From Polynucleobacter sp. 31A-FELB (GTDB lineage Bacteria; Pseudomonadota; Gammaproteobacteria; Burkholderiales; Burkholderiaceae), in the NCBI RefSeq assembly GCF_018882405.1, contig NZ_JACVOO010000001.1, positions 186,001-250,000 on the forward strand: DNA of 64,000 bases. The letters are read 5' to 3'. Position 1 is the stretch's first letter; every line of letters starts with the position of its first letter. The translations under genes and the position numbers were made by a program. Shown one piece after another: positions 1-64,000 of the stretch. The notes beneath the pieces were generated by a model. That model did no database searches. It worked only from the letters and a program-made list of their open reading frames with translations, and was not told the origin of the DNA.

Positions 1-884
1 CTATTGATTGCCCCCTCATCATTCGTAATCCAGTAGTACGTTACAAATCCAGAAAACGCGAATAGCACTAAGCTGATTAAATATAAGATCACTTTTCTAA
101 AGCCAAATCGCGATTGAATCATCGAGGATGGCATGGCTATTACCTGAACAGAGGTGTTATCTTGCCTGGGATGATTTTTTGCCTCAACGGCTGACAGTAA
201 TCGTTGGGCAATGGTCTCTGCCCCACCCCCAAGGTTTCTGCTAATAATCTGCTCAATTTCTTTCATGGCAAGGGTGAGCAGACCATCACTAGCCAGAATA
301 ACGACATCACCCTTAAATAGTGCTATTGGTGAATTTGGCGCATCAATTAGCGGCAATTCATCACCCATCACCGCCGAACGTAATGCGTGCCGATTTGGAT
401 GATTTTGTGCCTCATCCTTTGTAATCTTTCCCTGGCTCAATGACTCAGAAATTAAAGGCGCCATGGAATGATCAGCATTTAATCTTGATAACCTACCACC
501 CCTGAACAGAAACAACGGGGAGTCCCCAACACTGATCCACTGCAAACCATTTTTATCAATATAAGCCCCAACAAGTGTGCAGCCCATTCCATCTAGGTCA
601 TTCTTTAAACGTATTGCTTTAGCTAGCTCACTGTTGGCCTGCTGTAAGGCGGCCCCTAGCTTTACAGGGGTTGATTCTGAGGGGTATTCATTAAATGTTC
701 TATCAAAAGAATCAACTGCAGTTCTACTTGCTACCTCACCAGATGAGTGGCCGCCCATGCCATCAGATAAGACTGCAAGCAGGGCTGTAGAACCGTTTAG
801 CAATCTAAAAAGCGAATAGTCCTCCTGATTAGCTCTTTGACCAACGATCTCCTTAGCAGAAAAATTCACATTTTTACGAAACAT
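1..884 (-). CDS. PP2C-family Ser/Thr protein phosphatase with C-terminal membrane segment (3' end outside window)
   Basis: Reading the minus strand from the ATG at 884 gives about 294 open codons that run off the window edge. Family marks of metal-dependent PP2C phosphatases are visible: QRANQEDY at residues 16-23, the metal-binding DGMGGH at 41-46, ISVGDS at 117-122, ASDG at 198-201 and QDNTS at 241-245. A hydrophobic segment at about 264-285 follows the catalytic domain, so the enzyme is probably membrane-anchored with the phosphatase in the cytoplasm. In-frame ATGs at 905 and 917 are alternative starts; the one at 917 sits just after the stop of the upstream FHA gene. Such enzymes remove phosphate from Ser/Thr proteins. 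The FHA-protein neighbours suggest a phosphothreonine signalling module. No kinase is visible; it could lie beyond position 1. C-terminal extent unknown. Confidence 0.85.
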   Translation of the reverse strand, partial: MFRKNVNFSAKEIVGQRANQEDYSLFRLLNGSTALLAVLSDGMGGHSSGEVASRTAVDSFDRTFNEYPSESTPVKLGAALQQANSELAKAIRLKNDLDGMGCTLVGAYIDKNGLQWISVGDSPLFLFRGGRLSRLNADHSMAPLISESLSQGKITKDEAQNHPNRHALRSAVMGDELPLIDAPNSPIALFKGDVVILASDGLLTLAMKEIEQIISRNLGGGAETIAQRLLSAVEAKNHPRQDNTSVQVIAMPSSMIQSRFGFRKVILYLISLVLFAFSGFVTYYWITNDEGAIN

Positions 885-920
885 GACTGGACTTATACCC
901 CGCATCTTTTTAAACATTAA

Positions 921-1466
921 TTACCAATCAAAATCCTGGCCACAGAATGGTATAAAACAAAGCTTAGTGCTGCCTATGGAAATAATTTCTCTGCCCTTAA
1001 GCTCTTGCACTTGAAGTACGGGGGAGTCACCAACATAAGTTAAATTTATTCCGCCCCCATGCTGCACATAAAATTTTCTATTCTTTCCATCATATGTCAG
1101 CATTGCATGAGAGTTACGTGAAATCTCCTCATCACCAAAATCTAGCGGGACACGTTCTTTGGAGTCTCGCCCAATACTATTCATTCCATAGCCAAGGCTG
1201 GCAGATCTTCCACGACCAGGCCCATCCACAACAACCAGCCAACCGACTACTGGATCGCCAGAGAAACCATCCTTAGAATCAATGGAATCTGCACCGCTTG
1301 AGGAGGGCTTGAATATTTTCGTAAGAGGCTCATCGTTACTGCTTGATGATACGTGACCTCGATCTTGTGAAATAGCATTTGTATTCGCAAGCGTCTCATC
1401 CACACCTTGATTTGATTTTCTTGTAACAATGCGCGTTGTATCGTCATCTGACATAGCTTCTCCCAC
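921..1466 (-). CDS. FHA-domain phosphothreonine-binding protein
   Basis: 181 residues. An acidic and Ser/Thr-rich N-terminal tail (1-70) precedes one FHA domain at about 75-175. It has the expected Gly-Arg (GR, 99-100), Ser-Arg (SR, 116-117) and His120 of the phosphopeptide-binding face. FHA domains bind phosphothreonine peptides. The tail carries DDDTTR (7-12) and further threonines, a plausible kinase target that could bind the protein's own FHA domain, as in the GarA/OdhI family; that is inference. It lies 2 bases after the vWA-FHA gene and just before the PP2C gene on the same strand, so the three look co-transcribed. ATG at 1466 is used; ATG at 1454 (MSDDD) is an alternative. Confidence 0.8.
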   Translation of the reverse strand: MGEAMSDDDTTRIVTRKSNQGVDETLANTNAISQDRGHVSSSSNDEPLTKIFKPSSSGADSIDSKDGFSGDPVVGWLVVVDGPGRGRSASLGYGMNSIGRDSKERVPLDFGDEEISRNSHAMLTYDGKNRKFYVQHGGGINLTYVGDSPVLQVQELKGREIISIGSTKLCFIPFCGQDFDW

Positions 1467-1468
1467 TA

Positions 1469-2788
1469 TTAATTGTTAATAATAAAATGTAATCTAACTT
1501 CGCCCAACTCTACCAAATCCCCATTTGACAATTCGGTTTGGGTAATTTTGTTTTCATTTACAAATACACCATTAGTAGAGGCAAGATCGACAATATAAAA
1601 TCCACCCTCTCTCCTCCTATGAATCTCAGCGTGATGAGAGGAGATGGAGTCATTCATTAAACGAATATCGTTATCTGCCCCTCTTCCAATACGACTTGCA
1701 GTTTTTGTAATTGAATATCTAGTTCCCTCCCCATTCATTTCATCTAGAAATGCGTATTCAATAGGGCTAGATTTATTTTTAAATCTTTTGATTCCAACAA
1801 TTACCGCGGCTAGCATTGCAAGGGAAAGTAAAAAAATCCACCAAAAATGCATTAACCAGTCAAGTGATCTCCGCCAATAACTCCGGCCAACAGAAAAATC
1901 AGCTGTCGTAGAAACTATTATGGGATCAGGAGTGTCCGCATTCATCTCGAGAGAGATTGTCTGCACACCCCTAAACGGAGTTGAGTCAAAACTAATATCA
2001 CCACCCTTTTCTACAAAAGAAAATGGGCGCTGAACTAAATCGGCAGGAAGCCGCTTATTAGAAACATTTACATAAAGCCCATATGTATCATCGGCAAGTT
2101 TTTTTAAAGTCTGCAAGCTTGGTAAGTCCGATTGTTTTTCAGCATATCCAAGGGATAAGATTGATACGTTCGCCTCCCTTGCGGCTTTCAGCACATCCTC
2201 ACTTCTATACGCCTTGTCTTCATCCTTGCCATCAGAGAGAATAATTAAACCCTTACGCGAACCCTCGCTCTTTTTTAGGACATCAATTGCAGCAATTATG
2301 TTTTTATAAAACTCGGTGGCTTGACCGGTAGCCTTAATTGAACCCAATGCATTCAAGACAACCTCTTCGTTAGCGCTGATTGGGGCTAAGACCTCCATGT
2401 CGCTATCAAAAACCGCCAAACCAATCTCTTCATAAGGCTTCTTAGCAGACAACATTTCCGAAATATCACGAGCGTAAATTTTTTCTACAGTATTTCGTCT
2501 CGATGGGTCGCTAATATCGGCCAAAAAAAGGATGCTTGTTTTTTGGCCTTCAGATGGATAACTGGTCATGCCCTTTTCTGGAATTTGGACCGGCCTCCCA
2601 TTCACCTTTAAAAAAATATCTTTTATTGCAATGGTTGGTGCGTATCTATAGTTGCACTTCATCAAGCCTTCGCTTGCATTTGCCTTGCAGTCAATGGAGG
2701 CATACCTCGAATCCAACCCTCCAGAATGAGAAATACCTGGAATCAAAAGAATTACTAAGGTTGCAATTGCTAGGAGTTTTTTTTGCAT
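1469..2788 (-). CDS. Membrane protein with extracytoplasmic vWA domain and cytoplasmic FHA domain
   Basis: 439 residues. A signal peptide (about 1-22) is followed by a von Willebrand A-like domain (about 85-255) beginning FLADISDPS and containing ILSDGKDED. A single transmembrane helix lies at about 311-333, and an FHA domain at about 355-439 has GR (368-369), SHH (384-386) and STNG (404-407). The first metal-site motif is DISDP rather than the classical DxSxS, so the MIDAS is imperfect. The predicted topology puts vWA in the periplasm and FHA in the cytoplasm, linking an outside protein contact to phosphothreonine signalling inside. It is second in a row of genes reading toward the PP2C phosphatase. 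The actual ligand is unknown. Confidence 0.8.
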   Translation of the reverse strand: MQKKLLAIATLVILLIPGISHSGGLDSRYASIDCKANASEGLMKCNYRYAPTIAIKDIFLKVNGRPVQIPEKGMTSYPSEGQKTSILFLADISDPSRRNTVEKIYARDISEMLSAKKPYEEIGLAVFDSDMEVLAPISANEEVVLNALGSIKATGQATEFYKNIIAAIDVLKKSEGSRKGLIILSDGKDEDKAYRSEDVLKAAREANVSILSLGYAEKQSDLPSLQTLKKLADDTYGLYVNVSNKRLPADLVQRPFSFVEKGGDISFDSTPFRGVQTISLEMNADTPDPIIVSTTADFSVGRSYWRRSLDWLMHFWWIFLLSLAMLAAVIVGIKRFKNKSSPIEYAFLDEMNGEGTRYSITKTASRIGRGADNDIRLMNDSISSHHAEIHRRREGGFYIVDLASTNGVFVNENKITQTELSNGDLVELGEVRLHFIINN

Positions 2789-2809
2789 AAGAATGGTTTT
2801 ATTTTTACG

Positions 2810-3505
2810 TTAGTTAGCAATTTTGCAAACTATTCCTGAATTTAAATCTTCGACAATTTTCTTTGTTGAGGCTGTCAAATCACTCCTTGAAGAAAGTTGA
2901 GATGAAGTTTGGCAAGCTTCCTTTTTCTTACCCAGACTCAGTGCGTATTCAGGATTCTCTATGTACTCCCTTGCCTGTCGAATTTGTCCTCCCGGGTATT
3001 GCTTATTAAGCATTAAAGACATCAACTCATTCGCCCGGTCTTTGTCGGTATAAGAGTTCAATTGGCGATTAATTAAATTTGAGTCGTAATAGAGGTCGTA
3101 AGCCAATTCTGCCGCCTCTAAGTTTCCTGAATTAATTGCAGTCTCATAACTCCTGATAGCTCTATTGATGCGCTGTGTAGAACTTAAGTCAAATATTTCT
3201 TTAGGAGCAGTTTCGCTTGTAAGGATTTTCCCTGCCGACAGACAGCCCTTCGCATCACCTTTTTTACATAAGCCTTCAAATACGAGAAACTCTTCCATAG
3301 TCCCAGCAGCTACTTTTGCAGAGCCAGGAGACTCATCTATCCGCTGAATAGTAGTTTTAATTTGAGGCTCAACAATTTCTACCCCTCCAAGTCCAGCTGC
3401 CGCGGGAAATAAACCAGCCGGTGAATTTGATTTGGAGTTTTGAGCATTTACAGAGAGACTTAAACCGTTTAGTGCCAAAAGGATTATGACTAATTTATGA
3501 CTCAT
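2810..3505 (-). CDS. Secreted hypothetical protein with Sel1-like helical features
   Basis: 231 residues with a clear signal peptide ending near residue 21 (VNAQ). The mature part has a short proline-containing linker and then helical segments with Ala/Gly spacing reminiscent of Sel1/TPR repeats, such as CKKGDAKGCLSAGKI and YETAINSGNLEAAELA. Cysteines occur in the first repeat and near the C terminus, so disulfides are possible. It is the most upstream gene of the vWA-FHA/FHA/PP2C row and ends 21 bases before the next gene, so it is probably co-transcribed. A role as the extracytoplasmic partner of the vWA domain is only inference. I do not recognise a named family with confidence. Confidence 0.6.
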   Translation of the reverse strand: MSHKLVIILLALNGLSLSVNAQNSKSNSPAGLFPAAAGLGGVEIVEPQIKTTIQRIDESPGSAKVAAGTMEEFLVFEGLCKKGDAKGCLSAGKILTSETAPKEIFDLSSTQRINRAIRSYETAINSGNLEAAELAYDLYYDSNLINRQLNSYTDKDRANELMSLMLNKQYPGGQIRQAREYIENPEYALSLGKKKEACQTSSQLSSRSDLTASTKKIVEDLNSGIVCKIAN

Positions 3506-3821
3506 ATTTAGGTTTGCGCTTAAAGCAATTCAAGTTAATAGTTAATTTTATAACCAATAGCCACGCACAAACCAAACTATCGGCTCTTTAATTGAGGTTT
3601 TACCTACAGCTAACCATGTGTTTCGATCTTTTAAGTGCAGGCACCGGCTAATCACACGTTTGATTGGGCATGAAACGCCGGTCCAAACGACCAATATTGG
3701 TAACAAGGGTGTTGCACCCCTACAAACCTTATAGATATTGATTTTGCGGAAGAGGTGGCAGTGAGAACCATAAAGGGCTCCGATTGGACGATTTGGGATA
3801 TTGGAGCCCCCATGACTTAGA
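3506..3821. other. Intergenic, no gene recognised
   Basis: No convincing reading frame on either strand. It contains a small hairpin GGGTG-TTG-CACCC at 3707-3719 and a 7-base inverted repeat GGGCTCC/GGAGCCC (3775-3781 and 3803-3809), neither followed by a T-run. The promoter of the gene row reading left from 3505 should lie in its left part. Confidence 0.5.
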
Positions 3822-4145
3822 TCAGCCTATCGGGCTTGATTGATTCAAATACGGATATATCTTAGTTGGATGCGGCTCTATCGCAGGCTGCCTTATGCCA
3901 AATAACCGCTTGATCAATTTCACATAAGACGGGGTGTGGTCAGGCCTAGACTTCTGCTTTGTGCCGACATATACAAATTGCTTAAAGGGCTTCACAGCCC
4001 CACAGCGAAAACATGTCCTTATGTCCCCATCAAGTACATATGCATCAACAGCTACGGTCAAACTTATAGAGGCATAGTTCGGCAGAATATGTTTCTGCTT
4101 GCAATCCGGGCACTGGTGGATATTGTAGGATGAAACTCTGGTCAT
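3822..4145 (-). CDS. Small zinc-ribbon-like hypothetical protein
   Basis: 107 residues. Two CxxC pairs, CPDC (12-15) and CFRC (45-48), 30 residues apart, look like a four-cysteine zinc ribbon or knuckle. The rest is basic (KLIKRLFG) without a signal peptide or membrane segment. It stands alone between two gene-free stretches and is oriented like the FHA row. No family recognised; nucleic-acid or protein binding is possible. Coding status rests on the paired cysteines and the length. Confidence 0.5.
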   Translation of the reverse strand: MTRVSSYNIHQCPDCKQKHILPNYASISLTVAVDAYVLDGDIRTCFRCGAVKPFKQFVYVGTKQKSRPDHTPSYVKLIKRLFGIRQPAIEPHPTKIYPYLNQSSPIG

Positions 4146-4483
4146 ACCATGAACAATACAAGGTTTACTAGCGGCTATAGCCCGTCAAATATTTGACAAG
4201 AAGTAGTAATTTTTAAAATATGGGTGCCAAACACTGATATGCATCGGTTTGGCCCGAACACCCAAATCAGATCGGTGGGTATCGGGTGGGGTTGAAATTG
4301 CGCCCCAGTATGAAGAAGCGGCGCGTCCTCTAGAACTCTACAGATATGAGAACTTGGTCAAATTCTGGTCAATCTAGCGGTCAAATTGACCAAAAAAGAT
4401 GTATAAATATGACTGGTGGGTTTTTGAGAAGTGCCGCTTTATGCCTTCAATCCATTGATTTACTTGGTTTGGGCTTTGTTGTT
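4146..4483. other. Intergenic with repeated GGTCAA motifs, two palindromes and a possible gene remnant
   Basis: No intact gene. A perfect 14-base palindrome GTCAAATATTTGAC lies at 4184-4197. GGTCAA occurs at 4356, 4367 and 4379, the last inside the 13-base palindrome GGTCAAATTGACC (4379-4391). On the plus strand about 53 codons are open from 4210 to a stop near 4371 without a start codon. They contain SGGVEIAPQYEEAARPLELY, which looks protein-like and could be the eroded 3' end of a lost gene. The stretch borders the 3' end of tRNA-Arg. Confidence 0.45.
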
Positions 4484-4560
<77 letters not shown>

Positions 4561-4597
4561 TGTGTACTGGGACTGAAAACGTAAAACAAAGAGAAAG

Positions 4598-4674
4598 TGG
4601 TCGGAGTACAAGGATTCGAACCTTGGACCCCCTGCTCCCAAAGCAGGTGCGCTACCAGGCTGCGCTACACTCCG
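4598..4674 (-). tRNA. tRNA-Pro (anticodon UGG)
   Basis: The reverse complement folds as a 77-nt cloverleaf. Acceptor strands are CGGAGTG and TACTCCG, the D-stem is GCGC...GCGC, and the anticodon arm CCTGC-TTTGGGA-GCAGG carries TGG. The T-arm is CAAGG-TTCGAAT-CCTTG, and the 3' CCA is encoded (4598-4600). Its antisense strand gives a spurious open frame that runs into the following gene. Confidence 0.95.
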
Positions 4675-4734
4675 ACGGAATCGATATTCTACACTGAGAT
4701 GGCCTACAAGGGCAAATACTGTAAGATTTGGTGC

Positions 4735-5100
4735 ATGAGCGCCTTATTTTTAAGCAAATTGAACAAGCAATTCCGGGGATGGATAGCCCTGAGCTTTTTG
4801 CTTGCCAGCTTAATAGGCACTCACTGGATTGGCTTTGCACATGGGATTGCCCACTCCGGAATACACCACCAAAACATCGAACTGAGTTGCGCAGATCAAG
4901 CCCCCACCCTTGGTCATAGCACTGCAAGTTGTCATCTATTAGACGCACTCACGCTTGCGGGCTTTATTGCCTCAACACCCAACTTATTTATTGGCAGCAA
5001 CTTCTTTCATGAAGCACAACTGGCATCTAATCAATCCCCTCCAGCCCGAATTCATATTGGGCTATATCAATCCAGAGCTCCCCCTAGCTTCATTCTGTAA
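4735..5100 (+). CDS. Small His-rich membrane/periplasmic protein next to a metal receptor
   Basis: 121 residues from ATG 4735; ATG 4699 is an alternative. The open frame extends further upstream only because it crosses the antisense of tRNA-Pro. A hydrophobic segment at about 15-35 acts as a signal or anchor. It is followed by a His-rich stretch with H30, H36, H40, H44 and H45, and by C52, H61, C66 and H67. Such metal-ligand-rich small proteins are found beside TonB-dependent metal receptors in betaproteobacteria, and the ZnuD-like receptor starts 89 bases downstream. A role in zinc or copper handling in the periplasm is inferred from this context. It also resembles the short DUF2946-like group, without certainty. 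Confidence 0.6.
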   Translation: MSALFLSKLNKQFRGWIALSFLLASLIGTHWIGFAHGIAHSGIHHQNIELSCADQAPTLGHSTASCHLLDALTLAGFIASTPNLFIGSNFFHEAQLASNQSPPARIHIGLYQSRAPPSFIL

Positions 5101-5189
5101 ATCATCTGACTCGCCAAATTGAATTGTTTGGCCTCTAGATTTATTGCGCCAATGAATACGCTGTGCGCATTTGGAATGAAGGAAACATC

Positions 5190-7292
5190 ATGCATCAAAT
5201 CGATAAACCATTGGCTAAGCACAAGCTAATCCCTGTTTTAGTTTCAGGACTCATTAGCACTACTGCTTTTACACAATCTCAGCCCTCTTTAGAGATAACC
5301 GCAACTGGATCTCAAGAGGCAACGCAAAGTATTTTGACGCCGACTAAGATTTTGCAAGGTGATGAGCTGTTAAACAAGCTAGGCACAACATTGGGTGCAA
5401 CACTGGCTAATGAGCTAGGTGTATCCGCAACAGGTTATGGCGCCGGATCATCTCGCCCAGTCATTCGTGGCCTTGAAGGCTCTCGTGTTCAGATTTTACA
5501 AAATGGTCTGTCAGTTGGCGATGTTTCTAACATCTCTCAGGATCATGCTGTTGGAAACAACATGCAAAATACCCATCAAGTAGAGATTTTGCGTGGTGCG
5601 GCCGCCCTACTCTATGGGTCTGGCTCAAGCGGTGGTCTCGTTAACGTAGTCAATGATCGCATCCTCACCAACTTACCGGATAGACCCACGGGTGCAGTCA
5701 ATACCAGCTACGAAACAGTGAACAATGGCAGAGCGGGTTCGGTTGAGGTGGATGGCGCCTTTGGATCTGTCGCGGTTCACGTGGATACCGCAATTAACAA
5801 TGCCAATAATTACCGTATACCAGGCAACTCAACCCAATCACAAGGTGAGCCTGCTGCTGGGTGGAGCATCCCGCCAGGCGGTGATGGCGGAAACAATTAC
5901 AGCGGTAAGTTGCCTAACTCTTTTAGTAATCAAAATAATTTAGGGGTTGGTGTTTCTTATATTGGGCAGAATGGTTATACGGGCGTTTCTGTTGAGCGTC
6001 TCAATAATAATTACGGGATTCCAACGCCTGAGGGTGGATCGATTAATCAGTCGCAAAATCGATATGACCTGCAACATCAAACGCGCGATCCATTTGATGG
6101 CTTCTCCTCTTTTAAATTTAGTGCCGCTAACTCCAATTACAACCATACCGAATTTAATAATGTGGGCGAAGCAGCATCTCTATGGAAGAACATTGCCAAT
6201 GAAGCTCGCTTTGAGCTTGCCCACAATCCACTGGCTGGTTGGAAAGGCACCTTCGGGGCGCAAGTATCTGCAGCCTCTTTAAACGCCACCGAAGTTGGCA
6301 CAGGGAGTTACGCGATTGTTCCGCCAACCAAGACCAACTCGAATGCCTTGTTTTGGATTGAGGAAGGTAAATGGAATTCTCTACAAGGTAATTTAGGTCT
6401 GCGTTACAACAACGTTGCGCAGAATCCCAATCTAGGAACGGCCTTAGAACCCCAGCCTACGGTTGATCCTACTGGAACAACACCTAGCATTGCCTTGCAG
6501 AATCGTAAATTTAATCTCATGTCCTACTCTGCGGGTGGCCTGTGGAGCTTTATGCAAGGTCATGGTGCTGGAGTCGCCTATACGGTCTCCCAACGTGCTC
6601 CAAGCGCTCAAGAGCTTTACTCATATGGTGCACATGAATCTACCGCCACATTCGACATTGGTAACCCCAATCTCAATAAAGAGACCTCCCATAACCTAGA
6701 GTTCAACATTCAGAAAAATAGCGGCTTAATGCGCGGCAAAGCAAGTGTGTACGCAAATCGCTTCAATAATTACATCTATGGTTATTACACAGGCGCAGCA
6801 ATTAACAATCCCGGTCAGGAAGGTGATGGCTTTAGCGTAGTCACAGCCCAACAAGCGGCTGCAACCATTAAAGGTGTTGAGGGTGAGCTCACCTATAACT
6901 GGCAACAACATGGTGTCGGTGGGCGCATATTTGGTGATGCCTCTCAAGGTACTTTTGATGCGGGCGGAAATTTACCCCTCCAGCCGGCTCCACGTTTAGG
7001 CGCAGAAATTGCTCATCAACACAATGGCTGGCTTACTAATGCTAGCTATATCTATAGCTATCAACAAAACCGCTTGGCAGCATGGGAGCAAGGTCCAGCA
7101 CCTAGCTACAACCTCTTAAATGCCGGAATTTCTTATACAGAGAAAATTAAGGATGTGAATTGGACTGTGTATATGAACTTAAAGAACTTACTCAATGAGC
7201 AAATTCGTTATGCCACTACGCCAATGGCTGTGAGATTGTATGCACCCCAACCTGGAAGAAGTCTGATGGTTGGGTTACGGGGTACGTTCTAG
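5190..7292 (+). CDS. TonB-dependent outer-membrane receptor, ZnuD-like (probable zinc/metal uptake)
   Basis: 700 residues from ATG 5190, chosen because GAAGGA lies 6 bases before it; an in-frame GTG at 5163 lacks this. A signal peptide covers about 1-30. The plug domain (about 45-160) has SRPVIRGLEGSRVQILQNG, DHAVGNN and ILRGAAALLYGSGSSGGLVN, which closely follow the ZnuD zinc receptor pattern. A 22-strand barrel follows and ends in the outer-membrane Phe signature (GLRGTF). The likely function is energy-dependent import of a metal or small metal complex, driven by TonB-ExbBD encoded elsewhere. The substrate is inferred from plug similarity and from the His-rich neighbour; heme or another metallophore remains possible. 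Confidence 0.85.
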   Translation: MHQIDKPLAKHKLIPVLVSGLISTTAFTQSQPSLEITATGSQEATQSILTPTKILQGDELLNKLGTTLGATLANELGVSATGYGAGSSRPVIRGLEGSRVQILQNGLSVGDVSNISQDHAVGNNMQNTHQVEILRGAAALLYGSGSSGGLVNVVNDRILTNLPDRPTGAVNTSYETVNNGRAGSVEVDGAFGSVAVHVDTAINNANNYRIPGNSTQSQGEPAAGWSIPPGGDGGNNYSGKLPNSFSNQNNLGVGVSYIGQNGYTGVSVERLNNNYGIPTPEGGSINQSQNRYDLQHQTRDPFDGFSSFKFSAANSNYNHTEFNNVGEAASLWKNIANEARFELAHNPLAGWKGTFGAQVSAASLNATEVGTGSYAIVPPTKTNSNALFWIEEGKWNSLQGNLGLRYNNVAQNPNLGTALEPQPTVDPTGTTPSIALQNRKFNLMSYSAGGLWSFMQGHGAGVAYTVSQRAPSAQELYSYGAHESTATFDIGNPNLNKETSHNLEFNIQKNSGLMRGKASVYANRFNNYIYGYYTGAAINNPGQEGDGFSVVTAQQAAATIKGVEGELTYNWQQHGVGGRIFGDASQGTFDAGGNLPLQPAPRLGAEIAHQHNGWLTNASYIYSYQQNRLAAWEQGPAPSYNLLNAGISYTEKIKDVNWTVYMNLKNLLNEQIRYATTPMAVRLYAPQPGRSLMVGLRGTF

Positions 7293-7300
7293 GCCCTAGA

Positions 7301-7828
7301 CTATGTCAGATAAGCCATCAGCACTGCACCAAATCCTCCAGAACCTAAGATCACCAATACTGGATTTATTTTGGTTCTGAGGATCAGGTAAAAACTCATC
7401 AAAGCAAGTGCTGCAGTAATCCCGCTAACTAGAGATGCCTTGCCAACGGCATAGACTCCAGAACCCATTAAGCCAATTGAAATAGGCTCTAATGCATTTT
7501 GTATAGATCGTCTCCAAGGATTTTCACCAAAATGATTCCAAAGGCGGCCCACATAAAAACATAGGAAGCTAGATGGCAGGAAAAAGGAAAGGAGTACCAC
7601 TCCCGCCCCAACTAGCCCGGCAACTTGATAGCCAATGACCAGAACCATCAACATATTGGGTCCAGGCGCTAATTGGCCAATACTGTAGATGTGAACAAAT
7701 TGAGTATGGTCAATACCAAACTGATGCGCCAGCAATGTTTGCATCTCAGGCAACACCGCAGTACCACCCCCTACCGCCAAAATAGAGAGCAAAGAAAAGC
7801 TGAGTGCCAACTGAATCAATGAGCTCAC
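7301..7828 (-). CDS. Chromate transporter family protein, C-terminal-half type
   Basis: 175 residues, a single CHR domain with five to six hydrophobic segments. It contains VGGGTAVLPEM near residue 20 and QLAPGPNMLMVLVIGY near residue 52, both CHR signatures. It overlaps its upstream partner by 4 bases (ATGA), so the two halves form one split ChrA-type transporter made by coupled translation. Family members move chromate or similar oxyanions. In this window the pair is the tail of a gene row starting with ppk2 behind a PhoB-box-like site, so the real substrate may relate to phosphate stress; that is inference. Confidence 0.85.
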   Translation of the reverse strand: MSSLIQLALSFSLLSILAVGGGTAVLPEMQTLLAHQFGIDHTQFVHIYSIGQLAPGPNMLMVLVIGYQVAGLVGAGVVLLSFFLPSSFLCFYVGRLWNHFGENPWRRSIQNALEPISIGLMGSGVYAVGKASLVSGITAALALMSFYLILRTKINPVLVILGSGGFGAVLMAYLT

Positions 7829-8391
7829 TGATTTACACTCGGCCGATAAAGATAGAGAGAAATCGGCGCCATGATCAAAATCACGTATGGCAAAGATAGC
7901 TTCATAACACTCATCAACAGAAAAGTAGAAATAATGATGAGCAAAGACTTTAAATGTCGCCAGTGATCACTGCCAATTTTGTAGGTAATAGCTGCTAAAA
8001 GGCCTGTTGCAGCTGCCGCAATACCGGCTAAGACAAAATTCATCAAGGGGTGATCAGCAGCGCCAACATAAATGATGCCAATGAGTAAAACAAAGATAGA
8101 TCCTGGAAGAATTAATCCTAAGCTTGCTATCAGCGCCCCTAGAAATCCACGGAAATGATCGCCAGCAAGCACAGCCAAATTGACGGAGTTAAGTCCTGGC
8201 ATCGTTTGACTAATGGCTAAATAAGCCATGAATTCATCGGCAGAAAGCCACTTACGCTTCTCGACCAGTAAGATCCGTTCATAAGCAATAATTCCGCCAC
8301 CAAAACTAACAGCGCCAACGATGAAAAATTGGATAAAAAGATCCAACAATTGTGGGGTCTTTTTAACGCTCAACTCAACATCAGCACTCAT
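7825..8391 (-). CDS. Chromate transporter family protein, N-terminal-half type
   Basis: 188 residues. Single CHR domain with VGAVSFGGGIIAYERILLVE near residue 25 and SQTMPGLNSVNLAVLAGDHF near residue 60, followed by several membrane helices. The motif reads MPGLNSVN where many family members have MPGPxxxN. The ATG at 8391 lies 2 bases after the stop of the CYTH-like gene, and the end overlaps the second half by 4 bases, so it is in the ppk2 operon. Named by family only; transport of chromate is not shown. Confidence 0.85.
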   Translation of the reverse strand: MSADVELSVKKTPQLLDLFIQFFIVGAVSFGGGIIAYERILLVEKRKWLSADEFMAYLAISQTMPGLNSVNLAVLAGDHFRGFLGALIASLGLILPGSIFVLLIGIIYVGAADHPLMNFVLAGIAAAATGLLAAITYKIGSDHWRHLKSLLIIISTFLLMSVMKLSLPYVILIMAPISLYLYRPSVNQ

Positions 8392-8393
8392 GC

Positions 8394-9221
8394 TTACTCC
8401 GGCTTTCCATAGACTAAGGCCGTTTTGGTGCTTCCAATCTCAAGCCAGCTTGATAGTTCAACCTGAAGTTTTTTAAAAAACTTATCTGCTCGCTTATGAG
8501 CCTTTGCCTGACCTCTGTTAGCATCATTAACGCGATATGAAAAAGCAAGCTCGCCAACAATCGGGTCGCCTACACTTTTCATCCAAATCGCTATCTCGCA
8601 ATGTGCCTGAACACCATCGCCAAAAACTAAATTACCAATTGGCAAGCATGCTTCTAAAATTTTATTAGTGCGTCCACCAACAATTCGAAGAGGCTCCTGC
8701 TTGTTGATAGATAGAGTGCTTAAACCAGGAAAGAATTTAATAGCACTAGCAAGAGACCGATCAAATAAACTATCGATAGGCACCGCATCAAGAATAGCGT
8801 TATTCGAATAAATTGATCTTGTTGAGCCCACAGCATCACCCCTCAGAATCTCTTCCTTAAGGCGCAATCTGGATTTAATGCTTTTCTTTGGCGACGGGTC
8901 AAATCGATGGGATTGGGCAAGGTCTTGAGTCCGGCACTTTAGAGTTACCTCACACCAATCATCGACCCAGATGTTTTGTCGCGATTCACGGACGCGCAGA
9001 ATAATATTGTTGCGTCGAAAATCTTCTCCAGGAGTATCGTAAAAATAGATATTACGTAGCCCTGTAGTAGCGTTATCCAGATGAAAAAACTCTACTTTAC
9101 TTTTCTTGCAAAACTGAAGGATCTGATCACTTAAAGCTGTAATCCTGCTTCTTCGATCAAGACCCTGCGGCTTGATGAGAAGCTTAAATTCTCTATTGGT
9201 AATTGCTAGCTTAGATTTCAT
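8394..9221 (-). CDS. CYTH-like (triphosphate tunnel) domain protein
   Basis: 275 residues without signal peptide or membrane segment. The N terminus has REFKLLIK (10-17), a partial match to the ExExK signature of CYTH enzymes. It then has YFYDTPGEDF, ILRVRES (about 74-80), a CEVTLKCR strand (about 88-95) and a later RLRLKEE. Alternating basic and acidic residues on strands like these line the substrate tunnel in CYTH proteins, which hydrolyse inorganic triphosphate, thiamine triphosphate or bind polyphosphate. Its position directly after polyphosphate kinase 2 supports a polyphosphate or triphosphate substrate. Because the first motif lacks one of the two glutamates, activity may differ. A 13-bp hairpin covers its ribosome-binding site. 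Confidence 0.6.
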   Translation of the reverse strand: MKSKLAITNREFKLLIKPQGLDRRSRITALSDQILQFCKKSKVEFFHLDNATTGLRNIYFYDTPGEDFRRNNIILRVRESRQNIWVDDWCEVTLKCRTQDLAQSHRFDPSPKKSIKSRLRLKEEILRGDAVGSTRSIYSNNAILDAVPIDSLFDRSLASAIKFFPGLSTLSINKQEPLRIVGGRTNKILEACLPIGNLVFGDGVQAHCEIAIWMKSVGDPIVGELAFSYRVNDANRGQAKAHKRADKFFKKLQVELSSWLEIGSTKTALVYGKPE

Positions 9222-9224
9222 TCG

Positions 9225-9254
9225 GTTAACCCCTCATATTGATGAGAGGTTAAC
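9225..9254 (-). promoter_or_regulatory. Hairpin sequestering the ribosome-binding site of the CYTH-like gene
   Basis: GTTAACC...GGTTAAC arms form a 13-bp stem with a 4-base loop. In the minus-strand RNA the single imperfect position becomes a G-U pair, so the stem is complete; on the plus strand it would be a C-A mismatch. The 3' arm contains GAGGGG, the Shine-Dalgarno candidate, and the stem ends 3 bases before the ATG at 9221. There is no U-run, so it is not a classical terminator. It may uncouple CYTH translation from ppk2 or mark an RNA-processing site. Confidence 0.55.
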
Positions 9255-9269
9255 ACTATCTAAGCAAGA

Positions 9270-10175
9270 TCAGTAGATCTCAGGGACGTACATATCCTTA
9301 GGAACTGGACCCCTCAAGTAGTCTGGATTATGGACACGTGCCGGCAGAGTGATTTCCGGATGATCAATCTCTTTGTAAGGAATCTGATCAAGTAGATGAG
9401 AGATGCAGTTTAAGCGCGCCTTCTTTTTATCATTTGCAGCAACCACCCACCACGGCGCCTCAGGGATATTGGTGCGATCTAGCATGGTCTCTTTTGCCTT
9501 TGTATAAGCTTCCCAGTGACGACGTGCGTCGAGATCCATTGGGCTTAACTTCCACTGCTTCAAGGGATCATGGATACGCATCATGAAGCGGTTGTACTGC
9601 TCATCATCTGAAATTGAGAACCAGTATTTAATTAATATGATCCCAGAGCGAATGATCATGCGCTCAAACTCGGGAACCGTACGTAAGAACTCTTCGTACT
9701 CATCATCGGTACAGAATCCCATGACCTTCTCAACACCAGCTCGGTTATACCAGCTACGGTCAAAGAGAACGATTTCACCGCCTGCGGGTAAATTGGATAC
9801 ATAACGCTGAAAATACCACTGGGTCTTTTCACGTTCGCTAGGTGCGGTCAGCGCGACTACTTTACAAACACGGGGATTGAGTCGCTGGGTAATACGTTTG
9901 ATAGCCCCGCCCTTACCCGCAGAGTCGCGGCCTTCAAACAAGACGGCCACCTTGAGTTTATTTTCAACAACCCAATCTTGGAGCTTTACTAATTCACCTT
10001 GAAGACGAAATAGCTCCTTAAAGTAAACGTTTCGCGGAATAATGGAGCTACTGCCACCGTCCTGCGACAGGCGATCATCATCGAGCTCCATTTCGAGCTC
10101 TTCATCCATGCTATCCAAGATTTCTTCTTGTGCACGCTGATACCACTCAGCCATCTCTTTGTGTTTTGATGTCAT
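9270..10175 (-). CDS. ppk2: Polyphosphate kinase 2
   Basis: 301 residues. An acidic N-terminal extension (18-40) precedes the PPK2 fold: Walker A FEGRDSAGKGG (80-90), lid region TAPSEREKTQWYFQRY (110-125) and Walker B VLFDRSWYNR (136-145). WKLSPMD and a C-terminal WWVVAANDKK follow. PPK2 enzymes transfer phosphate between polyphosphate and nucleotides, often favouring GDP/ADP phosphorylation from polyphosphate. Single-domain length and sequence suit class I. GAGGA lies 5 bases before the ATG. A PhoB-box-like site with a correctly placed -10 hexamer lies upstream at 10199-10232, so induction on phosphate shortage is likely. First gene of ppk2-CYTH-chrA-chrA. Confidence 0.95.
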   Translation of the reverse strand: MTSKHKEMAEWYQRAQEEILDSMDEELEMELDDDRLSQDGGSSSIIPRNVYFKELFRLQGELVKLQDWVVENKLKVAVLFEGRDSAGKGGAIKRITQRLNPRVCKVVALTAPSEREKTQWYFQRYVSNLPAGGEIVLFDRSWYNRAGVEKVMGFCTDDEYEEFLRTVPEFERMIIRSGIILIKYWFSISDDEQYNRFMMRIHDPLKQWKLSPMDLDARRHWEAYTKAKETMLDRTNIPEAPWWVVAANDKKKARLNCISHLLDQIPYKEIDHPEITLPARVHNPDYLRGPVPKDMYVPEIY

Positions 10176-10198
10176 TTTTTCCTCAAACCGATACTAGC

Positions 10199-10232
10199 TT
10201 TGTATCCCAAGGATATGACACTTTTATTACAA
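10199..10232 (-). promoter_or_regulatory. PhoB box and -10 of ppk2
   Basis: On the minus strand TTGTAAT-AAAA-GTGTCAT (10232 to 10215) matches two CTGTCAT-like units spaced by 4 bases, with 5 of 7 and 6 of 7 matches. Exactly 10 bases later TACAAA (10204-10199) sits at the -10 position, as in PhoB-activated promoters where the box replaces the -35. The start codon is 24 bases further on. Confidence 0.65.
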
Positions 10233-10238
10233 ATGCAG

Positions 10239-11015
10239 CTAAATGGTCTTTGCAATCAGCTCCTGAGCATGGGCTGCTAGCTGCTTCCTATCAAAGGATG
10301 ACTCTAAGTCATGCTCGTAAGGTGGCAAAACTGTCAAAGTAGCCTGCAAATCACGCGCACTCAGAATGTTGGCCATCGACTCCAACAAGCCCATATCACC
10401 AACAAAGGCCGGGGCTTCACTTCGCTCTCCAGTGGACTTGGAAATATATTGGATCGCCAGAGGAAAAACTGGGGCCCGCGAAACAATTGCCGCCTCAAAT
10501 AAATTGGGCCTGAATGGCAAAACACACTCTCCAACAGTAGAGGTGCCCTCAGGAAAGATGCAAATCGATTCGGTTTGCAAAACCTTGGCCATCTGACTAA
10601 CCACCTGTCTTGCATGGCGAGAGCTATCCCGGCGAATAAATACAGTGCCAAGTTGTTTAGCCATCCACCCAAATACTGGCCACCCCTCTACTTCCGACTT
10701 AGCCACAAACCTAATGGGCTTGAACGCATTGATGACATGAATATCTATCCATGAAATATGGTTGGATGCCATTAGATAAGGAGAATCCATTAATAACTGA
10801 TCTCCCTGAATGGATAGATGGATATTAAATATTTTTAAGAGACGCTTTGACCATAGTTGAATTTTTTGATCTTTCTGAGGCCTCTTGAGAAATGGAAAGA
10901 CAAAAGAGAGAGTGCAAACCCCGCTAAGAACGTGTGCCCCTATTTGGAACCAAAGACATAGCCTCAAGAATTTAGAGGTCTGTTGCAAATTTATGGTCGG
11001 TGGTAATTTATTCAT
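10239..11015 (-). CDS. 1-acylglycerol-3-phosphate acyltransferase (PlsC) family, candidate OlsA
   Basis: 258 residues. N-terminal hydrophobic segment (about 22-42), then the PlsC motifs NHISWID (85-91, catalytic H86 and D91) and FPEGTST (154-160). Family enzymes acylate lysophosphatidate; OlsA members acylate lyso-ornithine lipid instead. It is divergent from the plcP-agt-dgkA-olsB block and shares the 85-base gap holding a triple PhoB-box-like array. With an OlsB-like gene 2.4 kb away, an OlsA role is attractive. Sequence motifs alone cannot separate PlsC from OlsA, so no symbol is assigned. Confidence 0.85.
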   Translation of the reverse strand: MNKLPPTINLQQTSKFLRLCLWFQIGAHVLSGVCTLSFVFPFLKRPQKDQKIQLWSKRLLKIFNIHLSIQGDQLLMDSPYLMASNHISWIDIHVINAFKPIRFVAKSEVEGWPVFGWMAKQLGTVFIRRDSSRHARQVVSQMAKVLQTESICIFPEGTSTVGECVLPFRPNLFEAAIVSRAPVFPLAIQYISKSTGERSEAPAFVGDMGLLESMANILSARDLQATLTVLPPYEHDLESSFDRKQLAAHAQELIAKTI

Positions 11016-11036
11016 ATAGAAACAACAATATAAATC

Positions 11037-11065
11037 AAGTCATCAAACTGACTTAAAAGTGTCAT
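11037..11065 (+). promoter_or_regulatory. Triple-unit PhoB box upstream of plcP-agt-dgkA
   Basis: Three 7-mers in 11-base register: AAGTCAT (11037-11043), CTGACTT (11048-11054) and GTGTCAT (11059-11065), separated by CAAA and AAAA. They match CTGTCAT at 5, 5 and 6 of 7 positions. An AT-rich -10 candidate lies at about 11072-11081 and the ATG at 11101. The site is within the shared gap with the divergent acyltransferase gene. Confidence 0.65.
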
Positions 11066-11100
11066 GATGCATACATATTGAGTAGGCTTAATGCTTAATC

Positions 11101-11910
11101 ATGATGCATTACAGAGCTATCTGGATTTCAGATGTACACCTAGGAACATCAGGGTGTCAGGCAAACTACCTCCTCGATTTTCTAAAACACAATGAGGCAG
11201 ATAAATTTTATCTGGTCGGGGACATTATCGACGGCTGGCGCCTTAAGCAATCATTTTACTGGCCTCAAGCCCACAATGACGTAGTCCAAAAGTTACTACG
11301 AAAAGCCCGAAAAGGTGCCGAGGTCATTTACATCCCTGGTAATCATGACGAAGCTGCACGTCAATACTTCGGCATGTCTTTTGGCGATATTAAAGTTCAA
11401 GAAGAGGTTATTCATACAACGCTAGATGGTAGAAAACTCTGGGTTACCCATGGTGATCTGTTCGATGGTGTGATGCAATACGCAAAGTGGCTAGCTTATG
11501 TAGGCGACTCTCTCTACTCCTTTATTTTATATATCAACCGCTATTTCAATATGCTGCGGGTCAAAATGGGCCTGCAGTATTGGTCTCTTTCGCAATACTT
11601 AAAACATCAAGTTAAAAACGCAGTAAGTTACATAGCCGATTTCGAACACATCATGGCCAGAGAAGCGCGTTTACGCGATTGTGATGGCGTGGTATGTGGT
11701 CATATCCACAAAGCTGAAATTCGTGAGATCGATGGACTCCTTTACTGCAACGATGGCGACTGGGTTGAAAGCCTTTCTGCGCTTGTTGAAACCACATCCG
11801 GTGAACTCAAAATTATTTACTGGACCTACATCAAGGGCGACCCAGTTGTAGCCCCCGAAATTACTCTCCAACCCGTTGTTGAATCTCTCATTAAAGAGGC
11901 CGCTTTATGA
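11101..11910 (+). CDS. plcP: PlcP-like phospholipase C (calcineurin-type metallophosphoesterase)
   Basis: 269 residues. Metallophosphoesterase motifs are in order: SDVHLG (10-15, D11/H13), GDIIDG (40-45), GNHDE (80-84), THGD (116-119) and GHIHKAE (200-206), all metal ligands of this fold. The stretch GWRLKQSFYWPQAHNDVVQK is typical of the PlcP group, which is often misnamed UDP-2,3-diacylglucosamine hydrolase. PlcP cleaves phospholipid head groups in phosphate-starved bacteria, leaving diacylglycerol. It overlaps the GT4 glycosyltransferase by 4 bases, the known plcP-agt pairing, and has a PhoB-box-like array upstream. An LpxH-type function is the alternative but fits the context less well. 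Confidence 0.8.
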   Translation: MMHYRAIWISDVHLGTSGCQANYLLDFLKHNEADKFYLVGDIIDGWRLKQSFYWPQAHNDVVQKLLRKARKGAEVIYIPGNHDEAARQYFGMSFGDIKVQEEVIHTTLDGRKLWVTHGDLFDGVMQYAKWLAYVGDSLYSFILYINRYFNMLRVKMGLQYWSLSQYLKHQVKNAVSYIADFEHIMAREARLRDCDGVVCGHIHKAEIREIDGLLYCNDGDWVESLSALVETTSGELKIIYWTYIKGDPVVAPEITLQPVVESLIKEAAL

Positions 11911-12935
11911 AAATTATGATCATTACAGACGCATGGGATCCACAAGTAAATGGAGTGGTGCGAACACTAAAACAAACTCGTGCTGAATTAATTGCAATGG
12001 GTCATGAGGTTGAGATGATCACCCCAAATGGATTCAAATCAATTCCCTGCCCTACTTACCCAGATATTGCCCTCTCCCTATTTCCAGGAAAGGAAGTAGC
12101 TCGACGCATTAAAGAATTCGCTCCAGATGCAATGCATATTGCAACGGAAGGTCCCCTAGGTTTATCAGCACGCTCCTATGCAGTGAAGAATAGACTCCCA
12201 TTCTCAACCGCCTACCACACTCGCTTCCCTGAATACGTCAAGGCCCGCACAGGCATCCCGCTCGGCATCACCTATGCCTTTATCCGCTGGTTCCACGGTC
12301 CATCTATGGCAGTAATGGCGCCAACGATTGTGGTGAAGGATGACCTAGAGAAATATGGCCTATCGAATGTTGTACTGTGGTCACGTGGCGTAGATTTGGA
12401 CATCTTCAAAATGCAAGACTCCAAGGCGCTCAATACAGCACACCCCATTTTTCTCTACGTTGGTCGAGTTGCAGTTGAAAAGAATATCAACGCCTTCCTA
12501 GAGATCGATCTTCCGGGCTCCAAATGGGTTGTCGGCGATGGTCCTGCCATGGCCGGCATCAAGGAACAGTATCCTGACATTAATTATCTTGGCGTCTTGC
12601 AACAACACGAATTAGCCAAGGTTTATGCGGCAGCTGATGTATTTGTATTTCCAAGTAAGACCGATACCTTTGGCTTGGTTTTACTCGAAGCGATGGCCTG
12701 CGGCACGCCAGTGGCCGCCTACCCAGTAACTGGTCCAATTGATGTCCTAGGAAGCTCGCCAGCTGGTGCAATGCATGAAGATCTCCGGGAAGCCTGCCTT
12801 CAGGCCTTGAAAATTCCTCGCGAAGTCGCTAGAGCGCATGCCGAGAAGTTCTCCTGGCGCGCAGCATCCGAGCAGTTCGCAAATCACCTTAAGCCAGTAC
12901 CGTCAACAGAAGTTCACATTACAGCATTAGCCTAA
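11907..12935 (+). CDS. agt: GT4 glycosyltransferase, probable diacylglycerol glycosyltransferase (Agt-type)
   Basis: 342 residues. Rossmann-like N-terminal half begins MKIMIITDAWDPQVNGVVRT. The C-terminal half has the sugar-nucleotide-binding pattern FVFPSKTDTFGLVLLEAMAC (EX7E region, about 245-265) and GTPVAAY. HTRFPEY near residue 105 is typical of this group. Translational coupling to plcP (ATGA overlap) points to the enzyme that adds a sugar to the diacylglycerol made by PlcP, giving phosphate-free glycolipids that replace phospholipids. Sugar donor (UDP-glucose, UDP-galactose or UDP-glucuronate) cannot be read from the sequence. A mannosyltransferase role is the main alternative. Confidence 0.75.
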   Translation: MKIMIITDAWDPQVNGVVRTLKQTRAELIAMGHEVEMITPNGFKSIPCPTYPDIALSLFPGKEVARRIKEFAPDAMHIATEGPLGLSARSYAVKNRLPFSTAYHTRFPEYVKARTGIPLGITYAFIRWFHGPSMAVMAPTIVVKDDLEKYGLSNVVLWSRGVDLDIFKMQDSKALNTAHPIFLYVGRVAVEKNINAFLEIDLPGSKWVVGDGPAMAGIKEQYPDINYLGVLQQHELAKVYAAADVFVFPSKTDTFGLVLLEAMACGTPVAAYPVTGPIDVLGSSPAGAMHEDLREACLQALKIPREVARAHAEKFSWRAASEQFANHLKPVPSTEVHITALA

Positions 12936-12943
12936 GGTTTACT

Positions 12944-13345
12944 TTGACTACACCTTACAACATTAATCAAAATCCACACAAAGGAAATCGAGGGTTCGCT
13001 CGAGCCTGGTATGCAGCAAAAAATTCGTGGTGTGGATTTGTATACGCATTCAAAGAAGAGAGTGCATTTAGACAAGAATTGACTTTACTAGCTGTACTCT
13101 CTCCTATTGCATTTTTCTTGCCCATTAGCCCTCTTGAGAAATGCGCCCTCATCTCTTCACTAATTATGGTTTTGGTAGTTGAACTACTCAATTCCAGCGT
13201 TGAAGCAGCAATTGATCGGATCTCATTTGATCATCATGATCTCTCCAAAAGAGCTAAAGATTTTGGGTCAGCCGCTGTCATGCTCTCCCTTCTCATTGCA
13301 ACTGCATTCTGGGCAACGATTTGCATACCGCTTGTCATCAATTAG
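12944..13345 (+). CDS. dgkA: Diacylglycerol kinase (DgkA)
   Basis: 133 residues from a TTG start at 12944, supported by AAGG 7 bases upstream; no ATG is available before the conserved region. Three membrane helices and the family motif VELLNSSVEAAIDR (79-92, with E80, N83, E87) are present, then SKRAKDFGSAAV (101-112). DgkA phosphorylates diacylglycerol to phosphatidate in the inner membrane. Lying 8 bases after agt, it is co-transcribed with plcP and agt and would compete for or recycle the diacylglycerol released by PlcP. A PhoB-box-like site for the next gene overlaps its stop codon. Slightly longer than the usual 120 residues because of the N terminus. Confidence 0.9.
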   Translation: MTTPYNINQNPHKGNRGFARAWYAAKNSWCGFVYAFKEESAFRQELTLLAVLSPIAFFLPISPLEKCALISSLIMVLVVELLNSSVEAAIDRISFDHHDLSKRAKDFGSAAVMLSLLIATAFWATICIPLVIN

Positions 13346-13365
13346 TCATGCAGTGCACTTACGAT
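13332..13365 (+). promoter_or_regulatory. PhoB box and -10 of the olsB-like gene
   Basis: TTGTCAT-CAAT-TAGTCAT (13332-13349) gives two CTGTCAT-like units (6 and 5 of 7) spaced by 4 bases. TACGAT follows exactly 10 bases later (13360-13365). The box overlaps the dgkA stop codon TAG (13343-13345), so the next gene has its own start inside the operon. Confidence 0.6.
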
Positions 13366-13390
13366 CTCAAGATACACATTAAGGAAAACT

Positions 13391-14329
13391 ATGTCTGATA
13401 TTCCAAACCCATTAGGCGCATTCGATATCTTCAATTCCCGTTTTGAAGGTAAACCAAGAAAATTAAAAAAACATAAAGCCGAAGCGCTTAAGAAGTTATT
13501 TTCCAAAAAGATTGCTAAAAAGCTATTTGGCAAAAAATTTGCCTTGCGTACTCGCGCTGAATTAACAGCGATAGAGCCTGTTCAAGTCGATAAGGCAATT
13601 TCAAAACCTAAACGCCCTGCCTTTCAAATCACCTGGGCAAGTAATCCAAGTGAAATTAAAGAAGCTCAGCGCTTGCGCTACAAGGTATTTGCAGACGAGA
13701 TGGGCGCAAACCTACCGGCCAATTCTGAGGGTCTCGATGTTGATGAGTTTGATGCCTATTGCGATCATCTCCTAATTCGCGATCAAGAGTCACTCAAGGT
13801 AGTAGGAACCTATCGCGTTCTCCCACCACATAAGGCTATGGAGATTGGTCGCCTGTACTCTGATTCTGAGTTTGATTTATCACGCTTAAATCACTTACGC
13901 CCAAAGATGGTTGAGCTTGGCAGATCTTGTGTACATGCCGATTACCGCTCTGGAGCAGTCATTATGGCTCTTTGGAGTGGTTTGGCACAGTATATGCAAA
14001 AGCATAATTATGAAATCATGTTGGGTTGTGCGAGCATCCCAATGGCTGATGGCGGTCACTTCGCAGCAAGCCTCTATAACTCTCTGAGCAATGAGCAAAT
14101 GGCGCCAGTAGAAAATCATGCATTCCCTCGCCTACCCTTACCACTGGACCGACTAAACGGCGGTCTAGAAGTGGAGCCGCCACCTTTGATTAAGGGCTAC
14201 CTCAAATTAGGCGCCAAGATTTGTAGCGCACCCGCTTGGGATCCAGACTTTAATACTGCAGACGTTTTGACAATGCTGCGTCTTTCAGAAATTAATCCAC
14301 GTTACGCGAAGCATTTCTTGGGCCTGTGA
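13391..14329 (+). CDS. olsB: OlsB-like ornithine N-acyltransferase (GNAT fold)
   Basis: 312 residues with AAGGAAAA before the ATG. A Lys-rich N-terminal extension (about 20-55) precedes the acyltransferase domain (about 78-300). The domain has QRLRYKVFADEMG, LGRSCVHADYRSG and MLGCASIPMADGGH, the pattern of OlsB/hemolysin-type acyltransferases. OlsB attaches 3-hydroxyacyl chains from acyl carrier protein to ornithine, the first step of ornithine lipid synthesis; OlsA completes it. The PhoB-box-like promoter and the neighbouring plcP-agt-dgkA genes fit replacement of phospholipids on phosphate starvation. The basic extension could bind anionic membrane. Acceptor specificity is inferred. Confidence 0.75.
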   Translation: MSDIPNPLGAFDIFNSRFEGKPRKLKKHKAEALKKLFSKKIAKKLFGKKFALRTRAELTAIEPVQVDKAISKPKRPAFQITWASNPSEIKEAQRLRYKVFADEMGANLPANSEGLDVDEFDAYCDHLLIRDQESLKVVGTYRVLPPHKAMEIGRLYSDSEFDLSRLNHLRPKMVELGRSCVHADYRSGAVIMALWSGLAQYMQKHNYEIMLGCASIPMADGGHFAASLYNSLSNEQMAPVENHAFPRLPLPLDRLNGGLEVEPPPLIKGYLKLGAKICSAPAWDPDFNTADVLTMLRLSEINPRYAKHFLGL

Positions 14330-14337
14330 GAAAGTTA

Positions 14338-14355
14338 GGGGGTTGAACACCCCCC
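14338..14355. terminator. GC-rich hairpin between convergent olsB and ppx
   Basis: GGGGGT-TGAAC-ACCCCC forms a strong 6-bp stem between the two convergent genes (stops at 14329 and 14362). The downstream T-tracts are weak on both strands, so termination strength is uncertain. Confidence 0.5.
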
Positions 14356-14361
14356 AATCAA

Positions 14362-15927
14362 TTACTTCAAACTTACTTTGTATGGCCGGCCGATACGATC
14401 CCATTCGGCGGCTTCTTTTAGTAGACTAAATTCAGTTAAGGGATGCTCTCTTGCCCAGTCTTTCGAGAGACTAACTAAGTAAGATCCGTCATGCTCAGAC
14501 ACTTTAACTTTAGGCAAATTAACATCACTTCTGCCTCGGCATAGGGCTTGAGCTAACCGCAAGCAAAATAGCATGCGCCAATCTTTGAAGCTGGGGTTAT
14601 TGGCCAACTTTCCTAACTTTCCGGTATGTCCTATTAATAGCGCAGCCAATCTGGCTTGATCGTTCTTAGAAAATCCTGGCATATCTGCATTACCAGCAAT
14701 ATATGCAGAATGCTTGTGATAACCATTATGAGAAATCGAAAGGCCAATTTCGTGAAGGTTGGCAGCCCACTGAAGTAGTGCAATGTTGTCGGATCTACTT
14801 TCAGAGTCAGGCTTTGGTAGTTGAGCCAAAAATTCTGCAGCATGGTGCCCTACTCGCCTTGCCTGATCGCGATCTACAGCATAGCGTTGCATAAATTGCT
14901 CTACCGTCACAAAGCGCATGTCCTCATGTTGCGAGCGCCCTAATAAGTCATACAGGACACCAACACGTAAAGCGGCATCGGTAACCTCCATACTCTCAAT
15001 ACCAAGCTCATCGAAGACGGCAATCATAATCGCCAAACCGCCAGGCCAAACGGCACGTCGATCATCCTTAAGACCAAGTAACTCAACTTGGCTTATGTGC
15101 TCATATTTGAGCAGATGTTTTTTCATGGCCTTGAGGCCATCACGCGTGATTAATCCGCTGGAGCCATTAACACGACCCATAGTCAGACCTTCATCGACAT
15201 GGCAATTAAAATTATTTTCAGCAATCAAATCAGCTAAGGCACGTGCTGTACCAGATGAGCCAATGACCTGCTTCCAACCGCTTTTTAAATAGGCGCCAGA
15301 AATCACCTGAATCTCACGGCGCGCAGCCAACTCGGCCTCTTTAAAGGCATGCGCATCAATATTACCTTTTGGGAAAAAGCGCAAGCTGTGGGAAACGCAA
15401 CCAATGTAAAGACTTTCCATCAGCTTTGGCTCGTATCCCTTGCCAATGATCAACTCAGTCGAGCCACCGCCGATATCAACTACCAAACGATTTCCTTGGA
15501 CCGATGAAACCTCATGGGCTGCCCCAATATAAATCAGTCGAGCCTCCTCTACACCGGCAATCACCTCAATGGGAAAACCTAGAGCCCCTTCAGCATCCCG
15601 GACAAAATTCGCGGCATTTTTGGCCACTCGCAATGTATTGGTAGCAACTGCTCGAACCCTAGAGGGGTCAAAACCCCTAATACGCTCCCCAAAGCGATGA
15701 AGAGCTGAGATGCCCCGCTGATAGGCGTCATTGCCCAATAGCTTGCTATCGGTCAATCCAGCCGCAAGGCGGACAGATTCGCGCAGCGTATCGATTGGAC
15801 GAAGCTGAGTACCAGAAGGCGTCTTAACAACTTGGGCCACCAACATGCGAAAACTATTGGAACCTAAATCGACAGCTGCGACCAAGTCAGAGGATTGTTT
15901 TCCGGAGAAGTCTTTAAAAAGGGCCAA
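14362..15927 (-). CDS. ppx: Exopolyphosphatase (Ppx/GppA family)
   Basis: 521 residues. The ASKHA-fold motif AVDLGSNSFRMLVAQ (18-32), VRAVATNTLR, VDIGGGSTELI (about 145-155) and SSGTARA match Ppx/GppA. A C-terminal HD-like helical region (VGHHAAEF, HEIGLSISHNGYHKH) completes the long form. The enzyme releases phosphate from polyphosphate ends, or hydrolyses pppGpp in GppA members. A PhoB-box-like site and a TAAAAT -10 upstream (15968-16001) favour the polyphosphate role and phosphate control. Convergent with the olsB-like gene. With ppk2 5 kb away, both arms of polyphosphate turnover appear in the same regulon. Confidence 0.92.
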   Translation of the reverse strand: MALFKDFSGKQSSDLVAAVDLGSNSFRMLVAQVVKTPSGTQLRPIDTLRESVRLAAGLTDSKLLGNDAYQRGISALHRFGERIRGFDPSRVRAVATNTLRVAKNAANFVRDAEGALGFPIEVIAGVEEARLIYIGAAHEVSSVQGNRLVVDIGGGSTELIIGKGYEPKLMESLYIGCVSHSLRFFPKGNIDAHAFKEAELAARREIQVISGAYLKSGWKQVIGSSGTARALADLIAENNFNCHVDEGLTMGRVNGSSGLITRDGLKAMKKHLLKYEHISQVELLGLKDDRRAVWPGGLAIMIAVFDELGIESMEVTDAALRVGVLYDLLGRSQHEDMRFVTVEQFMQRYAVDRDQARRVGHHAAEFLAQLPKPDSESRSDNIALLQWAANLHEIGLSISHNGYHKHSAYIAGNADMPGFSKNDQARLAALLIGHTGKLGKLANNPSFKDWRMLFCLRLAQALCRGRSDVNLPKVKVSEHDGSYLVSLSKDWAREHPLTEFSLLKEAAEWDRIGRPYKVSLK

Positions 15928-15967
15928 AATATTCCCAATAACTAAGCTAATTTATTTGAATATGTCT

Positions 15968-16001
15968 ATTTTATGAAGATAACGTGACACATTCATGAAA
16001 C
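15968..16001 (-). promoter_or_regulatory. PhoB box and -10 of ppx
   Basis: Minus strand GTTTCAT-GAAT-GTGTCAC (16001 to 15984) has two CTGTCAY-like units (5 and 6 of 7). The hexamer TAAAAT (15973-15968) begins exactly 10 bases later. Weaker units TCTTCAT and TAGACAT continue the 11-base register. The start codon is at 15927. Confidence 0.65.
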
Positions 16002-16026
16002 CAAGCAGTAGTCTACTGGTAATTAT

Positions 16027-16239
16027 CTAAGCCGCTAAGTTTTGCTCCGAGCTTGAGCAATCAAGACTACCAAAACTACAAAAAATACAGCAATCACCAG
16101 ACTTTGGCTTAAGAATGATGCTGCAAGACGGGCAGCGATAGAGATGCTGAGAATATCCACTGGGGATTTCAAGAATCTCATGACCTTGGCAGGTAGGACA
16201 GGTAATGATGGAGTGCTGGTTTTTAGATAAAGTATTCAC
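16027..16239 (-). CDS. GDCCxxC-domain small cysteine-rich protein
   Basis: 70 residues with CPTC (14-17), CPSC and the signature GDCCIFCSFGSLDC. This matches the group known as GDCCVxC-domain (seleno)proteins; here the positions are ordinary cysteines and no in-frame TGA is needed. These small proteins are thought to bind metal or act in redox or detoxification, often near arsenic or mercury genes. The frame opens with GTG at 16239; AGGAG lies 15 bases upstream, too far, so the start is uncertain. It follows mgtC by 65 bases in the arsC-phoA-mgtC direction, so it may be the last gene of that row. Confidence 0.75.
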   Translation of the reverse strand: MNTLSKNQHSIITCPTCQGHEILEIPSGYSQHLYRCPSCSIILKPKSGDCCIFCSFGSLDCSSSEQNLAA

Positions 16240-16304
16240 CTTTTGAATACTGAACTCCTAATGTTTCAGGAACAAGACAACGCGATATGAAAGGGAGAGG
16301 AATA

Positions 16305-17024
16305 CTAGTCAGTTGTGCTTGGACTCCAGAATGCTTGACTAACGTAATCTAGACCAGCTAATTTAGCAATCAACCCATCCATTTGAAGGCCATCAACTGC
16401 TGTAGCGGTCAATACCGCCTGAATCTCGACATCATCATTACCAAACTGATGAACCTCAATATCCCGAGTTTGATATCCAGCAGCTTCTAGGGCCTCAATA
16501 AAGTACTTTAGAGCTATTTTTTGGGAATATTTTGGAGTAATGATGTAAACGGAATTTGTAACCTCAACAGACTCTGTGTCTAGAGGCTGGCTATTAATCA
16601 GGCCCACTACAGGACGAAGTAATGTATTTGCAGCTAAAACAAATAATGTAGCCAAGGCTGCCTCCAAAATCAGGTCTGCACCAGCCAGCGCACCCACCGC
16701 TCCAGAACCCCAAAGCGTGGCCGCGGTATTGATTCCGCGGACATTGCCCTCTTCGCGCATGATGACGCCGGCGCCCAAGAAACCAATGCCCGAAACAACA
16801 TAGGCCATAACGTGTACGGCGCCCTCATGCCCCACCAATCTATTTGCTGCATCCACAAATATTGCGGCCCCTAAGGCGACCAGAATGTTGGTCCTTAAGC
16901 CTGCGGTACGTTGACGAAATTGGCGCTCAAGCCCAATGAACCCACCAAAAATAAAGGCAGCCGAAAGACTGACAGCCGTGTCAGCCAACGAGATCAAGTT
17001 AATATTATTTAAGAACTCCATCAA
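16305..17024 (-). CDS. MgtC/SapB family membrane protein
   Basis: 239 residues. The N-terminal MgtC domain has four to five helices with GGFIGLERQFRQRTAGLRTN (27-46) and GIGFLGAGVIMREEGNVRG, both family signatures. A soluble C-terminal ACT-like region (about 150-239) follows, as in full-length MgtC. In enteric bacteria MgtC modulates F-type ATP synthase and phosphate uptake through PhoR, and is induced by low magnesium; which applies here is not known. It lies 10 bases after phoA on the same strand, so it is co-transcribed with alkaline phosphatase. A shorter paralogue is at 21824-22300. Confidence 0.88.
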   Translation of the reverse strand: MMEFLNNINLISLADTAVSLSAAFIFGGFIGLERQFRQRTAGLRTNILVALGAAIFVDAANRLVGHEGAVHVMAYVVSGIGFLGAGVIMREEGNVRGINTAATLWGSGAVGALAGADLILEAALATLFVLAANTLLRPVVGLINSQPLDTESVEVTNSVYIITPKYSQKIALKYFIEALEAAGYQTRDIEVHQFGNDDVEIQAVLTATAVDGLQMDGLIAKLAGLDYVSQAFWSPSTTD

Positions 17025-17034
17025 GCTAATACGC

Positions 17035-18789
17035 TCATTTAGATTTACTACTTCCTAGACCTAGGGTATCAACCATAACCCTAAACACCTCGGTGTTATC
17101 CATAAAGCCCCGAAACTTTTCCGAACCAGGGCCCATGGCATTAAGTACAGCGTCATCTGCGGTATGAACACCAACCGATTGGTTTGAAGGTAAATTGCCT
17201 GGCATATGGATTGCATCCTCTTGCATCTGAATGTACTTAGGATTGGCGACATACTTGCCCGCCTCATCTTTCACTGCTGGCTTAAACGTAGCATCAAGCT
17301 TAGGATGCAAGGTCTCATAGTGATCAGGATAATTTCCATAAAAGAATGCCAAACGCTTTGAGACATCAATCTGGTTCGGATAACCTTCCACGTTGGCCTT
17401 AGGGTAGTTTGGATAACCCGCCTCCGCGTACACACCAACCTTTTCCCGCAAAGGTCCTGGCTTAGCATCATGAACAACACCGCTAATGGATCCACTGTGC
17501 GTATGATCTGGGGTCACAATAATTAATGTATCAGGATGGGTTTTCGCAAAGTCTTTAGCAATTTGGACTGCATTACTCAACATGATGGTGTCAAAAGCCG
17601 CACGCTCCCAATCCAAGGGGTGATTAAACTTATCAATCAAGGCAGCCTCAACCATCAAGAAAAAACCATTTGGGTTTTTGGATAGTACATTGATGGCAGA
17701 TCTTGTCATATCCGTTAGATCAGGTTGATTTGGATATTGTTCGACAGTATTTTTCTTCAAAAAGAATCGGTCTAGCGATCCATCCATATTGTCAGGATGA
17801 AAAACACCAAATAGTTTCTTGGTACTTGCGGCATTTCCAGCCTTAATTAACTCGTCTTTATCAAAGCTAATCTCATAACCATTAGCTTTAAATTGTTCGA
17901 CAAGATTTTTCTCATCCTTGCGCTTTGAACCCTTATTGGACTGAGGGTAAAAATAAGCGGAGCCACCACCTAAAATGACCTCCGCCCCACTTGCCAGGAG
18001 TTGATCGGCAATATAGGATTTATCAGCCCGTCTTCGGGTGTGGGCAACTAGCGCACCAGGAGTGGCATCCTGAAGCTCAGCGTCTGAAACTATGCCAACT
18101 GACATTTTTGTTTTACGCTTGATTAATTCTGCGATTGTCTCAACCTTCGGATGAGATAAGTTATCTGAAGCCCTGGACACATAAACGCCCATTGCATTCA
18201 CGGCAGTCTTGTGACCGGTTGTGTATGCACTCATTGAGTTTGCTGAATCCGTTATCAAAGAATCGGAGCCGGATGTACCGATCAAGGCAGTATTGGTCAT
18301 ATCGTCGAATGACAGCTTGCCTTGATATTTCCCTTCAGAGATTCCTTTTGAAAATACACGTGCTGAAGTTCGATTTGCAATAGTCATACCATCGCCAATA
18401 AATAGGATGACATTCTTAACCCTCCTCGGTCCGCTAGCATAGACATCCCAGGAAACCTGTAAGGCTTGTTGGCTAGATTTTGCAGTCAGGATGTATTTTC
18501 CAGCCTGATTTAATTGAACATCACGATAAATTAAGGAGCTACCCTTTCCCGATTCATTAGAAATGAAAGTGGGCTGCTGTTTAACAAGCTTAGAAATTGG
18601 AGCCCCATTCAGCTGGATTTCTAACTCTTCCGGCGTAGCTGCTCCATCGAACTCAATTTTGATATCAAATTGGGATCCCAGCAAAATTGCGGCATTATCA
18701 ATCGGATAAAGTGCTGCTGCACTCGCCACACCTAATTGCAACGAGAATATTAATAAGGCAACTAAGCGAGATAAATTAAACATGTCCAT
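17035..18789 (-). CDS. Alkaline phosphatase (PhoA superfamily)
   Basis: 584 residues. Signal peptide about 1-25, then an N-terminal beta domain (about 28-118) not found in short PhoA. The catalytic domain has FIGDGM (130-135), the nucleophile region TDSANSMSAY with S182, and TPDHTHSG for the second metal site. It is periplasmic or exported and releases phosphate from organic esters. Two closely spaced ATGs (18789 and 18783) could start it. It follows arsC by 41 bases and precedes mgtC by 10. I found no PhoB-box-like site directly upstream, so expression may come from the front of the row. Confidence 0.9.
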   Translation of the reverse strand: MDMFNLSRLVALLIFSLQLGVASAAALYPIDNAAILLGSQFDIKIEFDGAATPEELEIQLNGAPISKLVKQQPTFISNESGKGSSLIYRDVQLNQAGKYILTAKSSQQALQVSWDVYASGPRRVKNVILFIGDGMTIANRTSARVFSKGISEGKYQGKLSFDDMTNTALIGTSGSDSLITDSANSMSAYTTGHKTAVNAMGVYVSRASDNLSHPKVETIAELIKRKTKMSVGIVSDAELQDATPGALVAHTRRRADKSYIADQLLASGAEVILGGGSAYFYPQSNKGSKRKDEKNLVEQFKANGYEISFDKDELIKAGNAASTKKLFGVFHPDNMDGSLDRFFLKKNTVEQYPNQPDLTDMTRSAINVLSKNPNGFFLMVEAALIDKFNHPLDWERAAFDTIMLSNAVQIAKDFAKTHPDTLIIVTPDHTHSGSISGVVHDAKPGPLREKVGVYAEAGYPNYPKANVEGYPNQIDVSKRLAFFYGNYPDHYETLHPKLDATFKPAVKDEAGKYVANPKYIQMQEDAIHMPGNLPSNQSVGVHTADDAVLNAMGPGSEKFRGFMDNTEVFRVMVDTLGLGSSKSK

Positions 18790-18830
18790 TGGGAGGTAAG
18801 AAGATTAAGGAATGCTTCGATGTAATTTTG

Positions 18831-19337
18831 CTATTTTGCAAACTTAATGCGGTGATGAATACTTTGGAGTCGCTCTTTGATCTCAAATCGATCAAGCTTG
18901 TCTATAGGCAAGTCCATTAGCAACTCAATTCGATTACGCAAACCCATTTCTACCTGCTTAAAAGCATGGAGCATCGCTTCATCACCAGTCTCAACTGCGG
19001 CAGGGTCTGGAAAGCCCCAATGTGCAGTTGATGGGCGCCCTGGCCAATATGGACAGTCCTCCCCTACTGCGGAGTCGCACAGAGTAATAACAAAGTTCAT
19101 CTTGGGCGCACCTTCACGTCCAAACTCATCCCAACTTTTACTTCTCAAAATCTCTAACGGGTAACCCATTGGCTTAATTAACTCGATTGCTATGGGATGC
19201 ACTACACCAACTGGTTTTGCCCCGGCAGAATAACCAATAAAGCGGCCGTGACTGAGTGTCGTAGCTAAAGCCTCGGCCATAATCGATCTTGCGGAGTTGC
19301 CAGAACAAAGAAATAGAATATTTTGTGCGTGACTCAT
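18831..19337 (-). CDS. arsC: Arsenate reductase, low-molecular-weight phosphatase type (ArsC)
   Basis: 168 residues from ATG 19337; a GTG at 19349 is an alternative. The P-loop LCSGNSARS (10-18) has the nucleophile C11. CDSAVGEDCPYWPG supplies the two further cysteines used by thioredoxin-linked arsenate reductases, and HWGFPDP follows. Converts arsenate to arsenite in the cytoplasm. No ArsR or arsenite exporter is next to it. Placement immediately before alkaline phosphatase and near Pst fits protection from arsenate that enters through phosphate uptake; this is inference. Confidence 0.88.
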   Translation of the reverse strand: MSHAQNILFLCSGNSARSIMAEALATTLSHGRFIGYSAGAKPVGVVHPIAIELIKPMGYPLEILRSKSWDEFGREGAPKMNFVITLCDSAVGEDCPYWPGRPSTAHWGFPDPAAVETGDEAMLHAFKQVEMGLRNRIELLMDLPIDKLDRFEIKERLQSIHHRIKFAK

Positions 19338-19349
19338 ATCTACCAACAC

Positions 19350-19619
19350 TTAGATCAACTCATCCAATTGCAATGCGTATCTTTTATCCACTAAAAATAC
19401 GTTTGTACGAGATTCCACCTTAAAAGCCTTTTGCTCTAGTAGACCCTCTTTAGGATTGGTATCCTCTAAGCCCAATTTCGCCTCATGCGAACGAAATATC
19501 GTTGCTAAATTCATATTTGTCCTGTAGTCCATGGCTCTCAGCCTTTGTATAGAAAAAAATGATGATGATCCATCATAGGAGTCGAATATTTCAATTTGAT
19601 TAATAAGGGCAAGAATCAC
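19350..19619 (-). CDS. Small hypothetical protein upstream of arsC
   Basis: 89 residues from GTG 19619, with GGAAGG a few bases upstream supporting that start. No membrane segment, signal or cysteine is visible, and I recognise no family. Its stop (19350-19352) is 12 bases before the arsC ATG, so it probably opens the row with arsC, phoA and mgtC. The coding call rests on the ribosome-binding site and the tight spacing. Confidence 0.45.
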   Translation of the reverse strand: MILALINQIEIFDSYDGSSSFFSIQRLRAMDYRTNMNLATIFRSHEAKLGLEDTNPKEGLLEQKAFKVESRTNVFLVDKRYALQLDELI

Positions 19620-19706
19620 GCCCTTCCATCAATAAATAGGATTATTTCTTCAAGATGTAACAAAGAAAGATTATTTTGAGAGCTTTAGAAATTCAGCCGT
19701 CAATTG

Positions 19707-20543
19707 ATGCGATTCGCCGCTTTCCTGTTAATTTTCATTTCCCTCTCCGGGAATGCTTTTGAACCTCTGAATACAGATGATGCGGGGACTGTTGCCGAGG
19801 GATTGAATCAAATTGAGCAGTATTTTTTCAAAACTGCAGCGCATGGTGGTGGCACCGCCTCAACAGTCGACATCATTACACCGGGAGAGGAGTACTTTGG
19901 CGGAGGAGGAGCAAAGGCCTTCCCCCTCACATATACAAGGGGTTTGAGTAAAAACGTTGAGGCTTCTATCGGGGCGACTTATTTCTCAATTCCCCGAGGA
20001 AATTACTCGCCGATCTCAAATAAGGTCTTTGCTGTGAAATGGCGGTTTTTAGAGGCTAAAGATGGGCAATGGGCGCTTGCAATTAAGCCCAGCTTCACCC
20101 TACCCGGATCAACCCAACAGCAAGTTCATGGCTTGGACCTAGCTTTACCAAGCTATGGCCTTAATCTCATTAACTCTCACTACTGGGATGCACTTGAAAT
20201 ACATCTCAATGCTTCATATATGAAATCACCCTACAACACGAATTACGCAGTTGGCACGGGCCCACCAACCAATAGAACCAATATTCTCTTTTTTTCTATG
20301 GCGCCAGTCTGGCGCGCATCGCAAAATATCCGACTTGCACTGGATACCGGTATCACTACCAACCCACCCAGCACGGAGCAATACCTGACAAGCTATGCTT
20401 TGCTGGCAGCAATTATTTCCGTGTCCGATGAGCTCGACATCGGCTTGTCGTATATGCGCAGTGCTGCCAATATGGGGATAGTCATTAGCAACTCGGGAGT
20501 TAGCGCTTCCCGCTCTGAAATTGGATTTACCTGGAGATATTAA
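19707..20543 (+). CDS. Outer-membrane transporter-like beta-barrel protein
   Basis: 278 residues from ATG 19707; a TTG directly before it is in frame. Signal peptide about 1-18 (SLSGNAFE), then PLNTDDAGTVAEGLNQIEQY, alternating strands and a C-terminal FTWRY with aromatic end, typical of outer-membrane barrels. The pattern resembles the group described as MetA-pathway of phenol degradation/transporter proteins, which has no proven substrate. It is divergent from the 89-residue gene with an 87-base gap. No regulatory site is obvious. Confidence 0.7.
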   Translation: MRFAAFLLIFISLSGNAFEPLNTDDAGTVAEGLNQIEQYFFKTAAHGGGTASTVDIITPGEEYFGGGGAKAFPLTYTRGLSKNVEASIGATYFSIPRGNYSPISNKVFAVKWRFLEAKDGQWALAIKPSFTLPGSTQQQVHGLDLALPSYGLNLINSHYWDALEIHLNASYMKSPYNTNYAVGTGPPTNRTNILFFSMAPVWRASQNIRLALDTGITTNPPSTEQYLTSYALLAAIISVSDELDIGLSYMRSAANMGIVISNSGVSASRSEIGFTWRY

Positions 20544-20705
20544 CTACCCAAACGGTGACCTACATAACGATTTCTATATGACACTCTAATATCGCGCCAA
20601 ATAATAAAAACTTTAATTAGGAATTTTTTCATAGTAATTAGACCTCAAATTGTTATCGCTTCATTAGCGATTGGACCAACTCTAAGGATTTATTAAGTCA
20701 GCATC

Positions 20706-21788
20706 ATGTCAGCATTAAAACGAAATAGACAAACATCATCCTTACAATCAGCATACTCAGATAAAAGCCTTCATTTAATGACTCCATCTCCAATCCAACC
20801 CTTTCCCATTAATGGCGTTGTTTTTGCTTGGGCCATGACATCCTCCGCGAAAAATCATGAGATCCCCCTATTCGATATTGCCGATGCTCTGAATGATCCA
20901 GAGTTATCCGTTTGGCTACACCTCAACTTAGCGAACTCGCAGGTGCAGCGCTGGTTGAAAAATACACCCCTCATACCAGATCGCGTTGTGGAAATGATTG
21001 ATGAGGGCGTTACTCGCAGTCGACTGGAGCGCATTGAAAAACTGGATGACTGCCTACTGATGGTGATGAATGACTTTCATCAAGAATTCGGCGATAAAGA
21101 AGGTGATTCAAATCTTGGCACTTTATGGGCCATTCTCACTCCTCGTTTAATGATCTCACTCAGAAATAATCCCCTGAGAACAACCGATCGATTGCGCTCC
21201 GACCTTAGAGATGGGCTATTAAATCCCTGCTCTGCAATTGAGCTCTTTCATGAGTTGATTGATTTACGTGCGGAGTATCTTAGAACATTATTAATGCGCC
21301 TGTCTGAAACGATGGATGATCTAGAGGAAATATTGCTGAAGGGAAAAGAATTGCCAGAGCACGAATATCTTGGCAGAGTTCGTATTCAATGTAGCCGCCT
21401 ACGTCGCCAGTTCTCACCAGAGTTGATCGCATTAAATCGCCTACAAAAACGCTTGCCCTACTGGTTTTCCGATGAAGACAAATATCGCCTTAACGATGAT
21501 TTGGACTTACTGTCTTATCTAGTTCAGGAGATTTCTAACCTATATGATCGGGCCAAAGTATTACAGGATGAACAAGCTGCTCATGTCGCTGAATTTAATG
21601 CTAGAAACCTGCAGGTTCTCTCTGTAATGACCGTAATCTTTCTCCCAATGACTCTCATTACTGGAATTATGGGTATGAATATGGAAGACTTGCCTGGCAT
21701 TAAAGAATCCTTTTATATTGTGATGGTGTTGATGGCCATGGCTGGTGCTGCCGTTTATCTTTCCCTCAAAATGAGAAAAATTATCTAA
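20706..21788 (+). CDS. CorA/ZntB-family divalent metal transporter
   Basis: 360 residues. A long soluble N-terminal part (about 1-295) is rich in charged helices, followed by two membrane helices near the C terminus. The first ends in the family motif GMNM within GIMGMNMEDLPGI. The basic C terminus (KMRK) is also typical. CorA moves magnesium, ZntB zinc; FHEL and DLRDG-like segments and the GMNMEDLPG loop lean to ZntB. A 6-bp hairpin ATCGCT-TCATT-AGCGAT lies in the leader at 20655-20671. An MgtC paralogue follows 35 bases later, pointing to joint metal homeostasis. Confidence 0.85.
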   Translation: MSALKRNRQTSSLQSAYSDKSLHLMTPSPIQPFPINGVVFAWAMTSSAKNHEIPLFDIADALNDPELSVWLHLNLANSQVQRWLKNTPLIPDRVVEMIDEGVTRSRLERIEKLDDCLLMVMNDFHQEFGDKEGDSNLGTLWAILTPRLMISLRNNPLRTTDRLRSDLRDGLLNPCSAIELFHELIDLRAEYLRTLLMRLSETMDDLEEILLKGKELPEHEYLGRVRIQCSRLRRQFSPELIALNRLQKRLPYWFSDEDKYRLNDDLDLLSYLVQEISNLYDRAKVLQDEQAAHVAEFNARNLQVLSVMTVIFLPMTLITGIMGMNMEDLPGIKESFYIVMVLMAMAGAAVYLSLKMRKII

Positions 21789-21823
21789 CTGTTTTATTGA
21801 AAAGACGTCCATACTGGAAATAT

Positions 21824-22300
21824 ATGGAATATCTAAATCTTTATGGGGAAATGGCTTTACGTCTCTCCTTGGCTCTATTTGCTGGAATTGTCCTAGGCTT
21901 AAACCGTTGGGTACACCACAAATCCGCAGGCATTAGAACCCACTCTCTGGTAGCTATCGGCTCAGCTACGGCGGTTATGTCAATTGGATACTTTGGAAAA
22001 ACCGATACCCAGGCATTAAGTCATGTTTTGCAAGGGCTGATTACGGGTCTTGGGTTTCTTGGAGCCGGCGTCATCATCCGGGAAAGCAGCACTCAAAAGG
22101 TTCATGGATTGACTACCTCTGCCAGCATATGGTCCTGCGCACTGATTGCTGCTGCATTTGGCGCAGGCGAACTGATGCTGGGCATTATGGCCTTGTGCGC
22201 CATACTCATCACCCTCATTATTGGAGGGCCGCTAGAACGACTTCTTGGCAGAATTACAGGGCTTAAACGAAGTTCAGAGATTTCGGGTGATCCGGACTAG
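21824..22300 (+). CDS. MgtC/SapB family membrane protein, short form
   Basis: 158 residues from ATG 21824, where GGA lies 8 bases upstream; a TTG at 21797 is in frame. Carries LFAGIVLGLNRWVHHKSAGIRTHS and GLGFLGAGVIIRESSTQKVHG, the two family signatures, and five hydrophobic segments. It lacks the C-terminal soluble domain of the paralogue at 16305-17024, so its regulatory behaviour probably differs. Follows the CorA/ZntB gene by 35 bases in one transcript. Confidence 0.8.
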   Translation: MEYLNLYGEMALRLSLALFAGIVLGLNRWVHHKSAGIRTHSLVAIGSATAVMSIGYFGKTDTQALSHVLQGLITGLGFLGAGVIIRESSTQKVHGLTTSASIWSCALIAAAFGAGELMLGIMALCAILITLIIGGPLERLLGRITGLKRSSEISGDPD

Positions 22301-22381
22301 TAAACCAGTCCTCTAAAAAGACATTTTTGTCATATTACTTTGCTAGCATTGGTGCGTTCTTATTAACTTATTTGGAAATCC

Positions 22382-22597
22382 ATGAGCGCATATAAATATG
22401 AAGATGCTGTTAAACAGCTTCAGGAGTCAGGTGCCATTGGCTTACAAGACTTTAAAAATTTGTCCTACGAAGATCTGCATGAACTCCTTGAAGAGATCAA
22501 GGTGTGGTGTCTTTATGCAAACGGTAAGCTAGATAAGCTTCCCAAAGAATCCAAAAAGAAAAAAGGTAAAGACAAGAAAAAAGATAAGAAGGATTAA
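22382..22597 (+). CDS. Small protein with Lys-rich tail
   Basis: 71 residues with GGAAATCC before the ATG. An acidic helical body (1-50) contains AVKQLQESG and YEDLHELLEEIKVW. It ends in a strongly basic tail (54-71) of alternating Lys with Asp/Glu/Gly. No membrane segment. The tail suggests nucleic-acid or ribosome contact. No family recognised. It stands alone and its stop is 5 bases from the convergent phoR stop, leaving no room for a separate terminator. Confidence 0.6.
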   Translation: MSAYKYEDAVKQLQESGAIGLQDFKNLSYEDLHELLEEIKVWCLYANGKLDKLPKESKKKKGKDKKKDKKD

Positions 22598-22602
22598 TTC
22601 CC

Positions 22603-23910
22603 TTAACTATCTAGTCGTGCAATTCTCTCTTTAGGGAAGCGCAGTGTAAAAGCACTTCCCTTACCAGGGGTGCTTTCAATAATTAATTGGGCTTGATGTC
22701 GATTGGCAATATGCTTAACAATCGCAAGCCCTAGGCCGGTACCTCCCGTGTCACGAGACCGGCTTCGATCCACTCGATAAAAACGCTCAGTTAAACGTGA
22801 CAAATGCTCGGAAGCAATTCCTGGACCCGTATCCGTTACAGAGAACTCCCCCTCACCCTGTGCATTGATGCGCCAGTTTGCGCTAATTGAGGCAATGTCG
22901 GGCGTATAACGAATAGCATTGGAAACCAGATTACCAAATGCAGAGAGAATTTCCCGCTCTTCACCCATTAGATTATCGGCACTAGAAATATCAAAGTTAA
23001 ATGCGTGGCGACCTTGGGATAAAGCCTCCGCATCATTTTTTAGCAATGCCATTAAGGTTGGGATTTGGATGAGCTGCATTGGGGCTGGCAAAGTATTTGC
23101 CTCAAGATTAGCCAAGGTTAACAAGTCCTCTACCAGGCTTTTCATCCTTTGAGCTTGTGACATCATCATTTCAAAATACTGATGCTGCTGAGCCTTACCC
23201 AAATCCAATGACTGCATCGTCTCTAAAAAACCCATCAATACCGTGATTGGTGTACGCATCTCATGGGAGACATTAGCCACAAAATCACGACGCATTGCGT
23301 CCGCCTTCTGCAAATCCGTAACATCCTGCACCAATAAAAGATGCCTCTTATCGCCGAAAGGAAAAGCCTGCAACATTAAACTCAAATTTGCCTTGGGGCC
23401 CATACGCTCGAGCAATAGTGGCTCTTCAAATTGGCGCCTGTATAGATACTGAACAAATTCTGGTCGACGTATTAAGAAGTTGACCCTTTGCATTACGTCC
23501 CGCTTAAAGTTGAGTCCAAAAAAACGTTCAGAAATAGCGTTGCACCACTCGATTTGATCTTGATCATCCAGCATCAGGATGCCATTAGGCGATGCCTGAA
23601 AAGCCTCAATAAATCGATTGTGTTGCTTTTCAATAGATCGAATTTGTTGCTTTAAACCCCTTACCAACCTTTGAATGCGAAAAAAAATCTCTTCCCAGTA
23701 GCCGCTTGGCAAAGACATCCTTTCTAGGGCGTCCCTTAAGGTGTATTTACGTAGGCGAGCAAGATTAATGTATGAATACATCAGTGGAATAGCAAGAACA
23801 GCGATTCCAGCGGCAATGCCAAAAAATGGACCAAAATTCGATAAAGCCATTAATCCAGCAAAAAATGCCAAAATAATGAGCAGCGCAAAACGGGTAATTA
23901 CGGAGAGCAT
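22603..23910 (-). CDS. phoR: Phosphate regulon sensor kinase PhoR
   Basis: 435 residues. Two membrane helices (about 6-47), a linker, and a PAS domain (about 100-200, FQASPNGILMLDDQDQIEWCN). The kinase core has phospho-acceptor H216 in ANVSHEMRTP, N box NLVSNAIRYTP, G1 DTGPGI and G2 GTGLGLAIVKH. PhoR phosphorylates PhoB when phosphate is low, with Pst and PhoU signalling its state. It lies 60 bases after phoB at the end of the row pstS-pstC-pstA-pstB-phoU-phoB-phoR. All catalytic motifs are intact. Confidence 0.95.
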   Translation of the reverse strand: MLSVITRFALLIILAFFAGLMALSNFGPFFGIAAGIAVLAIPLMYSYINLARLRKYTLRDALERMSLPSGYWEEIFFRIQRLVRGLKQQIRSIEKQHNRFIEAFQASPNGILMLDDQDQIEWCNAISERFFGLNFKRDVMQRVNFLIRRPEFVQYLYRRQFEEPLLLERMGPKANLSLMLQAFPFGDKRHLLLVQDVTDLQKADAMRRDFVANVSHEMRTPITVLMGFLETMQSLDLGKAQQHQYFEMMMSQAQRMKSLVEDLLTLANLEANTLPAPMQLIQIPTLMALLKNDAEALSQGRHAFNFDISSADNLMGEEREILSAFGNLVSNAIRYTPDIASISANWRINAQGEGEFSVTDTGPGIASEHLSRLTERFYRVDRSRSRDTGGTGLGLAIVKHIANRHQAQLIIESTPGKGSAFTLRFPKERIARLDS

Positions 23911-23970
23911 TAGGCAATCTTAGAACATCTGAGCCAAGTACTTAAAAAACCTTAGCCAGATAGGGTGAAG

Positions 23971-24684
23971 TTAGGTCTGAGTCGGCAGCTTTGTAATGCG
24001 ATAACCACTTCCGCGGACTGTTTCTATATAGCGGTCGCAGTCAGTAGGCGCTAAAGCAGCTCGCAAGCGCTTGATGTGAACATCAACGGTGCGCTCTTCT
24101 ATGTAAACCTCATTGCCCCAAACTTTATCCAGCAAGTTGGCCCGTGAATGAACCCTCTCAGGATTTGCCATCATAAATTGCAGCAGCCTGTATTCTGTTG
24201 GGCCTAGAGATATAGGCTGAGGATCCAGATTTGGCCAAACGGCAGTAATGCGGTGGGAGACAGGGTCAAGTCTTAAGGGTCCAACTGAAAGTGGCCCCGT
24301 ATCCTCGATTGGGGTTTGGCGGCGTAAAAGCGCCTTGACCCTGGCAACCAATTCCTTGGGGGAAAATGGCTTGGTTACATAGTCGTCAGCCCCAGAATCT
24401 AGACCTAAAACCTTATCCGACTCTTCGCTCTTTGCGGTCAACATCAAAATTGGGAGCGATCGAGTACGTTCATTTGCCCTTAACTCCTTGGCAAATTGAA
24501 CGCCTGATTTACCCGGCAACATCCAATCCAAGATTAATAAGCTAGGCAGTTGATCGCGCATCACATTGAGGGCTACATCCGTCTGCAATGCTTTTTCAAC
24601 CTCATATCCAGCATGAGTCAGGTTGATCGCAATTAACTCAGCAATCGAAGGCTCATCCTCAACAATCAATATTCGGTGAGTCAT
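23971..24684 (-). CDS. phoB: Phosphate regulon response regulator PhoB
   Basis: 237 residues. Receiver domain (1-120) with acidic pocket ED (9-10), phospho-acceptor D53 in LILDWMLPG and K in VTKPFSPKEL. An OmpR-type winged-helix DNA-binding domain follows (about 135-235; LGPTEYRLLQFMM, ERTVDVHIKRLRAAL). Binds the direct-repeat boxes seen upstream of pstS, ppk2, plcP, olsB and ppx in this window. 21 bases separate it from phoU. Confidence 0.96.
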   Translation of the reverse strand: MTHRILIVEDEPSIAELIAINLTHAGYEVEKALQTDVALNVMRDQLPSLLILDWMLPGKSGVQFAKELRANERTRSLPILMLTAKSEESDKVLGLDSGADDYVTKPFSPKELVARVKALLRRQTPIEDTGPLSVGPLRLDPVSHRITAVWPNLDPQPISLGPTEYRLLQFMMANPERVHSRANLLDKVWGNEVYIEERTVDVHIKRLRAALAPTDCDRYIETVRGSGYRITKLPTQT

Positions 24685-24705
24685 CAGAGATTCTGCCTTG
24701 ATTTA

Positions 24706-25413
24706 TTAAGGTTTATTAGCCTCGCGAACCAAATCCTCATGAGGAATATGGCGCACATCAGAGCCTTTAGCAATATAAATCACGAACTCCGCAATATTCT
24801 TTGCATGATCACCAATACGCTCAATTGCTTTAGCAATCGTGAGCATATCGAGTCCTGTTGAAATCGTATGTGGATCTTCCATCATGTAGGAAATCAGCTT
24901 ACGTACAAAGCCCCTAAACTCTTCATCGATCTGACGGTCTTCTTGAACCACTTCAGCAGCTGCGCTTGTATCTAAACGCGCAAACGCATCCAAACTGCGG
25001 CGCAATAATGAAATAGCCATCTGACCAGACAAACGAATTTCGGCAACATTAATGTTATGGGTTGCACCGGATTCGATTAAACGCTTAGTACGCTTAGCAA
25101 CGCGCTCAGCCTCATCGCCCGCACGCTCTAAATTGGTGATTGCCTTAGACACAGCCATTACCAAACGCAAGTCACGAGCCGTTGGTTGGCGACGCGCAAT
25201 CAATTCGGTACAGGCCAAGTCAATCTGAATTTCTAGATCATTTACCGTTTTCTCATTAGCGATAACAACGTTACAGGTATCGATATCCATCTGGGTGAAG
25301 GCACGCATAGCAGTTGAAATCTGGGATTCAACTAAGCCGCCCATTTCTAACAAACGACTAGAGAGGGAATTTAGATCTGCATCAAATTGTGATGATAGGT
25401 GTTTATCTGGCAT
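24706..25413 (-). CDS. phoU: Phosphate signalling protein PhoU
   Basis: 235 residues, all helical, in two three-helix repeats with the ExxxD-type metal-binding patterns, for example KAITNLERAGDEAERVAKR and KAIERIGDHAKNIAEFV. It bridges the Pst transporter and PhoR and represses the regulon when phosphate is ample. 12 bases after pstB. Length and motifs are normal. Confidence 0.96.
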   Translation of the reverse strand: MPDKHLSSQFDADLNSLSSRLLEMGGLVESQISTAMRAFTQMDIDTCNVVIANEKTVNDLEIQIDLACTELIARRQPTARDLRLVMAVSKAITNLERAGDEAERVAKRTKRLIESGATHNINVAEIRLSGQMAISLLRRSLDAFARLDTSAAAEVVQEDRQIDEEFRGFVRKLISYMMEDPHTISTGLDMLTIAKAIERIGDHAKNIAEFVIYIAKGSDVRHIPHEDLVREANKP

Positions 25414-25425
25414 TTATTTCTCCAA

Positions 25426-26217
25426 TTAACCAAAACGGCCGGTAATGTAATCTTCTGTTTCTTTACGCTTGGGCTTGATAAAGATTTCGTCCGTCTTGCC
25501 ATACTCAATCAAACTCCCCAAGTACATATATGCAGTGTAATCGGAGACACGAGCTGCTTGCTGCATGTTGTGCGTAACGATCGCAATCGTATATTCATGC
25601 TTAAGTTCGTTAATCAACTCCTCAATCTTGCCTGTAGATATTGGATCCAATGCTGAGGTTGGCTCATCAAGCAAAATAACGGATGGCTTTACAGCTACCC
25701 CACGAGCAATACACAGTCGCTGTTGCTGACCGCCAGAGAGCGATAGTCCACTTTGATTAAGTTTGTCTTTTGCTTCATTCCAAAGAGCCGCCTTATTGAG
25801 AGCCCATTCAACGCGCTCATCCATCTCAGATCGAGACAGTTTTTCGTATAAACGCACGCCAAATGCAATGTTCTCATAAATAGACATTGGGAATGGGGTT
25901 GGCTTCTGGAAAACCATACCGATTCGTGAGCGCAATAAGTTCAGATCCTGACCAGACTCTAAAATATTTTGGCCGTAGAAATTTATCTCACCTTCTGCGC
26001 GCTGACCAGGATAAAGGTCATACATGCGATTTAGAGTTCTCAGAAGAGTAGATTTTCCACATCCAGATGGGCCAATAAAAGCGGTTACTTTACCCTCTTC
26101 AATATCTAAATTAATATTTTTAAGACCCTGGAAGGCTCCGTAGAAAAAATTGAGGTTGCGTACCTCAATAGCATTTTTTACTTCTTTAGCGGTTTGGATA
26201 TTAGTGTTGTCGTTCAT
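25426..26217 (-). CDS. pstB: Phosphate ABC transporter ATP-binding protein PstB
   Basis: 263 residues from ATG 26217, preferred because AAGGA lies 5 bases upstream and the length fits the family (about 257-265). A longer start at 26274 overlapping the pstA stop is possible. Walker [10 protein letters not shown] (49-57), signature LSGGQQQR, Walker [14 protein letters not shown] and the switch His in THNM are intact. Energises phosphate import by PstSCA in the inner membrane. Confidence 0.95.
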
Positions 26218-26273
26218 TCTGATTCCTTGACTATCGATTGTATTTAAGTCAAACATTGTTTTCATATTGGCCA

Positions 26274-27140
26274 TTAGCTTTGTACTTTTTCACGGAAGAC
26301 TACCCGGGCTAGGATATTTAATCCCAATACAGTGAATGTGATGAGCAAAGCGGCAGCCCAAGCTAGGTCTACCCAGTTATCGTAGGGACTCATCGCAAAC
26401 TGGAAGATCACCACAGGCAAGTTAGCCATCGGTGCATTCATATTGGTTGTAAAGAATTGATTATTTAGCGCCGTAAAAAGCAGTGGTGCAGTTTCACCGC
26501 TAACGCGGGCCAGGGCCAATAAAATACCGGTAATCACACCACTTTGGGCGGCACGTAGAGTGATCATGAAGGCCACCTTCCACTTTGGCGTACCCAATGC
26601 ATAAGCTGCTTCACGCAAACTACCCGGAACTAAACGCAACATATTCTCTGTTGTGCGAACTACTACTGGAATAGCGATTAAGGCCAAGGCGATAGTCCCC
26701 GCCCAACCAGAAAAGTGACGGACCTGAGCAACGACAATTGCATATACAAACAAACCAATAACAATTGATGGTGCTGAGAGCATGATGTCTGTAACAAAGC
26801 GTGTTACGGACGCAACCTTACTTCTATCACCATATTCAGAGAGGTATAGGCCAGCTAAAACGCCAATCGGAGTACTAATTAAAGTACAACTAGCCACAAT
26901 CATCAAGCTGCCTACAATCGCATTAGCCAGACCTCCACCCTCAGATCCCGGCGCAGGAGTGCTGTGCAGGAATACGTCCATATTAATGGAGGAGAAGCCC
27001 TTAATAAATAGGATGCTCAGAATCCAGAGAAGGAAAACCATACCAAGCACCATAGCCCCAGTAGAGAGGACTAGGCCAATCTTGTTGGCGCGCTTACGTT
27101 TAGCAAAAACTGCTGGATTAATATTGGATAGGCCGTTCAT
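26274..27140 (-). CDS. pstA: Phosphate ABC transporter permease PstA
   Basis: 288 residues with six hydrophobic segments. The permease loop [20 protein letters not shown] (EAA motif) contacts PstB. It overlaps pstC by 4 bases (ATGA), so the two permeases are translated together. Part of the high-affinity phosphate channel in the inner membrane. Confidence 0.95.
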
Positions 27141-28126
27141 GTTTTAAGTCCTTGCTTTTTCTCCATATTCATCAACATCCACTTAGCAATGGCTAAAACT
27201 ACGAATGTAATCATGAATAGCGCAAGACCAAGCGCAAATAAAGAAGAGTAATGTGGTCCAAGCTCAGCCTCACCAAACTCATTAGCCAATGTGGAGGCAA
27301 TTGAGTTGCCCGGAGCGAAAAGGGATGCAGAAAGACGGTGTGCATTGCCAATCACAAAGGTGACAGCCATAGTTTCACCAAGCGCCCTACCCAATCCAAG
27401 CATGACGCCACCAATCACACCAGCCTTGGTATAAGGAAGAACGATATTTTTTACCACTTCCCAAGTAGTGCAGCCGATACCGTATGCCGACTCTTTAAGA
27501 ACAGGTGGAACAATTTCAAATACATCGCGCATGACTGAGGCGATGAAGGGAAGAATCATCATGGCCAAGATGAGGCCTGCACATAAAATACCAATGCCAT
27601 TAAAAGCACCAGAGAACAAAATTCCTAAACCCGGAATTTGACCCAGCGTTGCTGCTAAGGCTGGCTGAATATACTCACCAAAAAGTGGTGCGAATATAAA
27701 TAAACCAAACATTCCATAAATGATAGAAGGAACAGCTGCAAGCAATTCAACAGCGGTACCCAAAGGTCTACGTAATGGACCGGGACATAACTCAGTTAAA
27801 AACACCGCAATACCAAAGCTTAATGGCACGGCAATGAGTAGCGCAATCAAGGAGGTCACCAATGTGCCGTAAATGGCGATTAGGCCACCAAACTCACCAT
27901 TAACAATGTCCCACTCTTTAGTAAAGAAAAACCCGATTCCAAATTTATCAAGGGCGGGCCAAGCATTAATAATTAGCGAAATAATGATGCCAACCAGCGC
28001 AATCAGCACTGATAGAGCAAAAAATTGTGTAATTCCGTGAAATAAAAAATCTTGAATACGTTGCAACTTAGCAATCCGAAGAGCTTGAGGCGTGGGCGCT
28101 GAGTGCGACTGAGTTGATTCAATCAT
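27137..28126 (-). CDS. pstC: Phosphate ABC transporter permease PstC
   Basis: 329 residues. Cytoplasmic N-terminal tail of about 30 residues, six membrane helices, and EAA loop [20 protein letters not shown]. Typical length. A hairpin (28151-28175) separates it from pstS and probably lowers its expression relative to the binding protein. Confidence 0.95.
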
Positions 28127-28150
28127 GATTGAGCTTATTTAAAAATTGAA

Positions 28151-28175
28151 ACAGCCCCACCCTCGGTGGAGCTGT
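28151..28175 (-). terminator. Attenuator hairpin between pstS and pstC
   Basis: In the minus-strand RNA ACAGCUCCACC pairs with GGUGGGGCUGU over 11 bp (one G-U) with a 3-base loop, followed by UUUCAAUUUUU. This looks like a partial rho-independent terminator or 3' protective stem, giving more pstS than pstCAB transcript. Confidence 0.65.
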
Positions 28176-28209
28176 CATATGAGAGACAAATAGACAGTAG
28201 TCCCAAACC

Positions 28210-29232
28210 TTACTTAGTAACTACTTTTGAGAATACATTCTTGCGAATGAAATCAGTAGTTACATCAGGCATTGGAACGTAATCCAACTCTTCAGCCATC
28301 TTCTTGCCATCTTTAAATGCAAAGTCAAAGAACTTAATTACTTCAGCAGCATTTGCTTTGTTCTCTGGATTCTTGTAGATCAAGATAAAAGATGCACCAG
28401 TGATTGGCCATGATTTAGCACCAGAAGCATTGGTAATGAATGTACCCATACCAGGAATCTTAGACCAATCTGTACCAGCTGCTGCTGCTGCAAAAGTAAT
28501 GTCATCAGGCTGAACAAATTGACCGTCTTTATTCTTCAAAGAAACGCTGGTCATCTTATTTTTCTTAGCGTATGCATACTCAACATAGCCAATAGCACCT
28601 TTAACGCGTGAAACGTTTGCCGCAACACCCTCGTTACCTTTGCCACCCACTGATGAAGCTGCAGGCCATTTAACTGCGGCACCTTCACCAACTGCATCTT
28701 TCCAATTCTGACTAACCTTGGCTAAGTAGTTTGTAAAAATTGCAGTAGTACCAGATCCATCAGCACGATGTACAACAGTAATGGCTAGATCAGGCATCTT
28801 CATGCCTGGGTTGTTCAAGACAATACGCTTATCGTTCCAGTTAGTAATTGCACCCTGAAAAATATCAGACAAAGTATCTGGGGATAGCTTGAGTTCGTAA
28901 GGCTTTACGCCTTCAACGTTAATCACTGGAACTACGCCGCCAATAATCGCTGGAAACTGCACCAAACCATCTTTTTCTAAATCTTCAAATTTAACTGGAT
29001 TGTCACTTGCGCCAAAATCAACAGTCTTTGCTTTAATTTGCTTGATGCCACCTGATGAACCAATCGACTGATAGTTCATATTGGAGCCAGTCTTGGCTTT
29101 ATAAGCTTCAGCCCATTTGGCGTAAATTGGGTAAGGGAATGTTGCACCAGCACCAGTCATATCCGCTGCAAAAGCAACTGGGGCAATTGAAATCGCGCTA
29201 ATAACTAACGCTTTTTTCAAAAAAGATTTCAT
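28210..29232 (-). CDS. pstS: Phosphate-binding protein PstS
   Basis: 340 residues. Signal peptide (1-22, ending VAFA) and the family start ADMTGAGATFPYPIYAKWAE. Phosphate-pocket segments SSGGIKQI, FGASDNP and HRADGSGTTAIF are intact. Periplasmic phosphate capture for PstCAB. GAGGA lies 9 bases before the ATG, and a PhoB box with -10 is upstream at 29277-29310. Confidence 0.96.
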   Translation of the reverse strand: MKSFLKKALVISAISIAPVAFAADMTGAGATFPYPIYAKWAEAYKAKTGSNMNYQSIGSSGGIKQIKAKTVDFGASDNPVKFEDLEKDGLVQFPAIIGGVVPVINVEGVKPYELKLSPDTLSDIFQGAITNWNDKRIVLNNPGMKMPDLAITVVHRADGSGTTAIFTNYLAKVSQNWKDAVGEGAAVKWPAASSVGGKGNEGVAANVSRVKGAIGYVEYAYAKKNKMTSVSLKNKDGQFVQPDDITFAAAAAGTDWSKIPGMGTFITNASGAKSWPITGASFILIYKNPENKANAAEVIKFFDFAFKDGKKMAEELDYVPMPDVTTDFIRKNVFSKVVTK

Positions 29233-29276
29233 GTGGATCGATCCTCAAATTAATACCGCAACATTGCGATAACAGA

Positions 29277-29310
29277 ACGATACGACTAGAGTGTGACTCT
29301 TTTGTGACAG
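29277..29310 (-). promoter_or_regulatory. PhoB box and -10 of pstS
   Basis: Minus strand CTGTCAC-AAAA-GAGTCAC (29310 to 29293): units match CTGTCAY at 7 and 5 of 7. The hexamer TATCGT (29282-29277) begins exactly 10 bases later. This is the best match in the window and anchors the spacing rule seen at the other sites. Confidence 0.8.
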
Positions 29311-29347
29311 ACTGCACAGTAAAAATTAAGTCAATGAAATCAGTAAC

Positions 29348-30691
29348 TTAAACAGTTGGCACCAGATTAGCAATGCTCTTAGCCGAGCTCATGGCCACAC
29401 CGCCATCCTGGGCCTCAACCATGACCCGCAGGACGGGCTCTGTACCTGAGGCGCGGATAAGCACTCTGCCAGTGCCCTTGAGGTCGCTTTCGACCTGGCT
29501 TATCTTGGATTTAAGGGTGCCATCTGCCTTCCAGTCGTAACCTACTTTGTATTTAATATTCAGGAGTACTTGGGGGAAGATTTTTACGGAATCTAGTAAT
29601 TGCGCCAGGCTCTTCTTGGCCTGACTCATAGCTGCTAGTACCTGCAATGCGGCGATAGTGCCGTCACCGGTTGAATGTTGATCTAGGCACAGCAGATGGC
29701 CTGAGCCTTCGCCACCAATAATCCAGCCTTTTTGTTTGAGTAATTCCAAGACATAGCGATCGCCTACATTGGCGCGCTCAAATCCAATACCCAAACCTTT
29801 GATAGCATTTTCTACAGCAAGATTCGTCATCAAGGTGCCAACTACACCTCCTATTGCTTGACCACGTTCGATGCGGTCTTTTGCAAGTACGTACAGAAGT
29901 TCATCACCATTAAATAATCTGCCAGAGGCGTCAACCATTTGTAAGCGATCAGCATCACCATCTAAAGCAATGCCAAGATCTGCTTTAGTTTCTTTAACTT
30001 TTGCAATTAATGCTTCAGGAGAAGTTGCGCCAAAGCCATCATTGATGTTGCGGCCATCGGGTTGAACACCAATAGAAATTACTTCTGCGCCAAGTTCATG
30101 AAAGACGTGAGGAGCAGTATGGTACGCAGCGCCATGTGCACAGTCCACTACCAACTTCATGCCTTTGAGATTGAGCTCACCCGGAAAGGTGGATTTGCAG
30201 AATTCAATATAACGACCAGCAGCATCATCTAAACGAAATGCCTTGCCCAATTCTTTTGAGCTAACGCAGCCCATCGGTTTTGCAAGCTCGGCTTCGATTG
30301 CTAACTCAAACTCATCCGTTAACTTACCGCCTTCAGCGGAGAAGAATTTAATGCCGTTATCTTGATAGGCATTGTGTGATGCTGAGATCACCACTCCCGC
30401 AGATAGGCGTAATGCCTTAGTGAGGTATGCAACGCCAGGAGTCGGCATTGGGCCACACAACATCACATCAACACCAGCAGCAGCAAAGCCAGCCTCTAAA
30501 GCGGCTTCCAGTAAGTAACCAGAAACACGGGTATCTTTACCAATCAAAATCTTGCAACGCTCACCGGGCTTTGCCTGGCTACTCAGTACTTTGCCGGCAG
30601 CATAGCCGAGGCGAGTGATGAACTCCGGAACAATCGGAAATTGCCCTACTTCGCCGCGGATGCCATCAGTACCAAAGTATTGTTTTTTCAT
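29348..30691 (-). CDS. glmM: Phosphoglucosamine mutase
   Basis: 447 residues. Begins [15 protein letters not shown]; the phosphoserine loop is [14 protein letters not shown], the metal loop is LDGDADR, and the phosphate-binding [12 protein letters not shown] lies near the C terminus. Converts glucosamine-6-phosphate to glucosamine-1-phosphate for peptidoglycan and LPS precursors, in the cytoplasm. 40 bases after folP in the conserved row rlmE-ftsH-folP-glmM. Confidence 0.96.
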
Positions 30692-30731
30692 GGGCTTGAT
30701 TATAAAACTTGTGGGTATTTAGCCAACTAAG

Positions 30732-31604
30732 TTAGTTCTGGACCGCTTCCCAGAGCTTTAAGGAGTCAACGGTCTCCTGAACGTCATGGACACGGATGAT
30801 GCGGGCGCCTCGATCAGCAGCCAGAATAGCGGCAGCAATACTGGGTGCCACTCGATCATTGGTATCGCGACCCGTTAACTTACCCAACATGGATTTACGA
30901 GAGATCCCTGCCAAGACCGGATAGCCCAATTGCGAGAATTGATCAAAATCGGCCAGCATCTTGAGGTTGTGCTCAAGGCTTTTACCAAATCCAAATCCAG
31001 GATCAATAGCGATTCTATTTTTGGCGACGCCTTGATCCTCTAGCAAGGTGGCGCGCTCCTGTAAAAACGCCTTTACCTCTGTGATGACATCCTGATACTC
31101 AGGATCAAATTGCATGGTTTGCGGATCACGTTGCATGTGCATTAAAACAATACCGCACTGTTTATCCGGATTACTTTTATCGCTCTCGATGACAGCCTCT
31201 ACTGCGCCATCTTGTCGCAAGGCCCAAATGTCGTTGACGCAATCTACTCCAGCCCTGAGTGCTTGGCGCATAGTCTCGGCTTTATAGGTGTCGATTGATA
31301 GCGCTACGCCACAATCTTTTAGGGCCTCGATGACTGGTAAGACGCGATCTAATTCTTCTTGGAGGGAAACTGGTTCAGCACCGGGGCGAGTAGATTCACC
31401 ACCGATATCAATCATGTCCGCGCCGTTGGCAATCATGCGCTCAGCTTGAGCAATGGCATCAATTGGGGTTCTGAACTTACCACCATCCGAAAATGAATCT
31501 GGTGTGGCATTCAAAATACCCATGACTAATGGGCGCTGACGTTTACTGAAGTCAAAAAGAAAACGCCCGCAACGCCATGTTGCGGGCAGAGTTTGCTTCA
31601 TCAC
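30732..31604 (-). CDS. folP: Dihydropteroate synthase
   Basis: 290 residues. Signatures MGILNATPDSFSDGGKF (29-45) and MIDIGGESTRPGAEPV, plus a C-terminal RIIRVHDVQET, define the TIM-barrel enzyme. It joins p-aminobenzoate to the pterin pyrophosphate in folate synthesis and is the sulfonamide target. 22 bases after ftsH on the same strand, the usual order. Confidence 0.96.
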   Translation of the reverse strand: MMKQTLPATWRCGRFLFDFSKRQRPLVMGILNATPDSFSDGGKFRTPIDAIAQAERMIANGADMIDIGGESTRPGAEPVSLQEELDRVLPVIEALKDCGVALSIDTYKAETMRQALRAGVDCVNDIWALRQDGAVEAVIESDKSNPDKQCGIVLMHMQRDPQTMQFDPEYQDVITEVKAFLQERATLLEDQGVAKNRIAIDPGFGFGKSLEHNLKMLADFDQFSQLGYPVLAGISRKSMLGKLTGRDTNDRVAPSIAAAILAADRGARIIRVHDVQETVDSLKLWEAVQN

Positions 31605-31626
31605 CTTGCTATTAGCTTAAAGCTAA

Positions 31627-33504
31627 TTAAGCAGTCGCTGGAGCGGCGCCCGCAGCAGGACCTGGCGTACCAGCAGAATTACCAAACTGGGTTGCTGGTG
31701 GCGGCTTTGGGGCACGTGGTGGACGACCTTCCATGATGTCGGTAATCTGCTCCGCATCAATGGTTTCCCATTCAAGCAAAGCAGTAACCATCGCTTCAAC
31801 CTTGTCACGATTTTGCTCAAGGATCGATCTTGCCAATGCGTATTGACTATCGACCAATGCACGAATCTCTGCATCGACCTTTTGTTGAGTCAACTCAGAA
31901 ACCGTCTTGGAGCTAGTGCGACCGAACATGCTTTCAGATTCGGTATCGACGTAGACCATCGTACCTAAGCTATCACTCATACCGTAACGCGTCACCATGT
32001 CGCGCGCCATTTTGGTAGCACGTTCAAAGTCATTCGATGCGCCTGTACTCATGGAATGCAAGAACACTTCTTCAGCAGCACGACCACCAAACAAAATCGC
32101 CAACTCTTCCATCATGCGATCTTTGTATAAGTTCACACGATCGAACTCAGGAAGCTGCCAAGTCACACCAAGCGCCATACCGCGCGGCATGATGGTGACC
32201 TTGTGCACTGGATCCGCTTTAGGCAACACCTTCGCAACCACTGCGTGACCAGACTCGTGATACGCCGTATTACGACGCTCTTCTTCACGCATCACTGCAG
32301 ACTTACGCTCAGGACCCATATAGATCTTGTCTTTGGCATCTTCAAAGTCTTTCATATCTACTGCACGCTTATTACGACGCGCTGCAAACAATGCTGACTC
32401 ATTTACCAAGTTCGCCAAATCCGCACCTGAGAAACCAGGTGTGCCGCGCGCCAATACTGCTGCGTCCACATCTGGATCAATCGGAACTTTGCGCATATGC
32501 ACTTGAAGAATTTGCTCGCGACCACGAATATCTGGCAAGCCAACGTGTACCTGGCGGTCAAAACGACCAGGACGCAATAATGCGCGATCCAATACATCAG
32601 AACGGTTGGTTGCAGCAACAACGATTACACCGCTATTACTTTCAAAACCATCCATCTCCACCAGCATTTGGTTGAGAGTTTGCTCACGTTCATCATTACC
32701 ACCACCCATACCGGCGCCACGATGACGACCAACCGCATCGATCTCATCAATAAAGATGATGCAAGGAGAATTTTTCTTGGCGTTCTCAAACATATCGCGC
32801 ACGCGTGATGCACCGACACCCACAAACATCTCTACGAAGTCTGAACCAGAGATAGAAAAGAATGGAACTTTTGCCTCGCCCGCAATCGCACGAGCCAGCA
32901 AGGTCTTACCAGTTCCCGGAGGGCCTACTAGCAATACGCCATGCGGAATGCGACCACCAAGCTTTTGAAACTTTTGCGGATCTTTAAGGAAGTCAACAAT
33001 CTCGAAGACTTCTTCTTTCGCTTCATCGCAACCAGCAACATCAGCAAAAGTAACTGTGTTGCTGTTCTCATCAATCAAACGCGCTTTGGATTTACCGAAA
33101 GAGAATGCTCCGCCCTTACCGCCGCCTTGCATCTGACGCATCATGAAGAACCAAAAACCAATAATCAATAAAGTCGGTCCGAGGTAGTACAAAGCAGAAA
33201 CCAACATATTGGGTTCGTCATCTGCCTTACCGGTAACTTGGACTCCATACTTCATCAGATCGCCAACCATCCAAATGTCTCCTGGGGAGATGATGGAGTA
33301 TTTGTTGCCGTCGTTTGGAGTGACTTGCAGTGTGCGACCTTGCACATCAACTCGTTTGACTTTGCCAGCCTTGGCATCGTCCATGAATTGAGAATACGTG
33401 ACCTGATTCTGATCTTTAGGCTTGTCAAACTGTTTAAAAACAGTGAACAGCACTAGACCCACAATGAGCCACACACCGATTTTCTGCAACATATTGCTAT
33501 TCAA
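31627..33504 (-). CDS. ftsH: ATP-dependent zinc metalloprotease FtsH
   Basis: 625 residues from a TTG at 33504 with AAGG 7 bases upstream; an internal ATG at 33492 lacks a ribosome-binding site. Two membrane helices (about 8-24 and 102-123) flank the periplasmic part. AAA motifs are VGPPGTGKT and FIDEIDAVG, with second region of homology [17 protein letters not shown], and the zinc site is HESGH. The C-terminal tail is Pro/Ala rich. Degrades membrane and short-lived proteins in the inner membrane. Follows rlmE, the conserved pair. Confidence 0.96.
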
Positions 33505-33611
33505 AAGGAGACCTTTGCCGGATTAATCCGGGAGTTAAAGCGGATTGCTATACCTAAGTATTTGATTCTACTACCAGCCTTTTTCAAGGGCTGAGAGCCA
33601 ATTTATTTAAT

Positions 33612-33634
33612 AAACCCCTTCTTTTAGGGGGTTA
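33612..33634 (-). terminator. Hairpin at the end of rlmE
   Basis: Minus strand AACCCC-CTAAAAGA-AGGGGTT-TATT, overlapping the rlmE stop codon. A 6-bp stem with a short T-rich tail could reduce read-through from rlmE into ftsH. Confidence 0.5.
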
Positions 33635-34306
33635 TTTAGGTGGTTTGAGGTCTCGGCCAAGCAAAAAGATTTCCGAGGACTTCGCTCTGGACGCTTTTGG
33701 CTTTCTGGAGGCTACTGTTTTAAAGACCTTTTTAAAGGATTCCACGATTTGGCTATAGCCACTACCGTTAAAACACTTAATTAATAAGGCGCCCTCAGGC
33801 TTGAGGTGCTGAACCGAGAAATCCAGGGCAATCTCAGCCAAAAAAGCCATGCGAGCTGAATCTGCAACGCCTACCCCAGATAGATTGGGGGCCATATCCG
33901 ACATCACTAGATCAACTTTTCCGTCCGCATCGGCCGGTAAAAGCGCCTCTAGAGCCTTTAAACCCTCATCCTCACGGAAGTCTCCCTGAATAAAGGAAAC
34001 GTCTGCAATATCCTCCATCGGCAGAATATCGATCGCAATAATGGTTCCATCTGGCTTGCCAGATTCAATATTGGGATTGTTTTTACCAAGCTCCGTCAGG
34101 CGATTACGGGCGTACTGAGACCAGCTCCCAGGAGCACTCCCGAGATCCACAATAGTCATACCTGCTTTGATGAGTCGGTCTTGCTCGTCTATCTCGCTCA
34201 GCTTATAGACAGCCCGTGCGCGATAGCCCTCTTTTTGAGCCATCTTCACGTACGGATCATTGAGGTGATCCTGCAACCAACTTTTATTAAATTTATTCTT
34301 TGCCAC
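33632..34306 (-). CDS. rlmE: 23S rRNA 2'-O-ribose methyltransferase RlmE
   Basis: 224 residues from a GTG start with GGGTAAG upstream. The SAM motif is [25 protein letters not shown] and [10 protein letters not shown] hold the catalytic Asp and Lys. Methylates U2552 of 23S rRNA late in large-subunit assembly. Divergent from yhbY, another ribosome factor, with 138 bases between. Confidence 0.95.
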
Positions 34307-34444
34307 AACTTACCCACTTTCGGCGTCCATTTTCCTTGTTTATGCCCTACAAGGCAAAAGGAATCGACGTAAAACATCTTGATATAAGCCTATATGAGGC
34401 TGAAAGCCCTGTTTTACAAGCCCTAATGCTCTATCATCGAGCCC

Positions 34445-35071
34445 ATGACTGCACTTACTATTACCCCTGCACAACGTAAATCCCTTAAAGCTGACGCCCA
34501 TGGACTAAGTCCAGTTGTCATGATTGGTGGCGATGGCCTGACCCCTGCGGTCGTTAAAGAGGCTAAGTTAGCGATTTCTCATCACGGCCTGATTAAAGTA
34601 CGCGTCTTTGGTGATGACCGTGATGCGCGTATTGCTATCTATGAAGAGCTTTGCGACAAGCTTGGTGCAGCTCCAGTTCAGCACATCGGAAAATTACTCG
34701 TACTGTGGAAGCCGATTGATATTGTTGATGCGGCCCTCGCCAATTTAGGAAGATCTAGCAAGCAAACCAAGAAATCATTGCAAGCACCTCGCACTAAGCG
34801 TCAACCGAATCGTGTTGTCGCAAAAGCTGGTGTTCGTACTAGCACCTCCGAGAGGTCAGATCGACGCTCTGCAGCCAGCAAGTCACCTTTTGAAAGAGTT
34901 GCTGCTGCAAAAAGCGCCACTCCGAAGAAACGTGTTCTGCGCGCTGATGCTGCTGAGTCAAAGATTGGTTGGTCATCACCTGGCTACCGCAAGGCTGTTG
35001 CAGCGCCCGCTCCAATTAAGAAACGTAAAGTACGCATGAGCAGCACTAAGAAGAAATCATTGGGTTCTTGA
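34445..35071 (+). CDS. yhbY: YhbY/CRS1-type RNA-binding protein with long basic extension
   Basis: 208 residues. The first 100 form the CRM domain (LTPAQRKSLKADAHGLSPVV, GLIKVRVFG and the C-terminal IGKLLVLWKP). Residues 100-208 are a Lys/Arg/Ala/Ser-rich disordered tail, absent from the 97-residue E. coli protein. YhbY binds the large ribosomal subunit precursor. The tail probably adds non-specific RNA contact. Divergent from rlmE; followed by a strong terminator. Confidence 0.88.
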   Translation: MTALTITPAQRKSLKADAHGLSPVVMIGGDGLTPAVVKEAKLAISHHGLIKVRVFGDDRDARIAIYEELCDKLGAAPVQHIGKLLVLWKPIDIVDAALANLGRSSKQTKKSLQAPRTKRQPNRVVAKAGVRTSTSERSDRRSAASKSPFERVAAAKSATPKKRVLRADAAESKIGWSSPGYRKAVAAPAPIKKRKVRMSSTKKKSLGS

Positions 35072-35095
35072 TGCAAAGAGCATCAAAGAGTTTTT

Positions 35096-35121
35096 AAAAA
35101 CGCCGCTAGTCGGCGTTTTTT
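35096..35121. terminator. Bidirectional rho-independent terminator
   Basis: AAAAACGCCG-CTAGT-CGGCGTTTTTT: a 5-bp GC stem extended by A-T pairs with a T-run on each strand, between the convergent yhbY and DUF4149 genes. Confidence 0.9.
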
Positions 35122-35138
35122 ATTGCCCACCTCTTTCC

Positions 35139-35624
35139 TTACCTCTTAGTCAGCCGCCAAACTAAGGTGATTCCTAAAAGGCTCTGCAACATAAAGAGAA
35201 TGCTAGAGGCCCCATGTAACCTGCCGAATAAAGTAGCTGAGGGAGACTGCATTACCGGCATGCCTTGGGCTAAGGCGTTATCTCTAAGCGTATTCATCCA
35301 AGGAATGAAGATAAAAGCTGCTGCGATCGAGCACAGCAGCATTGCCAATAAGAGCCAACGAATGAGTCTGAATTGACTGAGGCCGCGATTAACCAGGAGG
35401 TTAGCTAAGACCATTAGACCGATGCACACAATTAAGCTGAGGTAAGCCTCTAACTTAAAAATACTGCCAGCCACCATGCCGGCAGCTTGGCGATCAGTCA
35501 TCGTACTAAAAATAGCTGGGGCGACTAAGTAGCCTACAGTGAGGAGACTACCGACCCATAAACCCGCAATCAGAATAAACAGTCTTTGAGCCCCCATATG
35601 ATTCGGAGTCTCTAGAGTCTGCAT
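35139..35624 (-). CDS. DUF4149-type membrane protein
   Basis: 161 residues with four hydrophobic segments. It has LIAGLWVGSLLTVGYLVAPA near the N terminus, the mark of DUF4149/transmembrane copper-resistance-like proteins, and LFGRLHGASSILFMLQSLLG near the end. Function is unknown; an inner-membrane location is clear. It follows greA by 15 bases on the same strand, as in related genomes. Confidence 0.75.
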   Translation of the reverse strand: MQTLETPNHMGAQRLFILIAGLWVGSLLTVGYLVAPAIFSTMTDRQAAGMVAGSIFKLEAYLSLIVCIGLMVLANLLVNRGLSQFRLIRWLLLAMLLCSIAAAFIFIPWMNTLRDNALAQGMPVMQSPSATLFGRLHGASSILFMLQSLLGITLVWRLTKR

Positions 35625-35639
35625 ATTGATTTGGGATTA

Positions 35640-36116
35640 TTAGATGTAACGAACCGCGAGAATTTCTACTTCGCGATTACCGCCAGGGGCTTGCACAGCC
35701 ACGACATCACCCTCTTCTTTGCTGATCAATGCACGAGCAATCGGAGAGCTAATCGAGATCTTATTAAACTCAATGTCAGCCTCGTCATCACCAACGATTT
35801 GATAAGTCAGCTTGGTGCCATCTTCCAGGTCTTCAAGATCAACGGTCGCACCAAATACTACGCGGCCATTCACATCCAAAGTTGCTGGATCAATGATTTG
35901 AGCGGCAGATAACTTTCCTTCAAGCTCCTGAATACGACCTTCAATAAAGCCCTGCTTCTCTTTAGCAGCATCGTACTCAGCATTCTCAGAAAGATCGCCT
36001 TGAGCGCGCGCCTCAGAGATCGCATTAATCACTGATGGACGCTCTACATGCTTTAAGCGATGCAACTCTTCTTTGAGGAGCTCTGCGCCATGCTTAGTAA
36101 TAGGGATTGTGTTCAT
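35640..36116 (-). CDS. greA: Transcription elongation factor GreA
   Basis: 158 residues. N-terminal coiled coil (1-75) with [20 protein letters not shown] at its tip holds the acidic residues that stimulate RNA cleavage. A C-terminal FKBP-like domain ends in VEILAVRYI. Rescues backtracked RNA polymerase. 19 bases after carB in the conserved carA-carB-greA row. Confidence 0.96.
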
Positions 36117-36135
36117 GCTTCTTACCTAACTTAAT

Positions 36136-39100
36136 TTAATTGAGAGTCTTATGCAGATTCTGCAATGAATAGACTTCAAGAGCCTCTTTATTACCATTTT
36201 GCGATGTCATCAAACCATCCATGACGGCACGTGCTGCACTAATCGTGGTGTAGTAAGTCACATTATTAGCCTGGGCACTAGTACGAATGGAGCGGGAATC
36301 CGCAATCGCAGTACGAGTCTCATCAACGGTAGTAAAGACCAGTGAGATCTCACCATTCTTGATTAAGTCAACAATGTGCGGACGACCATCTTTTACTTTA
36401 TTCACTACGCGCACTGGCAATCCAGCAGCTTCAATCGCTGCAGCAGTACCTTTGGTAGCCACCATCGGGAAGCCCAACTGATGCAAGAGCTTAGCCACTT
36501 CAACTGCTTTTGGCTTATCACTATCTTTTACGGTCAACACCACAGTGCCACTCTTGGGCAACTTAATGCCAGCGCCTAACTGAGACTTAAATAAGGCTTC
36601 GCCGAAAGTTTTACCAACACCCATTACCTCACCAGTTGAACGCATCTCTGGCCCGAGAATCGGATCAATGCCTGGGAACTTGTTGAATGGGAACACCGCC
36701 TCTTTGACGGAGAAATACTCAGGCTTCACTTCAGCCTGAATACCTTGCTGGTCTAAAGTCTGACCCACCATGCAGCGTGCCGCAATCTTCGCCAACTGCA
36801 AACCAGTTGCTTTAGATACGAATGGCACGGTACGAGAAGCGCGTGGGTTTACCTCGAGAACATAAATGACATCCTTGCCATCAACATTCTGGATAGCAAA
36901 CTGTACGTTCATTAAGCCAACTACATTCAGGCCTTTAGCCATTGCCGCTGTTTGACGCTTGATTTCTGCGATCGTCTCATCAGATAGTGAGTACGGTGGC
37001 AAAGAACAGGCAGAGTCACCAGAGTGAACGCCGGCTTGCTCAATATGCTCCATCACACCACCAATGAATACGCGCTGACCATCACTGATACAGTCCACGT
37101 CGCACTCAATCGCATCATTCAAGAAGCGGTCTAACAATACTGGTGAGTCATGAGATACCTTCACAGCCTCACGCATATAACGCTCAAGGTCACGACCATC
37201 ATGAACGATTTCCATTGCGCGACCACCCAATACATAGGAAGGACGCACTACCAATGGGTAGCCAATTTCTTCAGCAAGCTTCAGGGCTTCATCTTCCGCA
37301 CGCGCTGTTCGGTTAGGTGGCTGACGCAAGTTCAAATCATGCAATAACTTCTGGAAGCGCTCACGATCTTCAGCTGCATCGATCATGTCTGGTGATGTAC
37401 CAATAATAGGTACGCCATTTGCCTCAAGATCTAAGGCCAACTTCAACGGAGTTTGACCGCCGTACTGCACGATCACACCCTTTGGTTTTTCTTTGGCAAC
37501 AATCTCCAACACATCTTCTAAAGTTAAAGGCTCAAAATACAAGCGATCAGATGTGTCGTAATCAGTAGAAACCGTTTCTGGGTTACAGTTCACCATGATG
37601 GTTTCATAGCCATCTTCGCGCATGGCTAAGGCAGCATGTACACAGCAATAGTCAAACTCGATACCCTGACCAATACGGTTTGGACCGCCACCCAAGACCA
37701 TAATCTTGTCTTTAGTGGTTGGTTGTGACTCGCACTCGCCATGCTCTGCTTCGTAAGTGGAATACAAATAAGCTGTGTTTGTAGAGAACTCAGCCGCACA
37801 GGTATCCACGCGCTTATACACAGGCACTACTTTTAAACGGTGACGTGCTGCACGAACTGAGGAAGCATCTACTCCCAACAATTTCCCTAAGCGACGATCT
37901 GAAAAACCTTTTTGCTTAATGAAACGCAACTCTGGCGCAGACAAGCTATCGATCTTGCGCTGCTTGAGCTCGGTTTCCATAGTGATGAGTTCTTCGATTT
38001 GCTCCAAGAACCAAGGGTCAACCTTGGTCTCATTGAAAATCTCATCTAAACCCATGCCCATACGGAAAGCATCCGCCAAATACCAAATACGATCTGGTCC
38101 TGGCTCACCGATTTCTTGAATGATGTCATCTAGATCTGTAGAAACTTCATCTAGACCATCAACGCCAACCTCTAAACCGCGTAACGCTTTTTGGAATGAT
38201 TCTTGGAAAGTGCGGCCAATTGCCATCACCTCACCTACGGATTTCATCTGCGTTGTCAGACGAGAATCCGCTTGCGGGAATTTCTCAAACGCAAAGCGAG
38301 GAATCTTCGTAACAACATAATCGATTGATGGCTCAAAGGATGCTGGAGTAGCGCCACCAGTGATGTCGTTCTTCAACTCATCCAAGGTGTAGCCAACCGC
38401 GAGCTTCGCAGCAATCTTAGCAATTGGGAAGCCAGTTGCTTTAGAAGCCAAGGCAGATGAACGTGAAACACGTGGGTTCATCTCAATAACGATCATGCGA
38501 CCATCGACCGGGTTAATGGAGAACTGAACGTTTGAACCACCAGTATCCACACCAATCTCACGCAACACCGCAATTGAGGCGTTTCGGAGAATTTGATACT
38601 CTTTATCCGTCAATGTTTGTGCTGGGGCAACGGTGATCGAGTCACCGGTATGCACGCCCATTGGATCTAAGTTTTCGATTGAGCAAACGATGATGCAGTT
38701 ATCGGCACGGTCACGCACCACTTCCATCTCGAACTCTTTCCAACCCAAGAGAGACTCTTCAATCAAGAGCTCACGTGTTGGCGATAAATCTAAACCGCGT
38801 TTGCAAATTTCTTCAAACTCTTCACGGTTGTATGCAATACCGCCACCAGATCCACCCATGGTGAATGAAGGACGAATCACAACTGGGAAACCTAAGCTGC
38901 CAGTTTCTTTCTGAATACGTTGCTGAACTTCATGCGCTTCATCCATTGAGTGTGCAATGCCAGACTTGGCAGAACCGAGACCAATCTTGGTCATCGCATC
39001 TTTAAACTTTTGACGGTCTTCTGCTTTATCAATCGCTTCCGGTGAAGCACCAATCAATTCGCAACCGTATTTCTCGAGAACACCATGGCGATGCAAATCG

Positions 39101-39399
39101 AGTGCGCAATTCAAGGCCGTTTGACCACCCATCGTTGGCAAAATGGCATCCGGTTTTTCGGTGGCAATAATGCGCTCTACTACTTCCCAAGTAATTGGCT
39201 CGATGTATGTCACATCAGCCATCTCTGGGTCAGTCATGATGGTCGCAGGATTGCTGTTCACCAAAATGACTTTGTAGCCCTCGTCACGCAAAGCTTTACA
39301 AGCTTGCGCACCAGAATAGTCAAACTCACAAGCCTGTCCAATCACAATTGGACCAGCACCAATAATCAGAATGCTCTTAATGTCGCTACGCTTAGGCAT
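36136..39399 (-). CDS. carB: Carbamoyl phosphate synthase large subunit
   Basis: 1087 residues, full length. Two homologous ATP-grasp halves: [19 protein letters not shown] near the start and the matching [18 protein letters not shown] near 580. The glycine-rich loops and the C-terminal MGS-like allosteric domain (about 945-1087) are present. Makes carbamoyl phosphate from ammonia, bicarbonate and two ATP for pyrimidines and arginine. The ATG overlaps the carA stop (TAATG). Confidence 0.97.
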
Positions 39400-40601
39400 T
39401 ATTTGCCTCCCTTATTGCTAACAGCGGCAGCATTCATTAGCTCCACAAAACGATCAAATAAATAGGCAATGTCATGAGGGCCAGGTGAGGCCTCAGGATG
39501 ACCTTGGAAACACAAAGCAGGCTTATCTTTCCAAGCTAAACCTTGTAGCGATCCATCAAATAAAGAAACATGCGTGACACGAATGTTGTCAGGCAGCGTA
39601 TTTGCATCTACTGCAAAACCATGGTTCTGAGAGGTAATCGCTACGCGCCCAGTATCCAAATCTTTTACAGGATGGTTTGCACCGTGGTGACCAAACTTCA
39701 TCTTCAAAGTTTTAGCGCCTGCAGCCAAGCCCATAATCTGGTGACCCAAACAAATGCCGAATGTTGGAACACCCTTTTCGATAATTTCTTTTGCTGCAGC
39801 AATCGCGTAATCGCAAGGACCAGGGTCTCCAGGGCCATTTGAGAAGAACACGCCATCTGGGTTCATCGCCAATACTTCAGCAGCGCTAGTTTGTGCAGGC
39901 ACAACCGTGAGTTCGCAGCCACGCTCTGTGAGCATGCGCAAAATATTGCGCTTCACACCAAAGTCATAAGCGACGACTTTTTTGATTGGCTTGCTAGTGT
40001 CTAAAGTTCTGTAAACAGGCTTGCCGTCAGGACCATGCAGATCCCATTCAGCTTCGCGCCATTGGTATGGAGTTTTTGTTGTAACGACTTTAGCGAGATC
40101 TAAACCAGCCATGCCCGGGAAGGCTTTAGCCAACTCCAAGGCTTTCTTGCTAAGAGCCTCTACATCATCACCCATCTTGCCAGCGACGATCGCGCCAGAC
40201 TGAGCGCCTTTGTCACGCAGGATGCGAGTGAGCTTACGGGTATCGATTCCAGAGATACCCACTACCCCTGCTTTCGTGAGGTAGCTATCGAGGCTTTCCT
40301 CAGAGCGGAAATTCGAGACACGCTTGGAGAGGTCTTTTACAACCAAACCAGCTGCATGAATTTGATCCGACTCAGCATCCTGACCATTCACACCGACATT
40401 GCCGATATGAGGGTAAGTCAAGGTCACGATTTGGCGTGAGTAACTTGGATCAGTAATGATCTCTTGATAGCCAGTAAGTGCGGTATTGAAAACGACTTCG
40501 CCGGTAGTTTCGCCAGGGGCGCCAATACTAAGACCGGGAAATACGGTGCCGTCGGCTAGAGCCAACACGGCGGGAGGAAAAGAAGGAAGCAAGGGTGACA
40601 A
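39399..40601 (-). CDS. carA: Carbamoyl phosphate synthase small subunit
   Basis: 400 residues from a TTG at 40601, with GGAG 6 bases upstream; no in-frame ATG precedes the conserved [11 protein letters not shown]. The N-terminal domain has [12 protein letters not shown]. The class-I glutamine amidotransferase half has GPGDPG, nucleophile region FGICLGHQ (Cys) and C-terminal [10 protein letters not shown]. Supplies ammonia to CarB. Confidence 0.96.
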
Positions 40602-40780
40602 ACCATCTCCAGTCCCTGCTCCATCCGACGCTCAACACCCCAAAAAGACCAACCCAGGACTGTTTGTGCGGGAGGTGAGTGTCTTTAAGCGCTAGGGTAA
40701 TTTATTAAGTTTTGAACCTGGTAATGATACCAGTTTTGCGTATAAACCCTTGGATTCCCAGCCAATTGGGCTTAGAAGGT
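40602..40780. promoter_or_regulatory. carA leader and promoter region
   Basis: 179 bases with no gene. It should hold the carAB-greA promoter reading left. I see no clear pyrimidine or arginine operator by eye. The right border is the prpE terminator. Confidence 0.4.
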
Positions 40781-40816
40781 AATAAGCCCCTGAGTCTTGC
40801 GACCGAGGGGCTTATT
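40781..40816 (-). terminator. Terminator after prpE
   Basis: AATAAGCCCCT and AGGGGCTTATT form an 11-bp stem with a 14-base loop that can pair further inside (GGTCGCAAGACT). It lies 22 bases after the prpE stop. Confidence 0.8.
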
Positions 40817-40837
40817 TTAACTAAAACCGAGCCAGCT

Positions 40838-42721
40838 TTAGGACTTTGCGCTTTGCTCGATGATGGTCTTAATTTGAGCCAAAACAGTCTGATCTTCCAT
40901 GGTGCTGATATCACCAGGATCGCGCCCTTCAGCTACAGCCTGAAGTGCACGACGAACGATCTTGCCAGAACGGGTCTTAGGCAAAGCGGTAACCACATAA
41001 ACACGGCCCGGACGCGCAATTGCACCCAATGTGGTGTCCACAGTCTTCATGCACTCCGCTTCCAAGGTGGCTGTATTTGAAGAATCCTTTGGAATCACAA
41101 ATGCAATCGCTGCCTGACCCTTGAGTTTGTCCTCAATACCTACCACTGCTACTTCAGAGATATTTGGATGACTAGAAATGCTCTCCTCAATCTCACGAGT
41201 ACCTAAACGATGACCTGCAACGTTAATCACGTCATCAGTACGGCCCAAGATGAAGAAGTAACCATCTTTGTCTTTAATACCCCAGTCAAAAGTGGAGTAA
41301 ATGGTCTTGCCCGGGATAGTTTCCCAATAGGTGCTAACAAAACGCTTGTCATCACCCCAAACAGTCTGCATGCAGCCTGGAGGCAAAGGACCTTCAATTG
41401 CAATAACGCCCTTCTGATCTGGGCCCAACTCTTCGGAAGTTGCATCATCGAGCAACTTCATGTTGTAACCAAATGAAGGAACACCTGGTGAACCAAACTT
41501 ATGCGGCATCACTTCTACGCCACGCTGAATTGCCAGCATTGGCCAACCTGTTTCAGTCTGCCAGTAGTTATCTACGATTGGCTTCTTGATCGCATCATGA
41601 ATCCATGTTGCTGTTGGTTCATCCAAAGGCTCGCCTGCCAAGAACAAGGCGCGCAGGCTAGACAGGTCATATTTAGTTAAGAACGCAGGATCTTGTTTCT
41701 TGAGAACACGAACTGCAGTTGGTGCGGAGAACATGACTGACACTTTGTACTTCTCAACCAACTCCCACCAAATACCTGCGTCTGGACGCAATGGCGTACC
41801 TTCATACATGATGGTTGCCATGCCATTGAGCAATGGCGCGTAAATGATGTAGCTATGACCTACAACCCAACCGATGTCAGATGTGCAGAACATGGTTTCG
41901 CCAGGATTACCACAGAAGATGTGCTTCATGGTTGCAGCCAAAGCAACCGCATAACCACCGGTGTCACGCTGCACGCCTTTAGGCTTACCAGTCGTCCCGG
42001 AGGTGTACAGGATGTATGAAGTGTGAGTTGCATCAACCCACTCAATTGGAACCAAATCGTTAAGATGCTTTTGGCGCTCAGTGGCGTAATCTAAATCACG
42101 GCCAGCAACCGTAGTGAACTCAGTCAGACCGCGGTTCACAATTAACACCTTCTCAGGTTTGTAGCTTGCAAGCGTAATTGCCTCATCGAGCAAAGGCTTA
42201 TAAGGAACCGCTTTACCGCCACGTGCGCCTGCTTCTGCAGTCACAATCATTTTTGGTTTTGCATCATCAATACGTGATGCCAAGCTATGGGAAGCAAAGC
42301 CTCCAAACACCACCGAGTGAATTGCGCCAATACGCGCACAAGCAAGCATTGCAAAACAAGCTTCGGCAATCATTGGCATGTAGATCAATACACGATCGCC
42401 CTTTTTGACGCCATTGGCTTTATAGATAGCAGCCATACGATTGACTTCTTCGTAGAGCTCTTTGAATGTGTAGGCTTTCTCTACATTGGTTTCTGTTGAA
42501 ACAGCAACGAGAGCAATTTGATCGGGGCGATCTTTAAGATGTCGATCAACTGCGTTGTAGCAAAGGTTAGTAAGGCCACCTTCAAACCATTTTGCAAACG
42601 GAGGGTTTGCGTAATCCAGAACTTTATTAAATGGTTTTTCCCAATGAATGAGTTTTGACTGCTCTCCCCAGAATCCATCTGGGTCTTTAATGGAGCGTTC
42701 GTGTTCTGATTTGTAGGACAT
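40838..42721 (-). CDS. prpE: Propionyl-CoA synthetase (propionate--CoA ligase)
   Basis: 627 residues from ATG 42721 with AGG 9 bases upstream; a TTG two codons earlier is in frame. AMP-forming ligase motifs are YTSGTTGKPKG, YWQTETGWP and DWGIKDKDGYFF; the C-terminal catalytic lysine lies in LPKTRSGKIVRR. LFLAGEPLDEPTATWI and the length favour PrpE over acetyl-CoA synthetase. Activates propionate; the mmsA product 11 kb away also yields propionyl-CoA. 35 bases after mltD. Confidence 0.88.
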   Translation of the reverse strand: MSYKSEHERSIKDPDGFWGEQSKLIHWEKPFNKVLDYANPPFAKWFEGGLTNLCYNAVDRHLKDRPDQIALVAVSTETNVEKAYTFKELYEEVNRMAAIYKANGVKKGDRVLIYMPMIAEACFAMLACARIGAIHSVVFGGFASHSLASRIDDAKPKMIVTAEAGARGGKAVPYKPLLDEAITLASYKPEKVLIVNRGLTEFTTVAGRDLDYATERQKHLNDLVPIEWVDATHTSYILYTSGTTGKPKGVQRDTGGYAVALAATMKHIFCGNPGETMFCTSDIGWVVGHSYIIYAPLLNGMATIMYEGTPLRPDAGIWWELVEKYKVSVMFSAPTAVRVLKKQDPAFLTKYDLSSLRALFLAGEPLDEPTATWIHDAIKKPIVDNYWQTETGWPMLAIQRGVEVMPHKFGSPGVPSFGYNMKLLDDATSEELGPDQKGVIAIEGPLPPGCMQTVWGDDKRFVSTYWETIPGKTIYSTFDWGIKDKDGYFFILGRTDDVINVAGHRLGTREIEESISSHPNISEVAVVGIEDKLKGQAAIAFVIPKDSSNTATLEAECMKTVDTTLGAIARPGRVYVVTALPKTRSGKIVRRALQAVAEGRDPGDISTMEDQTVLAQIKTIIEQSAKS

Positions 42722-42756
42722 GGTCAACCTAAATAAGTAAATTAAAGTGTCTGGGC

Positions 42757-44166
42757 TTACTGAATCTTGCTAGCCCCTTTGCTATTTGATGCCTTGACTG
42801 TGGAGCCAGTCGTCTTCGCAGTTCCATTTTTCGCAGATTTTGCAAGCCCTGTCGATGCGGATTTATGCTGAGATGCAGCATTATTTGCGGAAGAATTACC
42901 CTTAACAGCCCCTTTTGCAGATTTTGCTACCGGACATTTTGCCCCTTTTGCACATTTTTTAGGCGCCGGGGGCACTGGCTTGTCGAGACTAAGACTGCCG
43001 TTTTCTGCCATTGCTAGAGAAATATCACCGGGTCGACGGCTGGTTTTGGGCACTAGAACGGTAGATCCAGAGCGAATGCGCATCCCCTTTGGAATGCCGT
43101 TTACTTCACGCAAGGTATCGGCATCAACACCAAGAGTCTTGGCGCACTGATCTACGGATTCTGTTTTAGTCACCTGAACTGCTGCCCATGAAGACAATGG
43201 CTTGGTGTATTGCTTCAGATTTGCCTGGAAGATTTCAGCATGACCAAAGGGCAGCAAAATCTGCTGGTTAGCATTACTCAAAATGACTGGCTTATTAAAA
43301 GATGGGTTCAGACTATGAAACTCATCCAATGGAATCTCGGCTAACTTAATCGCTAGATCAACGTCGATATCACTACCAACGTCCACCGCTACAAAGTAAG
43401 GATGGTTTTCTAGCTCGGGTAACACAATGCCGTAGGCCTGAGGATCCAACACAATCTGTCGATAGGCCATCAACTTGGGCACATAGTTGCGCGTCTCATT
43501 GGGCATCTTTAGGCTGAGGTAATCCGTCGGTAGTCCCGCCGCCAAATTACGCTTCTGCGCTTTAGCAACATTACCAGCGCCCCAGTTATAGGCAGCCAAT
43601 GCAAGTTCCCAGCTACCGAACTGCTTATATAAACGTTGCAGGTAATCTAAAGCAGCATCGGTAGACTGCAACACATCCCTGCGCTCATCTCTGAAGACGT
43701 TTTGCGTTAAACGAAAATCTTTGCCAGTAGCCGGCATGAATTGCCATAAGCCCATTGCCTTAGCGCTAGACTTTGCATTTGTGACGAAGGCGCTCTCTAC
43801 AAAAGGCAGTAAAGCAATCTCCGTTGGCATATTGCGCGCATTGACTTCCTGCACGATATAAAACAGGTAGCGAGATGAACGGGTCATCGAGCGATTCACG
43901 TAATCAGGACGAGCACTAAGCCAGCGCACTTGCTCAATTTCTAGCGGCGTATTCATCGGCTCCATCTCAAAGCCATCCCGAATACGAATCCAAAGATTGC
44001 TTGATGGAGCATATAAGTCGCTGACAGATTGATTCTTCAGATTGACGCGCTTTGCTTTCGAAGCGCGCGGATCCTGACGCGTCGGCGTATCAGAAGACCA
44101 ATCTCCAGTGCTGGCACAACCTGAGAGTACGGCAATCAATAAGATCGCCGCATAGCGCCACAACAT
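42757..44166 (-). CDS. mltD: Membrane-bound lytic murein transglycosylase D
   Basis: 469 residues. Lipoprotein signal with lipobox LSGC (Cys16-17 region) makes it an outer-membrane lipoprotein. The SLT domain has ESAFVTNAKSSAKAMGLWQF with the catalytic Glu, followed by AYNWGAGNV. LysM-like peptidoglycan-binding repeats follow (about 230-360), and an Ala/Lys/Ser low-complexity tail (about 390-469). Cleaves glycan strands to anhydromuropeptides. Overlaps gloB by ATGA, the gloB-mltD pairing also seen in E. coli. Confidence 0.93.
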   Translation of the reverse strand: MLWRYAAILLIAVLSGCASTGDWSSDTPTRQDPRASKAKRVNLKNQSVSDLYAPSSNLWIRIRDGFEMEPMNTPLEIEQVRWLSARPDYVNRSMTRSSRYLFYIVQEVNARNMPTEIALLPFVESAFVTNAKSSAKAMGLWQFMPATGKDFRLTQNVFRDERRDVLQSTDAALDYLQRLYKQFGSWELALAAYNWGAGNVAKAQKRNLAAGLPTDYLSLKMPNETRNYVPKLMAYRQIVLDPQAYGIVLPELENHPYFVAVDVGSDIDVDLAIKLAEIPLDEFHSLNPSFNKPVILSNANQQILLPFGHAEIFQANLKQYTKPLSSWAAVQVTKTESVDQCAKTLGVDADTLREVNGIPKGMRIRSGSTVLVPKTSRRPGDISLAMAENGSLSLDKPVPPAPKKCAKGAKCPVAKSAKGAVKGNSSANNAASQHKSASTGLAKSAKNGTAKTTGSTVKASNSKGASKIQ

Positions 44167-44972
44167 CAGAACCGATCCTTCCAGGCTCTTATTACTGCCA
44201 AGACATGCGCAGATGTAGGCAATGATTTCTCACCGGAGACTTCAAGCGCAGCATCAATTACAGCTTGCTGATCACAGCGCATGAATGGATTGACCTGCAA
44301 CTCTTGCCCGATAGTCGTCGGCAATGTTGGCAAATGTTGATCACGCAGCGCCTTGGCAGTTTCTGCCCAAGTAATGAGGTTCGCATTGTTGGGCTCAACT
44401 GCTAATGCGAAGCGAATATTCGATAAGGTGTATTCATGGGTGCAATACACCAGGGTATTTTTTGGCAAGGCAATGAACTTAGCGAGGGACTGACTCATCT
44501 GCGTTGGAGTTCCCTCAAACAAACGACCGCAGCCTGATGCGAATAAAGTGTCGCCACAGAACAGCATGGGCTCAACCACATTGGCCTGCATGTTTGCAAA
44601 GTAAGCAATGTGGGTCAAGGTATGCCCTGGCACTTCGTAAACCTCAAGGCTAATACGTGGTGCAGCCACCTCAATCTTGTCGCCCTCCATCATGACATTC
44701 GTGCGGCCAGGAATCTCAATATTGGCGGGACCGTAAACCGGGACTGATCCCAGTGCCTGCAATAGATTTAGGATGCCGCCCGTATGGTCAGCATGGTGAT
44801 GGGTAATTAAAATACCGGTCAGAGTAAAATTTTTCTCCTCGAGGTATTGCAGTACAGGGGCAGCATCACCTGGATCCACAATCAAGGCGGATTGCCCATC
44901 ATGGATGCACCAGATGTAGTTGTCATCAAAGGCCGGTATCGGCCAAACCTGCAATAAAGTATTCTTCACCAT
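44166..44972 (-). CDS. gloB: Hydroxyacylglutathione hydrolase (glyoxalase II)
   Basis: 268 residues. The metallo-beta-lactamase fold has THHHADHTGG (57-66) binding two metals, GHT for the bridging site, FCGDTLFASGCGR, and CTHEYT near 160. Hydrolyses S-lactoylglutathione to lactate and glutathione. Divergent from the methyltransferase gene with only 6 bases between start codons, so their promoters must overlap coding sequence unless the neighbour starts later. Confidence 0.95.
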   Translation of the reverse strand: MVKNTLLQVWPIPAFDDNYIWCIHDGQSALIVDPGDAAPVLQYLEEKNFTLTGILITHHHADHTGGILNLLQALGSVPVYGPANIEIPGRTNVMMEGDKIEVAAPRISLEVYEVPGHTLTHIAYFANMQANVVEPMLFCGDTLFASGCGRLFEGTPTQMSQSLAKFIALPKNTLVYCTHEYTLSNIRFALAVEPNNANLITWAETAKALRDQHLPTLPTTIGQELQVNPFMRCDQQAVIDAALEVSGEKSLPTSAHVLAVIRAWKDRF

Positions 44973-44978
44973 ATACCG

Positions 44979-45794
44979 ATGATACCAACCCCTCCCTCCC
45001 CATCTCAGATGCCTGCACCACCATGGAGTTCATGGGAAAAGTGGCTGCAATCGCCCCCTGGACGCTATGTGCTTGCCTGGGAGCAGAAATGCTTCAATCA
45101 AATCGTGGCTGATGTCTTTGGTTTTTATGCCGTACAGATCGGTTTGCCGCAAATGAATACTCTGGCAGAAAATCGCATGCCTTTGCAAGCCTTGTTGATT
45201 CATTCAAATGATCGTCAAAAACACGCTAGTCAATTTAACTGGCATCAAGTCGAAGGCAATGCCAGCGAGCTGCCCTTTGCATCTGAAACTATCGACTTAT
45301 TAGTACTTCCACATGTCTTGGAATTCGCTGCTGATCCACATCAAATCCTGCGAGAGGCTGAGCGTGTGCTTCGCCCTGAAGGTCGCTTGATTATTTCGGG
45401 CTTCAACCCAGCCAGTCTTTGGGGAATGCGCCAATATCTGAGCAGGCTAATTGGCAGCCCCTACTTGCCAAGAGATGGGCAATTTATCAGTCTCCTCAGA
45501 ATTAAAGACTGGTTACAACTACTGAACTTCTCATTAGATAGAGGTCATTTTGGCTGCTACAAACTCCCCTTGAGTGGTGAGTCCGGCATGGCCAGAATGG
45601 ACTTTATGGAACCAGCTGGGAATCGCTGGTGGCCTATCTTTGGGGCTGTTTTCTTGGTTTCAGCCATCAAACGCCAACAAGGTATCCGCCTTATTGGGCA
45701 GGTCCAAGGTTTGCGTATTCCAGCCATTACCCAATTAAGTCCTGCTGCTGAAAGCCGGCAAAATTTAACAAACAAGCAAGACCAAGTAAATTAA
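44979..45794 (+). CDS. SAM-dependent methyltransferase, YafS-like
   Basis: 271 residues from ATG 44979; ATG 45009 (MPAPPWSSW) is a reasonable later start that leaves more room for the gloB promoter. The methyltransferase core has [20 protein letters not shown] and [19 protein letters not shown], typical of class-I type-11 enzymes. The substrate is unknown. Conserved position between gloB and rnhA matches E. coli yafS. Confidence 0.82.
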
Positions 45795-45798
45795 CGAT

Positions 45799-46254
45799 AT
45801 GCCGCATACCAAATCGCTCCCTCACATCGTCATTTATACCGATGGTGCCTGCAAAGGCAATCCTGGTCCTGGGGGCTGGGGTGCAGTTCTACGCTCCGGG
45901 GGGCATGAAAAGCATTTGCACGGGGGTGCTGAGCACACTACCAATAACCGCATGGAGATTAGTGCGGTTATTCATGCATTACGAGCCCTTAAGCAAACCA
46001 GCTCGGTTGAGCTGTGGACTGACTCCCAATACGTCCAAAAAGGCGTTACAGAATGGCTAGAAGGCTGGAAAAAGAGAGGCTGGAAGACTGCAAGCAAGGA
46101 TCCAGTCAAAAATGCCGATTTATGGCAAGAATTAGATACCCTTATCCCTGACCACAAGATCTCTTGGCATTGGGTACGTGGCCACAACGGTCACCCCGGA
46201 AATGAGCTTGCTGACCTCCTGGCAAACAAAGGCGTTGAGGAATTTCTACCATAA
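45799..46254 (+). CDS. rnhA: Ribonuclease HI
   Basis: 151 residues. Catalytic residues are in [20 protein letters not shown] (D15), NNRMEISA (E53), LWTDSQYV (D75) and [12 protein letters not shown]. Removes RNA from RNA-DNA hybrids. It starts 4 bases after the methyltransferase stop. In E. coli and many relatives dnaQ lies next to it; here two RND genes stand between. Confidence 0.96.
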
Positions 46255-46370
46255 GTTGGATGGGTGTCGGCAAGCCCGTTTTTGACGGTCTTATGAGAGA
46301 ATGAACGGATTCAGAGCGGGTACAGAATCTACCGCTAACCCCATATAGAACCAAGAAAAACGCCGAGACC

Positions 46371-47681
46371 GTGTCAAAAATTGAATCAGCCTTAGATAAA
46401 GCCGTTGCCAAGCTACCTGCGCTAAAAAATTCGGTAAAGGTGCGCTTGTGCAAACTTTGGCAAAAACTCTCGCCCTACTTTGATAAAGTCAAAAAATTAG
46501 ACTACGCAACAGTCAAGGAATTCACCATTAAATACAAGTGGCGCATTTTGGCGGTGTTGGTTGTTTTGTATGCCGGCTCTAAGGCATTTGATTACTTCTT
46601 CCCCGCTACCGGTAAAACAGGTGGACCACAAACAATTACGAGTGTGGTTGTCGAGAAAAAAGATATCCCATTAATTATTGAGGCTACAGGAACGATTATT
46701 TCCAGCAGCATTGTGGATATTCGTCCAATGACTACCAATACAGTCAAAACAATCCACATTAAGGATGGGCAAGAGGTAAAAGAAGGCGAACTCCTCTTTA
46801 CCCTGGATGATCGCAACGATCGCGCCAACTATGAAAAACTCAAAGCGCTGGCAGATGACTCTCAAAAGCAATATCTTCGCGCTAAGGAGCTGGTAGCCAA
46901 AAACTTTATCTCTAAGGCAGGCTTAGAAACTTCACTGGCGAATGCCAAGTCAGCGCAAGCTGCAGCTCGCTCTGCTGAGGTGCAGCTCTCCTATGACTCT
47001 ATCCGCTCTCCAATTGCCGGACGCGCGGGCATCATCAACGTATTCCCAGGGTCGCTAGTGCAGGCAAGTAATGTAGTAACCACTGCAACCAGCTCTACAG
47101 CAACCTCTAGCGTTGGATCCATGGTGACCATCACCCAACTCAATCCGATTAACGTTCAATTTGTTGTCCCTGAGAAAGATATCCCCTTATTAATGGAGGG
47201 CAAACAAGCAGATACACCACTCAAAGTAAAAGTCAGTGTTGGCAATGATGCTAAGGCGGTTTATGAAGGCGAAGTACTGGTGATTGATAACCAGGTAGAC
47301 CCTAGCATTGCAGCAGTGCGTGTGCGAGCTCAAATTCCAAATGAGAAGATGACTTTATTGCCAGGGCAATTTGCTCGCGTTTCATTAAACGCCAATACCC
47401 TCAAGGATGCCATTGCAGTGCCATCTGAAGCTATTGTGATCAGCCCGAAAGGTCGACTTGTTTATGTGGTTGATAAGGATGGCAAGGTTCAGTCCAAACC
47501 AATCAAAGTGATCTACGAATATCAAGGCACCTCTGTCATCAGCGGTATTGAATCTGGCTCACGCGTAGTTGTTGAGGGCAAGCAAAACTTGCGTCCCGGT
47601 AGCAAGATTCGTGAAGCAAAAAAACAAACTGCCGTATCCACTCCAGCTAAGGCAGCAGCTCCTGCTCCTGAGACAAAATGA
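46371..47681 (+). CDS. RND efflux membrane fusion protein
   Basis: 436 residues from a GTG start; no ATG is available before the membrane helix. An unusual 55-residue charged cytoplasmic region precedes a single membrane helix (about 56-75). The usual barrel, lipoyl and alpha-hairpin parts follow, such as IKDGQEVKEGELLFTLDDRN, YDSIRSPIAGRAGI and LPGQFARVSL. Links the inner-membrane pump to an outer channel not encoded here. Overlaps the pump gene by ATGA. Confidence 0.9.
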   Translation: MSKIESALDKAVAKLPALKNSVKVRLCKLWQKLSPYFDKVKKLDYATVKEFTIKYKWRILAVLVVLYAGSKAFDYFFPATGKTGGPQTITSVVVEKKDIPLIIEATGTIISSSIVDIRPMTTNTVKTIHIKDGQEVKEGELLFTLDDRNDRANYEKLKALADDSQKQYLRAKELVAKNFISKAGLETSLANAKSAQAAARSAEVQLSYDSIRSPIAGRAGIINVFPGSLVQASNVVTTATSSTATSSVGSMVTITQLNPINVQFVVPEKDIPLLMEGKQADTPLKVKVSVGNDAKAVYEGEVLVIDNQVDPSIAAVRVRAQIPNEKMTLLPGQFARVSLNANTLKDAIAVPSEAIVISPKGRLVYVVDKDGKVQSKPIKVIYEYQGTSVISGIESGSRVVVEGKQNLRPGSKIREAKKQTAVSTPAKAAAPAPETK

Positions 47682-50600
47682 CGCTTTCTGAGTTATGCAT
47701 TAGACGGCCCGTAATGACGGTGCTGTTGTCGATTGCAACAGTGATCGCTGGTACCGTTGCCTACTTCAAGATCCCGGTTGCAGCTCTACCTAGCTTTAAT
47801 ACTCCCATTATTTCTGTCAGCGCCAGTTTGCCTGGAGCTGCCCCAGAAAATATGGCGTCTTCTGTAGCGCTGCCATTAGAAAAAGAATTTTCAACGATTG
47901 ATGGCATCAAAGTCATTAGCTCAACCAATACGCTTGGCTCGACTAGCATCACACTTGAGTTCACGAACGACCGTGATATTGATAAAGCGGCAGTCGATGT
48001 ACAAGCAGCCCTCCTACGAGCACAAAGAAGGCTTCCTATTGAAATGACGGTGCCACCGTCCTACCGCAAAATCAATCCTGCGGATACAGCAGTGCTCGTG
48101 ATTCGAATGAGCTCGCCATCGATGAGTTTGTCCGAGATCAACGCCTACGCAGAAAACCTACTAGCGCCATCTCTCTCCACGATTACTGGCGTCTCACAAG
48201 TTTTGGTTTACGGTGCCAAACGCTATGCCGTTCGTGTCAGCGCGCGACCAGATGCTTTGGGCAACCGCAATATCACCATGGAAGAATTGGCACTTGCAAT
48301 CAATAAGGCCAATACCAATAGTCCAGTGGGCACCTTAGATGGCCCGCGTCAGCTCATCACGATTTACGCCAATCCGCAACTTGTTAAAGCAGATGAATTC
48401 GCTAACCTCGTCATCGCTCAACGCAATGGTCTACCTGTCTACCTCAGGGATGTAGCTGATGTCCAAGAAAGCTTTGAGGACGTCAAGACTTTTGCCACAG
48501 CAGCTGGTGAGCGTTCGATTGCGATTGGCATCATGCGGCAGCCAAATGCCAATACGGTTGATGTAGTTGCGGCAGTCAAGAAATTACTGCCGACATTTAA
48601 AGAGCAGATGCCAGCATCGATTCAGCTGACATTAATTAATGACCGCTCTCTATCAATTATTGAAGCGATTCATGACGTTAATTTGACGCTGGCACTCACC
48701 ATTCTTTTGGTGGTCTTGGTAATCTTCTTATTCCTAAAGCGTCTTTCCGCAACTCTGATCCCTTCCGTCAGCTTGCCCATCTCGCTGATTGGCGCCTTCT
48801 TCTTGCTCTACTTTTTAGGCTACAGCTTAGACAATATTTCTTTATTGGGCATCACTCTTGCTGTCGGATTGGTGGTCGACGATGCCATCGTTGTTCTTGA
48901 AAATATCATGCGCTACATTGAGCAAGGCATGGATCCCCTAAAGGCTTCACTCAAGGGCAGTAAAGAGGTAGGCTTCACCATCATCTCCATCTCCATCTCT
49001 TTGGTAGCCGTCTTTATTCCACTCTTCTTTATGGCTGGTCCAATCGGCCTGCTCTTTAGAGAGTTTGCGGTGGTGGTATCGCTATCCATTTTGGTATCGG
49101 CAGTTGTCTCACTCACGATCGTCCCCTTGCTCTGCAGTCGTTTTTTGCCTAAGCCTGGCGATCACCCAAAAGAATATGCCATCACTAAAAAGTTTGATCG
49201 TATTTTTGATTACTCACTCAAAACCTATATTCACTATCTTGATCTCGCATTAGCTAATCGTAAAAAAGTATTGTGGGGGGCGATTGCTTCCTTCTTCATC
49301 ACAATTGCCCTATTCGCGTATAGCCCAAAAGGTTTTTTTCCAGAAGAAGATATCGGTCAAATTACGGCAACCACTGAAGCCTCTGAGGACACCTCCTTTA
49401 AAACCATGCTGGAACTTCAGGATCGTGCGGCGGAGATCGTTAATAGCGATCCTAATGTGGCTAACTCTATCTCCATCCTTGGTGGTGGCCTGAGCGCAGG
49501 AAGAAATACAGGTCGCTTCTTCATCATCCTGAAGCCTAAGGGAGATCGCGAGAAGATGAGTAAGGTTATCGAAGGCCTGCGTAATAAGTTCAAAGAGATC
49601 CCAGGCTTGCAGGTATACATGCGCCCAGTTCAAAATTTACAACTGGGTGGACGCAGCAGTAAGAGTCGCTACCAATTTACTTTGCAGAGCGTTGGCTTCG
49701 AAGGCGTAAATGAATGGGCGGATAAGCTCACTCAAAAAATGCGTGCTGACCCCATCTTCCGCGATGTGACTAGCGACTCTCAGCTAAAAGGTCTTAACGT
49801 CAAGATTGAAATCAATCGTGAGCAAGCGGCTAGTGCTGGCGTCACCATTGCCGATATTCGTAGTGCGCTCTACAACTCTTTTGGTGAGCGCCAGGTTTCC
49901 ACGATCTACACGCCAGTGAATACCTATTACGTCATTCTAGAAACCGCTGAGAATGATCGTCAATTTGAAACTGATCTGAATAAGGTCTATGTCAGAGGTC
50001 GCGCTACTGATAAATTAATTCCGCTATCAAGCTTGGCTAGCTTTGTTCGTACTATTGGACCAACAGCCGTGAACCATCAAGGTCAAATTCCAGCGGTAAC
50101 GATCTCCTTTAACTTGGCTCCAGATGTCTTCCTGGGGGATGCCACTAAAGCGATTGATGGCTTCGTTAAAGAGGTTGGATTACCACCTTCGATCATTACG
50201 AGCTACGGTGGTGATGCCGCCGTGTTTAAAGACAATCAATCCGGTCAAATCATATTGATCTTGGCAGCGCTGGGTGTGATTTATATTTTGCTAGGCGTGC
50301 TCTATGAGAGTTACATTCACCCCCTCACGATTCTGGCCGGACTGCCCTCCGCTGCGATTGGCGCCATTTTATCTTTGCGCATCTTTGGATTTGAATTAAC
50401 CATTGTTGCTTCGATTGGTATTTTGCTGCTCATTGGTATCGTGAAAAAGAATGCCATCTTGATGATTGACTTCGCCTTGGATGCACAGCGCAATCAAGGC
50501 ATGTCACCAGAGAAGGCGATTCGTGAAGCTTGTATCTTGCGTTTCCGCCCCATCATGATGACAACGATCGCCGCACTGATGGGTGCCCTACCGATTGCTT

Positions 50601-50776
50601 TGGGCTTGGGTGCTGGTGCAGAATTGCGTCAACCACTGGGCATTAGCGTGGCAGGCGGATTGATCTTCTCGCAGTTTGTAACACTCATCATCACGCCTGT
50701 GATCTATCTCTATTTAGATAAATATGCAGGTAACGGCCCAATGGAAATCCCTCCATCTGTTTTAGAAGGTACCTAA
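47678..50776 (+). CDS. RND efflux pump permease (HAE1/AcrB type)
   Basis: 1032 residues with twelve membrane helices. LCIRRPVMTVLLSIATVIAG opens the protein, as is usual for the family. The proton-relay region LGITLAVGLVVDDAIVVLEN holds two adjacent Asp in helix 4. The porter domains contain GAAPENMASSVALPLE. LLIGIVKKNAILMIDFALDA lies near the end. Exports hydrophobic or amphipathic compounds; substrate not readable. Its stop overlaps the dnaQ start (TAATG), so dnaQ is translated after it. Confidence 0.92.
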   Translation: MTLSELCIRRPVMTVLLSIATVIAGTVAYFKIPVAALPSFNTPIISVSASLPGAAPENMASSVALPLEKEFSTIDGIKVISSTNTLGSTSITLEFTNDRDIDKAAVDVQAALLRAQRRLPIEMTVPPSYRKINPADTAVLVIRMSSPSMSLSEINAYAENLLAPSLSTITGVSQVLVYGAKRYAVRVSARPDALGNRNITMEELALAINKANTNSPVGTLDGPRQLITIYANPQLVKADEFANLVIAQRNGLPVYLRDVADVQESFEDVKTFATAAGERSIAIGIMRQPNANTVDVVAAVKKLLPTFKEQMPASIQLTLINDRSLSIIEAIHDVNLTLALTILLVVLVIFLFLKRLSATLIPSVSLPISLIGAFFLLYFLGYSLDNISLLGITLAVGLVVDDAIVVLENIMRYIEQGMDPLKASLKGSKEVGFTIISISISLVAVFIPLFFMAGPIGLLFREFAVVVSLSILVSAVVSLTIVPLLCSRFLPKPGDHPKEYAITKKFDRIFDYSLKTYIHYLDLALANRKKVLWGAIASFFITIALFAYSPKGFFPEEDIGQITATTEASEDTSFKTMLELQDRAAEIVNSDPNVANSISILGGGLSAGRNTGRFFIILKPKGDREKMSKVIEGLRNKFKEIPGLQVYMRPVQNLQLGGRSSKSRYQFTLQSVGFEGVNEWADKLTQKMRADPIFRDVTSDSQLKGLNVKIEINREQAASAGVTIADIRSALYNSFGERQVSTIYTPVNTYYVILETAENDRQFETDLNKVYVRGRATDKLIPLSSLASFVRTIGPTAVNHQGQIPAVTISFNLAPDVFLGDATKAIDGFVKEVGLPPSIITSYGGDAAVFKDNQSGQIILILAALGVIYILLGVLYESYIHPLTILAGLPSAAIGAILSLRIFGFELTIVASIGILLLIGIVKKNAILMIDFALDAQRNQGMSPEKAIREACILRFRPIMMTTIAALMGALPIALGLGAGAELRQPLGISVAGGLIFSQFVTLIITPVIYLYLDKYAGNGPMEIPPSVLEGT

Positions 50777-51486
50777 TGCGTCAAGTTATTCTCGATACTG
50801 AAACTACTGGACTTAACCCTGCCACAGGCGACCGCATTATTGAAATCGGTTGCGTTGAAATGGTGGGTCGTCGATTAACTGATCGCACTTTCCATTACTA
50901 CATTAATCCTGAGCGTGACATTGATGCGGGCGCCTTTGCAGTTCACGGCCTCTCACGCGAATTCTTATCCGATAAGCCGGTATTTGCCAATATTGTGGAA
51001 GAGTTGATTGAGTTTGTTGATGGCGCTGAAGTAGTCATTCATAACGCGGCGTTTGACTTGGGATTCCTGGATAACGAATTTGCTTTGCTGAAGCGCCCTC
51101 CTTTTAGGGGTCTTGCATCTAAAGTTACGGATACGCTGTTAGATGCTCGTCAAATGTTTCCAGGCAAGCGCAACTCGCTAGATGCACTCTGTGAGCGCTT
51201 TGCCATTAGCAATCAACACCGCACCTTACACGGCGCTTTACTTGATGCGCAGTTATTGGCCGAAGTCTATGTAGCCATGACGCGTGGTCAAGAAGATCTC
51301 TCGATTGATCTCATTGATTACACCGTCGGCACTGATGCGTCTGGCCAAATGAAAGCTTTGCCTACCAACCTCAAACTCATGACAGCTAGTCCAGAAGACT
51401 GTGAGCTTCATGAAAAGATCTTAGGTGAAATTGCCAAGGCAAGCAAAAAGGACCCCGTTTGGAGTCCTTCTGCTGTTACCAGTTAA
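50776..51486 (+). CDS. dnaQ: DNA polymerase III epsilon subunit (proofreading exonuclease)
   Basis: 236 residues. Exo I motif ILDTETTGL (D7, E9), Exo II HNAAFDLGFLDNEF, and Exo III LHGALLDAQLLAEVY (His and Asp) are intact. A C-terminal tail binds the polymerase alpha subunit. Translationally coupled to the RND pump gene upstream. A terminator-like hairpin for the convergent SprT gene lies inside the last codons (51448-51469). Confidence 0.95.
   Translation: MRQVILDTETTGLNPATGDRIIEIGCVEMVGRRLTDRTFHYYINPERDIDAGAFAVHGLSREFLSDKPVFANIVEELIEFVDGAEVVIHNAAFDLGFLDNEFALLKRPPFRGLASKVTDTLLDARQMFPGKRNSLDALCERFAISNQHRTLHGALLDAQLLAEVYVAMTRGQEDLSIDLIDYTVGTDASGQMKALPTNLKLMTASPEDCELHEKILGEIAKASKKDPVWSPSAVTS
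51448..51469 (-). terminator. Terminator of the SprT-like gene inside the dnaQ coding end
   Basis: Minus strand AAGGAC-TCCAAACGGG-GTCCTT followed by TTTTGC: a 6-bp stem that can extend through the loop, with a T-run. It lies 25 bases past the SprT-like stop and within dnaQ codons. Confidence 0.6.
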
Positions 51487-51493
51487 GCTTTAG

Positions 51494-52156
51494 CTAGCTA
51501 ATGGCACGGCGGATTTCATCTGCCTTGGGTTTAGAGCCGGTAACAGATTCAGTATCGTGCTCGGTCGTATTTTCAATTGTTTCAATAACCGCCTCTTGCA
51601 TCCGAATATTGTCTTTAGGGCAAATTGGAGCTCCATAGGTAGCCCACTTCTTTAATAGCGTAACTTCGTATCCACACTGACCACATTTGGCTTTGTTGCG
51701 ACTCGCATTACTTGGTCTTGGTGGCGGGAAAACAATCGCCTGATGTGGGTATGGGCCAAGCTCTTGGCTAATCATCATCAAACGCACCATCAACTCTTCG
51801 GTAGCGTGCGCCATTCTGGCTGGACCCTCTAGACCAACAGTCTGAGCAATGCCTTTAAAGTCTTCGCCATGACCGCTAAAGCAATCATCTACTGCGTGAC
51901 ATAACTCATGCACTAGGGTATCCAACAACTGAACAGGGTCATCCAACTTGGGAGAAATGAAGATCTCATTAACTCCTCCCCCAGAGCGCTCACGAGGCCA
52001 GCACTGACCTAGCGTTGTTCTCGGACTGCTTGAGGCTGGAAAGCCACAAGACACCCTCACTGGCGGAATGGCATAACCGGCTTTTGAGAACACAGGCTCT
52101 AAATGTCTTACGGCGTCTTCCAGCCAGGATTCTCGTACAGAATGTTGCTTCATCAA
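51494..52156 (-). CDS. SprT-like zinc metalloprotease domain protein
   Basis: 220 residues. Zinc site HELCH (83-87) lies in LLDTLVHELCHAVDDCFSGH, with a downstream zinc-ribbon-like CGQCGYEVTL and PICPKDN. SprT/Spartan proteins cut DNA-crosslinked proteins in eukaryotes; bacterial members are poorly known. The C-terminal 40 residues are acidic. Convergent with dnaQ, 7 bases apart. Confidence 0.82.
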   Translation of the reverse strand: MMKQHSVRESWLEDAVRHLEPVFSKAGYAIPPVRVSCGFPASSSPRTTLGQCWPRERSGGGVNEIFISPKLDDPVQLLDTLVHELCHAVDDCFSGHGEDFKGIAQTVGLEGPARMAHATEELMVRLMMISQELGPYPHQAIVFPPPRPSNASRNKAKCGQCGYEVTLLKKWATYGAPICPKDNIRMQEAVIETIENTTEHDTESVTGSKPKADEIRRAIS

Positions 52157-52206
52157 TTACTCATTTATGTTTTAGTTCAAAGGCTTGGTTCTGGGCAAGC
52201 CCCCTA

Positions 52207-53328
52207 TTATCGCTGCCCTACTTTGACCTCACCAAATATGGCTTGAGCCTCACGCGGTAAGCAGCGCCAGTAACGCTCATTTGACGGTACGGTACCGCCT
52301 AAGGCTGCAGCAGCCTCCCAGGCCCATCTTGGTTTATACAAAAATGCACGGGCTAAGGCAATTAGATCCGCATCCCCTTTTTGCAAGATATCTTCCGCTT
52401 GCTGTGGCTCGGTGATCAAGCCAACTGTCATCGTAGGCAAACCGGATTGATCTTTTACGATCTTGGCAAATGGCACTTGATAGTTTGGCCCTATCGCAAT
52501 CTTCTGCAGCGGTGAAATACCACCTGATGAGATGTGGACAAAATTACATCCCAAGGGTTTTAGGCGAGATGCAAAGTCAGCAGTCTCTTCAGGAGTCCAG
52601 CCACCCTCAATCCAATCGCTTGCGGAAATCCGGATACCCAACACACCTTGATATGCCTTGCGTACTGCAGCAAATAATTCCAAAGGGAAGCGGATGCGAT
52701 TTTCATATGAGCCACCGTATTCATCAGTACGTTGATTGGCGATTGGGGACAAGAATTGATGCAAGAGATAGCCATGCGCTCCATGCAACTCAATACCGTC
52801 CACACCAACCCTCTCAGAACGCTGCGCTGCAACAACAAATGCGTCAATCAGCTCTTGCAACTCTGCTTTGGAGAGTTCGTGTGGCAAGCGCTCATCTTTT
52901 AGCTGTGGAATAGCTGAAGGAGCTACTGTCTCCCAGCCACCTTGATCTTTAGGCAGCAATTGACCACCATCCCAAGGGGTTGCGCTGGAGGCTTTTCGAC
53001 CGGCGTGAGCCAATTGGATGAAAACCGGGGTTTCTGGTGCCAGCTTACGAGCCCTGCTAAGTTTGTCCTTTAGTGCGGCCTCAGTTCGGTCATCCCACAG
53101 CCCCAGACAGGCGGGGGTAATACGGCCCTCTGGCGTCACGCCAGTAGCCTCAATAATGAATAGACCCGCCCCGCTATTAAGGAGATTAGCCCAGTGCATT
53201 AAATGCCAGTCCTGAGCCTCGCCATTAACTGCCGAATACTGGCACATGGGTGCCACTACGATGCGATTAGGGAGCGTCAAATCACCCTTGGGAGAGCTAA
53301 GCGTATAGCTGGAAAATAGAAGACTCAT
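52207..53328 (-). CDS. NADH:flavin oxidoreductase, old yellow enzyme (YqjM/NamA type)
   Basis: 373 residues from ATG 53328; the open frame extends 33 codons further but lacks family residues. TIM barrel with VVAPMCQYSA near the FMN site, ELHGAHGYLLHQFLSPIANQ (His-x-x-His substrate site) and EYGGS; the C-terminal ADLIALARAFLYKPRW binds FMN phosphate. Reduces activated alkenes with NAD(P)H; the physiological substrate is unknown. Divergent from mmsA. Confidence 0.9.
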   Translation of the reverse strand: MSLLFSSYTLSSPKGDLTLPNRIVVAPMCQYSAVNGEAQDWHLMHWANLLNSGAGLFIIEATGVTPEGRITPACLGLWDDRTEAALKDKLSRARKLAPETPVFIQLAHAGRKASSATPWDGGQLLPKDQGGWETVAPSAIPQLKDERLPHELSKAELQELIDAFVVAAQRSERVGVDGIELHGAHGYLLHQFLSPIANQRTDEYGGSYENRIRFPLELFAAVRKAYQGVLGIRISASDWIEGGWTPEETADFASRLKPLGCNFVHISSGGISPLQKIAIGPNYQVPFAKIVKDQSGLPTMTVGLITEPQQAEDILQKGDADLIALARAFLYKPRWAWEAAAALGGTVPSNERYWRCLPREAQAIFGEVKVGQR

Positions 53329-53406
53329 GGAGGGCCCTGGGATCCTGAAATGCGTAAAAGTGATGAAAGCGATAAAATAGAATGAGTAGGATAAACGAGA
53401 CCATAC

Positions 53407-53434
53407 ACTTGTGCGATTCCGTCGCAATACAAGT
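53407..53434. repeat. Nested inverted repeat upstream of mmsA
   Basis: ACTTGT-GCGA-TTCCG-TCGC-AAT-ACAAGT: outer 6-base and inner 4-base arms, 45 bases before the mmsA start. Possible operator or leader hairpin. Confidence 0.45.
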
Positions 53435-53478
53435 TTATTGAACCTAAAACTAGTAAATAACTATTTAAGCAAAATACT

Positions 53479-54999
53479 ATGAGCGCACCACAAGCCTTTG
53501 AATCAAAAGAAGATATTGGCCACTTTGTTGGCGGCAATGTTGTCAACCCAAAAGACGGTCGATTTGCCGATGTATTCAACCCCTCTACAGGCGCAGTCGC
53601 AAGACGAGTTGCCCTAGCAAGCCGTAAAGAGGTGGATGCTGCCGTGGCGGTTGCCCAAAAAGCCTTCGAGAGCTGGAGTCAAACCTCCCCCCTTCGCCGC
53701 GCACGGATCATGTTCAAGTATCTTGAATTACTCAATGCCCATCGCGATGAATTAGCAGCCATCATTACCGCCGAACACGGCAAGGTATTTACCGATGCCC
53801 AAGGTGAAGTGACTCGCGGTATTGATATTGTGGAATTTGCTACTGGCATCCCTGAACTTCTTAAAGGAGATTACACCGAGCAAGTATCTACCGATATCGA
53901 CAATTGGGTAATGCGCCAGCCTTTAGGTGTTGTAGCCGGTGTCACGCCATTTAACTTCCCAGTCATGGTTCCAATGTGGATGTTCCCAGTGGCTATTGCC
54001 TGCGGCAACACATTCATTTTGAAGCCAAGCCCAACCGATCCATCAGCTTCTTTGTTGATGGCCAAGCTTTTAAAAGAAGCTGGCTTGCCTGATGGTGTAT
54101 TTAACGTCGTTCAAGGTGACAAAGAGGCTGTAGATGCCTTGATTGAGAACCCAGATGTCAAAGCAGTCAGCTTTGTGGGTTCAACTCCAATTGCCAACTA
54201 CATTTACGAGCGTTGCGCACACTTCGGTAAGCGCTCCCAAGCTTTAGGTGGCGCCAAGAATCACATGGTCGTGATGCCAGATGCAGATATCGATAAAACG
54301 ATTGATGCCTTGATTGGCGCTGCTTATGGTTCCGCTGGTGAGCGTTGCATGGCAATCTCAGTAGCCGTTCTCGTTGGCGATGTTGCTGAAAAAATCATGC
54401 CTAAACTAATTGAGCGCACTAAAACTCTCAAGGTTAAGAATGGTATGGAGCTGGATGCAGAAATGGGTCCAATCGTTACCAAAGCTGCTTTAGAGCGCAT
54501 CACTGGCTATATTGAGAGTGGCGTAGCTTCTGGTGCGAAGTTATTAGTAGATGGCCGTGGCTTGAAAGTGCCTGGCCATGACAATGGCTTCTTTATCGGC
54601 GGCACCCTCTTTGATAACGTCACTCCAGACATGAAGATCTATCTAGAAGAAATCTTCGGACCAGTCTTATCTTGCTTGCGCGTGGCGAACTTTACTGAGG
54701 CATTGAACTTGGTAAATGCTTGCGAGTATGGCAACGGTGTTGCCTGCTTCACAAGTGACGGCAATATTGCCCGTGAATTTGCACGCCGAGTTCAGGTGGG
54801 CATGGTTGGTATTAACGTACCTATTCCGGTTCCAATGGCTTGGCACGGTTTTGGCGGTTGGAAGAAATCCCTCTTTGGCGATATGCATGCCTACGGCAAA
54901 GAAGGCGTTCGCTTCTATACCAAGCAAAAGAGTGTGATGCAGCGCTGGCCTGAGAGCATAGCTAAAGGTGCTGAGTTTGTAATGCCTACGTCTAAGTAA
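53479..54999 (+). CDS. mmsA: CoA-acylating methylmalonate-semialdehyde dehydrogenase
   Basis: 506 residues. NAD-binding [20 protein letters not shown] and the catalytic Cys in [13 protein letters not shown] (about residue 290) are specific to MmsA among aldehyde dehydrogenases. It converts methylmalonate semialdehyde or malonate semialdehyde to propionyl-CoA or acetyl-CoA in valine and myo-inositol breakdown. Stands alone with a terminator after it. Confidence 0.93.
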
Positions 55000-55023
55000 T
55001 TCCTAGCACTGAGCTTTACAAAT

Positions 55024-55057
55024 AAAAATAGCGGCCTTCGGGTCGCTATTTTTTTGT
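55024..55057. terminator. Bidirectional rho-independent terminator
   Basis: AAAAATAGCGGCC-TTCG-GGTCGCTATTTTTTT: a stem with a TTCG loop and T-runs on both sides, between convergent mmsA and the ABC permease. Confidence 0.9.
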
Positions 55058-55074
55058 GCTTTAACTTGCAATAC

Positions 55075-55740
55075 TCAAGCAGGAATAAAGTAACGCCTCT
55101 CAATGGCGCGGGCGAATAGCACAATTACCGATACCAGCGCTAAGTAAACCAAAGCAGCCAATAGATAAGCCTTGAAGAATTGGAAATTGGTTGCAGCCAA
55201 CTCCTGTACACGTGCAAAGAACTCGGTGTACTGAATTAAGAAGGCAACCGAACTATCTTTGAGATTAGCAATTACTTGATTGGTCAACGCCGGAATAGAA
55301 AGTCGAATCACTTGCGGCAAGGTAATCAACTTAAAAATCTGGAGGGGACTGAATCCTTGAGCGCTAGCCGCTTCTAATTGAGTCTTGTCCAAACCATTGA
55401 AGGCAGTCTTTAGATAGGCGGCGTTATAAGCTGCAACGTTAAATGTAAAGCCAATAAAGGCAGCCGTAAATGGTGAGAGTCGAACGCCCCACTGCGGCAA
55501 GCCGTAATACATCAAGAACAATAAGACAATTAAAGGCATTCCTATGAAGAAGGAGATATAGGAATTGATGGCGCTGCGTACATACTTGTTTTTACTCAGC
55601 GTGAGATAGAACACCACAATCCCCAGCAGTAATCCAGACACGCTGATCAAGCCCGCCAATTGCAAGGTCTTCACCAGCCCAGTCAAAATCAAGGGCATCT
55701 GCTCCGTGAGATCACGAATAAAAGATGGCCAACCCCCCAT
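55075..55740 (-). CDS. Polar amino acid ABC transporter permease (second)
   Basis: 221 residues, five membrane helices. The His/Glu/Gln-type permease signature AYNAAYLKTAFNGLDKTQLEAA and the EAA loop EAASAQGFSPLQIFKLITLP are present. Pairs with the permease at 56506-57159 in a four-gene amino acid importer. Its ATG overlaps the ATPase stop by one base. Confidence 0.88.
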   Translation of the reverse strand: MGGWPSFIRDLTEQMPLILTGLVKTLQLAGLISVSGLLLGIVVFYLTLSKNKYVRSAINSYISFFIGMPLIVLLFLMYYGLPQWGVRLSPFTAAFIGFTFNVAAYNAAYLKTAFNGLDKTQLEAASAQGFSPLQIFKLITLPQVIRLSIPALTNQVIANLKDSSVAFLIQYTEFFARVQELAATNFQFFKAYLLAALVYLALVSVIVLFARAIERRYFIPA

Positions 55741-56471
55741 TAGAACTTTTCCTCAGAGGCAAAAAAGGCTTTAATTTCTGGATCAGAATGCTTGCTCAAC
55801 ACATCGATACGATCATCAGCCCGAATCACGCCGCGATCTAAAAACATGACGGTATCCGCAATATTGCGAGCCAAGTTGAGATCGTGGGTAACGCAGATCA
55901 TGGTGATGCCTTCGCTATGCAAGCGATTGATGAGATCAGCAACATCCCTAGACATAACAGGATCCAATGCAGAGGTTGGCTCATCGAGAACCAGGACAGC
56001 AGGATCCATCGCCAACGCCCTAGCTATGGCAACACGCTGCTTCTGCCCTCCTGAAAGCTGTGAGGGGTACTTATCTTGATGGGGAGTCATTTCAAAATGG
56101 GATAGCTCGTGCAAGGCTTTTTCTTTAGCCTCTGCTTTACCCATCTTGTGCAACTTACGTAGCCCCAAGGACACGTTATCTAATACCGTGAGGTGGCTAT
56201 AAAGAGCGAATTGCTGAAATACAAAACCAATTTGCTTACGCAACTCACGCACATCAACACCGGGACCCAATACTTCTTGCCCCCTGAAAATAATTGATCC
56301 AGAGGTGGGCTCGACCAGTCGATTGAGGCAACGTAATAAGGTGGATTTACCAGAGCCAGACGCACCCATCAATACCCGAACATCACCCTCTTTTAAATCG
56401 AGATTAATATTCGACAAGACAGTTTGCCCATCAAACTCTTTGACCAAATCCCGTACTTGAATTAATGCCAC
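55740..56471 (-). CDS. Polar amino acid ABC transporter ATP-binding protein
   Basis: 243 residues (GlnQ/HisP size). Walker A GASGSGKST (36-44), signature LSGGQKQR, Walker [14 protein letters not shown] and THDL are intact. Energises import by the two neighbouring permeases. 34 bases after the first permease. Confidence 0.92.
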   Translation of the reverse strand: MALIQVRDLVKEFDGQTVLSNINLDLKEGDVRVLMGASGSGKSTLLRCLNRLVEPTSGSIIFRGQEVLGPGVDVRELRKQIGFVFQQFALYSHLTVLDNVSLGLRKLHKMGKAEAKEKALHELSHFEMTPHQDKYPSQLSGGQKQRVAIARALAMDPAVLVLDEPTSALDPVMSRDVADLINRLHSEGITMICVTHDLNLARNIADTVMFLDRGVIRADDRIDVLSKHSDPEIKAFFASEEKF

Positions 56472-56505
56472 GAACTTGCCTCTTTAGATAATGTCATATT
56501 GATAC

Positions 56506-57159
56506 TCATGCGGGAGCCATTCCCGGAATTTGAAAACGCTTAGTCAGCAATTGAATGCCAAGTAAACAGATTCGGTAAATCACGAAATACAAAATACCCA
56601 CTGCTAGGTATACCTCTATGCCGCGAAGCGTTGTTGAGGTCAAAGTCATGGCCTGCTTAGTAATCTCTGGAATACCTACCGTATAGGCAAATGGCGAGTA
56701 CTTTAAAACCGAGGTGAACTCATTGACCATGCCTGGAATCGAAAAACGCAACATCTGTGGCAACTCAATAAACAGGAGAACCTGGACACGTGTCATACCC
56801 ATGGCCTTGGCAGCAATCACTTCAGCTGGATCAACAGAGTTAAATGCGCCTCGGAATACCTCCGCTAAATAGGCGGATGCCACCAGACCCAAACTGAGTG
56901 CCATCGCCATCAAAGGAGGAACCTTAAAGCCGATACCAGGCAAACCAAAATAGACCATGAACAATAAAACTAAAACTGGCACACCCCTAAAAACATAGGT
57001 ATAGCAATCAATTAACGGGATAAGCCATGGGATATCAAGACGACGTAAGCTTGATAGCAATAAGCCGACAACCAAACCCGTCAGCGAACAAACCAGCGTT
57101 ACCACTACCGTATAAGAAATGCCCTGAGCTAACTGGGCAAGAATATCCAGAAAAGTCAC
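56506..57159 (-). CDS. Polar amino acid ABC transporter permease (first)
   Basis: 217 residues, five membrane helices, with ASAYLAEVFRGAFNSVDPAEV and EAA-type AAKAMGMTRVQVLLFIELP. Works with the ATPase and permease downstream. 44 bases after the binding-protein gene. Confidence 0.88.
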   Translation of the reverse strand: MTFLDILAQLAQGISYTVVVTLVCSLTGLVVGLLLSSLRRLDIPWLIPLIDCYTYVFRGVPVLVLLFMVYFGLPGIGFKVPPLMAMALSLGLVASAYLAEVFRGAFNSVDPAEVIAAKAMGMTRVQVLLFIELPQMLRFSIPGMVNEFTSVLKYSPFAYTVGIPEITKQAMTLTSTTLRGIEVYLAVGILYFVIYRICLLGIQLLTKRFQIPGMAPA

Positions 57160-57203
57160 AGGGCAGGCTCTCGACTACTTATTAAGATCTTGATGAGGGG
57201 CGC

Positions 57204-58566
<1,363 letters not shown>

Positions 58567-58627
58567 AAGACCTATATAGGGGCAAAAATACTAAATTCAA
58601 TACCCCTATTTTAATAGGATTATGGAA

Positions 58628-59230
58628 TTACCCTGGAATGGGCGTAGGACTCACTAAACCGCGGCGATAGCGGTCCAACCAGTAAGTTGCAATGGTTGTT
58701 TTCACGTCGGTAATTTCGCCCTGCTCTACCCACTCCAGTAACTGCTCCAAAGGGGCAGCAAATACATCTAAAAATTCTTCATCATCAAGATGGCTTTTGC
58801 CGGAGACCAAGCCTTCGGCAAGATAGATATCAATAAACTCCGTCGAATACGAAATCACTGGATGGATGCGGCGAATGAAACTCCACTTACTTGCGGAATA
58901 ACCCGTCTCCTCTTCCAGCTCTCGCTGAGCACAAACCAGATGATTCTCTTTGGGGTCTAGCTTCCCTGCTGGAATCTCCAGGCAAGCCTTTGCAACGGGA
59001 TATCGATACTGACGCTCCATCAATACCCTGCCATCATCCAAGATCGCCAAAATAGCAACTGCGCCAGGATGTGTCAGGTATTCACGTACCGCTTGATTGC
59101 CATCGGGCAAGCTCACCTGATCACGCTTCATGTTTAGAAAGATGCCGCCGTAGATATCCTCGCCAGACAAACGCTCCTCCCGCAAATGGGCATCGCCAAT
59201 GGGTAGGTCTTTGAATGATTTTTCAGTCAT
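58628..59230 (-). CDS. NUDIX hydrolase (ADP-ribose pyrophosphatase type)
   Basis: 200 residues. The NUDIX box GKLDPKENHLVCAQRELEEETGY is complete (GX5EX7REUXEEXGU, about residues 88-110). It is preceded by ILDDGRVLMERQYRYPV and AKACLEIPA, typical of NudF-like ADP-ribose hydrolases. Cleaves ADP-ribose or similar nucleotide sugars. Follows nuoN behind a terminator. Confidence 0.88.
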   Translation of the reverse strand: MTEKSFKDLPIGDAHLREERLSGEDIYGGIFLNMKRDQVSLPDGNQAVREYLTHPGAVAILAILDDGRVLMERQYRYPVAKACLEIPAGKLDPKENHLVCAQRELEEETGYSASKWSFIRRIHPVISYSTEFIDIYLAEGLVSGKSHLDDEEFLDVFAAPLEQLLEWVEQGEITDVKTTIATYWLDRYRRGLVSPTPIPG

Positions 59231-59287
59231 GGCACGCTTTCATTAATTGAATGTTCATCATACAAAACTCAGATGACAGAAAAGAGA

Positions 59288-59308
59288 AAGGCTCCTATTC
59301 GGAGCCTT
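59288..59308 (-). terminator. Terminator after nuoN
   Basis: Minus strand AAGGCTCC-GAATA-GGAGCCTT followed by TCTCTTTT: an 8-bp stem and a T-rich tail, 27 bases after the nuoN stop. Ends the nuo operon. Confidence 0.88.
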
Positions 59309-59334
59309 CATCAAAAGTCAGTAGAACTGCTTGC

Positions 59335-60840
59335 TTATGAACCTAATAAAGTGCGGCGCATTGCATCAAGGCACACAGCCATGAGCCCAGCCGGGAAAAT
59401 CCCCAAAGCCAAAACAAATACCGCATTCAGACTCAAAAGGCCACGAGCAAATCCTGACCCAGTAACTTCAGAAGCATGCTCTTCTTTTGGCTCATCAAAG
59501 TACATGACCTTAACCACTCTGAGGTAATAGAAAGCGCCAATCAATGAAGCGATCACAGCAATGATGGCCAAGAATGTATGCTCGCCATCAACTAAGGCCT
59601 CAAGCACTCCCAACTTAGCTGCAAAGCCTACTGTTGGCGGAATACCTGCCAAAGAGAACATCATTACTAAGCCAATAAAGGCAAACCATGGATGGCGCTT
59701 ATTTAAACCCTTGAGATCATCAATGGTTTCGCAATCATGACCTTTGCGTGACAACATCATCAAGAGGCCGAAGCTCCCCAAAGTAGTCAACACATAAGTG
59801 ATGGCATAGAACATCGAAGCGCTAAAAGCATGGTCATCGAATACAGACAGCATACCTAGCAACACAAAGCCCATCTGCGCAATCGCAGAGTAAGCCAGCA
59901 TACGCTTCATATTGGTTTGCGCAATCGCAGTGACGTTACCCACAACCAATGACAAGACTGCCAACAAGACTAACATTGGTTGCCAGTCACCCAAGAGTGG
60001 CAATAAGGTATTCACAAGCAAACGGAATAACAAAGCAAAGGCTGCAATCTTTGGAGCCGCAGCAATCATCAGAGTTACTGCAGTTGGTGCACCTTGATAG
60101 ACATCAGGCACCCACATGTGGAATGGCACAACGCCTAATTTGAAGGCCAAGCCAGAAACAATAAATACCAAACCAAAAGCCATCACCAAATGATTTACAC
60201 GAGGATCGGCAACTGTTCTGAAAATTTCAATTAGATCCAGAGAGCCGGTTACGCCGTACAGCATGGACATACCGTAAAGCAAGAAACCGGAAGCTAATGC
60301 GCCCAGAATGAAGTACTTAATACCTGCTTCAACACTCTTCTCATTGTTATGACGCATAGCTACCAAAGCATAGGTAGGCAAGGCCATCAATTCAAGACCC
60401 AAATACAGAGTCAGAAGATTAGCGCCGGAGATTAATACGCACTGCCCTAGCAAGGCCAACAAAGCTAAGACAATAAAGTCTGGGCGGAACAATGCACGAT
60501 CTGTGAGGTATTGCTTTGAATACACCAAGCTCACCAATACAGCACCGCATGAACACGCCTTTAATAGGTTTGAAATAGGATCAGACTGAAATAAGCCATT
60601 CATGGCAACAACGGAAACATCTCCAATACGGCCTACATAGGCAAAGATCAAATAGACCAACAAAATGATGGAGAAAAAGTAAACAAAACCAACACCACGA
60701 GGCGTATGGAAAATATCTTGTTCTACACCTGGGGTTGCTGGTTGACGCTCGGGAACATAAACGCTTGCCACTAATAAGAGACAGGCGGCTACGAGTAAAA
60801 CAAGTTCCGGCAGGACGGCGTATAGGTCAAATGCTTGCAT
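59335..60840 (-). CDS. nuoN: NADH-quinone oxidoreductase subunit N
   Basis: 501 residues, about fourteen membrane helices. Antiporter-like motifs include [16 protein letters not shown] and the lysine-bearing [20 protein letters not shown]. Proton-pumping membrane arm of complex I. 10 bases after nuoM; last gene of the operon. Confidence 0.95.
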
Positions 60841-60850
60841 TAGCTTTTAC

Positions 60851-62317
60851 TCAGAGTTTGCTAACAGCAACATGCTGCAGCAGATTAATCACGGCTGGAT
60901 GAATGATGTCGGTAAAAGGTTTTGGATAAACACCCATACCGATTACACAGATGGACAACACTGCCATCATGAAATACTCACGCGCATTAAGGTCTTTTAA
61001 CTCCTCAACATGCTTATTGGTAACCGCACCAAAGAACACGCGCTTCACCATCCATAGGGAGTAAGCGGCGCCGAGGATTAATGCAGTCGCTGCCAAGATA
61101 CCGATCACAAAGTCGTAATCAACTGCAGCCAAGATCACCATGAACTCACCCACGAAACCAGAGGTAGCAGGTAAACCGCAGTTAGCCATTGCCATCAATA
61201 CTGCAAATGCTGTGAACGCCGGCATACGATGGACAACGCCACCGTAATCAGCAATTTGACGGGTATGCATGCGGTCATACAGAACGCCAATAGAAAGGAA
61301 CATTGCTCCGGCTACAAAGCCGTGAGAAATCATCTGCACAATACCGCCCTCAATACCCAGCGGGCTAAAGAGGAAGAAACCGAGGGTTACAAAGCCCATG
61401 TGCGCCACTGAAGAGTAAGCAACCAACTTCTTCATGTCTTTCTGAACCAAAGCCACTGCGCCTACGTAAATCACAGCCACTAAAGATAGGAAGATAACAA
61501 ATGGACCGAGATACTGACTTGCATCTGGGGCGATTGGTAATGAGAAGCGCAAGAAACCATAAGCACCAAGCTTCAACATAATTGCAGCCAACACTACAGA
61601 GCCACCAGTCGGCGCTTCCACGTGAACGTCTGGCAACCAAGTATGTAATGGCCACATTGGCACCTTCACAGCAAACGCCATGAAGAAAGCGAAGAACAGG
61701 AGAATTTGCTCAACGATATCGAGGCGAGCATTGTGCCAAGCCAAAATATCGAAGGTATTCGTTACGTTGTACAGGTACAGCATGGCAATCAAAGTAAGTA
61801 ATGAGCCAAGCAATGTGTACAAGAAGAACTTGAATGCTGCGTAGATACGGTTATGACCGCCCCACACACCGATGATGATGTACATCGGAATTAAGGTTGC
61901 TTCAAAGAAGACATAGAAAAGCAATGCATCTAGAGCAGCGAATACGCCAATCATTAATCCAGAAAGGATTAAGAAAGAGGCCATGTATTGCGAAACCTTC
62001 TTATCAATTACTTCCCAGGCAGCAATCACCACAATAATGTTGATGAATGCGGTCAAGACGATGAACCACACAGAGATACCATCGATACCTAAGTGATAGT
62101 TGATGTCGTAGCGCGGAATCCAGCTGAGTTTTTCAACAAACTGCATGCCTGGATTAGCAATATCAAAACTGATTACTAGCGGCAGAGTTGCAATGAAGCC
62201 AAGAACGGAGCCAACGAGAGCCAACCAGCGAACACCGGCAGTCGGCTTCTCTGAACCGTAGAACAAAATAATGATGCCGAAGAAAATCGGGATCCAGATG
62301 GCGTAAGAAAGAATCAT
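60851..62317 (-). CDS. nuoM: NADH-quinone oxidoreductase subunit M
   Basis: 488 residues with fourteen helices. FAFFMAFAVKVPMWPLHTWL, LPDVHVEAPTGGSVVLAAIM and KKLVAYSSVAHMGFVTLGF are the family marks, with conserved Glu and Lys in helices 5 and 7 region. Proton translocation in complex I. 24 bases after nuoL. Confidence 0.96.
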   Translation of the reverse strand: MILSYAIWIPIFFGIIILFYGSEKPTAGVRWLALVGSVLGFIATLPLVISFDIANPGMQFVEKLSWIPRYDINYHLGIDGISVWFIVLTAFINIIVVIAAWEVIDKKVSQYMASFLILSGLMIGVFAALDALLFYVFFEATLIPMYIIIGVWGGHNRIYAAFKFFLYTLLGSLLTLIAMLYLYNVTNTFDILAWHNARLDIVEQILLFFAFFMAFAVKVPMWPLHTWLPDVHVEAPTGGSVVLAAIMLKLGAYGFLRFSLPIAPDASQYLGPFVIFLSLVAVIYVGAVALVQKDMKKLVAYSSVAHMGFVTLGFFLFSPLGIEGGIVQMISHGFVAGAMFLSIGVLYDRMHTRQIADYGGVVHRMPAFTAFAVLMAMANCGLPATSGFVGEFMVILAAVDYDFVIGILAATALILGAAYSLWMVKRVFFGAVTNKHVEELKDLNAREYFMMAVLSICVIGMGVYPKPFTDIIHPAVINLLQHVAVSKL

Positions 62318-62341
62318 GATGGCTACTTAAGTAACAAAGGC

Positions 62342-64000
62342 CTAGCGAACAAAAGGCAGGTAAGCGTACAAAACCCAAGCCAGCAATACCGCCAAGCCCG
62401 CAATCATTGCGAAGGCATAGTGATAGAGATAGCCGGATTGCAAATGGCGAATAACACCGGAAAAGCGCCCTACTGCATGCGCACTACCATTAACCAAGAA
62501 GCCGTCAATAGCCTGTTGATCACCGCGGTGCCACAAGACACCACCGATCCACAGCAAGCCCTTGGCGAAAACTGCTTGGTTTAAATCGTCGAGATAGTAT
62601 TTGTTATCCATCAACTTCTTAATCGGTGCAAATGCCTGTGCAACTACACCAGGCAACTTCGGCGCCCAGAGGTAACCAATCGCAGCAGTCAACACGCCCA
62701 GCACAACTAATAGCAATACTGGGGAGGTCAATGAATGCATTGCCATGGCAATCGGGCCATGGAACTCTTCAGCAAGTTCCTTCATCGCTGGATGCTTACC
62801 AATATCAACAAAGATCGAATCACCAAAATAGGTGCCAAATAGCAAAGGTGTAATCGTGTAGTAACCAATGATGACCGAAGGAATTGCCAATAGGATTAAT
62901 GGCAAGGTCACAACAAATGGTGACTCATGTGGTTTTTGACCAGGAGCCAAACCATGATGTGCATGATCATCGCCCTGCTCTGCATGATCATGGTGGTGAT
63001 CGTGCGCATGAGCATCGTCATGACCCCAGCGGGCTTTACCGTGGAATACATAGAAGTACAGACGGAAAGAATACAAAGCCGTCACAAAGACACTGGCCAT
63101 CACTGCAAAGTAAGCAAAGCCTGAACCAGGAATGTGGCTAGCAGCTACCGCTTCGATGATGGAGTCTTTTGAATAGAAGCCTGAGAAGAATGGTGTTCCG
63201 ATCAAGGCCAAGTTACCCAACAACATCATCAGGCAAGTAATTGGCATATATTTCCAGAGGCCACCCATCTTGCGCATATCTTGCTCGTGGTGCATACCCA
63301 AAATCACGCTACCCGCAGCAAGGAACAGAAGCGCCTTGAAGAATGCGTGTGTCATTAAATGGAAGATGGCAACTGGATAAGCAGATACGCCTAATGCGAC
63401 AGTCATGTAACCCAACTGAGACAGTGTTGAGTAGGCAACTACCCGCTTGATATCGGTCTGGACGATGCCCAAGAAACCCATAAAGAGCGCAGTGATCGAA
63501 CCAATCACCAAGATGAAGCTTAATGCTGCATCAGACAACTCAAACAACGGTGACATACGTGACACCATGAAAATACCGGCAGTCACCATCGTTGCAGCAT
63601 GAATCAATGCGGAAATTGGGGTTGGGCCTTCCATCGAGTCAGGCAACCAAACGTGTAATGGGAACTGGGCTGATTTGCCCATCGCACCGATGAATAAACA
63701 GATGCAAGCTACGGTGACTAAATTCCAACTAGTACCAGGCAATGTTTGCGCAGCAAGTGCTGTGTTCTGAGCAAAAATCACGTCGTAGTTCATGGAGCCA
63801 GTGCTGGCCAATAGCAAGCCAATACCGAGAATGAAGCCAAAGTCACCAACACGGTTCACCAAGAAGGCTTTCATATTGGCGAAAACAGCGGATTGACGCT
63901 CAAAGTAGAAGCCAATCAATAAATAGGAAACCACACCCACCGCTTCCCATCCGAAGAAGAGTTGCAAGAGGTTGTTACTCATTACCAACATCAACATTGC
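62342..64000 (-). CDS. nuoL: NADH-quinone oxidoreductase subunit L (5' end outside window)
   Basis: About 552 C-terminal residues; the first 120 or so lie beyond position 64000, so the methionine at 63997 is not the start. FFGWEAVGVVSYLLIGFYFE, AMGKSAQFPLHVWLPDSMEG, GPTPISALIHAATMVTAGI and KRVVAYSTLSQLGYMTVALG are characteristic. A His/Asp-rich stretch of about 30 residues (62938-63030) sits in a loop between helices. The long lateral helix and last membrane helix complete the C terminus. Confidence 0.96.
   Translation of the reverse strand, partial: AMLMLVMSNNLLQLFFGWEAVGVVSYLLIGFYFERQSAVFANMKAFLVNRVGDFGFILGIGLLLASTGSMNYDVIFAQNTALAAQTLPGTSWNLVTVACICLFIGAMGKSAQFPLHVWLPDSMEGPTPISALIHAATMVTAGIFMVSRMSPLFELSDAALSFILVIGSITALFMGFLGIVQTDIKRVVAYSTLSQLGYMTVALGVSAYPVAIFHLMTHAFFKALLFLAAGSVILGMHHEQDMRKMGGLWKYMPITCLMMLLGNLALIGTPFFSGFYSKDSIIEAVAASHIPGSGFAYFAVMASVFVTALYSFRLYFYVFHGKARWGHDDAHAHDHHHDHAEQGDDHAHHGLAPGQKPHESPFVVTLPLILLAIPSVIIGYYTITPLLFGTYFGDSIFVDIGKHPAMKELAEEFHGPIAMAMHSLTSPVLLLVVLGVLTAAIGYLWAPKLPGVVAQAFAPIKKLMDNKYYLDDLNQAVFAKGLLWIGGVLWHRGDQQAIDGFLVNGSAHAVGRFSGVIRHLQSGYLYHYAFAMIAGLAVLLAWVLYAYLPFVR

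Follow-up and report, generated by a model that had tools for sequence, protein, structure and literature searches.

The locus carries four genes on the minus strand, in the order ppk2, a CYTH-like gene, chrN, and chrC, within a window of 64,000 nucleotides, the whole stretch of DNA analyzed here. The first, ppk2 (9270..10175), encodes a 301-aa polyphosphate kinase 2 that matches PF03976 (E 2.6e-107) and passes the TIGR03707 equivalog (372.9 bits versus a cut-off of 301.8). It is followed by the gene for a 275-aa CYTH-like, triphosphate-tunnel-fold (TTM) protein (8394..9221) and by a ChrA-type transporter split over two genes, chrN (7825..8391; 188 aa) and chrC (7301..7828; 175 aa), which score 122.6 and 111.5 bits, respectively, against PF02417 (cut-off, 28.6 bits) and, as two adjacent single-domain PF02417 genes, make up a CHR short-chain pair. 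Both chr products fall far below the NCBIfam ChrA and ChrB equivalogs (31 to 48 bits versus 250), and a PDB sequence search with chrN returned no CHR structure and one uncharacterized 93-aa chain (E 0.0042). A gap of 48 nt separates ppk2 from the CYTH-like gene, 2 nt separate the latter from chrN, and chrN and chrC overlap by 4 nt; these coordinates agree with the one-direction gene run, 2-base gap, and 4-base overlap described in an earlier note on this DNA. The group is flanked by a convergent gene for a ZnuD-like TonB-dependent receptor (5163..7292, plus strand; NCBIfam NF038289, 365 bits, below the cut-off of 950) and, upstream of ppk2, by a minus-strand OlsA/PlsC-like acyltransferase gene (10239..11015; PF01553; NF052552, 134.6 bits, below the cut-off of 300), which lie outside the unit discussed below. 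Rfam gave no match within 5000-12000.

The CYTH-like protein scores 17.3 bits against Pfam CYTH (PF01928), short of the gathering score of 23.2, and matches no NCBIfam family at E 0.01. An AF2 model (pLDDT 89.2, pTM 0.87) nevertheless confidently predicts a triphosphate-tunnel fold: its best PDB structure matches, filling the top rows, are TTM/CYTH proteins with Z scores up to 12.7 (12.4 for E. coli YgiF, 12.1 for AtTTM3, and 10.8 for SaTTM), and residues 7-97 align to the CYTH profile in hhalign. The triphosphate-tunnel assignment made earlier is thus borne out at the level of the modeled fold. A PDB sequence search with the CYTH profile found no TTM match, its one hit being to an unrelated chain (E 0.19).

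Conservation within the tunnel is selective. Like TTM/CYTH triphosphatases, the protein keeps the Lys of the ExExK motif, the RxR of strand 3 (R76 and R78), and the strand-4 Lys (K95), the latter three in 75/75 named loci and aligned by hhalign; K13, R76, R78, K95, and K266 are invariant across the 75 named, three distant chr-linked, and eight unlinked proteins. Unlike those enzymes, it has Asn for the first Glu of ExExK, so that the motif reads NxExK in all 75 named loci, with N9 aligned to that Glu by hhalign. E11, one of the four Glu of the acidic patch, is retained. The C-terminal half gave no profile alignment to canonical CYTH proteins in hhalign, and the assignments that follow therefore rest on motif matching and multiple alignment. 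The protein seems to carry Lys in place of another catalytic Glu, that of strand 5: position 122 is Lys in 75/75 named loci and in the three distant chr-linked proteins and Glu in 8/8 unlinked relatives. The ExE of the last barrel strand appears as E224-x-A226, with Ala for its second Glu. A two-metal site matters for TTM triphosphatases, according to two reports (PMC4641920, PMC8233210). With the first ExExK Glu absent and an apparent Lys for a catalytic Glu, ligand binding looks likelier than hydrolysis.

The conserved unit is CYTH–chrN–chrC (hereafter, the cassette), found in freshwater Polynucleobacter and relatives, and its linkage is very strong. The CYTH-like gene occurs in 53/121 genomes of a genus sample and in 25/398 of a family sample, all of the latter from one genus. 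The three genes are adjacent in 52 of the 53 genus genomes, the remaining one being cut by a contig end. Among named loci (75 used of 78; the contig-end pieces L171, L174, and L177 had no usable CYTH frame and were dropped), the CYTH-like gene adjoins the chr pair in 73 of 75, and 48 of these 73 show a 4-nt overlap when starts are assigned mechanically. Linkage extends to three distant genomes (G543, G1012, and G921), of which G543, from another family, keeps the cassette at 28% CYTH identity. Parts of the cassette also occur on their own: Jezberella (L158) has a CYTH-like gene without chr genes, eight distant TTM relatives are not adjacent to chr genes, and G492 has a cassette-like chrN–chrC pair (262 and 261 bits) in which no CYTH gene was found and an Lrp/AsnC regulator gene overlaps chrN in its place. 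The TTM protein is thus not needed by every such transporter. A tblastn search of plasmid records gave no match to the CYTH-like protein.

The ppk2 gene is a far less constant companion. It adjoins the cassette in 39/53 genus genomes carrying the CYTH-like gene (in one, G094, the locus L025 falls on two contigs) and in just 26/75 named loci, where the same-strand upstream gene is otherwise SulP (13), glmM (6), DUF1275 (5), another gene (11), or none (14). The SulP permease lies within 173 nt of the cassette. Cassette location varies between genomes, and the ZnuD-like receptor gene flanks it at both ppk2 and glmM sites. Conversely, ppk2 stands without the cassette in five fetched loci, and a close ppk2 match is absent from 3/53 cassette genomes, two of them incomplete or fragmented. 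Of the ppk2–CYTH–chrA unit proposed in the earlier note, the CYTH–chrN–chrC part therefore stands, and the ppk2 part is not supported as a general feature; in the survey of linkage conservation that it called for, ppk2 linkage proved lineage-specific.

The PhoB-like promoter that the earlier note placed before ppk2 is supported by a site search. Using an E. coli Pho-box consensus and scoring out of 17, we found a predicted Pho-type site, TTGTAATAAAAGTGTCAT (10215..10232, minus strand), which begins 57 nt ahead of the ppk2 coding sequence; its score of 14/17 is tied for best in the window, and in five Markov-1 simulations sites of at least 13 numbered about 1.2 per window and none reached 14. 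The sites before phoA and phoB score just 9.5/17, and this consensus thus does not mark every expected gene. The predicted site is conserved at ppk2, with a score of at least 12 in 41/44 ppk2 loci and of 13 to 15 in 5/5 fetched ppk2 loci without the cassette, and no Pho-box-like site above 11/17 precedes 14 relocated cassettes (L025, whose contig stops at the gene, was omitted from this set). By this measure, the Pho-box-like site travels with ppk2, cassette present or not. The neighboring ppk2, together with its phosphate-stress switch, appears to have been added to the cassette locally, and the ppk2 neighborhood should not be read as cassette function.

The ppk2-linked form is distinguished by a predicted hairpin that covers the ribosome-binding site of the CYTH-like gene. 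The ppk2–CYTH spacer contains an inverted repeat (9225..9254, minus strand; predicted fold, −18.8 kcal/mol), the 3′ arm of which includes the likely ribosome-binding site GAGGGG (9230-9235, by eye). Fold z scores, obtained from single-sequence folds against shuffles, lie below −2 in 31/36 ppk2-linked loci, 0/14 relocated loci, and 1/32 other named loci; L089 is excluded from the spacer and hairpin counts as its frame has no TNRE motif, and for loci that are not ppk2-linked we took the start codon to be seven codons ahead of TNRE. RNAalifold found no consensus structure on a MAFFT alignment of 34 of the 36 spacers (leaving out L008, identical to L007, and the very long L036), and support for the hairpin thus comes from single-sequence folds rather than covariation. 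A terminator role for the hairpin is disfavored: no T-tract follows it and a terminator scan did not call it, so that it would form no clear barrier to ppk2–CYTH co-transcription.

Our preferred reading, which we hold tentatively as plausible rather than probable, is that of a TTM-assisted, split CHR oxyanion transporter. From their family, ChrN and ChrC would form the two halves of one CHR-superfamily transporter; the basic tunnel of the TTM protein, presumably cytosolic, most likely accommodates triphosphate, polyphosphate, or a polyanion of that kind, and the protein would gate or assist the transporter instead of hydrolyzing the ligand. Since the cassette often lies behind ppk2 in Polynucleobacter, the Pho-box promoter of ppk2 probably drives transcription of ppk2-linked copies under phosphate stress, and the predicted hairpin may limit translation of the TTM gene. 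Phosphate control would then be a lineage-specific mode, not the core function.

These same data bear on the alternative, which we consider doubtful, that PPK2, TTM, and ChrN–ChrC cooperate as a polyphosphate or phosphate-stress unit, the transporter moving phosphate or exporting an analogue such as arsenate entering via derepressed Pst. The Pho-box-like site, ppk2 linkage in the genus, and nearby Pho-type genes are consistent with it, as are excerpted reports that Synechococcus 7002 chrA is up-regulated on P deprivation and that its mutant reaches 64% of wild-type growth in P deficiency (PMC11358556), and that a Prochlorococcus chromate-transporter cluster is over-represented, alongside PhoR, in P-poor seas (PMC3686209). 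There too ChrA is tied to phosphate deficiency, but the excerpts mention no TTM partner, and the phosphate link here is limited to ppk2-linked loci. The minority of named cassettes that adjoin ppk2, the ppk2 loci that lack the cassette, the three cassette genomes without a close ppk2 match, and the relocated cassettes with no Pho-box-like site above 11/17 all argue against such a unit, and the phosphate or polyphosphate transport step suggested earlier finds no direct support in these loci. A similarly doubtful possibility is a plain chromate/sulfate-type exporter with the TTM protein in a regulator position, where it would sense a nucleotide-like ligand and thereby control activity or expression. 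This would account for the Lrp/AsnC gene in G492 and the upstream SulP permeases, and it recalls B. subtilis YwrB–YwrA (Chr3N/Chr3C), in which, per the excerpted report, two single-domain CHR genes likewise form one short-chain efflux system, with an Lrp-type ChrS (PMC8940164), whereas the cassette here begins with a TTM-fold gene; a Pfam search of the TTM protein, however, revealed no domain for DNA binding. That the linkage reflects only shared history, through recent transfer of neighbors with unrelated functions, would fit the patchy distribution and changing location of the cassette; we consider this very unlikely because gene order, with near-zero gaps, holds at 28% CYTH identity and across many neighborhoods, and CYTH divergence tracks that of chrN (correlation of distances, r 0.83, a raw value that includes shared species history).

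ChrA proteins are widespread and named for chromate, and many of their owners seldom meet it. A conserved TTM partner is a concrete handle on the function of one ChrA subfamily, and the cassette bears on whether TTM folds can act as transporter subunits or sensors; a text search of 5.39 million open-licence papers found none pairing TTM and ChrA terms. One close analogue is yeast VTC, in which the TTM domain of Vtc4 is joined to membrane helices. Here too a TTM protein with a reduced acidic patch is paired with a membrane transporter, in this case by gene linkage, but the genes are separate and the membrane part is unrelated, and a Pfam search of the TTM protein at E 0.1 reported neither a VTC nor an SPX domain. 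It is unlikely, though conceivable, that the cassette encodes a VTC-like two-part machine whose nonhydrolytic TTM protein supplies or senses triphosphate or a polymer of phosphate and couples it to oxyanion movement via ChrN–ChrC; if so, one "chromate" transporter subfamily would be naturally tied to phosphate-polymer chemistry. The TTM model matches VTC chains with Z scores of 8.0 to 8.9 (the highest for 3g3r), which do not exceed the 9.0 obtained for Mediator subunits.

In the window, four genes share the minus strand, namely ppk2 (9270–10175; TIGR03707 passed at 372.9 versus a cut-off of 301.8), a CYTH-like gene (8394–9221; Pfam CYTH match under the cut-off), and the two halves of a split ChrA-type transporter, chrN (7825–8391) and chrC (7301–7828), both of which pass the PF02417 cut-off. 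Spacings of 48 nt (ppk2–CYTH) and 2 nt (CYTH–chrN) and a 4-nt overlap of chrN and chrC bear out the one-direction layout described in the earlier note. The host genome comprises 2.24 Mb in 48 contigs, and the closest CYTH protein among the named relatives listed is that of Polynucleobacter sp. 78F-HAINBA (99% identity). The surroundings include OlsA-like and OlsB-like genes (NCBIfam, both under cut-off), a metallophosphoesterase, a glycosyltransferase, dgkA, ppx, an alkaline phosphatase, a PhoR-like kinase, a PhoB-like regulator, phoU, and a PstS-like protein; the phosphoesterase and glycosyltransferase may be PlcP and Agt of lipid remodeling. The group from OlsA-like through metallophosphoesterase, glycosyltransferase, and dgkA to OlsB-like (10239–14329) carries Pho-box-like sites at 11048–11065 and 13332–13349, and is possibly a lipid-remodeling island for phosphate stress.

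Within the genus, the CYTH protein and a close chrN (≥66% identity) are each present in 53 of 121 sampled genomes, and they coincide and adjoin in 52; the odd two, G092 and G052, end at contig breaks. The linkage to ppk2 proposed earlier is looser, with ppk2 immediately upstream of CYTH in 38 genomes plus G094, where it is split across two contigs (39/53), and not upstream in 14. A close ppk2 match is missing altogether from three CYTH genomes, one complete (G010) and two fragmented (G037 and G091). The cassette lies between glmM and the TonB receptor in six genomes and at two further sites in eight others. In three genomes (G076, G086, and G117), the site is empty and the convergent TonB receptor directly follows ppk2; in G073 and G035, a second PPK2-like gene does so. 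A ZnuD-like TonB receptor and a small adjoining protein (4597–7292 in the window) flank the cassette at the ppk2 site and the glmM site alike. Two cassettes are decaying, one with stops within chrN (L010, in G116) and one with CYTH, ppk2, and receptor broken and the chrN and chrC frames intact (L201, in G397). Four genus loci (L067, L073, L075, and L077) encode CYTH with a Lys-rich N-terminal extension of ~80 residues.

Beyond the genus, a scan of named genomes with two short CYTH peptide patterns, which under-samples distant relatives and does not select on chr genes, returned 78 loci, including Sheuella, Zwartia, Jezberella, a Rhizobiales bacterium, and many MAGs. chrN comes next on the same strand in 73 of the 75 with a CYTH frame (4-nt overlap in 48); the exceptions are L129, at a contig end, and the Jezberella locus L158, where chr genes are truly absent. 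The same-strand upstream gene in these 75 loci is PPK2 (26), SulP (13), glmM (6), DUF1275 (5), other (11), or none (14), with SulP named by Pfam in one locus and DUF1275 in two and the remainder by BLAST to those. SulP lies ≤173 nt from CYTH in L136, L137, L139, L140, L141, L143, L157, L159, L160, L164, L165, L175, and L176. CYTH occurs in 25 of 398 genomes of the family sample, every one within the genus, and in two of 369 of the class sample, the window's genome and G543 from another family, which encodes CYTH (28% identity), chrN (37%), and chrC (44%) in that order, with no PPK2 in the 13 kb read around them. The 12 of 398 in the phylum sample comprise two genus members, two genomes with CYTH-chrN-chrC (G1012 and G921), and eight weaker CYTH relatives (23–43 bits with the CYTH profile versus 119 and 150), none of which adjoins chr genes and two of which follow a phytase-like gene. 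A chrN search of the class sample gave 317 bits (window), 263 (G492), and 186 (G543), then, after a clear gap, 132 and less. G492 has a cassette-type chrN-chrC (L268, 6140–7737) overlapping an Lrp/AsnC regulator where CYTH would be and no CYTH match anywhere in its genome; the TTM protein is thus absent from one of three such transporters in this sample.

Pho boxes were scored (maximum 17) with an E. coli consensus that gives at most 9.5 upstream of phoA and phoB. Six sites in the 64 kb score ≥13 (~1.2 expected), four of them before ppk2, plsC/plcP, pstS, and olsB and two elsewhere; of the best two (14), one begins 57 nt before ppk2 and the other lies in the plsC–plcP divergent region. An upstream site of ≥12 is found in 41 of 44 ppk2 ortholog loci, and five fetched ppk2 loci lacking the cassette score 13 to 15. 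Before CYTH, the best score is 11.0 both in the 14 relocated cassettes (Markov p ≥ 0.12) and where CYTH follows ppk2. Since the signal is kept at ppk2 without the cassette and does not exceed 11.0 before CYTH in these loci, it belongs with ppk2; the PhoB-like promoter proposed in the earlier note is supported as a site upstream of ppk2 and not at the relocated cassettes. The ppk2–CYTH spacer forms a long predicted hairpin whose 3′ arm contains the likely CYTH ribosome-binding site. It reaches z < −2 against dinucleotide shuffles in 31 of 36 ppk2-linked loci, many of them close relatives and so not independent, in 0 of 14 relocated cassettes, and in 1 of the 32 named loci whose titles do not mention Polynucleobacter. 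G-U pairs make up 100 of 523 stem pairs, a share more in keeping with an RNA element than with a DNA operator, and RNAalifold on the gapped spacer alignment returned no consensus structure. The simplest reading of the predicted hairpin is a putative translational brake on the cassette.

As to substrate, the SulP neighbors and the Lrp/AsnC-linked pair of G492 suggest oxyanions of the sulfate or chromate type. Cyanobacterial data allow for a possible phosphate role: a Synechococcus 7002 chrA mutant is reported to reach 64% of wild-type growth when phosphate is deficient, against 99% in standard medium (PMC11358556), and a Prochlorococcus chromate-transporter cluster is listed among over-represented genes together with PhoR, and in one list with PhoB (PMC3686209). 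Text searches of the open-licence literature found no paper that mentions both the CYTH domain and a chromate transporter or chromate transport. We tentatively read the cassette as a TTM-assisted split CHR oxyanion transporter, at slightly less than an even chance.

The CYTH model (49 sequences; pLDDT 89.2, pTM 0.87) matches HpAC1 (Z = 12.7), YgiF (12.4), AtTTM3 (12.1), and Vtc4 (8.9), the last of which says little alone because Mediator subunits score up to 9.0; the best Foldseek E is 1.5e-7, and query TM-scores are low (0.3 to 0.5). An hhalign comparison with canonical CYTH proteins from the family aligned residues 7–97 (93% probability) and placed N9 on the first Glu, E11 on the second Glu, and K13 on the Lys of ExExK. 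N9, E11, K13, R76, R78, K95, K122, E124, E190, E224, and K266 are invariant in 75/75 named loci. The three distant linked proteins (L200, L215, and L216) have Tyr at position 9 and Lys at 122; eight unlinked relatives have Ser, Cys, or Arg at position 9 and Glu at 122. Ala, Ser, or Gly occupies position 226. In AtTTM3, Glu-2, -4, -90, and -171 make up an acidic patch with additional metal sites, and Vtc4 has basic residues in its place (PMC4641920); the second Glu of ExE is a metal 2 ligand (PMC8233210). If the motif matching is right, linked TTM proteins would retain metal site 1, a single patch Glu, and the basic tunnel, with site 2 mostly missing, and Lys at 122 would accompany chr linkage. 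This residue pattern would favor binding, gating, or transfer over hydrolysis. A sister TTM-like family with an SREYK motif and, by eye, signal-peptide-like N termini occurs at L219 (5659–6540), L221, L222, and L224 (5988–6860), and the L219 and L224 genes sit behind a phytase-like PF13449 gene.
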